Source: Aequorivita viscosa
GTDB lineage: Bacteria; Bacteroidota; Bacteroidia; Flavobacteriales; Flavobacteriaceae
DNA: 57,677 nt
NCBI RefSeq assembly: GCF_900106795.1
Contig: NZ_FNNS01000003.1
Span: forward strand, 146,944 to 204,620
Direction: 5' to 3'
In this document: piece by piece, positions 1-57,677 of the stretch
Layout: each line of letters starts with the position of its first letter
How positions within the stretch are numbered: position 1 is the stretch's first letter
Program-made: the position numbers and the translations under genes
The notes under the pieces: generated by a model
Seen by the model: the letters and a program-made list of their open reading frames with translations, nothing else
Told to the model about the DNA's origin: nothing
The model's database searches: none

Positions 1-27
1 CCTGCAAGGTTTCCAAAACCTTGTAGG
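1..27. repeat. REP-like palindrome (CCTGCAAGG/CCTTGTAGG class)
   Basis: A 27-bp imperfect palindrome with arms CCTGCAAGGTTT and AAACCTTGTAGG and a three-base loop; the single mismatch is a G/T wobble. It is the short form of a repeat found about sixteen times in this window, most densely around the RAYT-hemF gene at 33.1-35.5 kb. It lies downstream of the metal ABC ATPase gene. Confidence 0.85.
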
Positions 28-128
28 TCTATTTTTTATTGCTAAAACTTTGGTGCTGTAATCAACATACTTCATAATTAGGTCTATAATTTCAAAAAGT
101 AAAGGAGATTTCAGTCGTTTCATTAATA

Positions 129-171
129 CCTACAAGGAGCCTCGCAGAAAAAGCGAGGAACACCTTGCAGG
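129..171. repeat. REP-like palindrome, nested form
   Basis: Outer arms CCTACAAGG and CCTTGCAGG enclose an inner hairpin CCTCGC / GCGAGG. This is the long, nested form of the same repeat family, here in the opposite orientation to the copy at 1-27. The rest of 28-258 holds no recognisable gene; if the permease of the metal ABC transporter exists it lies left of the window. Confidence 0.85.
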
Positions 172-258
172 AAATTTTCGCGATAATTTCAATTTCACTT
201 AATTTCTTTCTGTATTTAACTTCCAAGTGACCACAAACCACCTACTACCCTCTAACCA

Positions 259-996
259 CTATTTATTAACCGCAACCTTATAATTAATCCCATACGTTTT
301 CGTCAAATTGTCATCGTTAAAAATCTCTTTCACGGGACCTGTGGCAATTCTCTTCACATTTAAAAAAGTAACCCAATCAAAATATTCAGGAACGGTTTGA
401 AGGTCGTGATGCACGACAATTACCGTTTTTCCTGTTTTTCTCAATTCTTTTAAAATATTGATGATAGCGATTTCAGTTGTTGCATCCACACCTTGAAAAG
501 GTTCATCCATAAAATAGATGGAAGCATCCTGAGCCAAGGCGCGTGCAAGAAACACCCGTTGTTGCTGTCCGCCGCTTAATTGACTTATTTGTCTATTTCT
601 GTAGGAAAGCATTCCAACTTTTTCCATAGATTCCAATGCGATTTTCTTTTCTTTCGCTCCAGGACGTTTTATCCAACCTAAACTTCCGTAGGTTCCCATT
701 AAAACTACATCAAAAGCAGTGGTTGGAAAATCCCAGTCCACACTTCCTTTTTGTGGCACGTAAGCGACCATTTTTCTTTGTTTCGCATACGGTTCTCCAA
801 AAATGCTTATACTTCCTGCTATGGGTTTAATGATACCCAAAATGGCTTTAATCAAGGTTGATTTTCCAGCCCCGTTTGGTCCTACAATAGCCATAAGCAC
901 GCCTTCAGGAACAGTTAGGTCTATATCCCACAGCACAGGTTTGTAATTGTATGCTACAGTAAGGTCGTCTACTTTTACGGCTATTTTTTCTCCCAT
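259..996 (-). CDS. Metal (Mn/Zn/Fe) ABC transporter, ATP-binding protein
   Basis: This 245-residue protein is the cytoplasmic ATPase that powers uptake of a divalent metal, of the MntB/ZnuC/PsaB group. Walker A is GPNGAGKST near residue 40, the ABC signature is LSGGQQQR near residue 141, Walker B is YFMDEP near residue 161, and the switch histidine is in VVHHD. Its start codon overlaps the stop region of the upstream metal-binding protein gene by one base, so the two are co-translated. The usual third gene, the membrane permease, is not found in the 258 bp that remain to the left; those bases carry two REP palindromes. Manganese is the preferred guess because the neighbouring regulator and binding protein look MntR- and PsaA-like, but the metal cannot be fixed from sequence. 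Confidence 0.93.
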
Positions 997-1904
997 TATT
1001 TCAATGCGTTTACAATGGTATTCATATTATATTTAAACATTCCAATATAAGTTCCTTCTTCGGTGCCCGGGTCGCCAAGTGCATCACTGTAAAGCGATCC
1101 GCCGATTTCAACATTGTGTTTTTTGGAAAGTACTGCAGCTTTAAGCGCTTCAATTGTTCGGCGTGGAACAGAGCTTTCAACAAAAATAGCTTTTACCTTA
1201 TTTTCAATAATAAATTCCGATAGGTTTTGAACATCCCGCACTCCAGCTTCGGACGCGGTGGAAATTCCTTGTAAACCCACAACTTCGAAATCATACGCTT
1301 TTCCGAAGTAATTAAAAGCATCGTGAGCCGTAACCAATATGCGTTTTTCTTTAGGCAATGTATTGATAGTGGCTTTTAACTCCGCCTCAAGACTATCTAA
1401 TTTGGCTTGATACTTTTTGTTGTTTTCAGTGTAAACATCGGCGTTTTCAGCATCAGCTTTTGAAAGCTCATTTGTAACAATTTGTGCGAACTGCTTAAAA
1501 AACTGAATATTGAACCAAACGTGGGGGTCGTAATTAGACCCAAAGTTTGCCGAAGCAATCAATTGGTCTTTCGGCAATCTATCGCCGAGGGAAACAGTAT
1601 TCTTGGAGCTTTGCATTTTCTCAAAAATATCAACCAATTTTCCTTCTAAGTGAAGGCCGCCGTAAAAAATAATATCTGCGTTGTAGAGTTTACTTACGTC
1701 CCCTTCACTGGCTTTGTACAAATGCGGATCTACTCCAGCCCCCATCAAACTTTGTAATGAAATTTGATTACCTCCAATTTCTGAAACTAGATCTGCCAAA
1801 ATATTCGTTGTGGTAACTACTTTGATTTTTCCATCGTCTTCAATGGCGTTTTTACAGCCAAAAAGGAATGTAGATAGTATAAGAAGTATTAAAGTTTTTT
1901 TCAT
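996..1904 (-). CDS. Metal ABC transporter substrate-binding lipoprotein (PsaA/ZnuA family)
   Basis: A 302-residue periplasmic lipoprotein that captures a divalent metal and hands it to the ABC importer. The N-terminus has a type II signal with lipobox LFGC (Cys17). Ligand-type motifs of the cluster A-1 family are visible: GVDPHLYK near residue 60, DPHVWF near 127, a VTAHDAF histidine near 193, the acidic FVESS segment near 240 and SDALG near 272. There is no histidine-rich loop, which argues against a classical ZnuA and fits a Mn/Fe binder. The gene is followed directly by the ATPase and preceded by 77 bp that carry MntR-like half-sites, so it probably starts its own transcript under control of the DtxR-type regulator just upstream. 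Confidence 0.92.
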
Positions 1905-1944
1905 TTCAGAAGGTTTTGTTCTATTAAAATAAAATACACTCAGC

Positions 1945-1974
1945 TTGCCTTATTTGAAAGTTATAATTGTCTAA
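1945..1974. promoter_or_regulatory. Candidate DtxR/MntR operator before the metal transporter
   Basis: The gap between the regulator and the binding-protein gene contains TTGCCTTA at 1945-1952 and TTATAATTGTCTAA at 1961-1974. The same two words (TTTGCCTAA, TTATAATTAGACAA) occur just before the divergent TonB receptor gene. TTTGCCTTA-type half-sites are typical of MntR boxes in other bacteria. Binding is inferred. Confidence 0.4.
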
Positions 1975-1981
1975 CCAAGCT

Positions 1982-2638
1982 TTAAGTAGTCTGCACAAAG
2001 AGGCTTTCAGCAATTTTATGCGAAATGAAAAACTGATTGTTTCCAACTCGTATTATCATAGAACCATCAAAAAATTCCTTTCCAAGAACTAAGATTTTGG
2101 TGCCGATGCTAATTTCTTTTTTATCTAAGTACTGAAGAAATTCTGGACTCGATTCTTTTACACCTACACAGACCCCTTGTTGGTTTTTGTCTAATTCGGA
2201 AAGCAATTTCTTTTCGGTGCGTTTTAAAACTCCGTGTTCATCAGGAATAGGATCTCCGTGGGGATCAAAATCGGGGTTGCCTAAAAATTCGTTGAGGCGT
2301 ATTATGAGTTCCTCGGACTGTATATGTTCTAGTTGTTCTGCTATTTCGTGAACCTCATCCCAGTGAAAGTTCAATTTATCTACTAAAAACACCTCCCATA
2401 AGCGATGTTTCCTAATAACATATGCAGCAAGTTTTTTTCCTTCGTCTGTAAGCTGAACGCCCTTGTATCGCTTATAAACAAGCACATCTTTTTCAGCTAA
2501 TTTTTGAACCATATCTGTCACAGATGATGGCTTTGTATCCATGCGCTCAGCAATGGCGTTTGTGCTCACTTCACCTCCATTTTCAAATTCTAAATGAAAA
2601 ATGGCCTTCAAATAATTTTCTTCTGCAAGGGTCATCAT
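1982..2638 (-). CDS. DtxR/MntR-family metal-dependent transcriptional regulator
   Basis: A 218-residue repressor of the DtxR family. Residues 1-60 are a winged helix-turn-helix (TLAEENYLKAIF ... TKPSSVTDMVQKL), residues 65-140 the dimerisation and metal-binding domain with HRLWEVFL, DEVHEIAEQLEH and HGDPIP, and residues 145-215 a FeoA/SH3-like C-terminal domain. The family represses Mn or Fe uptake genes when the metal is bound. It lies between the ABC transporter genes on its own strand and a divergent TonB receptor, both plausible targets. Two adjacent ATG codons open the frame; the first is used here. A TATCTTTG -7 box lies 17 bp upstream of it. Whether it senses Mn or Fe is not decided by the sequence. 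Confidence 0.92.
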   Translation of the reverse strand: MMTLAEENYLKAIFHLEFENGGEVSTNAIAERMDTKPSSVTDMVQKLAEKDVLVYKRYKGVQLTDEGKKLAAYVIRKHRLWEVFLVDKLNFHWDEVHEIAEQLEHIQSEELIIRLNEFLGNPDFDPHGDPIPDEHGVLKRTEKKLLSELDKNQQGVCVGVKESSPEFLQYLDKKEISIGTKILVLGKEFFDGSMIIRVGNNQFFISHKIAESLFVQTT

Positions 2639-2654
2639 CGGCTTTAAGTTTGTG

Positions 2655-2662
2655 CAAAGATA
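2655..2662 (-). promoter_or_regulatory. -7 promoter box for the DtxR-type regulator
   Basis: TATCTTTG on the minus strand matches the Bacteroidota -7 consensus TAnnTTTG, 17 bp upstream of the regulator's ATG. Confidence 0.55.
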
Positions 2663-2674
2663 TGTTTTTTTAAA

Positions 2675-2717
2675 TTAAAATATATTTTAAGCTTTGCCTA
2701 AAATTATAATTAGACAA
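2675..2717. promoter_or_regulatory. Palindrome and MntR-like dyad in the divergent promoter
   Basis: A perfect 16-bp AT palindrome TTAAAATATATTTTAA at 2675-2690 is followed by TTTGCCTAA (2693-2701) and TTAGACAA (2710-2717), which form an imperfect dyad ending one base before the TonB receptor ATG. The arrangement suits autoregulation of the metal regulator and control of the receptor. No Shine-Dalgarno sequence precedes the receptor start. Confidence 0.45.
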
Positions 2718-2718
2718 T

Positions 2719-4989
2719 ATGAATAATAAATTTACTTGGTTGAAATCACTGATTGTTTTGATGACAACTTCTGCAATTGCTCAAACAACTCTTAGCGGTA
2801 TTGTATCTAGTAATGGAGAACCTCTTCCCTTTGCAAATGTGTATATATCTAAACTCAGCAAAGGTGCTGTGTCTGATGAGGACGGAAATTATACCATCCT
2901 GAATATTCCAAACGGCACATATTCCTTATCAGCTTCATTTGCTGGATATGGAAAAGAGTCGAAAACTGTGGTTCTCTCTGGAAATACTAAAGAAGTGAAT
3001 TTCGATTTAAAAGAGGATAATAGCTTAAATGAAGTTGTTATCAGTGGAACATTAAAACCTGTTCTACGAATTGAAAGCCCCGTACCTGTTGAAGTCTACA
3101 CGCCTACATTTTTAAAGAAGAATCCTACTCCTAGTGTTTTTGACGCATTGCAGAATGTAAACGGAGTTCGACCACAATTAAACTGCAATGTTTGTAATAC
3201 TGGCGATATTCACATTAACGGGTTAGAAGGTCCGTACACCTTGGTGCTTATTGACGGGATGCCCATAGTTAGTGGTCTTTCCACGGTTTATGGCCTTTCT
3301 GGAATTCCAAATTCATTGATTGAACAAGTGGAAATTGTGAAAAGACCAGCTTCTTCCTTGTATGGTAGTGAGGCAGTTGGCGGCTTGATTAACGTAATTA
3401 CCAAATTGCCCGAATACGCTCCTCGACTCTCCGTAGATGCGTTTGGGACAACTTGGGGTGAGGTAAACTTCGACCTCGGATTGAAGCATGATTTTGGGAA
3501 AGCTTCGGCTATTTTGGGTGCAAACTACTACAATTACTCCAATCCCAAAGATGGAAATAATGACAATTTTACTGATGTAACCCTTCAGGATCGAATATCT
3601 TTATTCAACAAATGGAGTTTTAAACGGAAAGATAACCGAATAGCTTCCTTGGCGGGACGTTTTTTCTATGAAGATCGTTGGGGAGGAGAAATGAACTGGA
3701 ACCCTTCCTTTCGTGGTGGGGATGAGGTGTATGGAGAAAGTATTTACACCGCTCGGTATGAATTATTGGGAAGTTACCAACTTCCCGTGAGCGAAAAAAT
3801 CCTTTTCAATTTCTCCTATACCGATCACGACCAAAACTCGGTTTATGGCGATGTTGAGTATATGGCGCAACAACGAATTGGGTTTGGACAATTCACTTGG
3901 GACAAAAAGTTTGGCAAACACGATATGCTCTTTGGAGTCGCTGGCCGATATAATTACTATGACGACAACACTACAGCTACTGCAAATATCGAATACAATG
4001 AGCCAGAGGAAATTATGATTCCATCTGTGTTTGTGCAAGACGAATACAAATTTAATGACAAGCACACGCTTTTGGCAGGAGCTAGATATGATTATGATGA
4101 AAGGCACGGAAGCATTTTTACTCCCCGATTGGCATATCGTTTTAAGTTATCTGAAAATGACATAATCCGGCTCAACACAGGAACTGGATTTCGGGTTGTG
4201 AATTTATTTACGGAAGAGCATGCCACACTTACTGGAGCTCGTGAAGTAATAATTGAAGGAGAATTAGATCCAGAACGCAGTTATAACATGAATTTGAACT
4301 ATTTAAAAAAGCTATATTTCAAAGGAGGAACTATGTTGAATTTTGAAGCCTCTGCTTGGTACACATATTTCACCAATGCTATTTTACCCGATTATGATAC
4401 CAATCCGAATCAGATTATTTATTCAAACTTAGATGGAAATGCCATTTCAAAAGGGATAGGTTTTAATATGGATGCCCATTTTTCGAATCGGTTTAAGGCT
4501 ATTCTAGGATTTACGTATCAAGATGTAACCACTACGGAAAGTGGAGAAACGAGTCAGCAGATTCTTACAGAAAAGTATAGTGGTACTTGGGCCTTGACCT
4601 ATCGTATTTTCAAATACAATTTATCAATAGATTACACGGGCAACTTGTTTGGGCCAATGCGCCTTCCTCTTTTAAGCGAATTAGATCCACGACCAGAATA
4701 TAGTCCAACGTGGAGTATTCAGAACATTCAATTTACGTATGATGGAATTAAGAATGTTGAACTCTACGGTGGAGTGAAAAACATTTTAGATTGGACGCCA
4801 GCGAAAAACGCTCCTTTCCTAATTTCAAGAGCAAACGATCCATTTGATAAGGAAGTGGTTTTTGACAATTCAGGAAATGCAGTAGCTACACCAAATAACC
4901 CGTATGCGTTAACCTTCGATCCCAACTATGTATATGCCCCAAATCAAGGAATTCGCGGCTTTTTCGGAATTCGCTATACGTTGCTTTAA
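2719..4989 (+). CDS. TonB-dependent outer-membrane receptor
   Basis: A 756-residue outer-membrane transporter. Residues 1-22 are a signal peptide ending AIAQ, residues 25-105 a carboxypeptidase-D-like beta-sandwich (CarboxypepD_reg-like, typical of Bacteroidota receptors), then a plug domain with GLEGPYTLVLIDGMP near residue 168 and the SSLYGSEAVGGLINV motif near 212, and a long beta-barrel ending in GIRYTLL with a terminal hydrophobic residue. The NCNVCNTGD stretch near residue 155 has a cysteine pair often seen in metal-related receptors. It is divergent from the DtxR-type regulator and shares operator-like words with the metal ABC genes, so it probably moves a metal or metal complex across the outer membrane. 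The substrate is not identified. Confidence 0.92.
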   Translation: MNNKFTWLKSLIVLMTTSAIAQTTLSGIVSSNGEPLPFANVYISKLSKGAVSDEDGNYTILNIPNGTYSLSASFAGYGKESKTVVLSGNTKEVNFDLKEDNSLNEVVISGTLKPVLRIESPVPVEVYTPTFLKKNPTPSVFDALQNVNGVRPQLNCNVCNTGDIHINGLEGPYTLVLIDGMPIVSGLSTVYGLSGIPNSLIEQVEIVKRPASSLYGSEAVGGLINVITKLPEYAPRLSVDAFGTTWGEVNFDLGLKHDFGKASAILGANYYNYSNPKDGNNDNFTDVTLQDRISLFNKWSFKRKDNRIASLAGRFFYEDRWGGEMNWNPSFRGGDEVYGESIYTARYELLGSYQLPVSEKILFNFSYTDHDQNSVYGDVEYMAQQRIGFGQFTWDKKFGKHDMLFGVAGRYNYYDDNTTATANIEYNEPEEIMIPSVFVQDEYKFNDKHTLLAGARYDYDERHGSIFTPRLAYRFKLSENDIIRLNTGTGFRVVNLFTEEHATLTGAREVIIEGELDPERSYNMNLNYLKKLYFKGGTMLNFEASAWYTYFTNAILPDYDTNPNQIIYSNLDGNAISKGIGFNMDAHFSNRFKAILGFTYQDVTTTESGETSQQILTEKYSGTWALTYRIFKYNLSIDYTGNLFGPMRLPLLSELDPRPEYSPTWSIQNIQFTYDGIKNVELYGGVKNILDWTPAKNAPFLISRANDPFDKEVVFDNSGNAVATPNNPYALTFDPNYVYAPNQGIRGFFGIRYTLL

Positions 4990-5086
4990 TGTAAAAGTGT
5001 TTCAAACCTACCAGGTCTTCTTTGTTTGCTGAAAAGCTTCGGCGGATAAGTTTCGACTTGTTGGGTTTTGGTACGATGTACCGAAG

Positions 5087-5815
5087 CTATATCCCCCGTT
5101 CCTTACGAATCTGGTCATAAGCTTCCTGTACTTTCTTGAATTTTTCCTCACCTCCTTTTCGGTGGGCTTCATCCAAATGCGTGAGTTTGTCTGGATGGTA
5201 TTTTTTTGCCATAGCTCGGAATGCGTTTTTAACCTCGGCATCGGTTGCATTACGGTCAATCTCCAAGATTTTGTAGGCACTGTCAGGGTTTTTGAAAAAC
5301 ATTGCTTTAATGCTCTCAAAATCGCGTGAAAAAACACCTAAGAAACCAGCTATTTTATTTATTTCATTTACCTCAAGTTCCGAAACACGGCCATCGGCAT
5401 TTGCTATGCTGAATAAAAAGTGAAGAATCTGCAATCGGCTTTCATAACGAGTCCGTTGGCGAAGAAGATTACAAATGTTTTGTGCGGATATTTCACGCTT
5501 TTTAATTACCTCATTAAACAGACGGAACGTTGCATTGGCGCGTTCCTTTCCATACGCTTGTACAAAATACTGGCGTACGTAGTCGAGTTCTGTTTGGCTC
5601 ACATTTCCATCGGCTTTAATAACCAAGGAAGCTAATGAAAGCAAATGCAGCTCAAAGTCGGCAGGCGAGACAGTTTTGGATGGCCCAAACGCAGAAGCAG
5701 ATGTTCTCGTTTTTACAGTCATTCTGTCGAGAATTCCTCCAATTAAAAAACCAGCTATTGCTCCGGGAAAACGGTAAAAAAGATAGCCTAGAATTGCAAG
5801 GATCCAACGAAGCAT
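5087..5815 (-). CDS. DjlA-like membrane co-chaperone: TerB plus J domain
   Basis: A 242-residue protein with an N-terminal membrane helix (residues 4-28), a TerB-like helical domain (about 45-165, with acidic ADGNVS and ADGRVS loops) and a C-terminal J domain with HPDK near residue 210. The order is that of DjlA-type co-chaperones, which stimulate DnaK from the inner membrane. The frame is open upstream to a TTG at 5848, but that TTG is the last three bases of a perfect TACCTTTG promoter box, so the ATG at 5815 is the start chosen. The gene converges on the TonB receptor. A partner cannot be named from the neighbourhood. Confidence 0.88.
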   Translation of the reverse strand: MLRWILAILGYLFYRFPGAIAGFLIGGILDRMTVKTRTSASAFGPSKTVSPADFELHLLSLASLVIKADGNVSQTELDYVRQYFVQAYGKERANATFRLFNEVIKKREISAQNICNLLRQRTRYESRLQILHFLFSIANADGRVSELEVNEINKIAGFLGVFSRDFESIKAMFFKNPDSAYKILEIDRNATDAEVKNAFRAMAKKYHPDKLTHLDEAHRKGGEEKFKKVQEAYDQIRKERGI

Positions 5816-5845
5816 AAAATTGTAATTTTTCTGATTTAGAAGCGA

Positions 5846-5878
5846 CAAAGGTAAACATTAAATGCACCAAACTTCAAA
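5846..5878 (-). promoter_or_regulatory. Promoter of the DjlA-like gene
   Basis: TACCTTTG (-7, 5846-5853) and TTTG (5875-5878) are spaced by 21 bp on the minus strand, a full match to the flavobacterial TTG/TAnnTTTG promoter with 17-23 bp spacing. Confidence 0.65.
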
Positions 5879-6018
5879 CGGCAAACTTTAAAACAATACA
5901 AAATTCTAAAGTATCATTCCAGAATAACGCTGTTTCTTCAGGATTTTTACACTGTAAATTTGAGATTTATTTGTGATTTGAAGCTTGTTATCTAGAGTTT
6001 CATTCCTTTCAAAATTAG

Positions 6019-6026
6019 TATCTTTG
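6019..6026 (+). promoter_or_regulatory. -7 box for the bacilliredoxin gene
   Basis: TATCTTTG fits TAnnTTTG, 35 bp upstream of the ATG at 6062. Confidence 0.5.
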
Positions 6027-6061
6027 CATCAAAATTTTAATACCTTTTAAATACAAATATT

Positions 6062-6472
6062 ATGTATCCAGCAGAATTAGTAAAACCAATGAGAGAAGAC
6101 CTTACCAATATAGGTTTTTCAGAATTACATACAGCAAATGACGTTAATGAAGCACTTCAAAAAGAAGGAACTACGCTAGTGGTGGTGAACTCTGTTTGTG
6201 GTTGTGCTGCAGCAAACGCTCGTCCAGGGGCAGGAATGTCTTTGGCAAATGATAAAAAACCCGATAATTTAGTAACCGTATTTGCAGGTGTTGATCGCGA
6301 AGCTGTAGATGCTGCAAGAGCGCAGATGGTTCCATTTCCACCAAGTTCCCCGTCTATTGCGTTGTTTAAAAATGGTGAATTGGTTCATATGTTAGAGCGT
6401 CATCACATTGAAGGGCGCCCGGCTCAAGCAATTGCCGAAAACCTAAAAAACGCATACAACGAGTATTGTTAA
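6062..6472 (+). CDS. BrxA/BrxB-family bacilliredoxin (DUF1094/YphP)
   Basis: A 136-residue thioredoxin-fold protein. The start MYPAELVKPMREDL and the NSVCGCAAANARPG segment near residue 45 are hallmarks of the family. The motif is CGC, the disulfide-exchange site of bacilliredoxins, and the chain ends on a further cysteine. In Firmicutes these proteins remove bacillithiol from mixed disulfides; in Bacteroidota a related thiol role is known or suspected. A small membrane protein follows after 15 bp and ends at a terminator, so the two are probably one transcript. Function is assigned by family only. Confidence 0.93.
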   Translation: MYPAELVKPMREDLTNIGFSELHTANDVNEALQKEGTTLVVVNSVCGCAAANARPGAGMSLANDKKPDNLVTVFAGVDREAVDAARAQMVPFPPSSPSIALFKNGELVHMLERHHIEGRPAQAIAENLKNAYNEYC

Positions 6473-6487
6473 TTTGTTAAATAGCTC

Positions 6488-6772
6488 GTGATACAGCTGA
6501 ACAAACCTTTAACTGTAGTAATTGCTCTTTTGTCACTAGGCGCTTTAGGGTTTAATTTGTATGAAAACCCTGATGTTTCGCGTTTACTAGGAAAAGAAGT
6601 AAACAACTGGCTCTATCGTGGGTTTTGGTTATTGATAATTGGAGTTTGTATCTATAACTATATATACATTGACCGAAATACGCTGAAGAATAAATCGAAG
6701 TCAAAACCAAAGTCGTCACTCGGCTCGGCTCGGGAACCTAAGGTTGGAAGGAATAATGAAAGGCAGATATAA
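6488..6772 (+). CDS. Small two-helix membrane protein, unknown function
   Basis: A 94-residue protein starting at GTG, 15 bp after the bacilliredoxin stop. Two hydrophobic segments (about residues 8-25 and 42-60) are followed by a Lys/Ser/Arg-rich tail. No ATG is available in a sensible position. It shares the transcript with the bacilliredoxin gene. I do not recognise a family. Confidence 0.7.
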   Translation: MIQLNKPLTVVIALLSLGALGFNLYENPDVSRLLGKEVNNWLYRGFWLLIIGVCIYNYIYIDRNTLKNKSKSKPKSSLGSAREPKVGRNNERQI

Positions 6773-6822
6773 TTCATCGTTACTTTTTTCAGAAACATAA
6801 TTTCACATACACTAAGTTAAAG

Positions 6823-6846
6823 CCGTCTTTTTTAAGGACGGTTTTC
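6823..6846 (+). terminator. Rho-independent terminator
   Basis: CCGTC and GACGG arms followed by TTTTC, just after the bacilliredoxin operon. Confidence 0.6.
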
Positions 6847-6847
6847 T

Positions 6848-6855
6848 TACTTTTG
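6848..6855 (+). promoter_or_regulatory. -7 box for the acyltransferase gene
   Basis: TACTTTTG lies only 7 bp before the ATG at 6863, so the transcript should be leaderless or nearly so. Confidence 0.45.
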
Positions 6856-6862
6856 ACAACTA

Positions 6863-7606
6863 ATGAAAGCACTTTTTAAAATTATAAGCTACCCTTTTTC
6901 AGTATTGTTTTACCTGCTTTTTGGTATTACAATACTTATATTTCACCCTATCCAATGGGCTGCTTTTAATTGGTTTGGATATTCTGGTCATAAAAAAACT
7001 GTCGACATATTTAACTGGTCCTTGTTGCGATGCTTAAACGTTTTAGGAACTACTTTTCACGTTAAAATCAGTGAGAATATTCCTGAAAATGCACCAATCA
7101 TTATTGTTTCCAATCATCAAAGTATGTGGGATATTTCGCCGATAAGTTGGTATTTACGAAAGCATCACCCTAAGTTTATTTCTAAAATAGAATTAGGGAA
7201 GGGAATTCCTTCAATATCATATAATCTACGTCACGGTGGCTCAATTTTAATTGATAGAAAAAATCCACGACAAGCCATTGTTGAGATGGTGAAATTTTCA
7301 AACTATCTTCAACAGCATAATCGAAGCGGTGTTATTTTTCCTGAAGGCACACGAAGTAAAACCGGAATTCCAAAACCTTTTCGAAGAACCGGCCTGCAAA
7401 CGCTTTTCAAGAAAATTCCGAATGGTTATGTAGTGCCTGTTACCATTAATAATTCTTGGAAATTGCAGCGTAACGGAATGTTCCCTATTCAAATGGGGGT
7501 TCGGTTAGAATTGATTGCGCACCCTGCGATAAAAATTTCTGATTACGAAGTGGAAACCCTTATAGACAAGGTGGAGGAAACAGTAGTTTCAAAGGTTCAT
7601 AAATAA
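6863..7606 (+). CDS. 1-acyl-glycerol-3-phosphate acyltransferase (PlsC-like)
   Basis: A 247-residue membrane acyltransferase that transfers an acyl chain to lysophosphatidate in phospholipid synthesis. Two hydrophobic stretches occupy residues 1-35. The catalytic NHQSMWD (HX4D) motif is near residue 83 and the FPEGTRSK motif near residue 160, with IELGKGIP between them, all in the usual order and spacing. It follows a terminator and has its own promoter. Length is normal for the family. Confidence 0.92.
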   Translation: MKALFKIISYPFSVLFYLLFGITILIFHPIQWAAFNWFGYSGHKKTVDIFNWSLLRCLNVLGTTFHVKISENIPENAPIIIVSNHQSMWDISPISWYLRKHHPKFISKIELGKGIPSISYNLRHGGSILIDRKNPRQAIVEMVKFSNYLQQHNRSGVIFPEGTRSKTGIPKPFRRTGLQTLFKKIPNGYVVPVTINNSWKLQRNGMFPIQMGVRLELIAHPAIKISDYEVETLIDKVEETVVSKVHK

Positions 7607-7770
7607 AAGCTAGCGTATTGCAAGGGAAGCAAGACTCACGCTGCTGCTTGAGCCAATAAATTAGATTTAGAAGTTCTTGAATTATCGTCTTTCGAGTTAA
7701 CAAATATAGCTTTCAATCTCTTTCCGAAGAATGTGCCTATTATTCATACTGCTAATTAATTTTTATAAAG

Positions 7771-8469
7771 ATGAGTTCATTACCCTTATTCAACGACGCT
7801 TCAGAAGCCGTATTAATCCAAAATACAATTGCATTTGTTAAAACGGAATTGAAAGGTGCAGAAGGAGGCCACGATTGGTTTCATATTGAAAGAGTGTACA
7901 AAAATTCACTGCTTATTGCTGAAAGTGAAAAGGTTGATAAAATTGTCATTGCATTAGGAGCCTTGCTTCACGATATAGCCGATTCCAAATTTCACGGTGG
8001 AGATGAAACTGTTGGCCCTAAAAAAGCACGTGAGTTTTTAAAGGCCCAAAATTTTTTCCTCCACGGCGAACGGGCTTCAGAAACCATCCAACACGTGGTA
8101 AAAATAATTGAGAACATTTCATTTAAAGGTGGAAACAAAACCCAGAAATTCACTTCGAAAGAATTGGATGTGGTGCAGGATGCTGACAGATTAGATGCGC
8201 TGGGAGCTATCGGAATAGCACGGACTTTTAATTATGGAGGATTTAAAGGAAGAAAACTTTACGATCCAGCCATTGCCCCAAATTTAAATATGACGCCTTC
8301 AGAATATAAAGCTTCGAATGCGCCAACAATAAATCATTTCTACGAAAAACTCTTACTTCTTAAAGATAGGATGAACACCAAAACCGGCCGTAAAATAGCA
8401 GAAGAAAGGCATATGTTTATGGAGACTTTTCTGGAACAGTTTTATGCAGAATGGAAGGGAGAAAAATAA
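7771..8469 (+). CDS. HD-domain phosphohydrolase
   Basis: A 232-residue metal-dependent hydrolase. Metal ligands of the HD fold are visible: HDWFHIERV near residue 32, LLHDIADSKF near residue 70, HVVKIIENI near 109 and DADRLDALGAIGIARTF near 136. The closest group is the YedJ/RelA-SpoT-like small HD hydrolases, whose substrate is unknown. It stands alone: 164 bp without a recognisable element separate it from the acyltransferase, and it converges on the S9 peptidase across a strong terminator. Confidence 0.9.
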   Translation: MSSLPLFNDASEAVLIQNTIAFVKTELKGAEGGHDWFHIERVYKNSLLIAESEKVDKIVIALGALLHDIADSKFHGGDETVGPKKAREFLKAQNFFLHGERASETIQHVVKIIENISFKGGNKTQKFTSKELDVVQDADRLDALGAIGIARTFNYGGFKGRKLYDPAIAPNLNMTPSEYKASNAPTINHFYEKLLLLKDRMNTKTGRKIAEERHMFMETFLEQFYAEWKGEK

Positions 8470-8473
8470 GAAA

Positions 8474-8533
8474 TCTGTGTACTCTGTGCCTTTGTGGTGA
8501 ATGCTTACCACAGAGGCACAGAGCTCACAGAGA
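8474..8533. repeat. CACAGAG-type inverted repeat
   Basis: Two arms built on TCTGTG/CTCTGTGCC and GGCACAGAG/CACAGAGA face each other around TTTGTGGTGAATGCTTACC. A decayed relative of the same unit lies at 13145-13206. Confidence 0.65.
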
Positions 8534-8538
8534 ATGAA

Positions 8539-8571
8539 AAAACCTATCAAACTTGACATTTGATAGGTTTT
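8539..8571. terminator. Bidirectional terminator
   Basis: Perfect 13-bp arms AAAACCTATCAAA / TTTGATAGGTTTT with a 7-base loop, between the convergent HD hydrolase and S9 peptidase genes; usable from both sides. Confidence 0.8.
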
Positions 8572-8631
8572 ATAGTTAAAGGAAACTATTTAGACTTAAG
8601 TCTTGCGTCCTATAGCGCAGCGGTCTTAAAT

Positions 8632-10902
8632 CTATTTCAAATGCTCTGCGAAAAAGCCCATCATTGCTTCGTAAAGCGCTAATCTATTCTCTTCTTTAGC
8701 AAAACCGTGGCCTTCATCATATTTTACCATATATGGTACTTCAACACCTCTTTTTCGTAAGCTTTCAACAATTTGATCAGCTTCATCGATGTTTACTCTT
8801 GGATCGTTTGCGCCTTGAACAACGAAAAGTGGTTTCGTAATTTTATCTACGTGTAAAGCTGGAGAGATTTCATCCATAATAGCTTTTTCTTCAGGGATTT
8901 CTGGGTTGTACCAAATTTTGTACAACAATTCGCGATATTTTTCCCAGTAAGCAGGAATAGTGCCCATAAATGTATGTAGGTTACTTACACCCACATAATC
9001 AACACCACAAGCATATTTTTCTGGAGTTTTTGTCATTCCTCGTAATACGGCATATCCACCGTGGCTTCCGCCGTATATGGCAACACGATCTTTATCTACC
9101 CAGCCTTGCGCAATTGCGTAATCTACACCGTCTTCAACGTCGTCCATTGCTTTACGGCCAATTTGCCCAAAACCTGCTTTTAAAAACTCTTTTCCATATC
9201 CGCCAGAAACTCTAAAGTTAACGTGTAAAGTTGCATAACCCCTACTTGCAAATAATTGTGCTTCTGGATTAAAACCCCAATAATCCCTAACGCCCTGTGG
9301 TCCTCCGTGAGGGTTTACAATTAGTGGTACTTTTTGTCCTTCCCTGTAGCCAGATGGCAAGGTAATATACCCGTGCAAAGTTAGTCCGTCGCGACTTTGA
9401 AATTTGATAGGCATCATGGTTGCCATATCTTCAGCTTTAAGATGAGGTAATAGCTTGTATAAAAGCGTTACTGTATCTTTTTTTACGTCGTATAGATAAT
9501 ACTCACCTACAATTTTATCGCTTTTTACAGCAATCATATACTGCGATTCGTCGTCTGTTTTTCCTACTGTGAAGAATTGTTTAGCTCCAAATTCCTTTTT
9601 TAAACGAGCATAAATCTTCTTATATGTTTTGCTAACCGGTTTTACAACAGTTTTTACACCTGTATAGCTGAAATAATCTATTTCATAATCTCTTTTTCTA
9701 GAAAGTGAAAGTCCTGAAACATCAAAAGTATCATTGCTAAAAAGGGTTTTAACCTTCTTATTTGCTTTTAAATCGTATAATTGGATTTCGATTTTATCGC
9801 CGTCTAAATTTGAGATAACATAAGCTTCATCTGGGTTTTTTGAACTCGGGTTAAATGAAATTATTCCAAATGTATCACCAAACTCAGTAATTTTAACGCG
9901 CTTAAATTCCCCGTCTATCTTATAGAGCAATTCCATGTTAATACCATCTACAATTCTATTGATGGCGCGTAGGTTTCCTTTTCTGTCAAAATCGTAAGAG
10001 CTTACAGGTGGATCACCAGCTTTTACGGTGTAAAGTTTGGTGATTGCACCCGTGTTAATGTTTAAAAGGTAAGGTTCTTCTTGTTGTGGGTTGTCTTTAT
10101 TCATCTGGACAATCACGTGGTCTTCGTCTTCTTTTAACGACTCAATAATATTTACTTTAACACCATCAAAAGGAGTCAATTCACTTTTATTTTCGCCAGT
10201 AACATCTACTCCATATACGTGGTGATTTTCATCTCCACCTTTGTCTTGCATATATAGAATTCTGCTGTTGTTTGCCCAGAAATATCCACGAATCACATCT
10301 TCTTTTTGCTCGATAAGCAAGGTTTCTTTTTGTGTTGCGGTTTCCTTTAAATACAAATCGCGTTCGCCAGTTTCCCTTCGCTTTAAATAACTTATAAACT
10401 TACCGTCTGGCGAAAGTTGAAAAGAATAAGCTTCTGGCGTTTTAAAGTAATCTTCTACAGAATATTTAAAATTACCTTTAGACTTTGCAGCCAATTTCGC
10501 CAATTCCGCATCAGTAGATGGTAAGGCAGTATTTCCTGGTTTTGTTTTAATTGTTTTCTTCAAATTAAGTGGGTATTTCTGTCCCATTTGTTCGTAAGTT
10601 CCTTCAATAGTTTCTCCTGAAACTGTACCTGTATAGGTCAATTTCATTTTGGCCGAAGTTATGGTAACATTGTTGTCCTGCAAAATTACGGAATCGAGCG
10701 GTATTCCGCTTGCTCCTTGCATAGGAACATCGAGAGTTGCGCTATAACCTTCGTTGGTTGGGGTAATATTGAAAATAAGTTCCATTTGCATTCCCTGCAC
10801 TTCGAGGTGTCCGCTATAAGAGCCGTTTAACTGCTGTGAATTTGCTGTAGCTCCCAGAAAGAGCAACGTAATTGCGATTGAAATTTTAATTAAAGTTGTC
10901 AT
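8632..10902 (-). CDS. Secreted S9-family prolyl oligopeptidase/dipeptidyl peptidase
   Basis: A 756-residue exported serine peptidase. The start is the ATG at 10902, which gives a signal peptide (TLIKISIAITLLFLGATA); the 46 extra upstream codons overlap a small ORF in another frame and have no signal. Residues 20-125 form an extra N-terminal lipocalin-like domain, then a seven-bladed propeller, then an alpha/beta hydrolase with NPHGGPQG near 550, the nucleophile in GGSHGG near residue 610, an acidic residue in GANDPRV, and the histidine in DEGHGF near 733. The triad is intact. Two very short ORFs lie immediately upstream on the same strand and may share its transcript. Confidence 0.93.
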   Translation of the reverse strand: MTTLIKISIAITLLFLGATANSQQLNGSYSGHLEVQGMQMELIFNITPTNEGYSATLDVPMQGASGIPLDSVILQDNNVTITSAKMKLTYTGTVSGETIEGTYEQMGQKYPLNLKKTIKTKPGNTALPSTDAELAKLAAKSKGNFKYSVEDYFKTPEAYSFQLSPDGKFISYLKRRETGERDLYLKETATQKETLLIEQKEDVIRGYFWANNSRILYMQDKGGDENHHVYGVDVTGENKSELTPFDGVKVNIIESLKEDEDHVIVQMNKDNPQQEEPYLLNINTGAITKLYTVKAGDPPVSSYDFDRKGNLRAINRIVDGINMELLYKIDGEFKRVKITEFGDTFGIISFNPSSKNPDEAYVISNLDGDKIEIQLYDLKANKKVKTLFSNDTFDVSGLSLSRKRDYEIDYFSYTGVKTVVKPVSKTYKKIYARLKKEFGAKQFFTVGKTDDESQYMIAVKSDKIVGEYYLYDVKKDTVTLLYKLLPHLKAEDMATMMPIKFQSRDGLTLHGYITLPSGYREGQKVPLIVNPHGGPQGVRDYWGFNPEAQLFASRGYATLHVNFRVSGGYGKEFLKAGFGQIGRKAMDDVEDGVDYAIAQGWVDKDRVAIYGGSHGGYAVLRGMTKTPEKYACGVDYVGVSNLHTFMGTIPAYWEKYRELLYKIWYNPEIPEEKAIMDEISPALHVDKITKPLFVVQGANDPRVNIDEADQIVESLRKRGVEVPYMVKYDEGHGFAKEENRLALYEAMMGFFAEHLK

Positions 10903-10913
10903 GATTGGTTGGT

Positions 10914-11015
10914 TTAGAATATTAGTTTGATAAATAGGTAAATTGTTACGCCTATAATTACGCCAATGGCAAATTTTATTAATTGAATGCGTCTTGCTGT
11001 CTTGTTCTTCATCAT
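10914..11015 (-). CDS. Candidate 33-residue single-helix membrane peptide
   Basis: The frame reads a basic start (MMKNKTARR) and then a hydrophobic helix to the end (IQLIKFAIGVIIGV...YLFIKLIF). Its ATG overlaps the stop of the preceding 39-codon ORF (ATGA), and it ends 11 bp before the S9 peptidase start. Overlapping start/stop and a clean positive-inside membrane helix support a real gene, but it is short and unrecognised. Confidence 0.45.
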   Translation of the reverse strand: MMKNKTARRIQLIKFAIGVIIGVTIYLFIKLIF

Positions 11016-11131
11016 AATTTATTTTTAATGATATAGTCACCTTGCCAATGCTTCACAATCGAAATTGACTTACCATTGGTTTTCATTATTACTTGTGATG
11101 AGATTTCAATTTTAGGGTTTTGTGAATTCAT
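11012..11131 (-). CDS. Candidate 39-residue small protein
   Basis: MNSQNPKIEISSQVIMKTNG opens a polar frame that ends in an ATGA overlap with the next small ORF. It has no signal peptide. I do not recognise it. Co-translation with the small membrane peptide and the S9 peptidase is inferred from spacing. No TAnnTTTG box was found in front of it. Confidence 0.35.
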   Translation of the reverse strand: MNSQNPKIEISSQVIMKTNGKSISIVKHWQGDYIIKNKL

Positions 11132-11196
11132 ATTACGAAGTTTTAGTTGTTGATTTCTAAAACAAAGCTGCGACACAAAACACTATAATAAAAGGT

Positions 11197-11230
11197 AAGC
11201 ATCCCGAGATTTAGGAAAATGGGGATGCTT
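11197..11230 (-). terminator. Hairpin, probable terminator of the TPR-AraC gene
   Basis: Arms AAGCATCCC / GGGATGCTT with a 16-base loop, followed on the minus strand by a T-rich tract. It lies between the TPR-AraC gene end and the small ORFs. Confidence 0.5.
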
Positions 11231-11341
11231 TTAAAACGTGTAAGATAATGAAAATAAAGGAGATAAGGTTTGTTTCAGTGATTCTGAAGTAGAGGGAATT
11301 CAACAACCCTATATTTATAAATTTCGGGTTGAAATGGGTTT

Positions 11342-13057
11342 TTAGGCGATATTCTTGATTTCTTTAATGTAAAAAGAAGGGTTTAATCCAGTATCTTTTT
11401 TGAAGTATTTAGTAAACGAATCTGCCGATTTATAACCTACTTCTTCGGCGATGGATTGAATGGAATACGACCTGAAAATTACATCATTCTTAAGACGAAG
11501 GATGGCATAATTGATTCGAAGGTCATTAATATACGTATTGAAGTTTTTTCCGTAATGTGAATTGATGACTTTAGAAAGATAAGAAGTATTAGTGCCAATT
11601 TTCTTGGCAACGTTATACGAACTGCATTCCTGTTTTAAGAAATACTCCTGTTTTTCAAGTTTTTTAAGGCCTTCTAGAATTTGTTGTTTAATGTCTTCGG
11701 GTACATCGTTACTATTTTTCTCTTCTAAATCCGCATCTTTCGTATTAATAACTTCATCCGATTGCTTGGCAGCTTCAATTTTGGCCAGTAATTGCTCGAA
11801 TTTAAACTCATTTGCCTTTTTGTTTTTATAAAAGCGAAGTAAAACGAAAAGTAGAATGAGTATTACAAGGGACGCGCTTAACATTAAATAGTTAAGGTAG
11901 GATTGCTTCCTTTCTTTTTCAGTCTTTAGCAAATTGACTTCATTCAAAAAAGCTTCTCTTTCATTTTCTAAAAGTGATTTTTTAGCACTGTCTTTGAGTT
12001 CAGTCTGTTTTTCTTTTGAAGTAAGGTATTTTTCAAAATAGAAACTCGCTCTTTCAAAATTTCCTGTTTGTTTATAGGCTTCGGCAAGTTTCTCATAATA
12101 ATCTTTCATAAAGCCTTCTTCAACAGAAGTAACATTATAATCATCCAAACCCTTCTGTAAAATTTCGCTAGCTAAGCGATAATTACCTTCTGCCAATTCA
12201 ATTTTACCTATAAGGTAAGCGTAGTTTATTTTTATAAGATCGTATTCGGTTGGGCAAACATCAAAATATTTGTGATAGAGTTTTTTAGCCTCTTTAAATC
12301 GTTTTTCTGTATAAGCAATCTCAGCTTCTGCAGCATACAAAAAGGCCATATAACATGTATCTAGATCCTTTTCAGAAAATTGTTTTATTTTGTCGACATA
12401 CAATTTTGCCGAATCTATTTTTTCTATCTCGAGGTAAGAACTAGATAAGTAAAAACTTATCATGGCTATTTTGGAGTTTATAGATTTTTGTGTGAAAGTT
12501 GAATCTACCGTTTTATTTTCAAAGAAATTAAGCGATTTTTTACGAATGTTTATTGCTTCTCTAGTATCGCCACTAACATCACGAACAGAAGCTATTTTAT
12601 TATAAGCTATCTGTTTATAAAAATCACTTTTATACGTTTCAGCCAATTGGAGAAGATTTTCATAATACTCCAATTGTGTTGAGATATCACTAACTATCAA
12701 TTGCAAATCTGACAAAAACGCCAAGGACTCCATTTCTTGGTCCCGCAAGTTATGTTTTTGGGCAAAAAGCATATTTTTTTCAGACTGTTCGCTAGACTCC
12801 TTAAACATCCTGTTATGATAATAGGAAAGTGCAATAGTGTTATGGCCTATCCATTCGTGTTTTAAGTCATTTTTACTTCTACTTTTTAAAATATACGCAT
12901 TGGCAGCCGTGATGGTTTTCTCTATATCAGAATATGAATATTTCTGAATTGTATCTTTAATAGCATCAAAGGGCAGTTGGGAAAGCTCCTCTTCCGATTG
13001 GGAAAAGGAAGAAGTGGAGATGAAAATACTAAAAAAGATTAGTAATAAATGCTTCAT
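11342..13057 (-). CDS. Membrane-anchored TPR sensor with AraC-type DNA-binding domain
   Basis: A 571-residue regulator with a signal peptide (LLLIFFSIFISTSSFS), a helical TPR array (about residues 40-375), one membrane helix near 383-405 (LMLSASLVILILLFVLL), a short coiled linker, and a C-terminal AraC-type pair of helix-turn-helix units (about 465-571, with GTNTSYLSKVINSHYGKNF and GYKSADSFTKYFKKDTGL). The layout places the TPRs in the periplasm and the DNA-binding part in the cytoplasm, a one-protein signalling design common in Flavobacteriia. No target is evident; the S9 peptidase unit downstream on the same strand is a candidate. Confidence 0.9.
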   Translation of the reverse strand: MKHLLLIFFSIFISTSSFSQSEEELSQLPFDAIKDTIQKYSYSDIEKTITAANAYILKSRSKNDLKHEWIGHNTIALSYYHNRMFKESSEQSEKNMLFAQKHNLRDQEMESLAFLSDLQLIVSDISTQLEYYENLLQLAETYKSDFYKQIAYNKIASVRDVSGDTREAINIRKKSLNFFENKTVDSTFTQKSINSKIAMISFYLSSSYLEIEKIDSAKLYVDKIKQFSEKDLDTCYMAFLYAAEAEIAYTEKRFKEAKKLYHKYFDVCPTEYDLIKINYAYLIGKIELAEGNYRLASEILQKGLDDYNVTSVEEGFMKDYYEKLAEAYKQTGNFERASFYFEKYLTSKEKQTELKDSAKKSLLENEREAFLNEVNLLKTEKERKQSYLNYLMLSASLVILILLFVLLRFYKNKKANEFKFEQLLAKIEAAKQSDEVINTKDADLEEKNSNDVPEDIKQQILEGLKKLEKQEYFLKQECSSYNVAKKIGTNTSYLSKVINSHYGKNFNTYINDLRINYAILRLKNDVIFRSYSIQSIAEEVGYKSADSFTKYFKKDTGLNPSFYIKEIKNIA

Positions 13058-13094
13058 GCGGGAGGTTCGAATTTGGCGAAAATATGAAAAACTT

Positions 13095-13102
13095 CAAAGT
13101 TA
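13095..13102 (-). promoter_or_regulatory. -7 box for the TPR-AraC gene
   Basis: TAACTTTG on the minus strand, 37 bp before the ATG; a TTG lies 16 bp further upstream. Confidence 0.5.
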
Positions 13103-13144
13103 CTGATTAAAAGAGAAGCAAGGTTTGGGTCTATATGAACAAAT

Positions 13145-13206
13145 CTCAGTGTTCTCTGTGTCTTTGTGTTTGATTTTCACCACAGAGGCATAGAGGTACA
13201 CAAAGG
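13145..13206. repeat. CACAGAG-type inverted repeat, decayed copy
   Basis: GTTCTCTGTGTCTTTGTG faces CCACAGAGGCATAGAGG across a short loop. It is related to the copy at 8474-8533. Its arms have more mismatches. Confidence 0.5.
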
Positions 13207-13227
13207 AAAAACAGCCTAATCTATATT

Positions 13228-15081
13228 CTATTCGGAATATTCCCGCAACAACTTTCTATAGTTGTTTAATATGGCAGAACGACTCACAAACCCTTGAAAT
13301 TTCCGCTCTTCATCAAGCATCGGAAGCTGCCATACATCGGCTTCGTCAAACATTTTCATTATCTCCATAACCGAGTCTTTATTTGAAATGATAAATGATG
13401 GACTTGTAGCAAGATCACTTACGCTCGTGCTTCTAGTGGACTCTTTTCCAAGTAAAAAAGGCCGAAGTCGCTCTCGATTCAAAATTCCCCAGAACTTATT
13501 TTCGGTATCTACTATGGCCATGGTGTTTTGGTCGCTGTTTCTAAATTTTCGCAATACCTCCTCCATGCTATCGGTAGTTTTAATAATCAATGACGAAGTA
13601 TTTAAACAATCTTGAAGGTTGATATGTGAAAGGATATTTTGGTCTTGTCGCGTGGTGAATATTTCCCCTCGCTCTGCCAGTTTTTTGTAAGAAGGATGCG
13701 TTGGTGAGAAAAACCGATTTATAGCATAAGCCGTAACAGAAACAACCATCAAAGGAATGAACAGGTCGTAACCACTACTGGTTTCTGCAATAAGAAAAAT
13801 TGCCGTTAAGGGTGCGTATAAAGCACCGGACATTACGCCCGCCATGCCTACTAACATTAAATTGGTGGTTGGCACGTTTGGCATTCCCATCATTTCTAAA
13901 ACGAATCCGAAAAGATACCCGAGCAATCCCCCAGCGACCAATGAAGGGGCGAAATTCCCTCCATTTCCACCGGAGCTCAAGGTAATACTTGTGGCAAAAG
14001 CTTTCATAAGTACAGTGAGTCCTAGAAATGCAATAATGGTCCATTGAGAGCTTTCAAATTCAAAATAACGAAACAAACTCTCGTGGATTAAATGCTCGAT
14101 ATTTCCTTGATGCAACATACGAATATTGAGATATCCCTCTCCATAGAGTGGTGGAAACGCAACGCACAGCAAGGAAAGCAAACCTCCTCCTATAATTGCT
14201 CTCAATAAAACCCTTTTCTTGAATTTGCCCAAAAACCATTTTACAATTATTCCAACGACCAAAAAATACCGTGCATAGAAACCGGTAAGCACACCCAGTC
14301 CTACATAGTACGGAATATTGCCATAATTAAAGGTTTCGCGTGCAGGCAGATTGAAAAGTACGTCGTCATTTAGAATTATCATCGAAAGCAAGCTCCCGCA
14401 AATGGCAGCAATGACGAGGGGAATAAAATCTGTAAAAACCAGACCAACTAATAAAATTTCGAACGCAAACATAACTCCGGCAATTGGGGCATCAAAGGCT
14501 GCGGCAATGCCTGCAGAAGCACCAGAAGCGAGCAATAATGTACGCTCTTTAAACCCCAAACGATAACGTTGTGCATAATTGGACCCAACAGCAGAGCCAG
14601 TTACGGCTATCGGAGTTTCAAGTCCTACAGAACCTCCAAAACCAACAGTTACGGCACTTTGGATTATCTGTGAATACATTTTGTTGGATTTTACTTTGCT
14701 TCCGTTTTGGGATATATCTTTTAAAATATTGGAGAGCTCCTTATCCTCATCGCCCTTAAATAAGTACTTTACAATTAAAGTAGTGAGGACAATTCCAAGT
14801 AAAGGGAAAATTGCAAAAATGTAAATCCGCTCCTCAAAGGGAACTTCGTTGTTGACAAAAGAATGAATGTGATGGACAAGCACTTTTAAAAGTACGCCTC
14901 CCAAACCCGCAGTTAGACCGACAAGAATTCCAGACAGAATCAAAAATTGCGAACGCGTTAATCGTTCTCTCGTCCAGAAAAGAAGTATTTCTACAAAATT
15001 GAATTTTCTGAATGGATAATTGACGAACGCCCGTTTGAACTGAACAAAGCTGACTATCAGTTTTTTTACTTTGTAAACCAT
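13228..15081 (-). CDS. ClC-family chloride channel/antiporter with CBS domains
   Basis: A 617-residue inner-membrane protein. About ten hydrophobic segments span residues 45-455; the ClC signature regions appear as GFGGSVGLETP near residue 148 and SSGGNGGNFAPSL near 372. Two CBS domains fill residues 500-617. The glutamate of the second signature is kept (GLETP in place of the usual GREGP/GKEGP), so a gating or proton-coupling glutamate is present. Whether it is a channel or an exchanger cannot be told. It stands alone between the TPR-AraC gene and a divergent T9SS protein. Confidence 0.93.
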   Translation of the reverse strand: MVYKVKKLIVSFVQFKRAFVNYPFRKFNFVEILLFWTRERLTRSQFLILSGILVGLTAGLGGVLLKVLVHHIHSFVNNEVPFEERIYIFAIFPLLGIVLTTLIVKYLFKGDEDKELSNILKDISQNGSKVKSNKMYSQIIQSAVTVGFGGSVGLETPIAVTGSAVGSNYAQRYRLGFKERTLLLASGASAGIAAAFDAPIAGVMFAFEILLVGLVFTDFIPLVIAAICGSLLSMIILNDDVLFNLPARETFNYGNIPYYVGLGVLTGFYARYFLVVGIIVKWFLGKFKKRVLLRAIIGGGLLSLLCVAFPPLYGEGYLNIRMLHQGNIEHLIHESLFRYFEFESSQWTIIAFLGLTVLMKAFATSITLSSGGNGGNFAPSLVAGGLLGYLFGFVLEMMGMPNVPTTNLMLVGMAGVMSGALYAPLTAIFLIAETSSGYDLFIPLMVVSVTAYAINRFFSPTHPSYKKLAERGEIFTTRQDQNILSHINLQDCLNTSSLIIKTTDSMEEVLRKFRNSDQNTMAIVDTENKFWGILNRERLRPFLLGKESTRSTSVSDLATSPSFIISNKDSVMEIMKMFDEADVWQLPMLDEERKFQGFVSRSAILNNYRKLLREYSE

Positions 15082-15234
15082 CTGGTTTTGAGTACTGGGT
15101 TGGTTTTAAAAATCAGTTTCTCGATTTAAAATCTTTGCGATTTAGTAAAGAGGGTTTAAAGTTAAAACAATTCTAAACGAAAATGTATTGTAGAGAACTT
15201 CAAAAAACGGAAATGATTTTTGGCATAATCCCCG

Positions 15235-15242
15235 TAAGTTTG
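15235..15242 (+). promoter_or_regulatory. -7 box for the T9SS protein gene
   Basis: TAAGTTTG, 41 bp before the ATG at 15284. Confidence 0.5.
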
Positions 15243-15283
15243 TTAAGAAATATTTAACAAGCTAATTCCTTAAAATAATTTCG

Positions 15284-16441
15284 ATGAAAAAAAATTTACT
15301 CGTTTGCTTAGCTGTTGCCTTTTCGGTTTCAGGTTTTACTCAGAATGTTGATAAGGAATATTCACTCAGAGAGTATCGATCTTCAGATTATCTTGAATAC
15401 GAAAAATATACGTATAATTCAGATTTGCTATTAACATCCACAGACAATCTATTAATAGATGACGCCATTAGAGTGCGAGATTCTTTGACTTATGACGCCA
15501 ATAACAATGTTGTTAAGCTAGATGGTTATCAACTTTTGAATGGTAATTGGACCCACGTTTATTATATGGATTACACGTATGATGACAATGGAAATATCTT
15601 ATCGCGTTCAAATTATAATAGCTTTAGTGGTCCAACATTCTCATTAGGAGGAACCTATCTTTATTTTTATGAAGATAACAAGCTTACAAATTGGGAGATG
15701 TATATGAATGGGACAGAATTATTTGAGCAATGTACAATTTCATATAATGATAACAATCAGGTTGTTGAGGAATTCGTACAGGATACTTGGGGATCGGGCA
15801 CAATGGAAGATTCGTGGAAAATTGAATATATCTACAATCCCGACGGTACTTTACAAACTTCAAAGCCTTCAATTTGGAACGGTTCCTCGTGGGATTATCC
15901 TGGGGCGGAATGGTTTTATTATGATGCCGATAAAAATTGCATAAAATGGGAGCATAAAAGCGGCGATAGAGTTACAAACAGAAGGGAATATGAATATAAT
16001 ATGGACTATACGGTCGATCAGCTTGTTTTTCCGGTAACTCCCGAGGATAGATCAGAGACAAAAAGACTTGTGGAAATGCAAAATATGGTTGTCCTTCAAC
16101 ATTGGTACACCGAGAATGATCAAGGGAATTTAATTTATATCTGCGATTATATCTATGACTACGATTTTATAGGAAGTATGGGAATATCAGATCACGGGAT
16201 GCGTATGGATAGTATGCGGATGTATCCAAATCCTGCATCCGATTTAATTACTGTTTCCAGTGAAAACAATATTATAAGCGACATAAACATCTTGGACACC
16301 ACAGGAAAAGTAGTTTATAAACAATCCAACTTAAATAAGAAAAAGGCGAATCTGGATGTGTCCACGCTACAATTGGGTGTTTACTATATTAGGTCGGCAA
16401 CTTCAAAAGGAATCGTAACGCAGAAGTTGATTGTGAATTAA
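15284..16441 (+). CDS. Secreted protein with T9SS type A sorting domain
   Basis: A 385-residue exported protein: a signal peptide (LLVCLAVAFSVSGFTQ), a repetitive Tyr/Asp/Asn-rich body whose segments resemble YD-type beta repeats (for example YTYDDNGNILSRSNYN, YIYNPDGTLQTSK), and a C-terminal type IX sorting domain beginning MYPNPASDLITV near residue 313 and ending QKLIVN. It is therefore secreted or surface-attached by the type IX system. The body suggests a structural or adhesive role, but no enzyme motif is seen. Confidence 0.9.
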   Translation: MKKNLLVCLAVAFSVSGFTQNVDKEYSLREYRSSDYLEYEKYTYNSDLLLTSTDNLLIDDAIRVRDSLTYDANNNVVKLDGYQLLNGNWTHVYYMDYTYDDNGNILSRSNYNSFSGPTFSLGGTYLYFYEDNKLTNWEMYMNGTELFEQCTISYNDNNQVVEEFVQDTWGSGTMEDSWKIEYIYNPDGTLQTSKPSIWNGSSWDYPGAEWFYYDADKNCIKWEHKSGDRVTNRREYEYNMDYTVDQLVFPVTPEDRSETKRLVEMQNMVVLQHWYTENDQGNLIYICDYIYDYDFIGSMGISDHGMRMDSMRMYPNPASDLITVSSENNIISDINILDTTGKVVYKQSNLNKKKANLDVSTLQLGVYYIRSATSKGIVTQKLIVN

Positions 16442-16469
16442 TTGAGCGTTATCATACCAAACAGATCTC

Positions 16470-16490
16470 AAAGACCCGTTAGGTCTTTTT
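16470..16490. terminator. Terminator between convergent genes
   Basis: AAAGACC / GGTCTTT arms around CGTTA, followed by T residues on the plus strand. Confidence 0.75.
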
Positions 16491-16520
16491 GAAGAACGAT
16501 AAAAAACCCGAAAACGCAAT

Positions 16521-17591
16521 CTAAAACATCCTCAACTGCGGATTTTTTAGCTGAAGATAATGTGAAGCATCCAAAACAGGCATATTTCTGTCTGCCAAAT
16601 AACGTTTTTTTGCAATCGCTAACGTGTCTTTTACTTGTTGGGCGATGGTGCCGTCTCCTTTCATCCTTCTGCCCCAATTGCTGTCGTTAAGGTTGCCGCC
16701 GTGGCATTCAGCAATTTGATTTAATATTCGCTCGGCGCGGTCGGGAATGGTTTTATAGGCCCAATCTTTAAATATTTCGGCTACTTGGCCGTTTAGTCTG
16801 ACCATGGTATAATTCATATCTCGAGCACCGAGTTCGGAAACCTTTTTTACCAAAGGCAATATTTCATGGCTGTTCAAGGAAGGAATAATCGGCGCCATCA
16901 TCACCCGAACAGGAATGTCATTTTCTGAAAGGACTTTTACAACTTTAAGGCGTTGTTTAATGCTTGCGGTGCGTGGTTCCAATAACCTACGCGTATCTTC
17001 AGAAAGCGAAGTGATGGAAATGTTTACCGAAATAGTATTCAACTTCGCCATTTCCTTCAAAATATCTAAATCGCGAAGTATCAAGGAATTTTTAGTGATT
17101 ATGCCGGTGGGGTGCTTCCATTTCAGCATAACTTCCAGGCATTTTCGGGTTATTTCGAGTTTTCGTTCTAGCGGTTGGTAGCAATCTGTATTTCCTGAAA
17201 AAACAATAGTGCTTCCTTCCCAGTTTTTAGAGGTTATTTTTTGTTCGAGAAGTTTAGGGGCATTCTTTTTGTAAAGGATATTCCGTTCAAAATCCAAGCC
17301 TGCACCATAACCCCAATATTCGTGGCTGTTACGGGCGTAGCAATACACGCAACCGTGTTCACAACCTTGATATGGATTGGCCGAAAATGCCATTCCAACA
17401 TCGGGACTTTCCACTTTGTTTACGAAGGTTTTTGGAAATACTTCCAAATATTTTGTTTTGTTGTTTTCTGCTTCTTCACCTTCGGCTTCACAGAAATTTA
17501 GATATTCATCAAGCGTTTCGTGTTGGTCATTGAAGAATCGATTATGAACATTTTTCTGGGCGCCACGGCCTTTTAGAACGTTATCGGACAT
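16521..17591 (-). CDS. PA0069/SplB-like radical SAM protein
   Basis: A 356-residue radical SAM enzyme related to spore photoproduct lyase. The 4Fe-4S motif CEHGCVYCYAR is near residue 77, and NPYQG just before it, FSGNTDCYQPLE near 134 and TKNSLILRDLD are typical of this group. It starts KGRGAQKNVHNRF, the usual N-terminus. The ATG at 17591 is chosen over a TTG at 17621 because the TTG is part of the -7 promoter box TAACTTTG. The reaction of this subfamily is not established; it is common in non-sporulating bacteria. A 25-bp dyad sits in its 5' leader. Confidence 0.9.
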   Translation of the reverse strand: MSDNVLKGRGAQKNVHNRFFNDQHETLDEYLNFCEAEGEEAENNKTKYLEVFPKTFVNKVESPDVGMAFSANPYQGCEHGCVYCYARNSHEYWGYGAGLDFERNILYKKNAPKLLEQKITSKNWEGSTIVFSGNTDCYQPLERKLEITRKCLEVMLKWKHPTGIITKNSLILRDLDILKEMAKLNTISVNISITSLSEDTRRLLEPRTASIKQRLKVVKVLSENDIPVRVMMAPIIPSLNSHEILPLVKKVSELGARDMNYTMVRLNGQVAEIFKDWAYKTIPDRAERILNQIAECHGGNLNDSNWGRRMKGDGTIAQQVKDTLAIAKKRYLADRNMPVLDASHYLQLKNPQLRMF

Positions 17592-17598
17592 AAAAAAA

Positions 17599-17626
17599 CT
17601 TTGAAGACTGAGAATCTTCAAAGTTA
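17599..17626 (-). promoter_or_regulatory. Promoter box overlapped by a 25-bp dyad
   Basis: TAACTTTG (17619-17626, minus strand) matches the -7 consensus. A perfect inverted repeat, CTTTGAAGA and TCTTCAAAG with a 7-base spacer (17599-17623), covers the end of the box and the likely start of transcription. It may be an operator or a leader hairpin. Confidence 0.5.
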
Positions 17627-17690
17627 ATTGATTTTTGGAAGAACTCCAATTGAAGTTGGAATTATTCCTAATGTGTTTTTAGAAGACTTA

Positions 17691-18473
17691 TTATCTCCCT
17701 GGAAAATCCGCCTTCCTTTTTTGAAGAAATGCTTGCGTTCCTTCCTCAAAATCTTCTGTACCAAAGCAGTTACCAAATTCTTCGATTTCTACATCAAAAC
17801 CGTTTTCGCCATCTTCGTAATTTGCGTTTATAGCTTTAATCGCAGCAGCAATAGCGACTGAAGAGTTTCTCATGATTTTTGAAGCTGTCTTTTCAGTAAA
17901 TTCTAATAATTCTTCGGGAGTTGTTACATGGTTTACTAAGCCGTATTGCAGTGCTTGGTTTGCATCGATCATTCCTGCAGTCATAATCATTTCCATGGCT
18001 CTACCTTTCCCAACTAATTGCGGTAAACGCTGTGTTCCACCGTATCCAGGAATTACACCGAGCGAAACTTCGGGCAAGCCCATTTTAGCGTTATCGGAAG
18101 CGATTCGGAAATGTGCTGCCATTGCCAATTCCAGTCCGCCACCAAGAGCAAAACCATTTATGGCCGCAATAACGGGTGTTGAAAGATTTGCAACAAAGTC
18201 GAAAAGTAATTCCTGTCCTGTTGCGGCTAATTTTGCGCCTTCTTCTTCTGAAAAATCTGCAAATTCACTAATGTCTGCACCTGCAACAAAAGCTTTTTCG
18301 CCACTTCCAGTAACGATTATAACTTTGGTTTTAGCAGAATCGTCAGCATCTTCAAAAGCGTCGTGTAACTCTTGAATAGTAGCACGATTTAGCGCATTTA
18401 GTTTTGAAGGACGGTTGATGGTTATGGTCGTAATGCCGTTTTCTGTTTTGGAAAGTATGTTTTCGTATTTCAT
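17691..18473 (-). CDS. Enoyl-CoA hydratase/isomerase family protein
   Basis: A 260-residue crotonase-fold enzyme that hydrates trans-2-enoyl-CoA in fatty-acid breakdown or a related pathway. The CoA-binding AFVAGADISEF and oxyanion-hole GFALGGGLELAMA segments are near residues 60 and 108; the two catalytic glutamates lie in GGLELA and LPEVSLGVIPGYGGTQRL (near 114 and 134). Length is normal. It is an isolated gene with its own promoter, so the pathway is open: short-chain enoyl-CoA hydratase is the most likely call. Confidence 0.9.
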   Translation of the reverse strand: MKYENILSKTENGITTITINRPSKLNALNRATIQELHDAFEDADDSAKTKVIIVTGSGEKAFVAGADISEFADFSEEEGAKLAATGQELLFDFVANLSTPVIAAINGFALGGGLELAMAAHFRIASDNAKMGLPEVSLGVIPGYGGTQRLPQLVGKGRAMEMIMTAGMIDANQALQYGLVNHVTTPEELLEFTEKTASKIMRNSSVAIAAAIKAINANYEDGENGFDVEIEEFGNCFGTEDFEEGTQAFLQKRKADFPGR

Positions 18474-18532
18474 ATTTAATAACTTCTTAAGTTCAAGTAA
18501 TAATTGATTTTCAGGGCAAATACAAAACTAAG

Positions 18533-18540
18533 GAAGTTTT
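18533..18540 (-). promoter_or_regulatory. -7 box for the enoyl-CoA hydratase gene
   Basis: TAGTTTTG on the minus strand, 59 bp before the ATG. Confidence 0.4.
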
Positions 18541-18625
18541 TCAACTTTAACTGCTTTCTGGTCAAAGGACAAGTAGATTGCTTCAAACTGATTTTGTGTG
18601 ACTCTAGGATATGACTTTTCTTTTT

Positions 18626-19063
18626 TTATAAAATCAAAAATAACAATATTTCAATAGGAAGATACCCTTCGATAGTGTATAAAACCGTGTTGTAATCGCC
18701 CTTTCCTTGTCGGATGTATTTTCCGTCGTAGGTGTATAATACGGTATTGTAGTCGCCTTTACCTTGTCTAATGTACTTTCCATCCCAAGTGTAGAGAACG
18801 TTGTTGTAGTCGCCCTGTCCTTGCCGCAAATATTTTCCGTCCCAAGTAGATAAAACCGTATTATAATCTCCTTTTCCCTGACGAATATATTTATTGTCCA
18901 CGGTGAAAAGAACAGTATTGTAAACTCCTTTTCCTTGTCTTAAATATTTACCGTCCCACGTGTATAAAACCGTATTATAATCCCCTTTTCCTTCTCTAAT
19001 ATAGGCTTGTGCGTTTAATGCAAAGGAAAAAAGGAGTGTTATGGTTAAAAGAATGTGGTTCAT
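18626..19063 (-). CDS. Exported protein of six 19-residue repeats
   Basis: A 145-residue secreted protein. After a signal peptide (ILLTITLLFSFALNAQA) come six tandem 19-residue repeats with consensus KYIRQGKGDYNTVLYTWDG, then a short tail GYLPIEILLFLIL. The repeats are regular Gly/Tyr-rich beta-strand units with alternating charged and aromatic positions and no cysteines. The matching DNA unit is 57 bp, and repeats differ mostly by silent changes, so the array is under protein-level constraint. I do not recognise a named family. It might be a small propeller or beta-solenoid. The hydrophobic C-terminus is unusual for a soluble protein. Confidence 0.8.
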   Translation of the reverse strand: MNHILLTITLLFSFALNAQAYIREGKGDYNTVLYTWDGKYLRQGKGVYNTVLFTVDNKYIRQGKGDYNTVLSTWDGKYLRQGQGDYNNVLYTWDGKYIRQGKGDYNTVLYTYDGKYIRQGKGDYNTVLYTIEGYLPIEILLFLIL

Positions 19064-19085
19064 TTTTCAGAAGAATTATTTTGAA

Positions 19086-19093
19086 CAAAACTA
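19086..19093 (-). promoter_or_regulatory. -7 box for the six-repeat protein gene
   Basis: TAGTTTTG on the minus strand, 22 bp before the ATG at 19063. Confidence 0.5.
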
Positions 19094-19180
19094 TGTCAAA
19101 AAGTGAGCCGAAAGGTTTGGGGTTTGTAACGAGTTCAATGCTAAAGTTTGGCTAAAGCCGTATGCGTATTTATCTTTTGT

Positions 19181-19203
19181 GCCACGGGCTAAAGCACCGT
19201 GGT
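19181..19203. repeat. Hairpin CCACGG/CCGTGG
   Basis: CCACGG and CCGTGG arms around GCTAAAGCA, 20 bp after the end of the kinase gene. The GCCACGGGCTAAAGC word is reminiscent of dispersed palindromes in Bacteroidota; it could also act as a transcript end. Confidence 0.5.
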
Positions 19204-19222
19204 TATTCAAAATTATTTTTTT

Positions 19223-20680
19223 CTAAAGCATTGCCGGGAACGAAACCGTAAATGTAGTTTTCTCCTCCGATGATTCAAGCGTTACTGTACCGCCGTAGGT
19301 TTCAACAATGTTTTTTACCATTCCCAAGCCAAGGCCCATACCACTGGATTTGGTGGTGAATTGCGGTTCAAAAATAAAATCCCTGTTTTCCTCGGGAACA
19401 CCAATGCCATTATCGGTAACCACAATGTTTACGAAGGTTCCTACTGTTTTAACGATTACATCAACCCGAGGGTCGGTGCTGTTTTTTTGTTCGATAGATT
19501 GAATACTGTTTTTTACCAGATTGGTAACCACTCGAATAAGCTGAGTTCGGTCAAAGCGTACTCGGATTTCCTCTTCATCGGAAAAGAAATAGATATAATC
19601 TTCATTAAAAATATCTAAAGCCAATTTGGCGAATTTCACAACATTCAATGTTTCATCTTGTTGTGCTGGCATCTTCGCATAGGTTGAAAAAGCTGAAGCA
19701 ATTGAACTTAACGTATCGATTTGTTGCAGCAGGGTTTGCGTATATTCCTCCATTTTTTGATCAATATCAGGATCATTACAATCAAATCTTCTTTGAAAAC
19801 TCTGAACCGTAAGTCGCATTGGAGTCAACGGATTTTTAATTTCGTGCGCAACTTGTTTTGCCATTTCACGCCAAGCTGTTTCGCGTTCACTGGCGGCGAG
19901 TTGGGCAGCGCTTTTCTCTAATTCATCTATCATTCCGTTATAAGAATTCACAAGAATTGCAATTTCTTCGGATGTATCGTGAATATGAATTTTATTGTTT
20001 CGGGTATGAAATCTAGTTTTCGACAGTTTATCGCTAATTTCTTTCAAGGAGCGGGTAATGTATTTTGAAAGAAAATACGCCAAAGCAATAGCGACCAGCA
20101 GCATAAAAAAGTAGGCTACAGCTAAGCGATAGAGGTATTCCTTAAGCTCTTTGGTAAGAAAACCATCGTCTTCAATATAGGGTAAATTGAGAATTGCCAA
20201 CGGTTTAAAATAGCTGTCTGTTATGTACGTATAGGAAGATTGGTACTTCTGACCGTCTTCTTCAAATTCTTTTATATAACTTTTTGTTGGTGAATTTTGA
20301 AGTGATTGTAAGGCGTAATCGGGCATCTTTGGAGAAACCGTGTCCTTAAAAAACGAAGGTCTTGACGATTTTAAGAGATTTCCATTCAAATCATAAAGGA
20401 GTATTTCGAGGCTGTGAATATCCTTTATTTCGTAAATCTTCTCTTTAAAAATCAACGGAATTTGTTTTGTTTCAACAGGATAAGTCGTTGTTTTTAAAAC
20501 ATAGTTAATGTTTTCCCGAATTGCCGATTCCTTTCGCAAAAGTCGATCGCGATGATAATCTTCCGCCTCTTTCCGGTATTGATAAACGGTAACAATGGCG
20601 ATAAGCACCGATGCGCCCACAACCAATAAGAGCATGGATAGAAAAATTCGGGTGCGAAGGGATCTTTTGTAAAAATACAT
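19223..20680 (-). CDS. NtrY-like sensor histidine kinase (orphan)
   Basis: A 485-residue membrane sensor kinase. Membrane helices at about 12-32 and 185-207 flank a periplasmic sensor region; a HAMP linker follows (SKYITRSLKEISDKL), then the phospho-acceptor motif AHEIKNPLTPMRL near residue 280 and an HATPase domain with NLVKNSIQSI, DNGIGVPEE and GMGLGLGMVKNIV. No response regulator lies beside it, so its partner is elsewhere. Upstream on the same strand lies hemJ, 178 bp away, with a repeat-derived gap between; co-regulation with heme synthesis is possible and not shown. Confidence 0.93.
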   Translation of the reverse strand: MYFYKRSLRTRIFLSMLLLVVGASVLIAIVTVYQYRKEAEDYHRDRLLRKESAIRENINYVLKTTTYPVETKQIPLIFKEKIYEIKDIHSLEILLYDLNGNLLKSSRPSFFKDTVSPKMPDYALQSLQNSPTKSYIKEFEEDGQKYQSSYTYITDSYFKPLAILNLPYIEDDGFLTKELKEYLYRLAVAYFFMLLVAIALAYFLSKYITRSLKEISDKLSKTRFHTRNNKIHIHDTSEEIAILVNSYNGMIDELEKSAAQLAASERETAWREMAKQVAHEIKNPLTPMRLTVQSFQRRFDCNDPDIDQKMEEYTQTLLQQIDTLSSIASAFSTYAKMPAQQDETLNVVKFAKLALDIFNEDYIYFFSDEEEIRVRFDRTQLIRVVTNLVKNSIQSIEQKNSTDPRVDVIVKTVGTFVNIVVTDNGIGVPEENRDFIFEPQFTTKSSGMGLGLGMVKNIVETYGGTVTLESSEEKTTFTVSFPAML

Positions 20681-20754
20681 TTACATTTTTTTGAGGAAGA
20701 AAGATACAATAATTGAACCATCCTGATAAGCACCAAATTTTTAAAATCCAAATT

Positions 20755-20855
20755 CCAACAATTCGACTTCGCTCAATGCAGGCATTTCGATTGCGTTCAA
20801 AGAGTGGTGGCCGAGCCTATCTACGTGCCTTTGGCAGGCAGGCAGAGTCGAGGCC
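20755..20855. repeat. Dispersed intergenic repeat remnant
   Basis: The gap between the kinase and hemJ contains TTCGACTTCGCTCAATGCAG and GGCAGGCAGGCAGAGTCGAGG, GC-richer than its surroundings and similar in style to short dispersed repeats of Flavobacteriia. No gene is seen. Confidence 0.35.
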
Positions 20856-20858
20856 AAA

Positions 20859-21398
20859 TTACTTTTCTCGAATTCGTTTATAAATTTTGAAGCCCATCAT
20901 CAACATAATTGCGAACACGAAAATTCCAACGGTTCCATAAATCCAGTTGACAGTGTTTTTCATAATAACTAAAAAAACTACCGCAAAGAGTATGAGCGTT
21001 GGCACCTCATTAAAAAGCCGCATATAGTTTGAGGAGTGCTTTACAACATCATTTTGGAGTTGCTTAAAGATCTGATGACATTTAAATTGGTAGAAAATTA
21101 ATAAGACAACAAAAACCAATTTTACCTGCATCCAAGGGAGATACATCAATGCACTGTTTATGAAAAGCAGCCAAATTCCGAAGAAAACCGCAAGAATCAT
21201 CGAAGGCCATGTAATAATATTCCAAAGTCGGGAAGCCATTATTTTAAGCTGGTCTCCTAAAATTTCTTTTTCAGGAGAAGGTTTCTGAAAGGCTTCAATT
21301 TGATATACAAATAGGCGTACAATATAAAAAAGGCCAGCAAACCACGTGACAATGAAGATGAGGTGTAGGGATTTTATATACAAGTAGGAATCGTCCAT
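20859..21398 (-). CDS. hemJ: Protoporphyrinogen IX oxidase HemJ
   Basis: A 179-residue membrane protein with four to five helices, of the HemJ (UPF0093/CopD-like) family that oxidises protoporphyrinogen IX to protoporphyrin IX. The invariant histidine of the first helix is in YIKSLHLIFIVTWFAGLFY (His12), followed by R/Y residues typical of the family; MQVKLVFVVLLIFYQFKCH carries the conserved central Lys and His. With hemH, hemA, C, D, E, F and B nearby, it completes the late steps of heme synthesis in this region. Start ATG 21398 is supported by the TAATTTTG box 25 bp upstream. Confidence 0.88.
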   Translation of the reverse strand: MDDSYLYIKSLHLIFIVTWFAGLFYIVRLFVYQIEAFQKPSPEKEILGDQLKIMASRLWNIITWPSMILAVFFGIWLLFINSALMYLPWMQVKLVFVVLLIFYQFKCHQIFKQLQNDVVKHSSNYMRLFNEVPTLILFAVVFLVIMKNTVNWIYGTVGIFVFAIMLMMGFKIYKRIREK

Positions 21399-21423
21399 AG
21401 AGGTTTTTTACAAAAAACTAATG

Positions 21424-21431
21424 CAAAATTA
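21424..21431 (-). promoter_or_regulatory. -7 box for hemJ
   Basis: TAATTTTG on the minus strand, with a TTTG 16 bp upstream of it. Confidence 0.5.
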
Positions 21432-21500
21432 AGCTTTTCGGTTTAGACAAACTCGTTTTGAAATATATTGATTTATAGAAGTTGCATCAGAAAACACAAT

Positions 21501-22586
21501 TCATATTTTGATAAATTTCTTCGTAATATTTCCAGAAGGCGATTCAATTCGTATAAAATATAACCCCGATTTTAAGTTTGACACATCCACTTCCTTTAAA
21601 TTCTTAGTGTTTTCTGAAAGGATTGTTCTTCCGTTAATATCTGTAATGATAACCGAATTTAATTCATCTAAATCCGATTCGATAAATAGTTTGTCTGATA
21701 CTGGGTTCGGAACAATGGACAAATTACTCGTTTGATGTTCTGGAGTTGACAGAATTAGGGTATTTCTGAAGTAATAGATAAATCCTGGAAAATATTCATA
21801 TTGAAAATAATCTATGCCATCATTTCCTTCGTAAACCAAACTCCTTAACGGCAGTCCCCATTCCAACTCATTAAGTACATAATTTGGAGAGCCCGTTGTG
21901 CAGTTGCTTTCATCATTATTGTAATTTCGGGATTGGAGTATAAACTCATCGCCCGATTCTCCTTCACTAAAAATTAAATTGCCACTTATAATAGAACAAT
22001 CTTCAACACCGGTATAGCTTAAATTTGAGTCTATTGAGAGCTGTGGCGGGTTGGGACCTGTATAAAAAGTGGGATTACCAACATCTGCTTCCGACTTATA
22101 TAAATACCAATTTTGAAATAGTAACGGGTTTGGTGTTTCGTTTGGTGCAGTGCTATAATAGGCTGTATTAAAATCTGCATCAGTGAGGGTTAAATATTTA
22201 ATTCCGTTAACTTCATTATAAATGTAGGTGAGCGTTTTAGAATTAATATTGTTAGTTTTCAACACCTCATAAAAATAGAGGTTTTCATAATAACAATTTG
22301 TTTCCACGCAATCGTGTAGTGTAATGCCGTAGGAGTGAAGCGTAACTGTATTTCCATCAAAATTAGCACCTGCATTCAAGGTGTTAAAAATACCATCGGC
22401 TTCTATAACGTAGCTTCCAGGAAGTTCATAAAAAGCCACATTTGGGTTTTCTCCATTAGGCGTATAATATGTATCTCCTACATGTAAATATTTTAAATTG
22501 AAAACTTCATTAAGCATATCTGCAGGCTGTGACAGTACGATATTTGTTAAAAAAAAGGAAAATAAAAGAAGTAGTAATTTTTTCAT
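21501..22586 (-). CDS. Secreted protein with T9SS type A sorting domain
   Basis: A 361-residue exported protein. The ATG at 22586 gives a strong signal peptide (KKLLLLLFSFFLTNIVLSQ); the frame extends further to a GTG at 22646, but those residues would bury the signal. The body has no recognised enzyme motif; its composition (Asn, Tyr, Thr) suits a beta-rich surface protein. The last 75 residues are a type IX sorting domain (SIVPNPVSDKLFIES ... SGLYFIRIESPSGNITKKFIKI pattern). It lies between hemJ and a MATE exporter with no obvious link to heme. Confidence 0.85.
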   Translation of the reverse strand: MKKLLLLLFSFFLTNIVLSQPADMLNEVFNLKYLHVGDTYYTPNGENPNVAFYELPGSYVIEADGIFNTLNAGANFDGNTVTLHSYGITLHDCVETNCYYENLYFYEVLKTNNINSKTLTYIYNEVNGIKYLTLTDADFNTAYYSTAPNETPNPLLFQNWYLYKSEADVGNPTFYTGPNPPQLSIDSNLSYTGVEDCSIISGNLIFSEGESGDEFILQSRNYNNDESNCTTGSPNYVLNELEWGLPLRSLVYEGNDGIDYFQYEYFPGFIYYFRNTLILSTPEHQTSNLSIVPNPVSDKLFIESDLDELNSVIITDINGRTILSENTKNLKEVDVSNLKSGLYFIRIESPSGNITKKFIKI

Positions 22587-22706
22587 AACCAATAATTTAG
22601 AACATAAATATATTGAAAAAATTGATTGGTATTTGCGATTATTCACTCTTTTTTTGTGAATTAATTGAATAAGAAATAAACTCTAGTGCTAGTTTATTAT
22701 TAAAGG

Positions 22707-24047
22707 TTATTCTTTCAGGGTTTTTCTAATTTCTCTATTTAAAAAATAACCTGTAACTATGGTTGAAAGTACATCAGCCACGGGAAAGGAAATCCACACA
22801 CCGAGTTCGCCAAAATAATGTGGCAATATAAATATTAAAGGAATAAAGAAGAATCCTTGTCGCGTTAAGGTGAGTAGCAGTGCTGGAACGGCTTTTCCAA
22901 TGGCTTGAAAATAGGCAGAACCTATCAATTGGATTGCAATAATTGGCGTTGCCGCAAATACCCATCGCATATAATGTGGTGTTTTGGATAAAATTTCACC
23001 GTCGTTGGTAAATACCGACACAATAGTTTCTGGGAAGGTCATTATTAAAATAAAGATGAGAAGTCCCAATCCAGCTGCGTAGAGAATTGCTTTGTTTATA
23101 CTCTCTCGGACTCTTTCAAATTGTTGTCCGCCATAATTATATCCAGCTATAGGTAGGAAACCTTGCGTAACTCCTAACACTGGAAAGAGTGCAAACATGA
23201 GCATTCGCGCGATAATTCCGTAAGAAGCTATTGATGCTTCGCCACCAATATCAAACAGAATATTGTTCATTAAAAGATACGTAACACTCACAACCGCTTG
23301 TCTTGCCAGGGTTACAAATCCGAGTGCCGACATTTCCTTGAGAACTGATAAGTTAAGTCCGAAATGAGGTAAACTAATTTTAAGTTCCGATTTACTACTC
23401 ACGAAAAAATACAGTATATAAAGGAAGCTCAAGCCGTATGAAATAGTAGTAGCCCAGGCTGCTCCTGCCATTCCCATATCCATTTTATAGATGAAAATAT
23501 AATCTAAAATCAAATTTCCGAAGGAAGGAATGATCATCGCAATCATGGCAAATTTCGGTTTGCCCTCTGCGCGAATCACCGTATTTCCCATCATGCTCAA
23601 CGCTAATAATGGCACTCCGTAGAGCACAATGCGATAGTAAATTTTTGCAGGTTCAAAGATGTCGCCTTTTCCTCCAAATGCTGGGATAAGCTCATTAATA
23701 AACAAAAGCCCAAAGAATACCATAGCACTCGTGAGCAAAACTGTTAAACTAATTTGGTTACCGAAAGTTTTTAATGCTCTTTCCTTGTTTCCAGATCCTA
23801 AGGCACGGGAAATGATGGAGGATCCACCTATGCCAATAGCCATTCCCAAAGCTGCAATGAAGAATGAAATGGGAAGCACTACATTTATTGCAGCTATGGC
23901 AATTGAGCCTATCCAATTTCCAACAAAAATGGTGTCCACTAAAATGTTCAAGGACATCACTAAAATTCCGATAGATGCTGGGACAGCTTGCTTGATCAAT
24001 AAACTCCCAATGGGTTCGGTTCCAAGAGCCGTTGACTTATTACTCAT
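22707..24047 (-). CDS. MATE-family efflux transporter
   Basis: A 446-residue inner-membrane exporter with about twelve helices. The N-terminal IGSLLIKQAVPASIGILVMS and the IIARMLMFALFPVLGVTQGFLPIAGYNYGG segment (split here for the family's conserved centre) are typical of MATE proteins closest to the MepA/NorM groups, which extrude drugs or metabolites using sodium or protons. Length and topology are complete. No regulator adjoins it. Substrate unknown. Confidence 0.92.
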   Translation of the reverse strand: MSNKSTALGTEPIGSLLIKQAVPASIGILVMSLNILVDTIFVGNWIGSIAIAAINVVLPISFFIAALGMAIGIGGSSIISRALGSGNKERALKTFGNQISLTVLLTSAMVFFGLLFINELIPAFGGKGDIFEPAKIYYRIVLYGVPLLALSMMGNTVIRAEGKPKFAMIAMIIPSFGNLILDYIFIYKMDMGMAGAAWATTISYGLSFLYILYFFVSSKSELKISLPHFGLNLSVLKEMSALGFVTLARQAVVSVTYLLMNNILFDIGGEASIASYGIIARMLMFALFPVLGVTQGFLPIAGYNYGGQQFERVRESINKAILYAAGLGLLIFILIMTFPETIVSVFTNDGEILSKTPHYMRWVFAATPIIAIQLIGSAYFQAIGKAVPALLLTLTRQGFFFIPLIFILPHYFGELGVWISFPVADVLSTIVTGYFLNREIRKTLKE

Positions 24048-24382
24048 TGCTAATATTTATCTTTTCAATTTTATCCGTCAATAAAAATATTGGCTCCCTT
24101 TAGGTATAGGCAAAGTCAATTGGCATCTTATAAAAACTGCAATAGACAAATTTAATATTCGCCTAGCATATCACATAATTCTGTATAGCCAAATAGCATG
24201 CGCGCTTGAAGTTTGGTTCTTGAGTCACAACTTACTTCCGAGTAGGATATTAAAATTATATCTGCGAAAATAGTTTAATCAAATTATCCTAATGTCTAGC
24301 TCGAAAAAAAACAAGTCTTTTGTTTGGTCGTGGTATGGTTTTAAAACTTCATTGGGCAAGACTAATTCAGAATAAGCAATAA
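24048..24382. other. 335-bp intergenic region with one tiny ORF
   Basis: It carries the promoter side of the MATE gene on the minus strand and the 27-codon ORF at 24292 described separately. No tRNA, repeat or strong terminator was recognised. Confidence 0.6.
24292..24375 (+). CDS. Candidate 27-residue peptide
   Basis: MSSSKKNKSFVWSWYGFKTS begins a short basic, Trp/Phe-rich frame that ends 7 bp before the end of hemH on the other strand. Its composition is unlike random AT-rich frames, but there is no promoter box or homologue that I recognise. Confidence 0.3.
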   Translation: MSSSKKNKSFVWSWYGFKTSLGKTNSE

Positions 24383-25420
24383 TTACGCAATTGCAGTTTT
24401 AGTATCTACAATACGCCAATTATCAATCCAACCGGTTAAAACTTCAGCCCAATCATCGCGTACGTTCAGACAAGGGATTACAGTAAATTCTTCCCCGCCA
24501 GCTTCAAGGAAAATTTCTTTGCCCTCCATGGCTATTTCTTCTAAAGTCTCTAAACAATCGCTAACAAAGGCAGGTGTAACGACAGCGAGTTTTTTAACGC
24601 CTTCTAGTCCCATTCTTTCAATAGTCCTGTCTGTTGGGGGTTTTAACCAAGGATCAAACCCTAAACGAGATTGAAAACTATTGGTATAAGTTCCGGGTTT
24701 AAGATTGAGTTTTTCGGCGACTAATTCGGTAGTTTTAAGGCACTGATGTCTATAGCAAAATTCGTGAGCTGGTGAAGGGGTAACACAGCAACTGCGGTCT
24801 ATTTTACAATGACTTTTTGTAATATCCCTTTTATAAATATGTCGTTCCGGTACACCGTGATAGCTAAAAATGAGATGTTCGTAATCTACATTTTCCAGCC
24901 CTTCTGCAATACTTTTTGAAAGCACCTCAATATATTCGGGCTTTTTATAGAATGCTGGCAGCGATGTGATTTTCATCTTCGGGAAAAACTCTTTTTGGAG
25001 TTCTTCAACTTTTACATCAATGGTTTCTGTAGTTGCCATTGCAAATTGTGGATAAAGTGGAATTGTTAAAACTTCATCGATACCCTGATCTGCCAATTCC
25101 TGAAGACCTTTCTTCAAAGTCAAGCTACCATAACGCATCGCTAAAGCAACAGGAATCGTGGTTTTATTCTGAATTTTTCCCTGAAGTTGTTCCGAAAGAA
25201 CAATTAAAGGCGAACCTTCAGGCCACCAAATTTTTTGATAGGCTTCGGCTGATTTTTTTGGTCGTGTATTGAGGATGATACCTCTTACAATGAATGCTCG
25301 AAGCCAAAAAGGAACATCAATCACTCTTGGATCCATCAAAAATTCATCAAGGTATTTTTTTACGTCTTTCGGGTCGGTGCTATCGGGCGAACCGAGATTT
25401 ACTAGGAGAACTCCTTTCAT
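24383..25420 (-). CDS. hemH: Ferrochelatase
   Basis: A 345-residue enzyme that inserts Fe(II) into protoporphyrin IX, the last step of heme synthesis. It starts KGVLLVNLGSPDSTDPKDV, the family's N-terminus; the metal-binding histidine is in FSYHGVPERH near residue 188 and the conserved glutamate in CLETLEEIAMEG near residue 290. A cluster of cysteines around residues 206-229 (SCCVTPSPAHEFCYRHQC) is retained, seen in many bacterial ferrochelatases. A TTG / TAATTTTG promoter with 20-bp spacing precedes it. It is transcribed alone, away from hemA-F. Confidence 0.95.
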   Translation of the reverse strand: MKGVLLVNLGSPDSTDPKDVKKYLDEFLMDPRVIDVPFWLRAFIVRGIILNTRPKKSAEAYQKIWWPEGSPLIVLSEQLQGKIQNKTTIPVALAMRYGSLTLKKGLQELADQGIDEVLTIPLYPQFAMATTETIDVKVEELQKEFFPKMKITSLPAFYKKPEYIEVLSKSIAEGLENVDYEHLIFSYHGVPERHIYKRDITKSHCKIDRSCCVTPSPAHEFCYRHQCLKTTELVAEKLNLKPGTYTNSFQSRLGFDPWLKPPTDRTIERMGLEGVKKLAVVTPAFVSDCLETLEEIAMEGKEIFLEAGGEEFTVIPCLNVRDDWAEVLTGWIDNWRIVDTKTAIA

Positions 25421-25442
25421 AGGGGCATTTTTTTAGTGTTGG

Positions 25443-25473
25443 CAAAATTACAGTTTTAAAAGGGATTGCTCAA
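25443..25473 (-). promoter_or_regulatory. Promoter of hemH
   Basis: TAATTTTG (25443-25450) with TTG (25471-25473) at a 20-bp spacing on the minus strand; good match to the flavobacterial consensus. Confidence 0.65.
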
Positions 25474-25529
25474 GGGGTAAAATTTTAAAAACTTTGGAGG
25501 TTTTATACATGACAGAATTAAGAGTAACC

Positions 25530-25558
25530 GTGTCGAAATTATTAAGTTTTATCGACAC
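25530..25558. terminator. Hairpin after the 159-residue gene
   Basis: Arms GTGTCGA and TCGACAC with a 15-base AT-rich loop, just beyond the end of the minus-strand gene at 25582. There is no clear T-run, so termination is uncertain. Confidence 0.4.
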
Positions 25559-25581
25559 AAAGATTGTGATCTATAGAAAAT

Positions 25582-26061
25582 TCATTTCAAGGTAATTTGC
25601 TTTTTCTTCGATGGATCATACCGTTTTTTCAATAGTTCTTCAGCCCTATCTACCGCCAGGCAGGCAACATTTCCAAAAGAACCATCGTTTTTGTGTAAAA
25701 GATAGGCGTTGACAAAATTGTAATATGAAGACTTTGCTTTTGGATGGTTTTTGGCTTTCACTAAAATATTAAATGCCCAATCTCTAAATTCCTTCGCCAT
25801 TAAATCGTCCAGGTAATTTTTTAAAACGTCATCAGTAACCTTAATTTCCTTATCTATTTTATTTCTGAATTCATTTTGGTGTTTTCGGGAATTGTGTTGT
25901 ACTCCCAAGTTTCGCAATTCGCCTTTTTTATAAGCGTCATAATCTTCTTGTGAACGGTAAGGGCTTGCCATCAAGGAACCTCCCTTTTCATCTGGCGGAT
26001 AAAACCAGAGCCCTTTTCTCAGTCGTTTTTTGGTTTTTCTAGGAAGTCGGAATTTTTTCAT
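25582..26061 (-). CDS. Hypothetical 159-residue basic protein
   Basis: A soluble, Lys-rich protein (MKKFRLPRKTKKRLRKG) with a helical C-terminal half (residues 75-150: LDDLMAKEFRDWAFNILV ... VACLAVDRAEELLKKRY). No signal peptide or membrane helix. I do not recognise a domain. It is bounded by a hairpin downstream and a tandem repeat array upstream, so its promoter would lie next to the array. Confidence 0.65.
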   Translation of the reverse strand: MKKFRLPRKTKKRLRKGLWFYPPDEKGGSLMASPYRSQEDYDAYKKGELRNLGVQHNSRKHQNEFRNKIDKEIKVTDDVLKNYLDDLMAKEFRDWAFNILVKAKNHPKAKSSYYNFVNAYLLHKNDGSFGNVACLAVDRAEELLKKRYDPSKKKQITLK

Positions 26062-26085
26062 TTTTTACTTTATATATTTTTTCCT

Positions 26086-26508
26086 CGTCTTAAACTTGAT
26101 TTGCTTGATTACTTGATTTTGATAAGGTGCATAGGATTAATCAAGCAATCCTATAATCCTATAAATCATGGTTTAGACATTTTCTCTCGTCTTAACCTTG
26201 ATTTACTTGATTGTCTTGATGACTTGATTTTCATAAGGTGCACAATTTTAATCAAGCAATCCTTTAATCCTAATAATCATGGTTTAGACATTTTTCCCCG
26301 TCTTAACCTTGATTTACTTGATGACTTGATTTTGATAAGGTGCACAGTTTTAATCAAGCAATCCTTTAATCCTAATTATCATGGTTTAGACATTTTCCCT
26401 CGTCTTAACCTTGATTTTCCTGATTATCTTGATGACATGATTTTAATAATATGCACAATTTTAATCAAGCAATCCTTTAATCCTAATAATCATGGTTAAG
26501 ACATTTTG
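26086..26508. repeat. Tandem array of about four 102-111 bp units rich in CTTGATT
   Basis: Units begin at CGTCTTAA near 26086, 26188, 26299 and 26401 (periods 102, 111, 102). Each starts with two to four CTTGATT-type heptamers, then has AAGGTGCA, an inverted AATCAAG followed by CAATCC, and ends ATCATGGTTTAGACATTTT. The heptamers can pair with the AATCAAG inside the same unit. An open frame running through the array is a by-product of the repeat. The array fills the whole gap between the AraC gene and the 159-residue gene. Confidence 0.85.
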
Positions 26509-27420
26509 TTAAGCATTCAAACTCATTAAAAACTTTTTTGGCGTAGTGCCAAACTTCTTTTTAAAGGCCGAAATAAAATGGCTAGATGCGCTGTATCCAA
26601 CCTTCAGTCCAACTTCATTCACGTTGTGGATGCCTGTGGCCAATAACTGTCGGGCAACTTCCATTTTATAATCGAACAAGAAACTAAAAACCGAATCGCC
26701 ATAAATTTGTTTAAAGCCTTCTTTGAGTCGATTAATTGGTAAGTTTATTTCGTCGGCCAGTTCTTGTAAAGTTGGAGGTTCAGCCATTCGGGAAACGATA
26801 ATCTGTTTTGCTTTTTTGATTTTTGAAACATTATCTTCATCTGCCAAAAACGGGCATTGCTCAATATCTGCATCGGCAGGTCTGTTAAAATAAAGACTGA
26901 GAAGCTCATAAACCTTTCCTTTAAAATACAAAGGTTTTATGATAGGGTGCAGGCTGTAATTCATTAATTGATTTAATACAATAGCCATCGAAGGTGTTAT
27001 CTGTGCGTCTTTGTAATACTTCCGGTCTTTATTTTCTTCGCTTAAAAATGTTATGTAGCTTGCTTCGGTAGAAAACAAACTGTGGAATTTATTAATGGGA
27101 AGCAATATGGACAGCACCCATGAATTTTTTTGAAGCGAAAGATTTAGTGGAAGGTCCCGTTGCGGATTATAGAGCAATAACGAATTGTCTTCCTTTAACG
27201 GAAGCACATAATTTCCTTCGTTAAAACTAAATATTGCGGAACCCTTTATGCAGAAATGAAATTGAATGAAATTAGAGCTCACCTCTCGTTTAAAAGTTTG
27301 ATTATCATTGGTTTCATTATTAAATTTTAATATGTAGAAACCTGGCTCAATGACAGTTTCTCCGTAAACTCCAACTTCATTTGAAGAGGGGCTTTGAGCG
27401 ACATTTTTTTGAAACTTCAT
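26509..27420 (-). CDS. AraC-family transcriptional regulator (PchR-like), divergent from hemA
   Basis: A 303-residue regulator. Residues 1-180 are an effector domain of the PchR type, and residues 200-303 an AraC-type pair of helix-turn-helix units (TLQELADEINLPINRLKEGF and VGLKVGYSASSHFISAFKKKFG). Between them, CPF at residues 189-191 has the form of a Cys-Pro heme regulatory motif. Its gene is divergent from hemA, and its promoter contains a perfect 25-bp dyad. PchR-type proteins often sense iron-loaded siderophores; here heme or iron control of the hem operon is a reasonable guess. The CP motif is suggestive only. Confidence 0.87.
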   Translation of the reverse strand: MKFQKNVAQSPSSNEVGVYGETVIEPGFYILKFNNETNDNQTFKREVSSNFIQFHFCIKGSAIFSFNEGNYVLPLKEDNSLLLYNPQRDLPLNLSLQKNSWVLSILLPINKFHSLFSTEASYITFLSEENKDRKYYKDAQITPSMAIVLNQLMNYSLHPIIKPLYFKGKVYELLSLYFNRPADADIEQCPFLADEDNVSKIKKAKQIIVSRMAEPPTLQELADEINLPINRLKEGFKQIYGDSVFSFLFDYKMEVARQLLATGIHNVNEVGLKVGYSASSHFISAFKKKFGTTPKKFLMSLNA

Positions 27421-27437
27421 GGTGTTTTATATGCTTT

Positions 27438-27462
27438 TTTATTTAGAACTGTTCTAAATAAA
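27438..27462. promoter_or_regulatory. Perfect 25-bp dyad in the AraC-hemA intergenic region
   Basis: TTTATTTAGAAC, one central base, then the exact reverse complement of the first arm. It lies 18 bp upstream of the AraC ATG, where a bound protein would block or modulate its transcription. No second copy was seen in the window. Confidence 0.6.
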
Positions 27463-27593
27463 TTATTCGTAGTTTTGTACCTAGACCGCTAATTTAGGGC
27501 ATTAAAGTATGACGAATGTCATTTTTGACTGATTTTTAACACAGAGCGACACAAAAGATACCGCTAGCGTTACTTTTTGAAAAACAATGCCCC

Positions 27594-27601
27594 TACTTTT
27601 G
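27594..27601 (+). promoter_or_regulatory. -7 box for the hemA operon
   Basis: TACTTTTG, 16 bp before the hemA ATG; the likely start of the hemA-C-D-E transcript. Confidence 0.55.
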
Positions 27602-27617
27602 TCTTTCTCTTTTTGAT

Positions 27618-28880
27618 ATGAAAAATAATTCTCACTCGTATTTACAGACTTCTCCCAAAGGCACCTTTTATGCTATTGGATTGAACTATAAAAAAGCGGA
27701 TGCCGAAGTACGCGGACATTTCAGTATAGATGATTTTGCAAGGGAGCAAATTATGAAAGATGCCAAGGCTATCGGTATTCAATCTCTCAGTATCATTTCT
27801 ACTTGTAACCGTACCGAATTATACGGCGTTGCCGAGCATCCATTCCAACTTATCAAGTTATTGTGTGAACACACTAACGGATCTATTGATGAATTTGAGA
27901 AAGTTGCTTATGTGCACAAAAATCGTGCAGCTATCTCGCATTTGTTTAAAGTAGGAACAGGTCTTGATAGTCAGATTTTGGGCGATTTTGAAATTATAAG
28001 CCAACTTCGAAACAGTTTTCGTTCTTCAAAAAAACACGGATTAATGAATCCGTTTATGGAGCGTTTAGCCAATGCGGTAATTCAAGCTAGTAAGCGAATT
28101 AAAAATGAAACCGAGATTTCTTCAGGTGCTACATCGGTTAGTTTTGCGGCTGTGCGATATATTATGTCACATTTAGAGCAGGATTTAGATAAAAACATCT
28201 TGCTTTTCGGAACAGGTAAAATTGGAAGAAACACCTGCGAAAACCTGATTAAACACACCAAAAACAAAAATATTACCCTTATTAACCGAACTAAGGACAA
28301 GGCTGAAAAAGTTGCAGGTAAATTCGATCTTATTGTTAAGGATTATGCCGATATACAAAGTGAAATTGCTCAAACCGATGTCCTAGTTGTTGCAACAGGA
28401 GCGCAGCAACCAACAATTTCGAAGGAACTTTTGTACTTAAAAAAGCCCTTACTAATTCTAGATCTTTCAATTCCGAAAAACGTTTCACAAGATGTTTTGG
28501 AAAATGAAATGGTAACGTTAATACATCTAGACGAATTATCTGCATTAACAGATCAAACTTTGGAACAACGCGCTAAAGAACTGCCTTTGGCTCAAGGAAT
28601 TATTTTTGAGATTGAAACCGAATTTAACCAATGGGCAGAAAACCGAAAGTTTGCGCCAGTTATAAAAGCGTTGAAAATAAAACTTGCAGAAATTAAAGCA
28701 GGTGAAATTGATTATCAACGCAAAAAAATTGACGGTTTCCACGAAGAACAAGCAGAGATAATCAGCAACCGTCTTATCCAAAAAATCACGACCCACTTTG
28801 CCAACCACCTTAAAGGCGAGGAAGGCTCCGAAGAAAGTATTGAGCTTATAAAACGGGTCTTTCAACTTGAAACAGTCTAA
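27618..28880 (+). CDS. hemA: Glutamyl-tRNA reductase
   Basis: A 420-residue enzyme that reduces the glutamate on tRNA-Glu to glutamate-1-semialdehyde, the first step of the C5 heme route. The catalytic cysteine is in SIISTCNRTELYG near residue 62; the tRNA-binding HLFKVGTGLDSQILGD region follows near residue 112, then an NADPH-binding fold with FGTGKIGRNTCENL near residue 196, and a dimerisation helix to the end. In many homologues the segment is GLDSLVLGE; here the last acidic residue is Asp. It opens the hemA-hemC-hemD-hemE run; hemC follows after two bases. Confidence 0.96.
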   Translation: MKNNSHSYLQTSPKGTFYAIGLNYKKADAEVRGHFSIDDFAREQIMKDAKAIGIQSLSIISTCNRTELYGVAEHPFQLIKLLCEHTNGSIDEFEKVAYVHKNRAAISHLFKVGTGLDSQILGDFEIISQLRNSFRSSKKHGLMNPFMERLANAVIQASKRIKNETEISSGATSVSFAAVRYIMSHLEQDLDKNILLFGTGKIGRNTCENLIKHTKNKNITLINRTKDKAEKVAGKFDLIVKDYADIQSEIAQTDVLVVATGAQQPTISKELLYLKKPLLILDLSIPKNVSQDVLENEMVTLIHLDELSALTDQTLEQRAKELPLAQGIIFEIETEFNQWAENRKFAPVIKALKIKLAEIKAGEIDYQRKKIDGFHEEQAEIISNRLIQKITTHFANHLKGEEGSEESIELIKRVFQLETV

Positions 28881-28882
28881 CA

Positions 28883-29797
28883 TTGAAAAAAACAATACGA
28901 ATTGGAACCCGCGATAGTGAACTTGCACTTTGGCAGGCTAACACCGTAAAGACCAAACTTGAAGCATTGGGTTACTCAACCCAATTAGTCCCAGTAAAGT
29001 CCCAAGGCGATTTAGTCCTTGATAAACCCCTTTACGAAATGGGCATTACAGGTATTTTCACGAAAACTTTGGACATAGCAATGATTAACGGGATGGTAGA
29101 TATTGCAGTGCATAGCATGAAAGATGTACCAACACTCTTACCAAAAGGAATAGTTCAGACCGCCGTTTTAGAGCGTGCAACTTCTGAAGATATTTTAGTA
29201 ACCGAAACGGATGTAGATTTTGAAAAAGTATGCACCGTAGCCACAGGCAGTCTACGCAGGCAAGCGCAATGGTTGCACAGGTATCCAAATCATAAGCTTG
29301 TAGATTTACGCGGCAATGTAAATACGCGACTTCAAAAGCTAAAAGACAATAAATGGGAAGGCGCAATTTTCGCTAAAGCTGGTTTAGAAAGAATTAACGT
29401 TTTGCCTGAAAAATTTATTTCATTAGACTGGATGATTCCCGCGCCAGCACAAGGCGCAATGGTTATTGTGGCTATGGAGAACGATCCGTTTTCAGTTGAA
29501 GCCACTTCAAAATTAAATCATACAGCTTCTCAAATCTGCACGCATATAGAACGAGAGTTTTTAAACACTTTGGAAGGTGGTTGCACCGCGCCAATTGGAG
29601 CTTTTGCCAAAATTTTAGAAGATAAAATCTTGTTTAAAGGATGTCTGTTTTCTTTGGATGGCAAAGAAATGCTCGAAATAGAAAAAGATATCGAAATAAG
29701 TGAGTATATAGGTTTTGGGAAAGAATGTGCGTTATCTATTTTGAAAAATGGTGGAAAGGAATTAATGGTGAAGATTAAAAAGCATACAGGAAAATAA
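28883..29797 (+). CDS. hemC: Hydroxymethylbilane synthase (porphobilinogen deaminase)
   Basis: A 304-residue enzyme that joins four porphobilinogens into hydroxymethylbilane. The start is TTG, two bases after the hemA stop; the next in-frame methionine is about 50 codons in and would remove the conserved IRIGTRDSELALWQA segment, so TTG decides. Other hallmarks are HSMKDVP near residue 74, the STGSLRR-type motif TGSLRRQAQ, RGNVNTRLQKL, and the dipyrromethane-cofactor cysteine in LEGGCTAPIGAF near residue 233. Tight coupling to hemA suggests translational coupling. Confidence 0.95.
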   Translation: MKKTIRIGTRDSELALWQANTVKTKLEALGYSTQLVPVKSQGDLVLDKPLYEMGITGIFTKTLDIAMINGMVDIAVHSMKDVPTLLPKGIVQTAVLERATSEDILVTETDVDFEKVCTVATGSLRRQAQWLHRYPNHKLVDLRGNVNTRLQKLKDNKWEGAIFAKAGLERINVLPEKFISLDWMIPAPAQGAMVIVAMENDPFSVEATSKLNHTASQICTHIEREFLNTLEGGCTAPIGAFAKILEDKILFKGCLFSLDGKEMLEIEKDIEISEYIGFGKECALSILKNGGKELMVKIKKHTGK

Positions 29798-29814
29798 TAG
29801 GTAAATAGTGTTTT

Positions 29815-30471
29815 ATGAAAAGCGTTCTCTCCACCAAAAAACTAAGTCCCTCACAGAGGGATTTGTTAATACATGCGGGGGTTTCTTTAGTAGAATACAA
29901 CGCTATTCACATTGAATTTGTTCCTTTCGATTCTCCTCAAACTATTGAAAATGCTATTTTTACAAGTCAAAATGGAGTTAAATCATTTTTCGATGATGTC
30001 CGTTCGAGCACAGTCGAGAACTGTTTCTGCGTAGGAGAAAAGACAAAAGCGCTTTTAGAAGAAAATGGTCAAAAAGTGATTAAAATGACCGAATATGCTT
30101 CAGAACTATCGGAATATCTTGTAAAAAACCACAAAAAGGATTCATTCCATTTTTTCTGCGGAAATATTCGAAGCGATGTAATTCCTTCAGCATTAAAAGA
30201 AAATAACATTGCTTTTAAAGAAATAGAAGTCTATAGAACAACGTTAAGTCCTAAAAAATTTGAAAGACAATTTGAGGCAATCCTGTTTTTCAGTCCAAGT
30301 GGCGTGAGAAGCTTTTATGAGGAAAACAATCTTTCTAAAATTCATTCAGTTGCCGTGTGTATAGGAACAACAACCGCTCAAGAAGCAAAAAAATATAGTG
30401 ATAAAGTAGTGATTTCAAATTCCACAACGGTGGAAAGTGTGATTGCAAGAACAGTAAAAATTTTAAAATAA
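29815..30471 (+). CDS. hemD: Uroporphyrinogen-III synthase
   Basis: A 218-residue two-lobed enzyme that closes hydroxymethylbilane to uroporphyrinogen III. The family is weakly conserved; supporting motifs are FTSQNGVKSFF near residue 50, CVGEKTKALLEENG, the hinge with FFCGNIRSDVIP, LFFSPSGVRSF near residue 160 and CIGTTTAQEAKK. Position between hemC and hemE settles the call. Part of residues 61-69 (VRSSTVEN) is encoded by a CGAGCACAGTCGAG word that resembles a dispersed flavobacterial repeat. Confidence 0.92.
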   Translation: MKSVLSTKKLSPSQRDLLIHAGVSLVEYNAIHIEFVPFDSPQTIENAIFTSQNGVKSFFDDVRSSTVENCFCVGEKTKALLEENGQKVIKMTEYASELSEYLVKNHKKDSFHFFCGNIRSDVIPSALKENNIAFKEIEVYRTTLSPKKFERQFEAILFFSPSGVRSFYEENNLSKIHSVAVCIGTTTAQEAKKYSDKVVISNSTTVESVIARTVKILK

Positions 30472-30473
30472 CC

Positions 30474-30506
30474 AGATCCGAAAGGTTTTAAAAATTTTTG
30501 GGATCT
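30474..30506. repeat. Imperfect dyad between hemD and hemE
   Basis: AGATCC ... GGATCT arms, with further G/T-wobble pairing through an AAAGGTTTT/AAAATTTTT centre, giving a nearly continuous 16-bp stem. It lies in the 47-bp hemD-hemE gap. It could be a transcript processing hairpin or a repeat of another family. Confidence 0.5.
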
Positions 30507-30518
30507 TGAACTAAACCT

Positions 30519-31553
30519 ATGAAAGCTATAAAAAACGATTTATTCTTAAAAGCGCTCCGTGGCGAAACTGTAGAGCGACCGCCGGTATGGATGATGCGAC
30601 AGGCTGGAAGATATTTGCCAGAATTTATGGAAATCAAAGAAAAATACGATTTCTTCACCCGTTGCCAAACTCCAGAATTGGCAAGTGAAATAACCGTGCA
30701 ACCAATTCGCAGATACGGCATGGACGCTGCTATTTTGTTTAGTGATATTTTGGTGATTCCACAAGCCATGAACATAGACGTAGAAATGAAGCCTAATTTT
30801 GGCCCTTGGGTTCCAGAACCTATCCGTTCTGCTAAAGACTTGGAGCGAGTAATTGTTCCAGATATCAACGATACGTTAGGTTACGTGATGGATGCCATCG
30901 ATATGACAAAGGAAAAACTTAACGATGAGGTTCCTTTAATTGGTTTTGCAGGAAGTCCGTGGACAATTTTGTGTTATTGCGTTCAAGGTCAAGGTTCCAA
31001 AAACTTCGACAAAGCCAAACAGTTTTGTTTTACACAGCCTGAAGCCGCACACGAGTTACTTCAGAAAATAACAGATACTACTATTCTGTATCTCAAAGAA
31101 AAAGTAAAACACGGCGTTAATGCAGTACAAGTATTTGATAGCTGGGGAGGTATGCTTTCTCCAACGGATTATCAGGAATTCAGCTGGAAATATATTCAGC
31201 AGATAATTGATGCTTTAAAAGATGAAACTCCGGTTATAGCTTTTGGTAAAGGCTGCTGGTTTGCCTTAGACGTTATGGCAAAAAGTGGCGCGTCTGCATT
31301 AGGTGTCGATTGGACTTGTTCTCCTCGAAATGCACGTTATTTAACTGGTGGAAACATTACACTTCAAGGCAATTTTGACCCAACTAGATTGTTTAGCCCA
31401 CCTTCTGAAATAAAAAAGATGGTCAAACAAATGATTGACGAATTCGGAAAAGATCGTTATATCGTAAACCTAGGTCACGGAATTTTGCCAAATATTCCAT
31501 TAGAAAATGCGGGTGCTTTTATTGAAGCTGTAAAAGAATACAAAGCCGACTAA
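30519..31553 (+). CDS. hemE: Uroporphyrinogen decarboxylase
   Basis: A 344-residue enzyme that removes four carboxyl groups from uroporphyrinogen III to give coproporphyrinogen III. The N-terminal signature [17 protein letters not shown] is near residue 20 with the conserved Arg pair, the second signature [12 protein letters not shown] near 142, and catalytic Asp is in [11 protein letters not shown] near 74. Length and motifs are complete. It is followed without any gap by a gene of unknown function (TAA then ATG), so the two are coupled. Confidence 0.97.
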
Positions 31554-32042
31554 ATGAAAATTCTGTCGCGAATATGGGAGCTAAAATTTTCCAAGCTCTG
31601 GCGACTTGCTTGGATAGGAGTTAAAAATCCATTTTTGGTTATGCCAACCAACCAAGCCACATTGCATACTATGCAAATTTGCGACAGAATATATGGACAT
31701 ACACATCATGGCGATAATAAAGCCAATGCATTTAGACACGCTTTATGGAATATTTTAATAGCCAAACGTGTGCTTAAAATTGTAAAAACAGACGAAAAAG
31801 CCTTGCAATGGTCTGATAAAATTACCACTTTGCACGAAACCCTAATGCCAAATCCCCCTTTAGAAATGGAAATGGATTTGCATAATAACATGATGGGAAG
31901 AAAACTTTATCTCGAACTGCAAGATGCTTCCGAAGAGAAGATAATTGAATTTTTAAAGGTGAAATTGGAAGAAGCAGTGCAAATTAAAACAGTCGAGGAA
32001 ACTGAAAATTTAAAAGACTTCTTAGTTTTTATTGAAGAATAA
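31554..32042 (+). CDS. DUF6973-like protein coupled to hemE
   Basis: A 162-residue protein starting directly after the hemE stop. It has the central GDNKANAFRHALWNILIAKR segment and several His/Asp residues (HTHHGDN, HNNMMG) that resemble a small hydrolase-like or DUF6973 domain; I am only moderately sure of that name. It is soluble. The same gene order after hemE is, as far as I recall, common in Flavobacteriaceae, and the 3' end has been duplicated downstream. A metal-binding role is possible; no function is known. Confidence 0.65.
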   Translation: MKILSRIWELKFSKLWRLAWIGVKNPFLVMPTNQATLHTMQICDRIYGHTHHGDNKANAFRHALWNILIAKRVLKIVKTDEKALQWSDKITTLHETLMPNPPLEMEMDLHNNMMGRKLYLELQDASEEKIIEFLKVKLEEAVQIKTVEETENLKDFLVFIEE

Positions 32043-32068
32043 AAAAGAAGAGATCTAACAATTAGGAG

Positions 32069-32101
32069 CCTCCTTCAAGATCTCAATGACTTTGTAAGTG
32101 T
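32069..32101. repeat. Decayed REP copy after the DUF6973-like gene
   Basis: CCTCCTTCAAGATCTC and GACTTTGTAAGT align with the intact REP at 32211-32239. It belongs to the older copy of a local duplication. Confidence 0.5.
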
Positions 32102-32123
32102 TAATACAGTCTAATGATAAATT

Positions 32124-32205
32124 CAAACAGTCGAAGACACTAAAAATTTAAAAAGCGTCTTGGTTTATATTGAAGAATAATTAAAGAATAAACCTAACAG
32201 TTAGG
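32124..32205 (+). pseudogene. Duplicated 3' end of the DUF6973-like gene
   Basis: The stretch encodes QTVEDTKNLKSVLVYIEE then a stop, closely matching the true C-terminus (QIKTVEETENLKDFLVFIEE) at 31981-32042. The flanking CTAACA(A/G)TTAGGA word and the adjoining REP are duplicated too. It has no start and is a remnant of a tandem duplication. Confidence 0.7.
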
Positions 32206-32210
32206 AACAT

Positions 32211-32239
32211 CCTGCAAGGTCTCTTTTTGACCTTGTAGG
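32211..32239. repeat. REP-like palindrome
   Basis: CCTGCAAGGTCTC and GACCTTGTAGG arms; intact member of the family, 82 bp before the EI24-domain gene. Confidence 0.85.
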
Positions 32240-32320
32240 TATAAAAATAAATAACTTAAAAGCCTTAAAAATCCTGCTGGCCATTGATACAAACCAAATC
32301 CAAAAAAGGTGAAAACTGGA

Positions 32321-33109
32321 ATGACAGTCCTGAAAAACATCCTAAAAGGCATAACGGCATACACAGATGCATTCAAGCTCATTGGTGTTTTGAAGCTTTG
32401 GAAGTATTTTGCAATTCCAATGATGATTAGTTTTTTAACTGCGGTGTTAATTGGTTTTTTAGCTTGGGGCCTGAATGATGATTTGGGCATTTACATTTCA
32501 AAAATATGGTTTTGGGAATGGGGTGCGGAAACATTTAGAGTCATCAGCAATTTTATTGGCGCACTGATTATTATCGCATTAGGATTGATGCTCTATCGCC
32601 ATATTATAATGGCTCTGAGCGCACCTTTTATGAGTCCCGTTTCAGAAAAAATTGAAAAGCACTTATACGGAATAGCATCAGCCCACAACCACCGAAACAC
32701 ATCAAACGCGTCGCAATTATGGCGTGGTGTGAGAATAAATGTGCGAAATTTAATGATGGAATTGCTATTTACGATTCCGATTCTTTTGATAGGATTTATA
32801 CCTGTAATCGGGATTGTTTCTGCTGTTCTATTATTTTTAGTGCAGAGCTATTACGCAGGATTCGGGAATATGGATTACACCTTAGAACGGCATTTTAAAT
32901 ATTCCGAAAGCATTGAGTTTGTCCGTAAAAACCGAGGTTTGGCCATCGGTAATGGAATTGTCTTTATGCTCATGCTTTTAATTCCTGTTGTAGGAATAAT
33001 TTTAGTGCTGCCACTATCGGTGACGGCGGCGAGCACAGAAACCTTAAGAGTTTTGGAGAAATCTAAAAAGCTGAACATTTCTTCCTGCAAGGTCTCCAAG
33101 ACCTTGTAG
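32321..33109 (+). CDS. EI24-domain membrane protein with a REP-encoded C-terminus
   Basis: A 262-residue integral membrane protein of the EI24/CysZ-like group, with five or six hydrophobic segments (IPMMISFLTAVLIGFL near residue 37, VISNFIGALIIIALGLML near 80, LLFTIPILLIGFIPVIGIV near 150, GIVFMLMLLIPVVGIILVL near 215). The ATG at 32321 is preferred to a GTG four codons earlier. The last ten residues, SSCKVSKTL, and the TAG stop are encoded by the REP palindrome at 33084-33110, so the original end of the gene has been replaced. Some bacteria keep EI24 proteins in sulfate uptake; here its position in the hem cluster suggests a heme- or porphyrin-linked role, not proven. Confidence 0.85.
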   Translation: MTVLKNILKGITAYTDAFKLIGVLKLWKYFAIPMMISFLTAVLIGFLAWGLNDDLGIYISKIWFWEWGAETFRVISNFIGALIIIALGLMLYRHIIMALSAPFMSPVSEKIEKHLYGIASAHNHRNTSNASQLWRGVRINVRNLMMELLFTIPILLIGFIPVIGIVSAVLLFLVQSYYAGFGNMDYTLERHFKYSESIEFVRKNRGLAIGNGIVFMLMLLIPVVGIILVLPLSVTAASTETLRVLEKSKKLNISSCKVSKTL

Positions 33110-33110
33110 G
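33084..33110. repeat. REP-like palindrome overlapping the EI24 gene end
   Basis: CCTGCAAGGTCTCC and the matching AGACCTTGTAGG arm. It is translated as the C-terminus and stop codon of the EI24-domain protein. Confidence 0.9.
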
Positions 33111-33129
33111 TATATTAAATAGCCCAATT

Positions 33130-33234
33130 ATGAAATCAGAAACAAAGCAAACTCATTCCAAGACTTCCTGCAAGGTCTTATTCCAGCACTTTAATGTAAC
33201 GACGGACAAGTCAGACCTTGTAGGTGTTTTATAA
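33130..33234 (+). CDS. 34-codon micro-ORF in the REP array (first)
   Basis: It begins MKSETKQTHSKTSCKV and runs through a REP to a stop after GVL. The start region copies that of the RAYT gene, so it is a repeat by-product, possibly translated. Not recognised as a functional gene. Confidence 0.3.
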   Translation: MKSETKQTHSKTSCKVLFQHFNVTTDKSDLVGVL

Positions 33235-33244
33235 CATCCGAATT

Positions 33245-33289
33245 ATGAATCTAGAAAAATCTCATTATTACCACATTTCAAATAAAGAT
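33245..33289 (+). pseudogene. RAYT N-terminal fragment
   Basis: MNLEKSHYYHISNKD followed by a stop corresponds to the RAYT start MNLETIEQSHYYHIYNRG with a 9-bp deletion and decay beyond. It shows that the transposase start was duplicated upstream of the present gene. Confidence 0.7.
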
Positions 33290-33487
33290 TAAAGAAAAAC
33301 ACATTTTGGGTGCAGACCTACAAGGAGGTTTTGCTGAAAAAGCAAAACGACACCTTGCAGGAAAAACGCTCAATTGCCAACCCGCATGCTGGACGGGGTT
33401 CCAAGATTTCCTGCAAGGTCTTCCTGCCGGACTCAACTGTAACGGCGAACAAGTCAATACCTTGTAGGTATATTAAATAGCCAAATT

Positions 33488-33592
33488 ATGAATCTAGAAA
33501 CAGAGACAACTCATTCCAAGACTGCCTGCAAGGTCTCCAAGACTTCCTGCAAGGTCTCCAAGACTTCCTGCAAGGTCTCCAAGACCTTGTAG
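33488..33592 (+). CDS. 34-codon micro-ORF in the REP array (second)
   Basis: MNLETETTHSKTACK opens the frame and the KTSCKVS heptad then repeats; the last REP supplies the TAG stop. It has the same length as the first micro-ORF and the same KTSCKV core. Translation is not shown. Confidence 0.3.
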   Translation: MNLETETTHSKTACKVSKTSCKVSKTSCKVSKTL

Positions 33593-33611
33593 GTATAATA
33601 ACAGCTAAATT

Positions 33612-35345
33612 ATGAATCTAGAAACAATAGAACAATCCCATTATTACCATATATACAACCGTGGCATAAATGGAACGAATATTTTTAAAACAGAAGAAAA
33701 CAAACGATATTTTCTTCAACTGTTCGGTAAATATGTTGCTCCGAGAGTATCGGTTTTTGGCTATTGTTTAATGGATAATCATTTTCACTTCTTGATTAGA
33801 GTAGAATCGGAACCAGAAGAATTCACCCAAGCAATGTCTAATTTTTTTAATGCCTATGCAAAAGCATTTAATAAATTTAGTGGGCGAACCGGAAGTTTAT
33901 TTGAAAAACACTTTAAGCGAAAAAAAATAGTTGACGAAAGATATCTAAGAAATCTCTTAATTTATATTCATATTAATCCCGAAGAAATTCAGGATTATAC
34001 GAACTATAAGTTTTCCTCGCTTCACCATTATTTGAATGATAATCAACCAGAATATTTTAAACTTTCAAAAGAATATGTAATTGAGAATATTTTTGATTCG
34101 GTAGAAAACATGGCATTTATACATAAAGGGGGGATTAATTTTAACGCGGAGTTAGGGGGAAGGGAAGACCTACAAGGAGCCCCTGCAGAAAAAGCGGGAG
34201 AACACCTTGCAGGAAAAACCTCTGATAGGAAAACTGCAGAACATCTTGAAGAGAGAAACTCTGACTTTGAAGATCGTGTAGATAATGGGGCCCCAGAACG
34301 GCAATCCTGCCCACCGAACAGGCAGGGTGTTGTCAACGAAGGAGCCTCTGACCTGAAAGGTGTTGTCGACGAAGGAGCCTCTGACCTGCAAGGTGTTGTC
34401 GACGAAGGAGACCTCCTTGTAGGTCTAAACCCTAATATTACTATGAAACAACAATTCGTACAATACATAAAAAACCTACAAAATCAAATCACTTCCGCTT
34501 TGGAAGAAATTGATGGGAAAGCAAAGTTCCAAGAAGATATATGGGTTCGCAAAGAAGGCGGAGGCGGACAAACCCGTGTTATTGAAAACGGAAACGTTTT
34601 TGAAAAAGGCGGTGTAAATATCAGTGAGGTTCACGGAAAACTGCCTGAGAGCATGCAAGCGTATTTCGGCGTAAAAGACGCTGACTTTTTTGCCTGTGGG
34701 CTTAGCTTAGTACTTCATCCAAAAAACCCAATGGTGCCAACCGTACATGCCAACTGGCGCTATTTTGAAATGTATGATTCTGCTGGTAATATCGTGGACA
34801 GCTGGTTTGGTGGCGGACAGGATTTAACGCCGTACTATCTTTTTGAAGAAGATGCCAAGCATTTTCACCAAGTCTGTAAAACCGCTTGTGATAAACATTC
34901 TCCTAAATTTTACGACACCTACAAAAAACGTTGTGATGAATACTTTTGGAATTCACATCGAAATGAAGCTCGTGGAGTAGGAGGATTGTTTTTTGATTAT
35001 TTGAAGCAAACTGAGGAGATGAAGATGCAAGATTGGTATAATTTTGTAACCGAAGTAGGAAATAGCTTTTTAGAATGTTACGTTCCTATTGTGGACAAAA
35101 GGAAAGATCTTCCTAATACTGATGCAAACAGAATTTGGCAAGAAATCCGTCGTGGTCGTTATGTAGAATTTAATCTAGTTCACGATAAAGGAACCTTGTT
35201 CGGCCTAAAAACCAATGGAAGAATTGAAAGTATTTTGATGAGCTTGCCTCCGCACGTTCAATGGAAATATGATCATCATCCGGAGCCAGGAAGCGAGGAA
35301 GAAAAATTGGTCGAAGTATTAAAAAACCCGAAAAATTGGGTCTGA
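33612..35345 (+). CDS. RAYT transposase fused in frame to HemF
   Basis: One 577-codon frame. Residues 1-180 are a REP-associated tyrosine transposase (Y1_Tnp/TnpA_REP): HYYHIYNRG near 10, the HUH motif NHFHFLI with His57 and His59, and LLIYIHINP near 118 where Tyr118 is the likely nucleophile. Residues 181-277 are a low-complexity linker made from translated REP units and two copies of an 11-residue repeat (EGASDLKGVVD, EGASDLQGVVD). Residues 278-577 are a complete HemF. No stop codon separates them. HemF can also be started internally at ATG 34443. The gene lies between the EI24 gene and the helicase, inside the heme cluster. A fusion protein, or read-through plus internal initiation, are both possible. 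Confidence 0.9.
   Translation: MNLETIEQSHYYHIYNRGINGTNIFKTEENKRYFLQLFGKYVAPRVSVFGYCLMDNHFHFLIRVESEPEEFTQAMSNFFNAYAKAFNKFSGRTGSLFEKHFKRKKIVDERYLRNLLIYIHINPEEIQDYTNYKFSSLHHYLNDNQPEYFKLSKEYVIENIFDSVENMAFIHKGGINFNAELGGREDLQGAPAEKAGEHLAGKTSDRKTAEHLEERNSDFEDRVDNGAPERQSCPPNRQGVVNEGASDLKGVVDEGASDLQGVVDEGDLLVGLNPNITMKQQFVQYIKNLQNQITSALEEIDGKAKFQEDIWVRKEGGGGQTRVIENGNVFEKGGVNISEVHGKLPESMQAYFGVKDADFFACGLSLVLHPKNPMVPTVHANWRYFEMYDSAGNIVDSWFGGGQDLTPYYLFEEDAKHFHQVCKTACDKHSPKFYDTYKKRCDEYFWNSHRNEARGVGGLFFDYLKQTEEMKMQDWYNFVTEVGNSFLECYVPIVDKRKDLPNTDANRIWQEIRRGRYVEFNLVHDKGTLFGLKTNGRIESILMSLPPHVQWKYDHHPEPGSEEEKLVEVLKNPKNWV
34169..34213. repeat. REP-like palindrome within the fusion gene
   Basis: Nested form: outer CCTACAAGG / CCTTGCAGG, inner CCCCTGC-like stem. 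It is translated as residues 186-200 of the fusion linker. Confidence 0.8.
34325..34423. repeat. 33-bp tandem repeats ending in a REP, in the linker
   Basis: A 33-bp unit GAAGGAGCCTCTGACCTG... occurs twice and is followed by the REP 34385-34423 (39 bp). The period is a multiple of three, so the reading frame is kept. The last copy is nearly identical to the REP directly after hemF. Confidence 0.85.
34443..35345 (+). CDS. hemF: Oxygen-dependent coproporphyrinogen-III oxidase (HemF region)
   Basis: A complete 300-residue HemF that turns coproporphyrinogen III into protoporphyrinogen IX using oxygen. The usual start M-x-QFVQYIKNLQ is at 34443. Conserved stretches are GGGGQTRVIENGNVFEKGGVN near residue 38, HPKNPMVPTVHANWRYFE near 95 with the catalytic His/Asp region, WFGGGQDLTPYY near 122, RNEARGVGGLFFDY near 180 and EFNLVHDKGTLFGLKT near 241. 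The domain itself is undamaged; only its upstream context is altered by the RAYT. It sits in the normal place for hemF in this operon type. Confidence 0.95.
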   Translation: MKQQFVQYIKNLQNQITSALEEIDGKAKFQEDIWVRKEGGGGQTRVIENGNVFEKGGVNISEVHGKLPESMQAYFGVKDADFFACGLSLVLHPKNPMVPTVHANWRYFEMYDSAGNIVDSWFGGGQDLTPYYLFEEDAKHFHQVCKTACDKHSPKFYDTYKKRCDEYFWNSHRNEARGVGGLFFDYLKQTEEMKMQDWYNFVTEVGNSFLECYVPIVDKRKDLPNTDANRIWQEIRRGRYVEFNLVHDKGTLFGLKTNGRIESILMSLPPHVQWKYDHHPEPGSEEEKLVEVLKNPKNWV

Positions 35346-35384
35346 CCTGCAAGGTGTTGTCGACGAAGGACGCCTCCTTGTAGG
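35346..35384. repeat. REP-like palindrome after hemF
   Basis: Thirty-nine bases starting directly after the hemF stop TGA. It is almost identical to the REP at 34385-34423, so hemF is flanked by direct copies. Confidence 0.85.
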
Positions 35385-35413
35385 TCTTTTCCAAACATCT
35401 ATCAGGTCCTACT

Positions 35414-35454
35414 CCTGCAAGGTGTTCCCGCTTTTTCAGCGGGCTCCTTGTAGG
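35414..35454. repeat. REP-like palindrome, nested form
   Basis: Outer CCTGCAAGG / CCTTGTAGG, inner CCCGCT / AGCGGG around TTTTC. Confidence 0.85.
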
Positions 35455-35511
35455 TGTTTACTGGGTTTAACCTTCAGGTTGAAATAATAATGATTGTTAA
35501 TTCCGGTTATA

Positions 35512-35538
35512 CCTACAAGGTCCTCAAGACCTTGCAGG
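35512..35538. repeat. REP-like palindrome, inverted orientation
   Basis: CCTACAAGGTCC and AGACCTTGCAGG arms; last REP of the cluster, 28 bp before the end of the helicase gene. Confidence 0.85.
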
Positions 35539-35566
35539 ATAAGGGTTTTCATTTTTTAGAAAAGGT

Positions 35567-38221
35567 TCATTTCCAAATCAATGCCTTTTTCGAACGTACA
35601 TTGTTGTCCTCCTGAAAATAATGAAATCGTGCTTTTAACAATAGCTTTCTACCCTGAGGATTTCTTGTGAACGTAAGGTTTGCGCTCTTATTGAACTTTT
35701 TCCAATTGGTGAAAAATACATCGGCGTCTGTTCTTCTTTCGGCAAATATCTTTGGAACCGTGTAATAATTTGAAAGCCCTAATAAGTTTCTGAACCAAGA
35801 TGCTTGGGTGATTATGTAACGCGGGTTTTCAACAGGGGAGATAATTTCTTCCAAATAATCTATAAAAAGAAGACTTTCCTTTACCGTCGCGCCTTGTAAA
35901 AAGCAGGTTATTTCAGTTTGACTAAATTCTTCAATGACTACTTCAATGTCATTCGGAGAAGTTTTAATAATTTGTTTTTCAATCATCGCCAACTTTAAGG
36001 CATTTGCGATTTTACCCAACTGCTTATCTCTTCTTCCGTATTTAAGGTATAATTTAAGGGCTTTAAATGTTTTTGGAATAAAAAGTATGGCAATTCCACT
36101 TACTACGGCATAAAAAAATGCAAGTACTCCTTTTGATATTAAAGTGAAAAAATTATTTATGAAAAGTTCTGGTAAGGTTATTAATATCAATGCAGTAAGT
36201 TCTATGAAAGTATATTTAACCAGATCGCGGAAATAAAGTTTTTTCGGTTTACCGGAGGATTTTTCTTTGGCAAAATCCAGTTTCAATTCTCGAATTAAAA
36301 TTGAACCCTTTTCCAAAGCTGTTTCCCATCTTTCTTTTACATTTTTACGATTACGGGATAGAGATTGCATTTTATCGTTTATTACATCTATTTCGGAAAC
36401 CTGGTTAGTAACTCCCAATCGGTCGATTCCATTTTCAATAAATGGTTTTCCTTCAAGGGAAATTCCGCAGAAAGCATCGAATCTTCGCGACAAGGTTTCT
36501 ACATCTGCCCCACCAATTTCACTGGTTGGATCAATGCAAGCGAGATGCCAAATGTTTGCAACTTTTTCGGGTTCTAAAGGATTTACGCGAAGTGCCCGCC
36601 CGCGCATTTGATTGGAAGTTACAAAGGAACCTACAAAAGATGCCAAAACAAGCGTGTTGATTGCTGGTGCATCCCAGCCTTCTCCCAACAATGATTTAGT
36701 GCCGATGAGGACCTCAATAAATCCTTCTTCAAAAAGCTGGGTCATTGCGCTAACCATTTCCTTTTTTCCACTCGCAGTCGGCGTAATGATAAGAAACTCG
36801 GTGTCCCACAAAATGGATTGCGAAAAAGCTTCTAAAGAAATTTTGGCAGTCAATTCATCTACCAACGAATTGTGAATTAAAATCAAAGAGCCTGAAAGTA
36901 CCGCCAATTTACTTTTCTGAAGTGATAAATCGGAATCATTTCTTATTGCATTTCGTAAATATTGGAAAATTGGTATCACGCCCAATTTGTTTATTTCTGA
37001 AAGTGAATCACCATATTTAAAATCGAGAAATTCTTTCCGTATATAATCTGAAAGAATCACCATCCTAAGCGAATTTCCAAGAGTATCGGCTTCAATTCTT
37101 GCGATTTCTACTATGCTTTTTAGCTTCGTTGGACTTTGGGAAAGGGAACGATAAAGATTGCTTTCGCCTACAAGGTTTACACGCCTTTTGTCAAAAGCTC
37201 CAATTTTCTTTAGGTCTTTTTCAATAGCATTTAGAAGACTTTCATTTTCAATATAAAGTGCCCTCTCACCAACCAATAAAGGTTGTAAAAGAGCTTCGAC
37301 CCATTCATAGCTAAGTGAGGGAAAGGTTATGTCCTTTGGTTTCGCTCCCAATAATTCGATTTTCTCCAATGGAATTTTAAAATCAATTGAATTTAAATAA
37401 ATGAGAATTGCCGAATAGAAATCTGGCTGCTCATAAACAGCTTCTATCGAATTTTCAGTATCTGCATAAAACGGATGCTTCAGAATAAATTTCCTAAATT
37501 CTTCATTAGCTTTTAAGGAAGAAACAAACGCTACCAATTGCTCACGATATTTAATGATATATCGAATTTGCTCCTGCTGTGGTTTAGAAAAATAAATATA
37601 ATCCTGATGCGGACACAAATTGCCTTCTTTCACCAATTCTGGCAAGCCGATTTCCATATCAATCGGGCCACATAGTTCGAAATATTTTGCTATTTCCCTT
37701 GCATCACTATCATAAGGAGGTGTGGCGGTTAGGGAAATTAAGGTGGAATCTGGAAGTTTTTTGAGACTAAAAAGAGGTTTCCACCATTCGTTTTTTAGAT
37801 GATGGGCTTCGTCTAAAACCAAGTTTTTAATTCCTGCATTCTCAAAGAACGTTAGCAATTTCGTTTCCGAACTTTCCAATTCATTTTTATAAAAGGAATG
37901 CAAAGATTGGTAGGTTGAAAAAGTAAGCGTTTCTGGGTTCTTTAAGTCGAATGTTATTGAAATTGAATTTTCGCCGTTTATAAAACACTCTAACATACGT
38001 TCGTGCCATTGGTTTCGAATGGTTAAAGTAGGTGCTAGGATGAGTGCTTTTTTGTTTATTCTTCGCACCATCTCCAAGCCAAGTACGGTTTTTCCCGAGC
38101 CAGGTGGCGCCACTACGTGCAAGTGATTATCTTCTAAATGAACAGGAAAACCTTCCAAAAAACGCTGTTGATAGCTACGCCAAGAAAATTTAAATAGAAG
38201 TGAGGTGGATAGCATGCTCAA
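35567..38221 (-). CDS. SF2 DEAH-box helicase with C-terminal membrane helices
   Basis: An 884-residue helicase-like ATPase. Walker A is APPGSGKTVLG near residue 38, the DEAH box LDEAHHLKNE near 136, motif III SLTATPP near 163, and motif VI QMRGRALRVN near residue 544. The C-terminal third is unusual: two hydrophobic segments (FIELTALILITLPELFI and LISKGVLAFFYAVVSGIAILFI, about residues 670-715) followed by a 150-residue soluble tail. I know of no function. It is transcribed against the hem genes, between hemF and hemB, and has its own -7 box. Defence, DNA processing or membrane association are open options. Confidence 0.85.
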   Translation of the reverse strand: MSMLSTSLLFKFSWRSYQQRFLEGFPVHLEDNHLHVVAPPGSGKTVLGLEMVRRINKKALILAPTLTIRNQWHERMLECFINGENSISITFDLKNPETLTFSTYQSLHSFYKNELESSETKLLTFFENAGIKNLVLDEAHHLKNEWWKPLFSLKKLPDSTLISLTATPPYDSDAREIAKYFELCGPIDMEIGLPELVKEGNLCPHQDYIYFSKPQQEQIRYIIKYREQLVAFVSSLKANEEFRKFILKHPFYADTENSIEAVYEQPDFYSAILIYLNSIDFKIPLEKIELLGAKPKDITFPSLSYEWVEALLQPLLVGERALYIENESLLNAIEKDLKKIGAFDKRRVNLVGESNLYRSLSQSPTKLKSIVEIARIEADTLGNSLRMVILSDYIRKEFLDFKYGDSLSEINKLGVIPIFQYLRNAIRNDSDLSLQKSKLAVLSGSLILIHNSLVDELTAKISLEAFSQSILWDTEFLIITPTASGKKEMVSAMTQLFEEGFIEVLIGTKSLLGEGWDAPAINTLVLASFVGSFVTSNQMRGRALRVNPLEPEKVANIWHLACIDPTSEIGGADVETLSRRFDAFCGISLEGKPFIENGIDRLGVTNQVSEIDVINDKMQSLSRNRKNVKERWETALEKGSILIRELKLDFAKEKSSGKPKKLYFRDLVKYTFIELTALILITLPELFINNFFTLISKGVLAFFYAVVSGIAILFIPKTFKALKLYLKYGRRDKQLGKIANALKLAMIEKQIIKTSPNDIEVVIEEFSQTEITCFLQGATVKESLLFIDYLEEIISPVENPRYIITQASWFRNLLGLSNYYTVPKIFAERRTDADVFFTNWKKFNKSANLTFTRNPQGRKLLLKARFHYFQEDNNVRSKKALIWK

Positions 38222-38261
38222 TTTATGAAAGGCTCAGATTATATTGGTAAATTTGCAACGC

Positions 38262-38269
38262 CAAAAATA
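38262..38269 (-). promoter_or_regulatory. -7 box for the helicase gene
   Basis: TATTTTTG on the minus strand, 40 bp before the ATG. Confidence 0.45.
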
Positions 38270-38396
38270 GGGACTTTTGTTCAGTTTCATAGAACGCTAA
38301 AAACCTTGTTCCTACTTGGCTATAAATTCAAAAATAAATTCGAGATACCATTTTCAATCTAATGTCTAATATCTCAAATCTAAAATCTATATAGAT

Positions 38397-39386
38397 ATGT
38401 ACCCATTAAGAAGAAACCGAAGATTACGAACCAGTGAAAGTATGCGAAGTTTGGTTCGCGAAACAATTATAAGTCCAAATGATTTTATCGTGCCGCTTTT
38501 TGTGGTGGAAGGCAAAGGTGTAAAAGAAGAAATTGCTTCTATGCCGAATTACTATCGTCTAAGTTTGGATTTACTTGAAAAGGAAGTAAAAGAACTGTGG
38601 AAACTCGGACTGAAATCGGTGTTGCTTTTTGTAAAAGTTGATGATACCCTGAAAGATAACTCTGGAAAGGAAGCATTAAATCCTGATGGATTAATGCAAC
38701 GCGCCATTAAAACAGTGAAAAACGCGGTCCCCGAAATGCTTGTGATGACCGACGTTGCCTTAGATCCTTTCTCAGTTTATGGTCACGACGGAATTATTTC
38801 AGATGGAAAAGTGTTAAACGACGATAGTAGCGCCGTTTTGGCTGAAATGTCTTTGAGTCACGCCATAGCTGGTGCCGATGTTGTTGCGCCAAGCGATATG
38901 ATGGACGGACGAATTTTTGAAATCAGAACACTTTTGGAAGACGAAGGTTTCTTCGATACGGGAATTATGGCGTATAGTGCCAAATACGCTTCAGCATTTT
39001 ACGGACCTTTCCGAGATGCTTTAGATTCGGCTCCTGTGGATTCAAAAGATATTCCAAAGGACAAAAAAACCTACCAAATGGACTTTGGAAACCGCGAAGA
39101 AGCCATTCGTGAAACTTTGATGGATATTGACGAAGGGGCAGATATTGTGATGGTAAAACCTGCACTTTGCTATTTAGATATAGTTCGTGAAATAAAGGAT
39201 GCTGTAAACGTTCCGGTCGCTGTTTATCAAGTAAGCGGAGAATATGCTATGCTAAAAGCGGCCGCTGAAAAAGGTTGGTTAGACCACGATGCTGTTATGA
39301 TGGAACAAGTTACCGCTATAAAACGTGCAGGTGCTTCAATGATTGCGAGCTACTTTGCTAAAGATGTGGTTAAATTAATTTCGTAA
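38397..39386 (+). CDS. hemB: Delta-aminolevulinic acid dehydratase (porphobilinogen synthase)
   Basis: A 329-residue enzyme that condenses two aminolevulinates into porphobilinogen. Active-site lysines are in YSAKYASAFYGPFRDA near residue 199 and MVKPALCYLD near residue 252. The metal-site region reads DVALDPFSVYGHDG, with no zinc cysteines, so it is of the magnesium or metal-poor type. It lies after the opposite-strand helicase gene, so it needs its own promoter, separate from hemA-F; no clear -7 box was seen in the AT-rich 175-bp gap. Confidence 0.96.
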   Translation: MYPLRRNRRLRTSESMRSLVRETIISPNDFIVPLFVVEGKGVKEEIASMPNYYRLSLDLLEKEVKELWKLGLKSVLLFVKVDDTLKDNSGKEALNPDGLMQRAIKTVKNAVPEMLVMTDVALDPFSVYGHDGIISDGKVLNDDSSAVLAEMSLSHAIAGADVVAPSDMMDGRIFEIRTLLEDEGFFDTGIMAYSAKYASAFYGPFRDALDSAPVDSKDIPKDKKTYQMDFGNREEAIRETLMDIDEGADIVMVKPALCYLDIVREIKDAVNVPVAVYQVSGEYAMLKAAAEKGWLDHDAVMMEQVTAIKRAGASMIASYFAKDVVKLIS

Positions 39387-39404
39387 ATACGCTTTGTTTT
39401 TTTG

Positions 39405-39463
39405 ACCTTCCAAATTTATATATTTCCATTTTGAATAGTTTTAAATGTATAAACTTGGAAGGT
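39405..39463. terminator. Long inverted repeat after hemB
   Basis: Twenty-base arms (ACCTTCCAAATTTATA... and ...TATAAACTTGGAAGGT) with two mismatches and a short AT-rich loop, 18 bp beyond the hemB stop. It may end the hemB transcript. It is unlike a simple T-tailed terminator. Confidence 0.6.
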
Positions 39464-39898
39464 TTCTAAACAAAATATTTAGGCTCTAGAACAATAGCGT
39501 CCTAAACGTTTTTACTAATCTCTGCAAAACACCTTATTTTATTAATATTTTTGGAGGTTTAATGTTTTAAGGGGTTGAAAATTAAATGTCAAATCGGCCT
39601 ATCGGAAATTTATCGTAAAATTTGAAATGAGAGCAGCGTTAAAAATTTTAGGCTGTTTGAGCATTATAAATTTTTATATTTAGCAAGAAATATCAAAGCG
39701 AGTTCCTAAAATTTAGCTGCCGAATGATAAATTTAGATAAAGTTTCGTCAGCCTAGACTTTTTTGTTTCTTTTTTGGGCGATGCAAAAAAGAAAAGAGGT
39801 CGAAAAAAATTAAAAAACTTTTCAAATGGACAACAAAATTTATTTAGGACAGGATTGGCTCTAGAATTATAAATATTTTATCATATTCAAATACATTT
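39464..39898. other. Structured non-coding region between hemB and the next gene
   Basis: No gene is seen. A pair of arms GCAGCGTTAAAAATTTTAGG and CCTAAAATTTAGCTGC (39633-39652 and 39705-39720) can form a large stem, and a second palindrome TTTCTTTTTTG / CAAAAAAGAAA with a 7-base loop lies at 39766-39794. Between them are GTTTGAGC and GCGAGTTCC words. I recall similar blocks in other Bacteroidota, but this was not checked. Confidence 0.55.
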
Positions 39899-39916
39899 TT
39901 GACATACATTTGCTTC

Positions 39917-40282
39917 GTGAAACATTTTGAAAAACATCTATCTAAGTTACTAGCAGTAGTTGCTGTTTTTTTCCTTTTTGGAAATGAAGCGGTGGCTAGT
40001 ATTAAGCTCGGTGATGATTTTCATGGTAACAAACAAGTAGCCTCTTCATTTCAGCAAGACACTCAGGAGAAACCTTTTCTCTTTAATGAAATTTCCATTG
40101 GAGAGGCCTCCCAAACTATTTCTCAAAATGAAAATTTTGGTTTTGGTCAAGTTGGGGTGTTTTATTCACGACAGGAATTTTCCCAAATAAATGATTTTTC
40201 TACTTTTCATTGTTCTTTTTCTTTAAAAGACAAACGGGAACTCATTTTTCAATATTTATTTCCCTTTCATTTCTTCTGGTAA
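39917..40282 (+). CDS. Hypothetical secreted protein, about 121 residues
   Basis: The GTG at 39917 is chosen because a TACATTTG box lies at 39905-39912; an upstream TTG belongs to the promoter region and no ATG exists in frame. The product has a signal peptide (LLAVVAVFFLFGNEAVAS), a Gln/Ser/Phe-rich body and an aromatic end (FQYLFPFHFFW). I do not recognise a family. The following membrane protein is 81 bp away on the same strand. The spacing implies a near-leaderless message or an incorrectly placed start. Confidence 0.5.
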   Translation: MKHFEKHLSKLLAVVAVFFLFGNEAVASIKLGDDFHGNKQVASSFQQDTQEKPFLFNEISIGEASQTISQNENFGFGQVGVFYSRQEFSQINDFSTFHCSFSLKDKRELIFQYLFPFHFFW

Positions 40283-40363
40283 TTTTTAGATGATTATTTC
40301 GTTGGTTTGAATTGATTTTCAAACCCTTACTTATTTAAATTATTCATCTTAAAATTATTCATT

Positions 40364-40834
40364 ATGAAATTTGATTCAACTATTGTTGGGGTTATTATCG
40401 TGTTGTTAATATTCATCCCATTGGCTTATATGATTATTAATGCCTCAAATATAAACAAAAAAATTGCAAAATCGTTAACCGAACTTTCACAAGCCAAAGG
40501 CATTACGTTAAAAAATATTGATGTAATTGGCAATTTGGTTATTGGTATAGATGAAGGGACTAAAAAACTTGTTTATTCATCTGCAAAAAACGTAACAGAC
40601 GATTTCAGAATTGTGAATCTAGAAGAAGTAAAGGATTTCCGTATTAAAAGTATTAAGCAGAATGAAAAAACGCTTGACTGGGTAGGTCTTGAACTTATGG
40701 ATAAACAAGGAAAACACGAAATTCAGTTTTATTCTGAAACCGATGAATCTGGTTTAACCAAAGATCCGTTTGTTTGCTTGCAAGATGCCAAGCGTTGGGA
40801 AAATTCGGTAAGACCCCTTTTAAAAGCTTCATAG
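40364..40834 (+). CDS. Membrane-anchored hypothetical protein
   Basis: A 156-residue protein with a single membrane helix (STIVGVIIVLLIFIPLAYMII, residues 4-24) and a soluble C-terminal domain with PH-like beta pattern (DFRIVNLEEVKDFRIKSI ... HEIQFYSE). It has no cysteines except one. It ends at a strong terminator. Function unknown. Confidence 0.75.
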   Translation: MKFDSTIVGVIIVLLIFIPLAYMIINASNINKKIAKSLTELSQAKGITLKNIDVIGNLVIGIDEGTKKLVYSSAKNVTDDFRIVNLEEVKDFRIKSIKQNEKTLDWVGLELMDKQGKHEIQFYSETDESGLTKDPFVCLQDAKRWENSVRPLLKAS

Positions 40835-40849
40835 ATTAGTCTCAAAGTC

Positions 40850-40888
40850 AAAAAACCGCTTCAAAATTAATTTCTGAAGCGGTTTTTT
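40850..40888 (+). terminator. Rho-independent terminator
   Basis: Perfect 13-bp arms AAAAAACCGCTTC and GAAGCGGTTTTTT with an AT-rich loop; it can also serve the convergent gene ending at 40913. Confidence 0.85.
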
Positions 40889-40912
40889 ATGTTCTAGTGC
40901 GTTGTGAAAGAA

Positions 40913-41401
40913 CTATGAATTTTGACTTCTAATTTCTTCGACCATTTTTTTCATTTCGGTTTCTTTTTGAGTTCCAATTAAAAATTTCTTTCCGTTTGTA
41001 AGTTCAATTGCCAAACCTTTGTTTCCTTTTATATTGTAAACCGTGCCATAAGCCGTCCCAAGCCGGATGCCCCAGCCTCCAACAAATCCGTAGTTTACGA
41101 CTTCAGCAGTTTTTATTTCGCTCCAACCAACTTGTTTCTTTACAAAAGGGAAGAAGCTCATTCTGATTTCGTTCTGGTTAATTTCGGTTTTAAGCTTCAC
41201 AACTAAAAACAATGCAATTAGCCCATAAATAATAACCGAAAAAATAATAAATGCAAAGCCAAAAGAATTTTCACTTGCAACTTCTACTTCATTACTTACC
41301 TGTTTAAAAATCGGAAATATCGGCAAGACACCAATTCCTATTAAAATAATCCAAAGCCACCACCGCGTGAATTTCTGCTCTTCTGTAAAACTTCGTTTCA
41401 T
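40913..41401 (-). CDS. Two-helix membrane protein with PH-like domain
   Basis: A 162-residue protein: two hydrophobic segments (WWLWIILIGIGVLPIFPIF near 14 and FAFIIFSVIIYGLIALFLVV near 50) followed by a beta-rich cytoplasmic domain with WSEIKTAEVVNYG, LAIELTNGKKFLIGT, the pattern of bacterial PH (YdbS/DUF-type) domains. Small membrane proteins of this kind are common and poorly characterised. It converges on the previous gene across the terminator. Confidence 0.75.
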   Translation of the reverse strand: MKRSFTEEQKFTRWWLWIILIGIGVLPIFPIFKQVSNEVEVASENSFGFAFIIFSVIIYGLIALFLVVKLKTEINQNEIRMSFFPFVKKQVGWSEIKTAEVVNYGFVGGWGIRLGTAYGTVYNIKGNKGLAIELTNGKKFLIGTQKETEMKKMVEEIRSQNS

Positions 41402-41515
41402 ATACTGTTGATAGATTAGGTGCTGTCGTAAAACTAATGAAATATTCTTTAAAACTCAGAAATGAAAACTGTTGCGACTTCTTGAAATTAATTAAATTTA
41501 CAGCTATAAAATACT

Positions 41516-41587
41516 GGCCTCATAGTTCAATGGATAGAATAGAAGTTTCCTAAACTTTAGATCCAAGTTCGATTCTTGGTGAGGCTA
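41516..41587 (+). tRNA. tRNA-Arg (anticodon CCU)
   Basis: All arms fold: acceptor GGCCTCA / TGAGGCT (a G-T wobble at the first pair), D arm GTTC/GAAT with a loop holding GG, anticodon stem GAAGT/ACTTT with loop TTCCTAA (anticodon CCT), and T arm CCAAG/CTTGG with loop TTCGATT. CCA is not encoded. It decodes the rare AGG codon. Confidence 0.92.
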
Positions 41588-41922
41588 CTAATTTGATTTA
41601 TAGGCTTTTTGCTTTATTCCTTTTTTCATTTTGTGAAACATTTGTAGAACAGTTTGTATTTAATCTTTTGGGATAAAGATTAATTGTTGCGGAGTGAAAT
41701 TATAAATTCATCTATTTAGATGGGTAGTATATTTTGCGTTACCTTCTTTTCGACCTTAAATTTTTCAATTTGAGCTTCTATTTCGATTTCTTTCAAGATC
41801 GGCTTTATCTTCAATTTTTCAAGTTCTTTGTCCTTCTTATTTTATAATAACTTTAAGCCTTTCGTGTAAGAATTTCGTGTAATTTATCCCTTTTATTCAT
41901 TTCAGATTTAGTTTTTGTTACT
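41588..41922. other. Intergenic region with a possible coding remnant
   Basis: Contains a hairpin TAATCTTT / AAAGATTA at 41661-41682. On the minus strand, 41716-41841 reads as a Lys/Glu-rich frame (KELEKLKIKPILKEIEIE...) ending in a stop but lacking a start, which looks like the end of a lost gene. No promoter or tRNA beyond the tRNA-Arg was recognised. Confidence 0.45.
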
Positions 41923-42798
41923 ATGAGAGAAAATACGATTTCAGCTTTAATTATTTTTGGCGTTTTGGCTTTGGTTGGGACTTTGTGGTTTGCTTACGAA
42001 AATCCCGCCCTAAATCCACGATTAAAACAAGAGTCATATACTATTATTCGAAAATGGGAATTACCTGTTGCGCTCGAAGAAGTGTCTGGAATCAGGTATT
42101 TTTCTGATGATAAAATGGCGTGTGTGCAAGACGAAGAAGGAATTATATTTATTTATAATCTAGATACTGATTCGGTAGATAAGAAAATTAATTTTGGAAA
42201 ACCAGGAGATTATGAAGGTGTAACAATTGTCGATAGTACTGCTTATGTTTTGGAAAGTAGCGGAAAAATTTTTGAAGTTTCAAACTTCCTTAGTCCCGAG
42301 TTTCAAACCGTAGAGTATAAAACACCTTTTTCTGGTAGGAATAATATGGAATCGTTAGTGGCGGATTCAATAAACAACAGACTTTTGCTTGCTGTTAAAG
42401 ATACTGATCCAAATAGCAAAGACTATAAAGGAATTTATGCGTTTGATTTAGAAACTAAAAAGGTGTTAACTAATCCCGTGTTTAAAATTCCTTTAAATGA
42501 TCCAATTTTTGGAGACAAGAAAAGCAAAAAAAACAAAAAGAAGTTTGATAAGTTTTATCCTTCAGAAATAGCAATTAATCCAATAGATGGTAATATTTAT
42601 GTACTGGAAGGAAAAAATCCGCGATTGCTCATTATGACGCCGGATGGTAAGCTCGTAAGGCTTCACGACTTAAACAAAAAATCGTTTCCGCAACCAGAAG
42701 GAATGACGTTTGCTCCAGATGGTACCTTGTATATCTCCAACGAAGGAAAAAAAGGAACTGCAACAATTCTGGAAATTGAACTTAAAAAAGAGAAATAA
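41923..42798 (+). CDS. SdiA-regulated-type beta-propeller protein
   Basis: A 291-residue exported protein with an N-terminal membrane anchor (ISALIIFGVLALVGTLWFA) and a propeller of the SdiA-regulated / esterase-phytase-like group. Repeated blades include LEEVSGIRYFSDDKMACVQDE near residue 48, GDYEGVTIVDSTAYVLES near 95, NNMESLVADSINNRLLLAV near 143 and PEGMTFAPDGTLYISNEG near residue 264. The group binds sugar or lipid ligands or hydrolyses phosphates; no residue decides it here. Confidence 0.82.
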   Translation: MRENTISALIIFGVLALVGTLWFAYENPALNPRLKQESYTIIRKWELPVALEEVSGIRYFSDDKMACVQDEEGIIFIYNLDTDSVDKKINFGKPGDYEGVTIVDSTAYVLESSGKIFEVSNFLSPEFQTVEYKTPFSGRNNMESLVADSINNRLLLAVKDTDPNSKDYKGIYAFDLETKKVLTNPVFKIPLNDPIFGDKKSKKNKKKFDKFYPSEIAINPIDGNIYVLEGKNPRLLIMTPDGKLVRLHDLNKKSFPQPEGMTFAPDGTLYISNEGKKGTATILEIELKKEK

Positions 42799-42847
42799 GG
42801 TTTATAAGGTCATCCTAAAACGCACACACTCTAAAAATCTAAAATCT

Positions 42848-43798
42848 CTAAAGATACTCGTCTTTTAAATTGTCCAACATTATTGCTGTCATTTCATCGA
42901 GGGATACTTTATGCTCCCAACCCCAATCTGTTCGAGCCTCACTGTCGTCAATACTCTGTGGCCAACTGTCTGCAATTGCTTGCCTAAAATCTGGGTCGTA
43001 ACTTATTTTGAACTCAGGAATATGTTTTTGGATACTTGCAGTTATTTCTTCAGGATTAAAACTAAGCCCAGAAAGATTATATGAGCTTCTTACTTTAATG
43101 TTCTCTTTGTCAGTTTCCATAATTCCTACAGTGGCACGAATAGCATCGTCCATAAACATCATAGGAAGTGTGGTTTCAGCATTAAGAAAGCAAACATATT
43201 CTTTATGTTTTAAAGCTTTGTGATATATATCGACAGCATAATCTGTAGTCCCACCTCCAGGCAGTGTTTTGTAACTAATAAGACCAGGATATCGGATGCT
43301 TCTAACATCTACGCCATAACGATTGTGGTAGTATTCGCACCAGCGCTCACCAGTTTGTTTGCTTATTCCATAAACAGTACTAGGCTCCATAACCGTACAC
43401 TGTGGTGTGTTGGTCTTTGGCGTAGTTGGGCCGAATACGGCAATACTTGAAGGCCAAAATACCTTATCAATTTTTTTATCCTTTGCTAAGTTTAAAACGT
43501 GAAAAAGCGAGTTCATGTTGAGGTTCCAGCCTTTCATCGGAAATTTTTCGGCAGTGGCAGAAAGCATGGCTGCCATTAAATAAACATCGGTAATTTCGTG
43601 GCGAATAACGACTTCTTGAATAGCTTCATAATCCATTGCATCTAGAATTTCGAAAGGCCCACTTTGCATCATTTCTTCGCTGCCTTCTCTAATATCACTT
43701 GCAATTACTTTATGGCTTCCGAATTTTGAACGTAAATAAACAGTCAATTCTGTTCCAATTTGTCCGCTGGCCCCGATAATCAATATTCGCTTCTTCAT
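42848..43798 (-). CDS. L-threonine 3-dehydrogenase-type NAD-dependent epimerase/dehydratase
   Basis: A 316-residue short-chain-type dehydrogenase. The NAD motif GASGQIGTEL is at residues 9-18, and the active-site pair is in STVYGISKQTGE (Tyr and Lys near 143-147). The segment YPGLISYKTLPGGGTTDYAVD near residue 178 is characteristic of the SDR-type L-threonine dehydrogenase. It would oxidise threonine to 2-amino-3-ketobutyrate. The partner enzyme is not in the window. It has a well-matched promoter and is divergent from a lipoprotein gene. Confidence 0.9.
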   Translation of the reverse strand: MKKRILIIGASGQIGTELTVYLRSKFGSHKVIASDIREGSEEMMQSGPFEILDAMDYEAIQEVVIRHEITDVYLMAAMLSATAEKFPMKGWNLNMNSLFHVLNLAKDKKIDKVFWPSSIAVFGPTTPKTNTPQCTVMEPSTVYGISKQTGERWCEYYHNRYGVDVRSIRYPGLISYKTLPGGGTTDYAVDIYHKALKHKEYVCFLNAETTLPMMFMDDAIRATVGIMETDKENIKVRSSYNLSGLSFNPEEITASIQKHIPEFKISYDPDFRQAIADSWPQSIDDSEARTDWGWEHKVSLDEMTAIMLDNLKDEYL

Positions 43799-43822
43799 AA
43801 ATTATATGTGTAAAATGTGGTG

Positions 43823-43851
43823 CAAAGGTACAAATTATCAAGGCTTTCAAA
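43823..43851 (-). promoter_or_regulatory. Promoter of the threonine dehydrogenase-type gene
   Basis: TACCTTTG (43823-43830) and TTTG (43848-43851) with a 17-bp spacer on the minus strand; close to consensus. Confidence 0.65.
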
Positions 43852-43887
43852 TTCAAAAAAAATATATGTCATTTGTTTAATAACCAG

Positions 43888-43895
43888 TATCTTTG
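43888..43895 (+). promoter_or_regulatory. -7 box for the lipoprotein gene
   Basis: TATCTTTG, 17 bp before the ATG at 43913. Confidence 0.5.
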
Positions 43896-43912
43896 CTTGC
43901 TTTTAAAATTTT

Positions 43913-44503
43913 ATGAAGTTTATAATATTCCTTTTAGCGCTTGCAGGGTTACTTTTTTCCTGTCAAAACACTACTAAAGAGAATGAAAAAGAAGAAACTC
44001 ACCACGAAACATCTATTGTTTTTGGCGATTCAGATTTTTCATTTCCAGAACTTTCGGCCCCAGCAAAACAACAAGCAATTCAGTGGGGTGTGTTTGAAGA
44101 TATTTTAGCCGAAACCAAAAAGTTAAACGGGAGCAACTTGCGCACATTAAAAAATCGCTCAGAGCGCCTTTCGGAATATTCCGATTCTCTTTTTAAAAAA
44201 GTACCCGACACTTTAAATACCAATCAAATTAGAAGTCGGTTATTGGTAGTGAAAACTCGTGCTGAAGTCTTGAAACAAGCGGCTCACAGTGAAATATTAG
44301 ATTCTGCTGCTCTTCAAAATTCAGTTTCAGAAATGAACGGAGCAGTTAAAAACCTCATCGTTCATTTAAACGAGAAGTTTTTAAAAGATAAGATCGATTC
44401 TCAACGATTGGAAAACGAGAAAATGGAATTAAGGGAGCAACAACGCTATAAAGATTCAATTATGAATTTGGAGCGTCAAGATATACAACGTAGAAAACTG
44501 TAA
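43913..44503 (+). CDS. Helical lipoprotein, unknown function
   Basis: A 196-residue lipoprotein. The signal ends in lipobox GLLFSC (Cys17), followed by an acidic linker and a long, mostly helical, charged region to the end (coiled-coil tendency from residue 140: EKFLKDKIDSQRLENEKM, then LREQQRYKDSIMNLERQD). I do not recognise a family. It precedes the M13 peptidase on the same strand but has its own promoter. Confidence 0.78.
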   Translation: MKFIIFLLALAGLLFSCQNTTKENEKEETHHETSIVFGDSDFSFPELSAPAKQQAIQWGVFEDILAETKKLNGSNLRTLKNRSERLSEYSDSLFKKVPDTLNTNQIRSRLLVVKTRAEVLKQAAHSEILDSAALQNSVSEMNGAVKNLIVHLNEKFLKDKIDSQRLENEKMELREQQRYKDSIMNLERQDIQRRKL

Positions 44504-44510
44504 CATTTTC

Positions 44511-44518
44511 TAGTTTTG
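44511..44518 (+). promoter_or_regulatory. -7 box upstream of the M13 peptidase
   Basis: TAGTTTTG, 124 bp before the M13 peptidase ATG, so its transcript would have a leader of about 120 bases with a short ORF in it. Confidence 0.4.
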
Positions 44519-44560
44519 TACAACTTACTTTCGAGTACTTTTTAAGTATTAAAAATTACA

Positions 44561-44641
44561 ATGCCCGTATACAGAATAAAAATCAACAGAAGGAGCATGG
44601 AAAGGGCACTTCATCTTCAACTAAAAACAAATATTAATTAA
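44561..44641 (+). CDS. Candidate 26-residue upstream ORF
   Basis: MPVYRIKINRRSMERALHLQ opens a basic frame in the leader of the M13 peptidase gene; it stops one base before its ATG. The spacing suits a leader peptide. No homologue is known to me. Confidence 0.25.
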   Translation: MPVYRIKINRRSMERALHLQLKTNIN

Positions 44642-44642
44642 A

Positions 44643-46709
44643 ATGAAAACTAAATTTCTAAAACCTGCTATAGCTATTACAGCCGTAATGGTAGCAGCTG
44701 TTTCCTGTAAGGAAAAAACCGAGATTGCTAAAGTTGAGACCGAATCACACGGTATCATTTTAGAAAACATGGACACTACAGTGAGTCCGAAAGTTGATTT
44801 TTACAACTATGTAAATGGCAACTGGATGAAAAACAATGAGATTCCAGACGACCAAACGCAGTGGGGAGGTTTTACCATTCTTAGAAAGAAAACCGACGAA
44901 GATGTGCTAAACATTTTGTCGAAAGCCAAGGAAAGTGGTAAATATGCGCCAGAAACCGACCAAGCAAAAGCTTTGATGATTTTCGAATCTGAATTGGATA
45001 CAGTTGCAAGAAACAAGGCTGGAATCGAGCCATTGAAACCAATTCTTGAAAAAATTGCCAATGTAAAAAGTATTGAAGATTTTCAAAAATTAATTACTGA
45101 AGATGCAGTTTCTGTTTCACAACCTTTTGTTGGTATTGCTGCTTTTTCTAACCCTAGTAATAGTGCCATTAATTCAGCCTATATCATGCCAGGCAGTTTA
45201 GGTCTTCCTGATCGTGATTTCTATACAAATACAGATCCTGCTTCGGTTAAAATCCGAGAGCAATACGTAGATCATATTACCAGAATGCTACAGTTTTTGG
45301 GCGATACAGAAGAGTCTGCGCGTAAACAAGCTGAAACTATTCTAGCTTTTGAAACAAAACTTGCCGCTCCAAGATTTGATAAAGTTCAAAGTCGCGACTT
45401 TAGAAACTTAAATAACCCAAGAAGCATGGCAGAATTGCAAAACATGCTGCCAGAACTTAATTGGAAACAGGTTTTTAAAGGTATGGGAGCAATTAAAATT
45501 CCAGATACTGTAATTGTAATGCAGCCAAAATATATGGCTACTTTAAAGCAAATGTTTGCTAAACCAGATTTAGATACTTGGAAAACAGTTATTCGTTGGT
45601 CTACGCTAAACAGTTCAGCTTCTATGTTGTCTACAGAAATTGAACGAGCAAATTTTGACTTCTACAGCACAACGTTAAAGGGTACTAAAAAACAAAAACC
45701 AGCAAAAGAGCGTGCACTTGCAACCGTTAACGGAAGCGTAGGAGAAGCGTTAGGAAAGCTTTACGTAGATGAAATGTTCCCGCCAGAGGCAAAAGCAAAA
45801 GCCGAAAAAATGATTGCAAACGTAATTGCCGCATATAAGGACCGTATTAGTGCTTTAGATTGGATGAGCGACAGCACCAAAGTAAAAGCAATTGAGAAAT
45901 TAGACAGATTCACTGTAAAAATAGGATATCCAGACAAATGGAAGGATTATTCAACCATGGAAGTAAAGGAAGGAAACACGTATTACGACAATATGGTTGC
46001 TGTAGGAGCTTGGGGCTTTAAAGAAAATCTTGATAAAATTGATGAGCCTGTAGACCGTACGGAATGGGGAATGAGCCCACAAACTGTGAACGCTTATTTC
46101 AATCCATTTAATAACGAAATAGTTTTCCCAGCGGCAATCCTTCAACCACCTTTCTACGATTATAAGGCTGATGAAGCTGTAAATTATGGTGGAATGGGTG
46201 CTGTAATCGGTCACGAAATCTCACATGCTTTTGATGACAGTGGTTCACGTTTTGACGCTAATGGAAACTTAGTAAACTGGTGGACAGATACCGATCTTAA
46301 AAACTTTACAGAGCGAGGTGATAAGCTAGCCGAGCAATACAGTAATGTTGAAGTTTTAGACAGTGTTTTTATTAATGGAAAATTCACTTTGGGTGAAAAC
46401 ATCGGTGACCTTGGTGGAATCGTTGGAGCTTATGATGGCTTACAGCGTTTTTATAAAGAAAACGGACGTCCTGATAATATTGACGGTTTTACACCAGAAC
46501 AACGTTTCTTTATGAGTTGGGCAACCGTTTGGCGCACAAAATCTCGTGATGAGGCACTAAGGAACCAAGTGAAAACAGATCCGCATTCGCCTGGAAAAGT
46601 AAGAGCTACACAACCTTTAGTTAACGTTGATGCTTTTTATGAAGCATTTGATATTAAAGAAGGCGATCCAATGTACCTTGCCCCAGAAGACAGGGTTCGT
46701 ATTTGGTAG
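44643..46709 (+). CDS. M13-family (neprilysin-like) zinc metallopeptidase lipoprotein
   Basis: A 688-residue exported peptidase that cleaves short peptides. The N-terminus is a lipoprotein signal (lipobox AAVSC, Cys22). The zinc site HEISH is in GAVIGHEISHAFDDSG near residue 523, with the second ligand glutamate in LGENIGDLGG near residue 583 and the substrate-binding NAYFNPFNNEIVFPA segment near 483. The C-terminus ends in the usual RVRIW (with a terminal Trp). Length and motifs are complete. A long AT-rich leader with a 26-codon ORF precedes it and a REP plus a strong terminator follow. Confidence 0.95.
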   Translation: MKTKFLKPAIAITAVMVAAVSCKEKTEIAKVETESHGIILENMDTTVSPKVDFYNYVNGNWMKNNEIPDDQTQWGGFTILRKKTDEDVLNILSKAKESGKYAPETDQAKALMIFESELDTVARNKAGIEPLKPILEKIANVKSIEDFQKLITEDAVSVSQPFVGIAAFSNPSNSAINSAYIMPGSLGLPDRDFYTNTDPASVKIREQYVDHITRMLQFLGDTEESARKQAETILAFETKLAAPRFDKVQSRDFRNLNNPRSMAELQNMLPELNWKQVFKGMGAIKIPDTVIVMQPKYMATLKQMFAKPDLDTWKTVIRWSTLNSSASMLSTEIERANFDFYSTTLKGTKKQKPAKERALATVNGSVGEALGKLYVDEMFPPEAKAKAEKMIANVIAAYKDRISALDWMSDSTKVKAIEKLDRFTVKIGYPDKWKDYSTMEVKEGNTYYDNMVAVGAWGFKENLDKIDEPVDRTEWGMSPQTVNAYFNPFNNEIVFPAAILQPPFYDYKADEAVNYGGMGAVIGHEISHAFDDSGSRFDANGNLVNWWTDTDLKNFTERGDKLAEQYSNVEVLDSVFINGKFTLGENIGDLGGIVGAYDGLQRFYKENGRPDNIDGFTPEQRFFMSWATVWRTKSRDEALRNQVKTDPHSPGKVRATQPLVNVDAFYEAFDIKEGDPMYLAPEDRVRIW

Positions 46710-46729
46710 TGTTTTAAAATATAGCTTGT

Positions 46730-46756
46730 CCTGCAAGGTTTCAAAAACCTTGTAGG
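46730..46756. repeat. REP-like palindrome
   Basis: CCTGCAAGGTTTC and AAACCTTGTAGG arms, between the M13 peptidase and its terminator. Same short form as 1-27. Confidence 0.85.
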
Positions 46757-46765
46757 TATTGCCCT

Positions 46766-46806
46766 AAAAAAATGGCTGTTTCAGAAATTGAAGCAGCCAT
46801 TTTTTT
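46766..46806 (+). terminator. Rho-independent terminator of the M13 peptidase
   Basis: AAAAAATGGCTGTTTC and GAAGCAGCCATTTTTT form a stem of about 16 bp with one wobble pair and a 7-base loop, ending in a T run. Confidence 0.85.
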
Positions 46807-46855
46807 CGTTAATAATGCTCTGAAATAGTAGTTTATAGCAAGAGCATTTGTTTTT

Positions 46856-46882
46856 CCTGTAAGGTTTCCAAAACCTTGTAGG
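46856..46882. repeat. REP-like palindrome
   Basis: CCTGTAAGGTTT and AAACCTTGTAGG arms; one base differs from the copy at 1-27. It lies 26 bp beyond the end of the minus-strand gene at 46908. Confidence 0.85.
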
Positions 46883-46907
46883 TCTTTCTTCTGTCTATGT
46901 AGGCTAT

Positions 46908-47717
46908 TTAAAGCAATTCCTTCTTAAAAGCATACCCCAAAACCTTCTTAAAATTCTCCGAATCTACCTGTTTAAAAACTTCATTAGCATTCGCCTCCGA
47001 AAAAGTTGGCGGCTCCAATCCAAGTTCTTTTGCCTTTTGAACATAGTAATCCGATTTCTTTGGATGATGTGGATTTACGCCATTAAAAATATGTTCGAAG
47101 GCATCTTGTTTTATAATTTCAATTAGAATAGTAATACAATCTTCACGATCGATGAGGTTTACAGGAGCATTTCCACCGTTTAAATCATTTCTTCCTGCCA
47201 AGTATCTTGCGGGTTGACGGCTGCCACCTAGCAATCCGCCAAAACGGACGATTGTGGTTTTAAAAGCTTTTGTGTTGATAAACAATTCTTCCACCTGCCG
47301 CAATTGCTTCCCTGCTATCGTATCAGGCTTTGGTTCGATGTTTTCTGTCACTTTTCCTTGGGAATCATCATAAACCGAAGTGCTGCTAACTAAAATGACT
47401 TTTGGTACGGAAGCCTTTTTAATTTCCTCTAAAAAATGAACCATTTTAAGCACATAATCTGCGCCCGTGTTTCTTCTTAAACCTGGCGGAATCATAATCA
47501 TCAGGCAATCTATATTCTCGAGTAATACTTTGACTTCACCTTTGATTCCCATTTCTGAAATTTCCAAGGGAAAAGCATTTAGACCATTTTGTTGCAGTAA
47601 AGTGGCTTTTTCAACCGTGGTTACAGAACCTTTTACGGTATAACCAAAATTACTAAGGCGAGAAGCTAAAGGTTGTCCGAGCCATCCAAGTCCGGCTATG
47701 GCGATTTTTTTATTCAT
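46908..47717 (-). CDS. NAD(P)-dependent epimerase/dehydratase family protein (YeeZ-like)
   Basis: A 269-residue Rossmann protein. The nucleotide motif GLGWLGQPL is at residues 9-17, and LVSSTSVYDD near residue 112 and RFGGLLGGSRQPA near 157 are typical of the YeeZ/YwnB-like NAD(P)-binding group. The active-site YxxxK is not clear. Its start overlaps the end of the M28 peptidase gene by eight bases, so the two are co-translated. The reaction is unknown. Confidence 0.85.
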   Translation of the reverse strand: MNKKIAIAGLGWLGQPLASRLSNFGYTVKGSVTTVEKATLLQQNGLNAFPLEISEMGIKGEVKVLLENIDCLMIMIPPGLRRNTGADYVLKMVHFLEEIKKASVPKVILVSSTSVYDDSQGKVTENIEPKPDTIAGKQLRQVEELFINTKAFKTTIVRFGGLLGGSRQPARYLAGRNDLNGGNAPVNLIDREDCITILIEIIKQDAFEHIFNGVNPHHPKKSDYYVQKAKELGLEPPTFSEANANEVFKQVDSENFKKVLGYAFKKELL

Positions 47718-50106
47718 ATAAATGCCCGTGAAGGCTGGTATCTGTTATAGGTTCCGACACATTATTAAGCGTGTCTTTCTTATTTTTCTTCAAATGTAAC
47801 GAATCTATTGAAAAAGTTCGATTCACAGCTACAGCTTCGGTAATGACAAATGGTTTTGGCATCATATAATCGGGTCGTTTTTCGATATTGAACAATGGAT
47901 TTGTCATTAAATCGAATGAATATTCCATTACTCTAAATGAAACTGGGATGTCTTTTTCAACAGTAAACTTCACTTTTAAAGAATCATTATTTGAAACATA
48001 ATACCTAACAAGTGCTGCGTTTTTTGTGCCTCGGTACATTTTATCCGAACTTCCAACTTGCGCTTCCTTGCCATTAAACGCTAAGGAATGGAAGGAAACA
48101 TCTTCAGTGCTATACAAGTCAATTTTATTTACGTGCCGCCTAGGTACAATGGTTAAATGAATGTTTCGAAGGTTATTTACAAGCGTATCTTCATCTAAAA
48201 TTACTTCAAAATCTGGAATAGCTTTTTGCGGGGCTGCGGTGGCATAGGTGTAGTTGATTCCATATTTGCTGTAGGCTGCTTCGTCAAGATATTTTGTCGC
48301 ATTTTCAGGATTTTCACCAAGATATTTCTGAGTCCATTCGTCAACTTGCTTGTCATAGGTTAACCAAAATGTTTTTCCTGCATCTACATCATTATAATAA
48401 ACAAGACTGTTTGGTTTTTTTCTTTCTACTGAAAAATCACTTTTTGAATGTGCGGTTATAAAGAATGATACGGCCAATATGAACGAAAGACCTGAAAGTA
48501 GGTTTTTCATTTTATAATAGGAAAATATCGGGAGTAACAATCCAAACAGCAATACTGTAAATCCTGCGCTCAATGCCAACATATTTAAGCCTAAACCAAC
48601 TGGGAAAAATTGGATTAATGGTGCAAAAATAAAAATGGCAGGTACGCCGAGTAGTGTTGTAAGAAGCAGATTAGGACGTTCTTGTTTTAAGATTACAAAA
48701 AAGGAAATCAATCCGAAAAACACTGGAATTATAAAAAACGCGGCCCCTTTTAAAATTATGGCAACAGCTGTGTTAATTAATAGCCAAAAGAATAAAGGTG
48801 CTACATATAAGGATGGTTCGTTGTATTTTGAATTAAACTTTTTATAAACCGCAAAAGTGATGGCAAGAGAAAGAAACACAAAAAAGGCGATGTACCAATG
48901 ACCGTTATAGGTAAATCCTTGCTGAATTTCCTGGTATTGCGGATAAAGCACTAATAGCAGTTTCCAGCCAAAAAAGCCCAATAATCCGCTTATTGAAAGC
49001 GAAAGTAATAGAGACAGAAAACCTATTGCTATTGCTCTACCTTTTAACCTTTCAATATATATTCCATAAAATATAAGGGTAAAAAACAGTAATGTAGCTA
49101 TGATGAGCATTGGGATTACCCAAGAAAACGGATAGTTCACCATTTTAACCAACGGAAAATTAAAATAGACATTATCTTGATCCGATTTTATTTCTAAGAG
49201 GTTCACGTCTGCAAAATGGTGAAGCAGCGGGAGTAGATAACTACCTTGGTGTTTAAGGCTATCCCAATCTAAAAAATACATAGAATCGTTGGCTGTGTGA
49301 TAGTTAAAGTGACTATCGATAAAAGCGAAGAAAAAGCCATCAATATCTCCATCTTCCCTAAAAATCGTCGAATCGGTATCATTTGGAAGCATTTTATAAA
49401 CGCTATACATTAAAGATGAAGCTACGGGATATTCTGGATTTGCTTTAATAAATTCCTTTATCAATTTTGAATTTCCGCCATTGGTTTCTACAATCATATT
49501 ACTCGGACCGCTAGTGCCCCGAGCTTCAAAATTGAGCACTAAACCAACATTTTGTGCCCAGGGATGTTCGTTTACAAAAAGCTTTGCGCCGTCTAACCCA
49601 AGTTCTTCAGCATCTGAAAAGAGAATGATAATATCATTTTTCGGTCTTTTTCCTGATGCCAAATAAGCACGAACACTTTCTAAAATAGTAACTAGCCCCA
49701 CACCATCATCGCTTGCTCCGTACGATGAGGTTGCTGCACTGTCATAATGAGAGAGCAATAGTAGCGCTTTGCCATTTTCAGAACCTTCAATACGAGCCGC
49801 AATATTTACGGGCTTGTTTAGGGTTTTTGAAATAGGATTTAAACTGAAGCCTTCCTGAATATGGGGCTCTAATCCTAATTTTCGCAATTCGCCAATCAAA
49901 AATTTTCGTACATCAGCGTGGGCTTCAGAACCAACATAATGCGGTGCTTTTGCAATTTGCTCAAGAGGACCTAAGGCTCTATCTACTGAAAATTCTGTGG
50001 ACGAAATAGTTTCTCCCTCGTCATAATGCGGCATCAATCCATAAAAACTGTAGTAGGTTAAAACAACAACAAGTATGAATGAAAGTAGCGCATTGAAGAT
50101 TTTCAT
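47710..50106 (-). CDS. M28-family zinc peptidase with membrane domain
   Basis: A 798-residue membrane peptidase. The ATG at 50106 gives an N-terminal helix (IFNALLSFILVVVLTYY); a TTG three codons earlier is less likely. The M28 catalytic domain covers about residues 45-320: LLLSHYDSAATSSYGASDDGVG with the metal-binding His and Asp near 125-137, ILFSDAEELGL near 163 with the catalytic Glu, and HSHFNYHT near 260. About eight hydrophobic segments follow (345-555), then an extracytoplasmic C-terminal domain. This layout matches Fxna/ERMP1-like M28 proteins of Bacteroidota. Substrate unknown. Confidence 0.9.
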   Translation of the reverse strand: MKIFNALLSFILVVVLTYYSFYGLMPHYDEGETISSTEFSVDRALGPLEQIAKAPHYVGSEAHADVRKFLIGELRKLGLEPHIQEGFSLNPISKTLNKPVNIAARIEGSENGKALLLLSHYDSAATSSYGASDDGVGLVTILESVRAYLASGKRPKNDIIILFSDAEELGLDGAKLFVNEHPWAQNVGLVLNFEARGTSGPSNMIVETNGGNSKLIKEFIKANPEYPVASSLMYSVYKMLPNDTDSTIFREDGDIDGFFFAFIDSHFNYHTANDSMYFLDWDSLKHQGSYLLPLLHHFADVNLLEIKSDQDNVYFNFPLVKMVNYPFSWVIPMLIIATLLFFTLIFYGIYIERLKGRAIAIGFLSLLLSLSISGLLGFFGWKLLLVLYPQYQEIQQGFTYNGHWYIAFFVFLSLAITFAVYKKFNSKYNEPSLYVAPLFFWLLINTAVAIILKGAAFFIIPVFFGLISFFVILKQERPNLLLTTLLGVPAIFIFAPLIQFFPVGLGLNMLALSAGFTVLLFGLLLPIFSYYKMKNLLSGLSFILAVSFFITAHSKSDFSVERKKPNSLVYYNDVDAGKTFWLTYDKQVDEWTQKYLGENPENATKYLDEAAYSKYGINYTYATAAPQKAIPDFEVILDEDTLVNNLRNIHLTIVPRRHVNKIDLYSTEDVSFHSLAFNGKEAQVGSSDKMYRGTKNAALVRYYVSNNDSLKVKFTVEKDIPVSFRVMEYSFDLMTNPLFNIEKRPDYMMPKPFVITEAVAVNRTFSIDSLHLKKNKKDTLNNVSEPITDTSLHGHLYE

Positions 50107-50215
50107 AACTAACAAATTTTTGTTAAAAATACGATTTTAATCGAAAGCATTCTTTTTCTTGATGTTTTCGTACTATTAAATTAAGTATATTAGAAGTTCG
50201 CAAAAAATTAATGTT

Positions 50216-50677
50216 ATGGGAATTAAAAGTTTTACAGGAAAAAGAGCAAAAGTTCAGAGAAATGTTTCGGAGAATATTAAAGTTTCTGATTATATGACCC
50301 GCAATTTAATAACGTTTAAACCCGAGCAATCTATTATGGAAGTAATGGAAGTTCTAGTTAAGAAAGGAATTTCAGGAGGCCCTGTCGTAAACGATAATAA
50401 TGAACTGGTGGGAATTATTTCTGAAGGGGACTGCTTAAAAGAGCTTAGTGATGCTAGATACCACAACCACCCTATGGAAGATGTAAAGGTAGAGTTGCAT
50501 ATGATTAAAAATGTAGACACTATTGATGGCGAAATGAACGTTTTGGATGCTGCCAATAAATTTCTAGAATCCAAACACCGTCGCTTTCCTATCTTGGAAA
50601 ACGGAAAATTGGTAGGTCAAATTAGTCAAAGTGATGTACTTCGCGCTGCTATGGAGCTTAAAGGGCATACGTGGTAG
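50216..50677 (+). CDS. Tandem CBS-domain protein
   Basis: A 153-residue protein made of two CBS motifs (about residues 25-80 and 90-150), with VSDYMTRNLITFKPEQSI and GGPVVNDNNELVGIISEGD in the first and LDAANKFLESKHRRFPILENGKLVGQIS in the second. CBS pairs bind adenosine nucleotides and usually control a partner enzyme or channel; none is adjacent. It is divergent from the M28 peptidase. Confidence 0.88.
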   Translation: MGIKSFTGKRAKVQRNVSENIKVSDYMTRNLITFKPEQSIMEVMEVLVKKGISGGPVVNDNNELVGIISEGDCLKELSDARYHNHPMEDVKVELHMIKNVDTIDGEMNVLDAANKFLESKHRRFPILENGKLVGQISQSDVLRAAMELKGHTW

Positions 50678-51051
50678 TTACTTATATTTCTACATTATCC
50701 AGAATTGGGTCACCAATATAATTGACTTTGATTGTACTTTTCCTTAATCAATTTGTGAAAAATTATAAGTTCTAATTTAAACTTTTGCGCTTCTTTCTTC
50801 ATTTATTACGTTTCCAACCACTTGGTTTCAGAAATTTTTTAATTTTTTCGTACTTAGAGCGATTTAGCTGTAACTAATTATTAGTCAGTTATTTGAATCT
50901 AGAAATATCCGTTTACAAACGTTTACAAGCGAATATAAACGAAAGTAAATAGGTAACAACCGACTATAATTTGGATGCTGTTCTATGTTTGTCCTGTCGA
51001 ATAAAATGAAATTCGATAGTATCAATTGTTTAACATTAAAATTTAGAAAAC
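50678..51051. other. 374-bp intergenic region before ssb
   Basis: No gene is seen. The notable part is a run of four 10-bp repeats at 50910-50949 (listed separately). Otherwise AT-rich sequence with no clear terminator for the CBS gene. Confidence 0.5.
50910..50949. repeat. Four 10-bp phased repeats upstream of ssb
   Basis: Units CGTTTACAAA, CGTTTACAAG, CGAATATAAA and CGAAAGTAAA, all starting CG and ending AA or AAG, spaced by exactly one helical turn. They lie 102 bp upstream of the ssb ATG and could be a protein-binding array. Confidence 0.5.
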
Positions 51052-51387
51052 ATGAGCACACTTAGAAACAAAGTACAGTTGATTGGAAACTTAGGAAACG
51101 ATCCTGAAATTATCACCTTCGAGGGCGGACGCAAACTTGCAAAGTTTAGTATTGCCACAAACGAAACCTACAAAAACCAGAAGGGTGAAAAAGTAACAGA
51201 CACGCAATGGCACAATATTGTAGCTTGGGGAAAAACTGCCGAAATTATTGAAAACTACGTTACCAAAGGGAAAGAAATAGCTATTGAAGGCAAATTAACT
51301 TCAAGATCTTGGGAAGACAAAGTAGGCGTTAAAAGATATATTACAGAAGTAGTATGCAATGAGCTAGTTATGTTGGGGAATAAATAG
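51052..51387 (+). CDS. ssb: Single-stranded DNA-binding protein, short form
   Basis: A 111-residue OB-fold protein that coats single-stranded DNA. The family motifs RNKVQLIGNLGNDPEI near residue 4, KFSIATNETYKNQKGE and WHNIVAWGKTAEI near residue 50 are present. The chain ends shortly after the fold and lacks the acidic DDDxPF-type tail that recruits partners, so this is a tail-less paralogue and probably not the main replicative SSB. It ends at a terminator, and recQ follows 75 bp later. Confidence 0.9.
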   Translation: MSTLRNKVQLIGNLGNDPEIITFEGGRKLAKFSIATNETYKNQKGEKVTDTQWHNIVAWGKTAEIIENYVTKGKEIAIEGKLTSRSWEDKVGVKRYITEVVCNELVMLGNK

Positions 51388-51401
51388 AATAACTGGTCAA
51401 T

Positions 51402-51434
51402 AAAGCCTTCCGTTATAAATCGGGGGGCTTTTTT
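51402..51434 (+). terminator. Terminator between ssb and recQ
   Basis: AAAGCCTTCCG and CGGGGGGCTTT pair with two G-T wobbles around an 8-base loop, followed by a T run. Confidence 0.75.
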
Positions 51435-51461
51435 CAATTTCAAATCTTTATTTTTACAGAA

Positions 51462-53540
51462 ATGGAAACAACCACCCAGCTACATAAATTCGAATTGCTA
51501 AAGACGCATTTCGGCTACGACAAATTTCTCCCTAATCAGGAAGAAATAATCAACAACGTATTAGACCAAAAAGACACCATTGCCATTATGCCGACCGGAG
51601 GCGGTAAATCATTATGCTTTCAGTTGCCAGCTTTGGCGTTAAAAGGAACAGCAATCGTAATTTCGCCTTTAATTGCCTTGATGAAAGATCAAGTAGACGC
51701 CTTAAAAGCCAATGGGATTTCTGCTGCTTTTTTTAACAGCTCACAACCTTCTGAGGAACAACAGGAAGTTTTAAAAAATCTTCAAAATGGCAAATTAAAG
51801 TTGCTGTATGTTGCGCCTGAAAGTCTTCCGCAGCTAAATTTTATTTTGAATTCTATTGAAATAAGCCTTTTCGCTGTCGATGAAGCGCACTGTATTTCCA
51901 GTTGGGGTCACGATTTTAGACCAGCCTACACGCAATTAAAACGTCTAAAAGAACAATTTCCATCCGTTCCATTAATTGCTTTGACTGCTACCGCAGATCG
52001 TCCTACTCGTGAAGACATTGCAGCCCAATTAGCCATCCCCAATGCGAAAACCTTTATAGCATCTTTTGACAGGCCGAATCTTTATTTAGATGTGCGTCCT
52101 GGCCAGAACCGCAATAAACAGATTTTAAATTTTCTCGCCAAACGTGGTAAACAAAGTGGCATTATTTATTGTTTGAGTAGAAAAAGTACCGAAAAGCTAG
52201 CGGCAACACTCAAGTCGAAAGGCTACGTAGCCGAAGCGTATCATGCTGGACTTACTTCTGAAGAGCGAAGTACGATTCAAGATAATTTCGTAAACGACCG
52301 TACGCCAATTATTGTTGCAACCATCGCTTTTGGAATGGGGATCGACAAAAGCAATGTTCGCTGGGTAATCCATTATAATATGCCCAAAAACATTGAAGGC
52401 TATTATCAGGAAATTGGACGTAGTGGAAGAGATGGTTTGGCTTCGCATACGATACTTTTCTACAGTTTTGCCGATGTAGTTATGCTTAGAAAATTTGCAG
52501 AAGGTACTGAAACCGAAGCCTATCAATTGGCAAAACTTGAACGGATGCAACAATTTGCAGAAGCATTGAGTTGTAGAAGAAAAGCGTTGCTTGGGTATTT
52601 TGGAGAACACATAACGGAGGATTGCGGCAATTGCGATATCTGCAAAACACCACCTAAATATTTTGACGGCACACTTATAGCACAAAAAGTATGTTCTGCT
52701 GTTGCGAGACTACGGGAACAAGAAGCCTTAGGGATGGTTTTAGACGTGCTGCGTGGTTCGCAAAACGCACAGGTTTACGACAAAGGCTATCAAAACATCA
52801 AGACCTTTGGTGCGGCAAAAGATATATCGTGGCGCAATTTGCAGCAATATGTTATCCAGCTTTTGAATCAAGGAGTTTTACAAATTTATTTTCACGAAAA
52901 TGGACGGTTACTACTCACTCCTTTGGCGAAAAAAGTTTTATATGAAGGAAAAAAGGTGCGTTTGGCAAACATTGTCCAAGATGTAGAAACAGTTAAAACA
53001 GAAAAAGCATCAAAGAAACGAGCTGATCTTTTTGAAAAACTGAGAACTCTTCGATCCAAATTAGCAACTGAATTAGGAGTTCCAGCCTACATAGTATTTA
53101 GCGATGCTGCATTGGAAGATATGGAGCATAAAAAACCACGAACCCGTGAAGAATTTGCAGAAGTTTCGGGAGTAGGAGAGGCAAAACTCGAAAAATATGC
53201 AGACGATTTTCTTAGAATCATCAATAGATATTTAGATAACTTAGAAAGCAATTTAGCTACGCACGAACGCAGCTATAAACTGTTTATAGAAGAAAAATTT
53301 TCGCCTGCAGAAATTGCAATCCGTCGAGGACTGTCAGAAGATACAGTATACGGACACTTTTTAAAAATGCATCAGCTGGGTAACGAAATAGACTTAGTTC
53401 AATTTATTTCATCTGAGGAAATTCAGAAAGTCAAAAACGCTCAAAAAAAGCTTGAAAATCCAGATGGCCTAAAACCATATTTTGAATACTTCGAATCTGA
53501 AGTACCTTATTGGAAGATAAAGATGGGGTTGTATCTATAG
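51462..53540 (+). CDS. recQ: RecQ-family ATP-dependent DNA helicase
   Basis: A 692-residue 3'-5' helicase of the RecQ group. Walker A is MPTGGGKSLCFQLP near residue 45, the DEAH box VDEAHCISSWGHDFRP near 140, and motif VI QEIGRSGRDG near residue 321. The zinc-binding cysteines are in ...SCRRKALLGYFGE and DCGNCDIC near residues 370-393. A winged-helix RQC region and an HRDC domain (ADLFEKLRTLRSKLATELGVP near 525) follow, then a helix-turn-helix-like tail. The full set matches RecQ. Its promoter may lie in the short gap behind the ssb terminator. Confidence 0.95.
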   Translation: METTTQLHKFELLKTHFGYDKFLPNQEEIINNVLDQKDTIAIMPTGGGKSLCFQLPALALKGTAIVISPLIALMKDQVDALKANGISAAFFNSSQPSEEQQEVLKNLQNGKLKLLYVAPESLPQLNFILNSIEISLFAVDEAHCISSWGHDFRPAYTQLKRLKEQFPSVPLIALTATADRPTREDIAAQLAIPNAKTFIASFDRPNLYLDVRPGQNRNKQILNFLAKRGKQSGIIYCLSRKSTEKLAATLKSKGYVAEAYHAGLTSEERSTIQDNFVNDRTPIIVATIAFGMGIDKSNVRWVIHYNMPKNIEGYYQEIGRSGRDGLASHTILFYSFADVVMLRKFAEGTETEAYQLAKLERMQQFAEALSCRRKALLGYFGEHITEDCGNCDICKTPPKYFDGTLIAQKVCSAVARLREQEALGMVLDVLRGSQNAQVYDKGYQNIKTFGAAKDISWRNLQQYVIQLLNQGVLQIYFHENGRLLLTPLAKKVLYEGKKVRLANIVQDVETVKTEKASKKRADLFEKLRTLRSKLATELGVPAYIVFSDAALEDMEHKKPRTREEFAEVSGVGEAKLEKYADDFLRIINRYLDNLESNLATHERSYKLFIEEKFSPAEIAIRRGLSEDTVYGHFLKMHQLGNEIDLVQFISSEEIQKVKNAQKKLENPDGLKPYFEYFESEVPYWKIKMGLYL

Positions 53541-53555
53541 TATAGGGTTTTCACA

Positions 53556-54458
53556 TTAGAAGTAAATCTCCTGCGCCACCCTAAAAGTATTTGAATGCGC
53601 TTCAATAATTATTTTTATATCAGGCGAATATCCTCCGCCCATACTTACCTGAACTGGAATGTCCAAATCTTTGCACAACCCCAAAACAAAGTGATCGCGT
53701 TCTTTGCAGCCTTCCACAGTGCAATTTAATCTACCTAGTTTATCGGTTTCTAAAATATCTACCCCGCTCAAATAGAAAATAAAATCAGGGTTTTGCTCGT
53801 CGATTAGTTTCGGTAAAGTTTGTTTTAATTTCTGAAGATAAATTTCATCACCACTTCCATCAGGAACGGCGATATCCAAGTCACTTTTCTCTTTTTTGAA
53901 AGGGTAATTTCCCGCACCGTGCATCGAAAAAGTAAAAACAGAAGGGTCATTCTTAAAAATTTCAGCTGTACCATTACCTTGATGCACATCTAAATCTACA
54001 ATCAAAATTTTATCTGCAAGTTTCTTTTTTTGTAGATAGCGTGCTGCAATAGCTTGATCATTGAACATACAGAAACCTTCACCGTGATTGGTATAAGCGT
54101 GATGTGTACCACCGGCAATATTCATTGCTATTCCATGGTTTAATGCGTATTCACATCCTTCAATTGTTCCTTGAGCAATGCGGAGTTCTCTTTCAATAAG
54201 TTCTTTAGATAAAGGGAAACCAATTTTTCTAGCAGCCCTCTTGTCTATTGTTAGATTTAATAAACTTTCAAAATATTCTTCAGTATGTATAGCTAGAATA
54301 TCTTCATTTAAAGGCATTTCAGGTTCGAAAAAGTTTTCTGCTATACAAGTTCCTTCGTACAATAACTGCTGTGGCAAAAGTTCGTATTTTTCCATGGGAA
54401 AACGATGGCCTTTTGGGAGTGGGTAAACGTACATTGGATGATTTGCAATTTTGAGCAT
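53556..54458 (-). CDS. Histone deacetylase-family protein
   Basis: A 300-residue arginase/deacetylase-fold hydrolase. The catalytic segment GGTHHAYTNHGEGFCMFND near residue 115 and the metal ligands in IVDLDVHQGNGTAEIF near 150 are intact, as is SGVDILETDKLGRL near 230. Bacterial members deacetylate polyamines, acetoin or other acyl-amides; the natural substrate cannot be told. It is convergent with recQ and divergent from the U32 gene, so it stands alone. Confidence 0.9.
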   Translation of the reverse strand: MLKIANHPMYVYPLPKGHRFPMEKYELLPQQLLYEGTCIAENFFEPEMPLNEDILAIHTEEYFESLLNLTIDKRAARKIGFPLSKELIERELRIAQGTIEGCEYALNHGIAMNIAGGTHHAYTNHGEGFCMFNDQAIAARYLQKKKLADKILIVDLDVHQGNGTAEIFKNDPSVFTFSMHGAGNYPFKKEKSDLDIAVPDGSGDEIYLQKLKQTLPKLIDEQNPDFIFYLSGVDILETDKLGRLNCTVEGCKERDHFVLGLCKDLDIPVQVSMGGGYSPDIKIIIEAHSNTFRVAQEIYF

Positions 54459-54586
54459 AATGTTTTTTAAAGACGAAACAATTTAAGACGATGGTTTTGT
54501 CTTAATTAATGAAGAAACCTAACAAATATCATATTTTAAAAAGAAATCAAGTCCGATTTTTGCAGTCATTTTCAAATTTTTAAGCA

Positions 54587-55828
54587 ATGACAACTTCTGG
54601 CAGAATAGAATTGATGGCTCCGGCGGGTAATTTCGAATCCTTGCAAGCAGCATTAGACAATGGAGCCGATTCTATATATTTTGGAGTCGAACAATTGAAT
54701 ATGCGGGCTCGCGCGAGTATTAATTTTACATTGGCAGACCTTCCCGAAATTGCAAAACGATGCAAGAAGAAGAACGTTAGAACGTATCTCACTCTGAACA
54801 CGATAATTTACGATCACGATCTGTCATTGATTAAAACTTTGTTGGATGCCGCTAAAGCAGCAGATTTAACGGCTGTTATTGCAATGGATCAAGCTGTAAT
54901 TGCTTATGCTAGGCAGATTGGAATTGAAATTCATATTTCTACCCAAATAAATATTACGAATATCGAAACTGTTAAGTTTTATGCTCTTTTTGCAGATACT
55001 ATGGTAATGAGTCGGGAGTTGAGTTTACGGCAAATTAAAAGCATAACCGATCAAATTGAAAAAGAACAAGTGAAAGGCCCATCTGGGAATTTGATTGAAG
55101 TGGAAATTTTTGGTCACGGGGCGCTTTGTATGGCTGTTTCGGGGAAATGTTATTTGAGCCTTCATTCGCATAACTCCTCCGCCAATCGCGGAGCTTGTAA
55201 GCAGAATTGCAGAAAAAAATATACAGTAATCGATCAAGAAACTGGTTTTGAGATTGAGTTGGACAACGAATATATGATGTCGCCAAAAGATCTTTGTACA
55301 GTCGATTTTTTAGACCAAGTAATTGAAACAGGCGTAAAAGTTTTGAAAATTGAAGGTCGTGGCCGCGCTCCTGAATATGTCGCTAAAGTGACACAAGTGT
55401 ATCGCGAAGCAATCAATGCTTATTATGACGGCACGTATTCTCCTGAAAAAGTAGAAGGATGGATGACTGAATTGGCAAAGGTTTACAACCGCGGATTCTG
55501 GAGTGGCTATTATTTAGGGCAAAAATTGGGTGAATGGAGCAACACCGATGGCTCGCAAGCAACTCAGAAAAAGGTTTATATCGGAAAAGGAGAACATTAT
55601 TTTCCGAAAGCCAAAATTGCAGAATTCAAAATAGAAGCATACGATTTAAACGTAGGCGATAAAATCTTGGTTACAGGTCCAACAACGGGTGCCAAAGAAT
55701 TTGAACTTTCAGAAATGATGGTGAACGATCAATCATTAACCACTGCCAAAAAAGGAGATTCTTGCACTATTCCTGTGCCATTTAGAATTCGAAAATCAGA
55801 TAAACTTTATAAAATTGTCGCTTCATAA
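54587..55828 (+). CDS. U32-family (TrhP-like) tRNA hydroxylation protein
   Basis: A 413-residue protein of the U32 "peptidase" family. The start IELMAPAGNFESLQAALDNGADSIYFG is typical, as is HGALCMAVSGKCYLSLH near residue 184 with the following RGACKQNCRKKY; these cysteines form the probable iron-sulfur site. The TrhP branch works with prephenate to hydroxylate uridine-34 of tRNA, and this protein most resembles it. A ferredoxin begins on the next base after its stop, which points to an electron partner. The family name "peptidase" is historical for this branch. Confidence 0.88.
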   Translation: MTTSGRIELMAPAGNFESLQAALDNGADSIYFGVEQLNMRARASINFTLADLPEIAKRCKKKNVRTYLTLNTIIYDHDLSLIKTLLDAAKAADLTAVIAMDQAVIAYARQIGIEIHISTQINITNIETVKFYALFADTMVMSRELSLRQIKSITDQIEKEQVKGPSGNLIEVEIFGHGALCMAVSGKCYLSLHSHNSSANRGACKQNCRKKYTVIDQETGFEIELDNEYMMSPKDLCTVDFLDQVIETGVKVLKIEGRGRAPEYVAKVTQVYREAINAYYDGTYSPEKVEGWMTELAKVYNRGFWSGYYLGQKLGEWSNTDGSQATQKKVYIGKGEHYFPKAKIAEFKIEAYDLNVGDKILVTGPTTGAKEFELSEMMVNDQSLTTAKKGDSCTIPVPFRIRKSDKLYKIVAS

Positions 55829-56059
55829 ATGGTTGTTGTAACACTTCAACGCAATAAATGTATTGGTTGTAACTACTGTGTAGAAGTAGCTCCAGCCTAT
55901 TTCAGAATGTCGAAAAAGGACGGAAAAACTGTGTTGCTCCATGCTGAAGATAGAAAAGGTTTTTTTACCCTAAAAATTGCAGATAATTCGCAGTTAGAAA
56001 CGTGTGAACAAGCCGCAAAGGCCTGTCCGGTAAAAATAATCTCAACAAAATTGATTTAA
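55829..56059 (+). CDS. Small ferredoxin (4Fe-4S) coupled to the U32 gene
   Basis: A 76-residue ferredoxin. The first motif is CIGCNYCVEVAP near residue 12, and a second pair CEQAAKACPVK near 62 completes the ligands of a single cluster. It starts directly after the U32 stop, so both are translated together. The spacing suggests it delivers electrons to, or builds, the cluster of the TrhP-like protein. Its end overlaps the opposite-strand EamA gene by four bases, a tail-to-tail overlap of the two stops. Confidence 0.9.
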   Translation: MVVVTLQRNKCIGCNYCVEVAPAYFRMSKKDGKTVLLHAEDRKGFFTLKIADNSQLETCEQAAKACPVKIISTKLI

Positions 56060-56958
56060 CGATCGGAAGCTACCTCTTCAAGTTTTATCTCTTTTCCAAT
56101 AATGGGGATTGTTTTCGTATAGAAGCTAATTCGTATTCCGAATAAAAGAATAATTCCGCCAACAATCATTTGTAAAGTAACTTCTTCATTTATAAACATC
56201 CAAGCAAAGAGGGTCGTTAATACAGCTTGACCCAATAGACTTACCGAAACTCTTGTAGCGCGCATATGTTTTGTTGCATAACCTAAAAGTAGCCATGCAG
56301 CCAATTGGCAAACAAGACCTTGAATCAGTAACGATAACCATCCCATTTGTGTAAATCCTATAAAAGGTTCATTCGTAACAAAGCTTAGTATTCCAAGAAA
56401 TACTGCCGAGCTAAGGGTGCTTAATGTAATAAAAGGCAATACTTCAACATCATATAACACAAATTTGCTAACCAACATATAAACTGCATAAAAAACACCA
56501 GAAAGTATTGCAAATACAAAGGCCAAATCAAAATCTAGGTACACAAAAAAATGAAAACCAACTAAGGTTATCATTCCTAAAATTGCGATAACAGTGCCAA
56601 TCCAGAAGTTTCTTGTGGGTTTATTCTTTAAAAAGAAAAACGCACCTATTCCTACCCAGACAGGTGATAGGTTGGTCAATAGCGTAGCCTGAGTAGCTGT
56701 AGACTCCTGAATTGCAATGTTCCAAACCGTAACATCTAGCGCAAATATAAATCCGCAGAGTATGGTTAGAATCAACATTTTTACTGAAGGAATTTTGAAT
56801 TTTCCTGATAGTAAAGTGAACGGCACCAATACAGCCGCCGCAATCGCCATTCGGTAAAATGCGGAAATAATGGGAGGCGACAACTTTAGTTTCACCAAAA
56901 TTGGAAAAATAGAAATACAAATAATTCCAATGACAAGGGCAATTCTAGGCTTTGTCAT
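56056..56958 (-). CDS. EamA/DMT-superfamily transporter
   Basis: A 300-residue membrane protein with ten helices and two EamA halves (about residues 5-140 and 145-285). Segments such as AFYRMAIAAAVLVPF near residue 35 and TNLSPVWVGIGAFFFLKNKPT near 94 are characteristic. Members export metabolites or amino acids; the substrate is not visible. The ATG is 31 bp downstream of a TATTTTTG box. It is convergent with the ferredoxin. Confidence 0.9.
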   Translation of the reverse strand: MTKPRIALVIGIICISIFPILVKLKLSPPIISAFYRMAIAAAVLVPFTLLSGKFKIPSVKMLILTILCGFIFALDVTVWNIAIQESTATQATLLTNLSPVWVGIGAFFFLKNKPTRNFWIGTVIAILGMITLVGFHFFVYLDFDLAFVFAILSGVFYAVYMLVSKFVLYDVEVLPFITLSTLSSAVFLGILSFVTNEPFIGFTQMGWLSLLIQGLVCQLAAWLLLGYATKHMRATRVSVSLLGQAVLTTLFAWMFINEEVTLQMIVGGIILLFGIRISFYTKTIPIIGKEIKLEEVASDR

Positions 56959-56989
56959 AGTAGTAAAAATGAAGGATTATTAAAGTTGG

Positions 56990-56997
56990 CAAAAATA
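56990..56997 (-). promoter_or_regulatory. -7 box for the EamA gene
   Basis: TATTTTTG on the minus strand, 31 bp before the ATG. Confidence 0.45.
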
Positions 56998-57048
56998 CTT
57001 TATTAACCCGCGAAAATAGAATAATTAACGTTTGATTATAAATGGGAT

Positions 57049-57393
57049 GGAACGCGGATGACACGGGTTTTCTGGATTTTCACGGGTATTTTTTAGTGAA
57101 TATCCGTTGCATCAGCGTAATCAGTGTTCTGTATGTTGGAACACAGATGACACGGGTTTTGCGGATTTTTACGGGTGTTTTTTAGTGAATATCCGTTGCA
57201 TCAGCGTAATCAGTGTTCTATAAATTGGAACACGGATGACACGGGTTTTGCGGATTTTCACGGATGTTTTCAAGTGATTATCCGTTGCATCAGCGTAATC
57301 AGTGTTCTATAATTTGGAACGCGGATGACACGTGTTTTTCGGATTTTCACGGATGTTTAACAGTGAATATCCGTTGCATCAGCGTAATCCTCG
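57049..57393. repeat. Four 89-bp tandem repeats
   Basis: Units begin GGAACGCGGATG or GGAACACGGATG at 57049, 57138, 57227 and 57316, an exact 89-bp period, with shared words GACACGGGTTTT, TATCCGTTGCATCAGCGTAA and TCAGTGTTCT. Each unit contains an ACGGAT / ATCCGT inverted pair. The array directly follows the end of the GxxExxY gene. It is not a CRISPR (the unit is too long and has no spacers). Confidence 0.9.
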
Positions 57394-57395
57394 GT

Positions 57396-57677
57396 CTATC
57401 GATTATTGGTAAAAATTTTTCTACGGAATTCTGGGTTTTTTCCGAAGTTAAAAAGTAATCCCACTTCTATTTCGGTAGCTTTCAAATAATTTATCAACTG
57501 ATATTCGTGTTGTTGATGGAGAGCTTCAGCTGCTTTGATTTCAATAATTACACAATTATTGACTATTAAATCCGCAAAATATAATCCTACTTGCTTTCCA
57601 TCATAGTATACCTTTATTTTTTTCTGACGTTCAACATAAAAGCCCATTTTTCCCAACTCTAAAAACATAGCCTTTTC
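57396..57677 (-). CDS. GxxExxY protein, start outside the window (partial)
   Basis: The window ends inside this gene; 94 codons are seen. The motifs VGLYFADLIVNNCVIIEIKAAE and HQQHEYQLINYLKATEIEVGLLFNFG are the conserved core of the GxxExxY family, a PD-(D/E)XK-nuclease-like fold whose D, E and K residues are visible. The frame stays open through GAAAAGGCT before the ATG at 57668, as expected if the true start is further right. Function unknown; the family is often found beside short repeats in Bacteroidota, and an 89-bp tandem array follows it here. Confidence 0.88.
   Translation of the reverse strand, partial: EKAMFLELGKMGFYVERQKKIKVYYDGKQVGLYFADLIVNNCVIIEIKAAEALHQQHEYQLINYLKATEIEVGLLFNFGKNPEFRRKIFTNNR

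Follow-up and report, generated by a model that had tools for sequence, protein, structure and literature searches.

An in-frame RAYT–HemF fusion in Aequorivita viscosa and other Flavobacteriaceae, probably read through from a REPtron at the hemF start

In Aequorivita viscosa, a REP-associated tyrosine transposase (RAYT) and HemF share one open reading frame, and the same architecture was recovered at 33 distinct loci after removal of 9 repeats. Judged from sequence, this quite probably reflects a REPtron lineage that is resident at the hemF start and whose 3′ REP is read through into HemF, yielding one protein. The frame lies in a stretch of 57,677 nucleotides, referred to as the window, and extends from 33612 to 35345 with the stop codon TGA at 35343-35345. 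An earlier note on this DNA had reported an in-frame passage from RAYT to HemF without intervening stop, and all 577 codons indeed proved open. The gene order is hemA, hemC, hemD, hemE, a DUF6973 gene, an EI24/CysZ-like gene, the fusion, a helicase-like gene on the opposite strand, and hemB. The relevant features of the window are:

33612..35345, plus strand: RAYT–linker–HemF fusion frame, 577 residues and stop; architecture shared by 33 distinct loci
33612..34133, plus strand: RAYT domain (HUH/Y1 REP-associated tyrosine transposase), residues 1-174; NF047646 and PF01797 (each under its cutoff), 4er8 fold
33777..33788, plus strand: HUH motif N-H-F-H (H57, H59); 23/23 aligned fused RAYTs, 32/33 in the larger set
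33963..33965, plus strand: presumed catalytic tyrosine Y118; 23/23 aligned, tyrosine motif in 33/33
34134..34442, plus strand: linker with translated REP units; low-confidence stretch in the structure model
34169..34213, plus strand: linker REP unit, translated as DLQGAPAEKAGEHLAG; frame identical in the five fused Aequorivita
34326..34424, plus strand: 33-nt direct repeat of the linker, in three copies; the third 61% alike, the last containing the REP at 34385-34423
34443..35342, plus strand: HemF, oxygen-dependent coproporphyrinogen III oxidase; native start ATG 34443
33567..33593, no strand assigned: 5′ REP of the REPtron, a hairpin immediately 5′ of the RAYT start
35346..35454, no strand assigned: two REP units directly 3′ of hemF (35346-35384 and 35414-35454)
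33084..33593, no strand assigned: array of REPs together with three incomplete copies of the RAYT 5′ end, from about 33130, 33245 and 33488
32309..33109, plus strand: EI24/CysZ-like membrane protein gene, preceding the insert at the window locus

The partial RAYT copies at 33130, 33245 and 33488 stand in tandem 5′ of the true RAYT start, each preceded by a REP. More REP units occur in the window at 1-171, 32211-32239 and 46730-46882.

The N-terminal domain of the window protein was matched by the NCBIfam RAYT model NF047646 over residues 10-123 (40.1 bits, under the 80-bit cutoff), and its PF01797 score of 21.2 lies just below the cutoff of 23. The aligned fused RAYTs (23/23) match both models at E ≤ 0.01. 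A search of PDB sequences with the RAYT profile returned no match. The structure model of the RAYT domain (mean pLDDT 92.3) gave 4er8, in which a RAYT is complexed with a REP hairpin, as its top PDB fold match in Foldseek (E 8.3e-8, TM 0.60/0.63). The residues singled out in the earlier note, His57, His59 and Tyr118, are present and invariant in the 23 aligned fused RAYTs; Y118 is taken to be the catalytic tyrosine. Among the 33 distinct fusions, HUH is intact in 32 and the catalytic tyrosine motif in every one. The exception is L151 (genome G199), which carries a degraded HUH, N-Q-F-H, with one catalytic histidine lost and the frame still open. The window protein has NHFH and YIHINP where the motifs of subclass 2.4 are NH[IFV]H and YIxNNP; the other fusions mostly have NHFH or NHYH, with Y[IVT]HxN. 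NG86 dN/dS values ranged from 0.03 to 0.34 for RAYT (14 pairs), from 0.02 to 0.10 for HemF and from 0.16 to 1.93 for the short linker, with dS above about 1 counting as saturated. Purifying selection thus acts on the RAYT domain, which presumably still cuts REPs.

The linker of translated REP units that had been described from the letters alone was found again at 34169-34213 and 34385-34423, together with the 33-nt repeats at 34326-34424, and the RAYT gene of the window is flanked by REP hairpins, as expected of a REPtron. An AlphaFold2 model of the whole fusion (mean pLDDT 68.9, pTM 0.47) consists of two folded regions and, between them, a linker modelled with low confidence, in which residues 174-274 fall below a pLDDT of 50. 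Counted from RAYT residue 171, linker length varies between 18 and 106 residues across the 33 fusions. A strict REP pattern was present within 200 nt upstream at 20/33 fused against 0/96 unfused loci, inside the linker at 19/33 fused loci, and within 150 nt after hemF at 6/33 fused against 0/96 unfused loci. Of the 30 linkers scored, 25 share one reading frame of the REP half-site and the remaining five use another (three linkers were unscored); the deviating ones, L054, L055, L087, L099 and L150, belong to a single, Winogradskyella-type RAYT group. A single REP frame in all linkers was rejected on this count. The idea that each linker carries a perfect inverted repeat likewise found no support, as only 16/33 exceeded 20 shuffles and many REPs are imperfect. 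At the far end of the window fusion, the hemF stop TGA is part of the TCTGACC that opens the first downstream REP (35346-35384), and the segment 35341-35387 containing this stop codon is 96% identical to the linker REP 34380-34426.

REP hairpin copies number 31, 21, 14, 6 and 2 in the fused Aequorivita genomes versus 0-7 in 23 unfused ones, a comparison (p 0.002) that ignores kinship and other RAYTs; minus the copies at the hemF locus it gives p 0.013, again ignoring both. The hemF-locus copies were subtracted by hand: six counted in the window for G000 (the window genome), those of G023, G015 and G026 by position, and for G014 both copies, treated as hemF-locus copies without their being seen. 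The larger numbers of REP hairpins in fused genomes are compatible with an active RAYT.

That the fusion contains a complete HemF, another claim made at the outset, was borne out by PF01218 (Coprogen_oxidas), which covers residues 282-576 and profile positions 2-295 of 295 (E 3.2e-134, 446.7 bits versus a cutoff of 31.8). This part also matches NF003727 above cutoff, has the solved relatives 1tkl, 2aex and 8t7w, and is predicted to be a coproporphyrinogen oxidase with a complete domain. In L032, L036 and L099 a short in-frame insertion (PSTSLRPGEPR-like) was noticed within HemF, perhaps another translated repeat. We propose that a REPtron (REP – RAYT gene – REP) of the hemF-resident RAYT lineage sits directly 5′ of the hemF start codon; the RAYT lacks a stop of its own, the frame continuing through the 3′ REP into HemF. 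The product would then carry a Y1 endonuclease at its N-terminus and a coproporphyrinogen oxidase at its C-terminus, connected by a flexible linker that the REP encodes, with the RAYT and HemF domains probably working independently.

A genome search for further RAYT–HemF frames, as the earlier note had suggested, found them in many genera of Flavobacteriaceae. A single frame of this kind is present in 5 of 28 Aequorivita genomes, namely G000, G014, G015, G023 and G026; in this set, 27 genomes have a hemF match (G007 has none, and hemF of G019 lies at a contig end). A. sinensis shares the architecture. The fusion was also found in Algibacter, Winogradskyella, Hyunsoonleella and Flavivirga, among others, and a RAYT adjoining hemF but unfused in Flavobacterium, Paenimyroides and Seonamhaeicola. 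The scan for related loci was limited to the 80 best of 292; two of its six patterns are RAYT peptides, so that it is enriched for RAYT loci. In 397 Flavobacteriaceae genomes, searched with a profile of 23 fused RAYTs at E ≤ 1e-30 (a threshold that diverged RAYTs may escape), the fusion was found in 17, across 17 genus codes, and a close RAYT in 52; no non-fusion frame over 228 aa was seen among the matches listed. A draw of 395 genomes across the phylum gave, among the matches listed, three fusions, all in Flavobacteriaceae and none outside the family. Long hemF frames without a RAYT match in G121 and G402 are no fusions, ordinary upstream genes ending just before hemF, and the same applies to G155, where an ordinary gene precedes a hemF of 300 aa; this check took in these three genomes, with G058, G263 and G298 among the moderately extended frames set aside. 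In L061, L140 and L143, RAYT and hemF are separate genes that overlap or nearly touch. The RAYT of L061 (Seonamhaeicola aphaedonensis) equals that of L036 over the first 150 aa (site 5601-5630), and its overlap with hemF is out of frame because of four extra bases, AATC, at the junction.

Conservation of the fusion in other species and genera excludes a chance frame or a sequencing error, which had been named as a possible source of the open frame; with 33 distinct loci of the same architecture, including those of the one-contig genomes G015, G222 and G313, an artefact of sequencing or assembly is extremely improbable. A second reading concerns expression. HemF may be produced mainly from an internal start, at ATG 34443 in the window and at linker codons elsewhere, the fusion being a minor product. 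The candidate start pointed out earlier, ATG 34443, is present in the window, and position 1 of HemF is still ATG in 17/33 distinct fusions, including all five fused Aequorivita and hence the window species, so that a separate HemF could still be made there. The coupled but separate arrangements in L061, L140 and L143 also speak for two products. Conversely, the native codon is lost in 16/33 fusions with seven different replacements (9 ATC, 2 ATA, and one each of TGT, ACC, TTT, GTC and CTC), although ATC and ATA might be weak starts. Counted as codons other than ATG, GTG or TTG, this loss compares with 2 of 110 unfused rows (Fisher p 2e-10); 13 of the 110 have a RAYT close by and 97 do not, and a few genomes are counted twice among them, such as L037 and L038. 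Of the unfused rows, 103 start with ATG and five with TTG, and in the remaining two a Met closely precedes the position; when the fusions are restricted to the family draw, 11/17 have lost the start codon. Fifteen start-less fusions were scanned for alternative starts after the catalytic Tyr codon (L152 was left out), and 14 have another in-frame ATG, GTG or TTG, which favours internal initiation. In ten, only TTG or GTG occurs upstream of HemF, none nearer than −29 codons; an ATG is found at −36 in L041, at −27 in L156 and at −20 in L160, and a GTG at −2 in L138. In G218, by contrast, there is no in-frame ATG, GTG or TTG from the Tyr codon to HemF residue 25. Also against two products, the fused gene is the sole PF01218 gene in 13/13 genomes examined, eight of them start-less, which is half of the 16 start-less genomes; none of the 13 thus has a further hemF that could serve as a rescue. 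On balance, mainly internal initiation is considered rather unlikely. A polyprotein, translated whole and then cleaved in the linker into RAYT and HemF, is less likely still: the low model confidence and variable length of the linker would suit it, but no conserved motif was seen in a linker alignment judged by eye.

Translation of the joined frame as one protein thus remains the preferred reading, in graded form. In start-less lineages HemF is most likely made via the RAYT start, with the joined protein as probably the sole HemF source. For G218, with no alternative start up to HemF residue 25, HemF would therefore be made through the RAYT or as its cut product; for the other start-less lineages, translation through the RAYT is the simplest reading. 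The single polypeptide envisaged in the earlier note is accordingly well supported where the HemF start codon is lost, whereas for the window species it can only be inferred from the relatives, because ATG 34443 is kept.

The description of the heme step as essential was overstated. The oxygen-independent counterpart of HemF, hemN, scored above the family cutoff in 11/12 fused genomes, by which HemF as the only coproporphyrinogen oxidase was rejected; HemF is therefore probably needed mainly with oxygen present, and its loss would probably matter mostly under oxygen. The arrangement may persist since the RAYT would be expressed with heme synthesis and, as it were a hostage-taker, could presumably not be frameshifted without loss of HemF. 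More tentatively, the REPtron lineage may home to the hemF start, a selfish single-strand endonuclease becoming the obligatory N-terminus of the cell's only HemF, such that a frameshift costs aerobic heme synthesis. Several observations count against the main reading: HUH has decayed in L151 with the frame still open, the RAYT of the Flavobacterium and Paenimyroides relatives is linked to hemF yet unfused, RAYT and hemF form separate genes in L061, L140 and L143, four of seven full/empty pairs lack the copy of the hemF start at the left end, and five scored linkers deviate in REP frame.

With 4er8 as its best fold match, the fused RAYT domain is like Escherichia coli TnpA-REP and its REPtron. 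The RAYT of 4er8 is presumably that very protein, which to our knowledge is not fused to another enzyme. The HemF part is like ordinary HemF in having a complete domain, and unlike it in bearing an N-terminal transposase domain and in lacking its own start in 16/33 fusions. Host–transposase fusion genes, in which a transposase domain is joined to a host protein, exist in eukaryotes; the present case differs in being bacterial, in having a metabolic enzyme as partner and in still lying within its REPtron. Gene callers and studies of HemF in these bacteria may overlook the 170-residue Y1 domain, and RAYT–HemF fusion proteins may well be in databases already, unremarked. In the literature searched, judged by titles and the openings of abstracts, no description of a RAYT–HemF fusion was found. 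Passages of PMC6006769 (Quentin 2018) describe subclass 2.4 TnpA-REP (group 4 in the table) as having REPs within the gene without a break of frame. The fusion resembles this subclass, as characterized there, as a REP-flanked HUH/Y1 protein of Bacteroidetes. The in-frame REPs of subclass 2.4, however, are in these passages generally placed between HuH and Y, whereas that of the fusion comes after the C-terminal end of the RAYT and connects the latter with a metabolic enzyme. A passage of PMC6006769 also mentions that a few unexpectedly long proteins were discarded as gene fusions or annotation errors. In parts of PMC8049555, RAYTs are presented as single-copy, vertically inherited and domesticated, and also as long-lived single-copy transposases whose exact function is unknown, and the persistence of copied REP populations is treated as open. 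A RAYT lineage covalently tied to a core gene across genera would offer a concrete, testable answer for RAYT persistence, and the fusion suggests that a transposase's start codon may become necessary for making a central metabolic enzyme.

Eight fused/unfused pairs were aligned around the insertion site. No upstream alignment was obtained for L099/L070. In each of the remaining seven, the fused member has additional DNA that includes the RAYT and stops at the hemF start or within a few nt of it; relative to the empty site the insert is REP-RAYT-REP. On its left side the insert has a sharp edge in L044, L031, L032 and L146 and a less clear-cut one in L009, L005 and L156. The first 5-8 nt of hemF are present again at the left end in 3/7 pairs (L031, L032, L146) and absent from it in 4/7; L040 shares the copy of L031. 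In these three it looks as if the hemF start were an insertion target. The gene preceding the RAYT block differs among lineages (by eye), and close relatives often share it.

For the RAYT tree, 13 repeats and one short row were dropped beforehand. The 53 hemF-linked rows (33 fused, 16 adjoining hemF and 4 at about 1.6-2.7 kb) separate from 21 unlinked rows with support 98/95, and in 98% of 200 bootstrap trees; the unlinked rows are a sample of the best-scoring ones and include two other RAYTs of the window genome itself. L161 lies at 1.6 kb, and L034 is represented by the farther of two copies, about 2.7 kb before hemF. The HemF tree mainly follows genera, with fused and unfused rows mixed by 23 changes, at least 7 of them forced by starred branches. 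One clade of all fused HemFs was rejected (p 3e-81, 73-row quick tree), as was one clade of all fused RAYTs (p 4e-4). In Winogradskyella, W. vidalii (L033) and W. psychrotolerans (L054) have HemFs 97.7% identical and alignable flanks, and fused RAYTs of 49% identity.

Two further explanations bear on the origin of the arrangement. A single old insertion in the ancestor of the family, passed on by descent with numerous losses and a degree of lateral exchange in place of repeated insertion, is a serious contender that we rate somewhat below probable. It would account for one RAYT group at one locus and for the correlation of RAYT and HemF distances (Mantel r 0.58, with 0/2000 permutations as high); upstream genes are often shared as well, and the short start-codon repeats could permit clean loss. 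Still, AU tests reject agreement between RAYT and HemF in two places: the RAYT data reject a grouping of L033, L050 and L054 (p 2e-10), a group chosen from the HemF tree (SH-aLRT 89 there) after both trees had been seen, and agreement is likewise rejected for L151 (p 2e-4). Domestication, with the RAYT domain serving the host, for instance as a REP-binding hemF regulator or a heme-linked hairpin-processing factor, appears improbable. The purifying selection on the domain and the REPs at the hemF locus are in its favour, but the distribution on the HemF tree is patchy, with its 23 changes, and the RAYT type differs between close species. We conclude that the arrangement would stem partly from vertical descent, combined with repeated loss and with recurrent replacement or gain at this one position, be it by targeted insertion or by recombination across hemF; a part of vertical inheritance is favoured over pure homing because RAYT and HemF distances correlate. 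For the residence at hemF, we lean towards repeated gain or exchange plus losses over old linkage alone. Among individual loci, the HemF of L151 (G199) groups with Flavobacterium and its RAYT does not, and in L034 (Paenimyroides aquimaris) two RAYT copies stand in a row before hemF, at 2603-3112 and 5001-5510.
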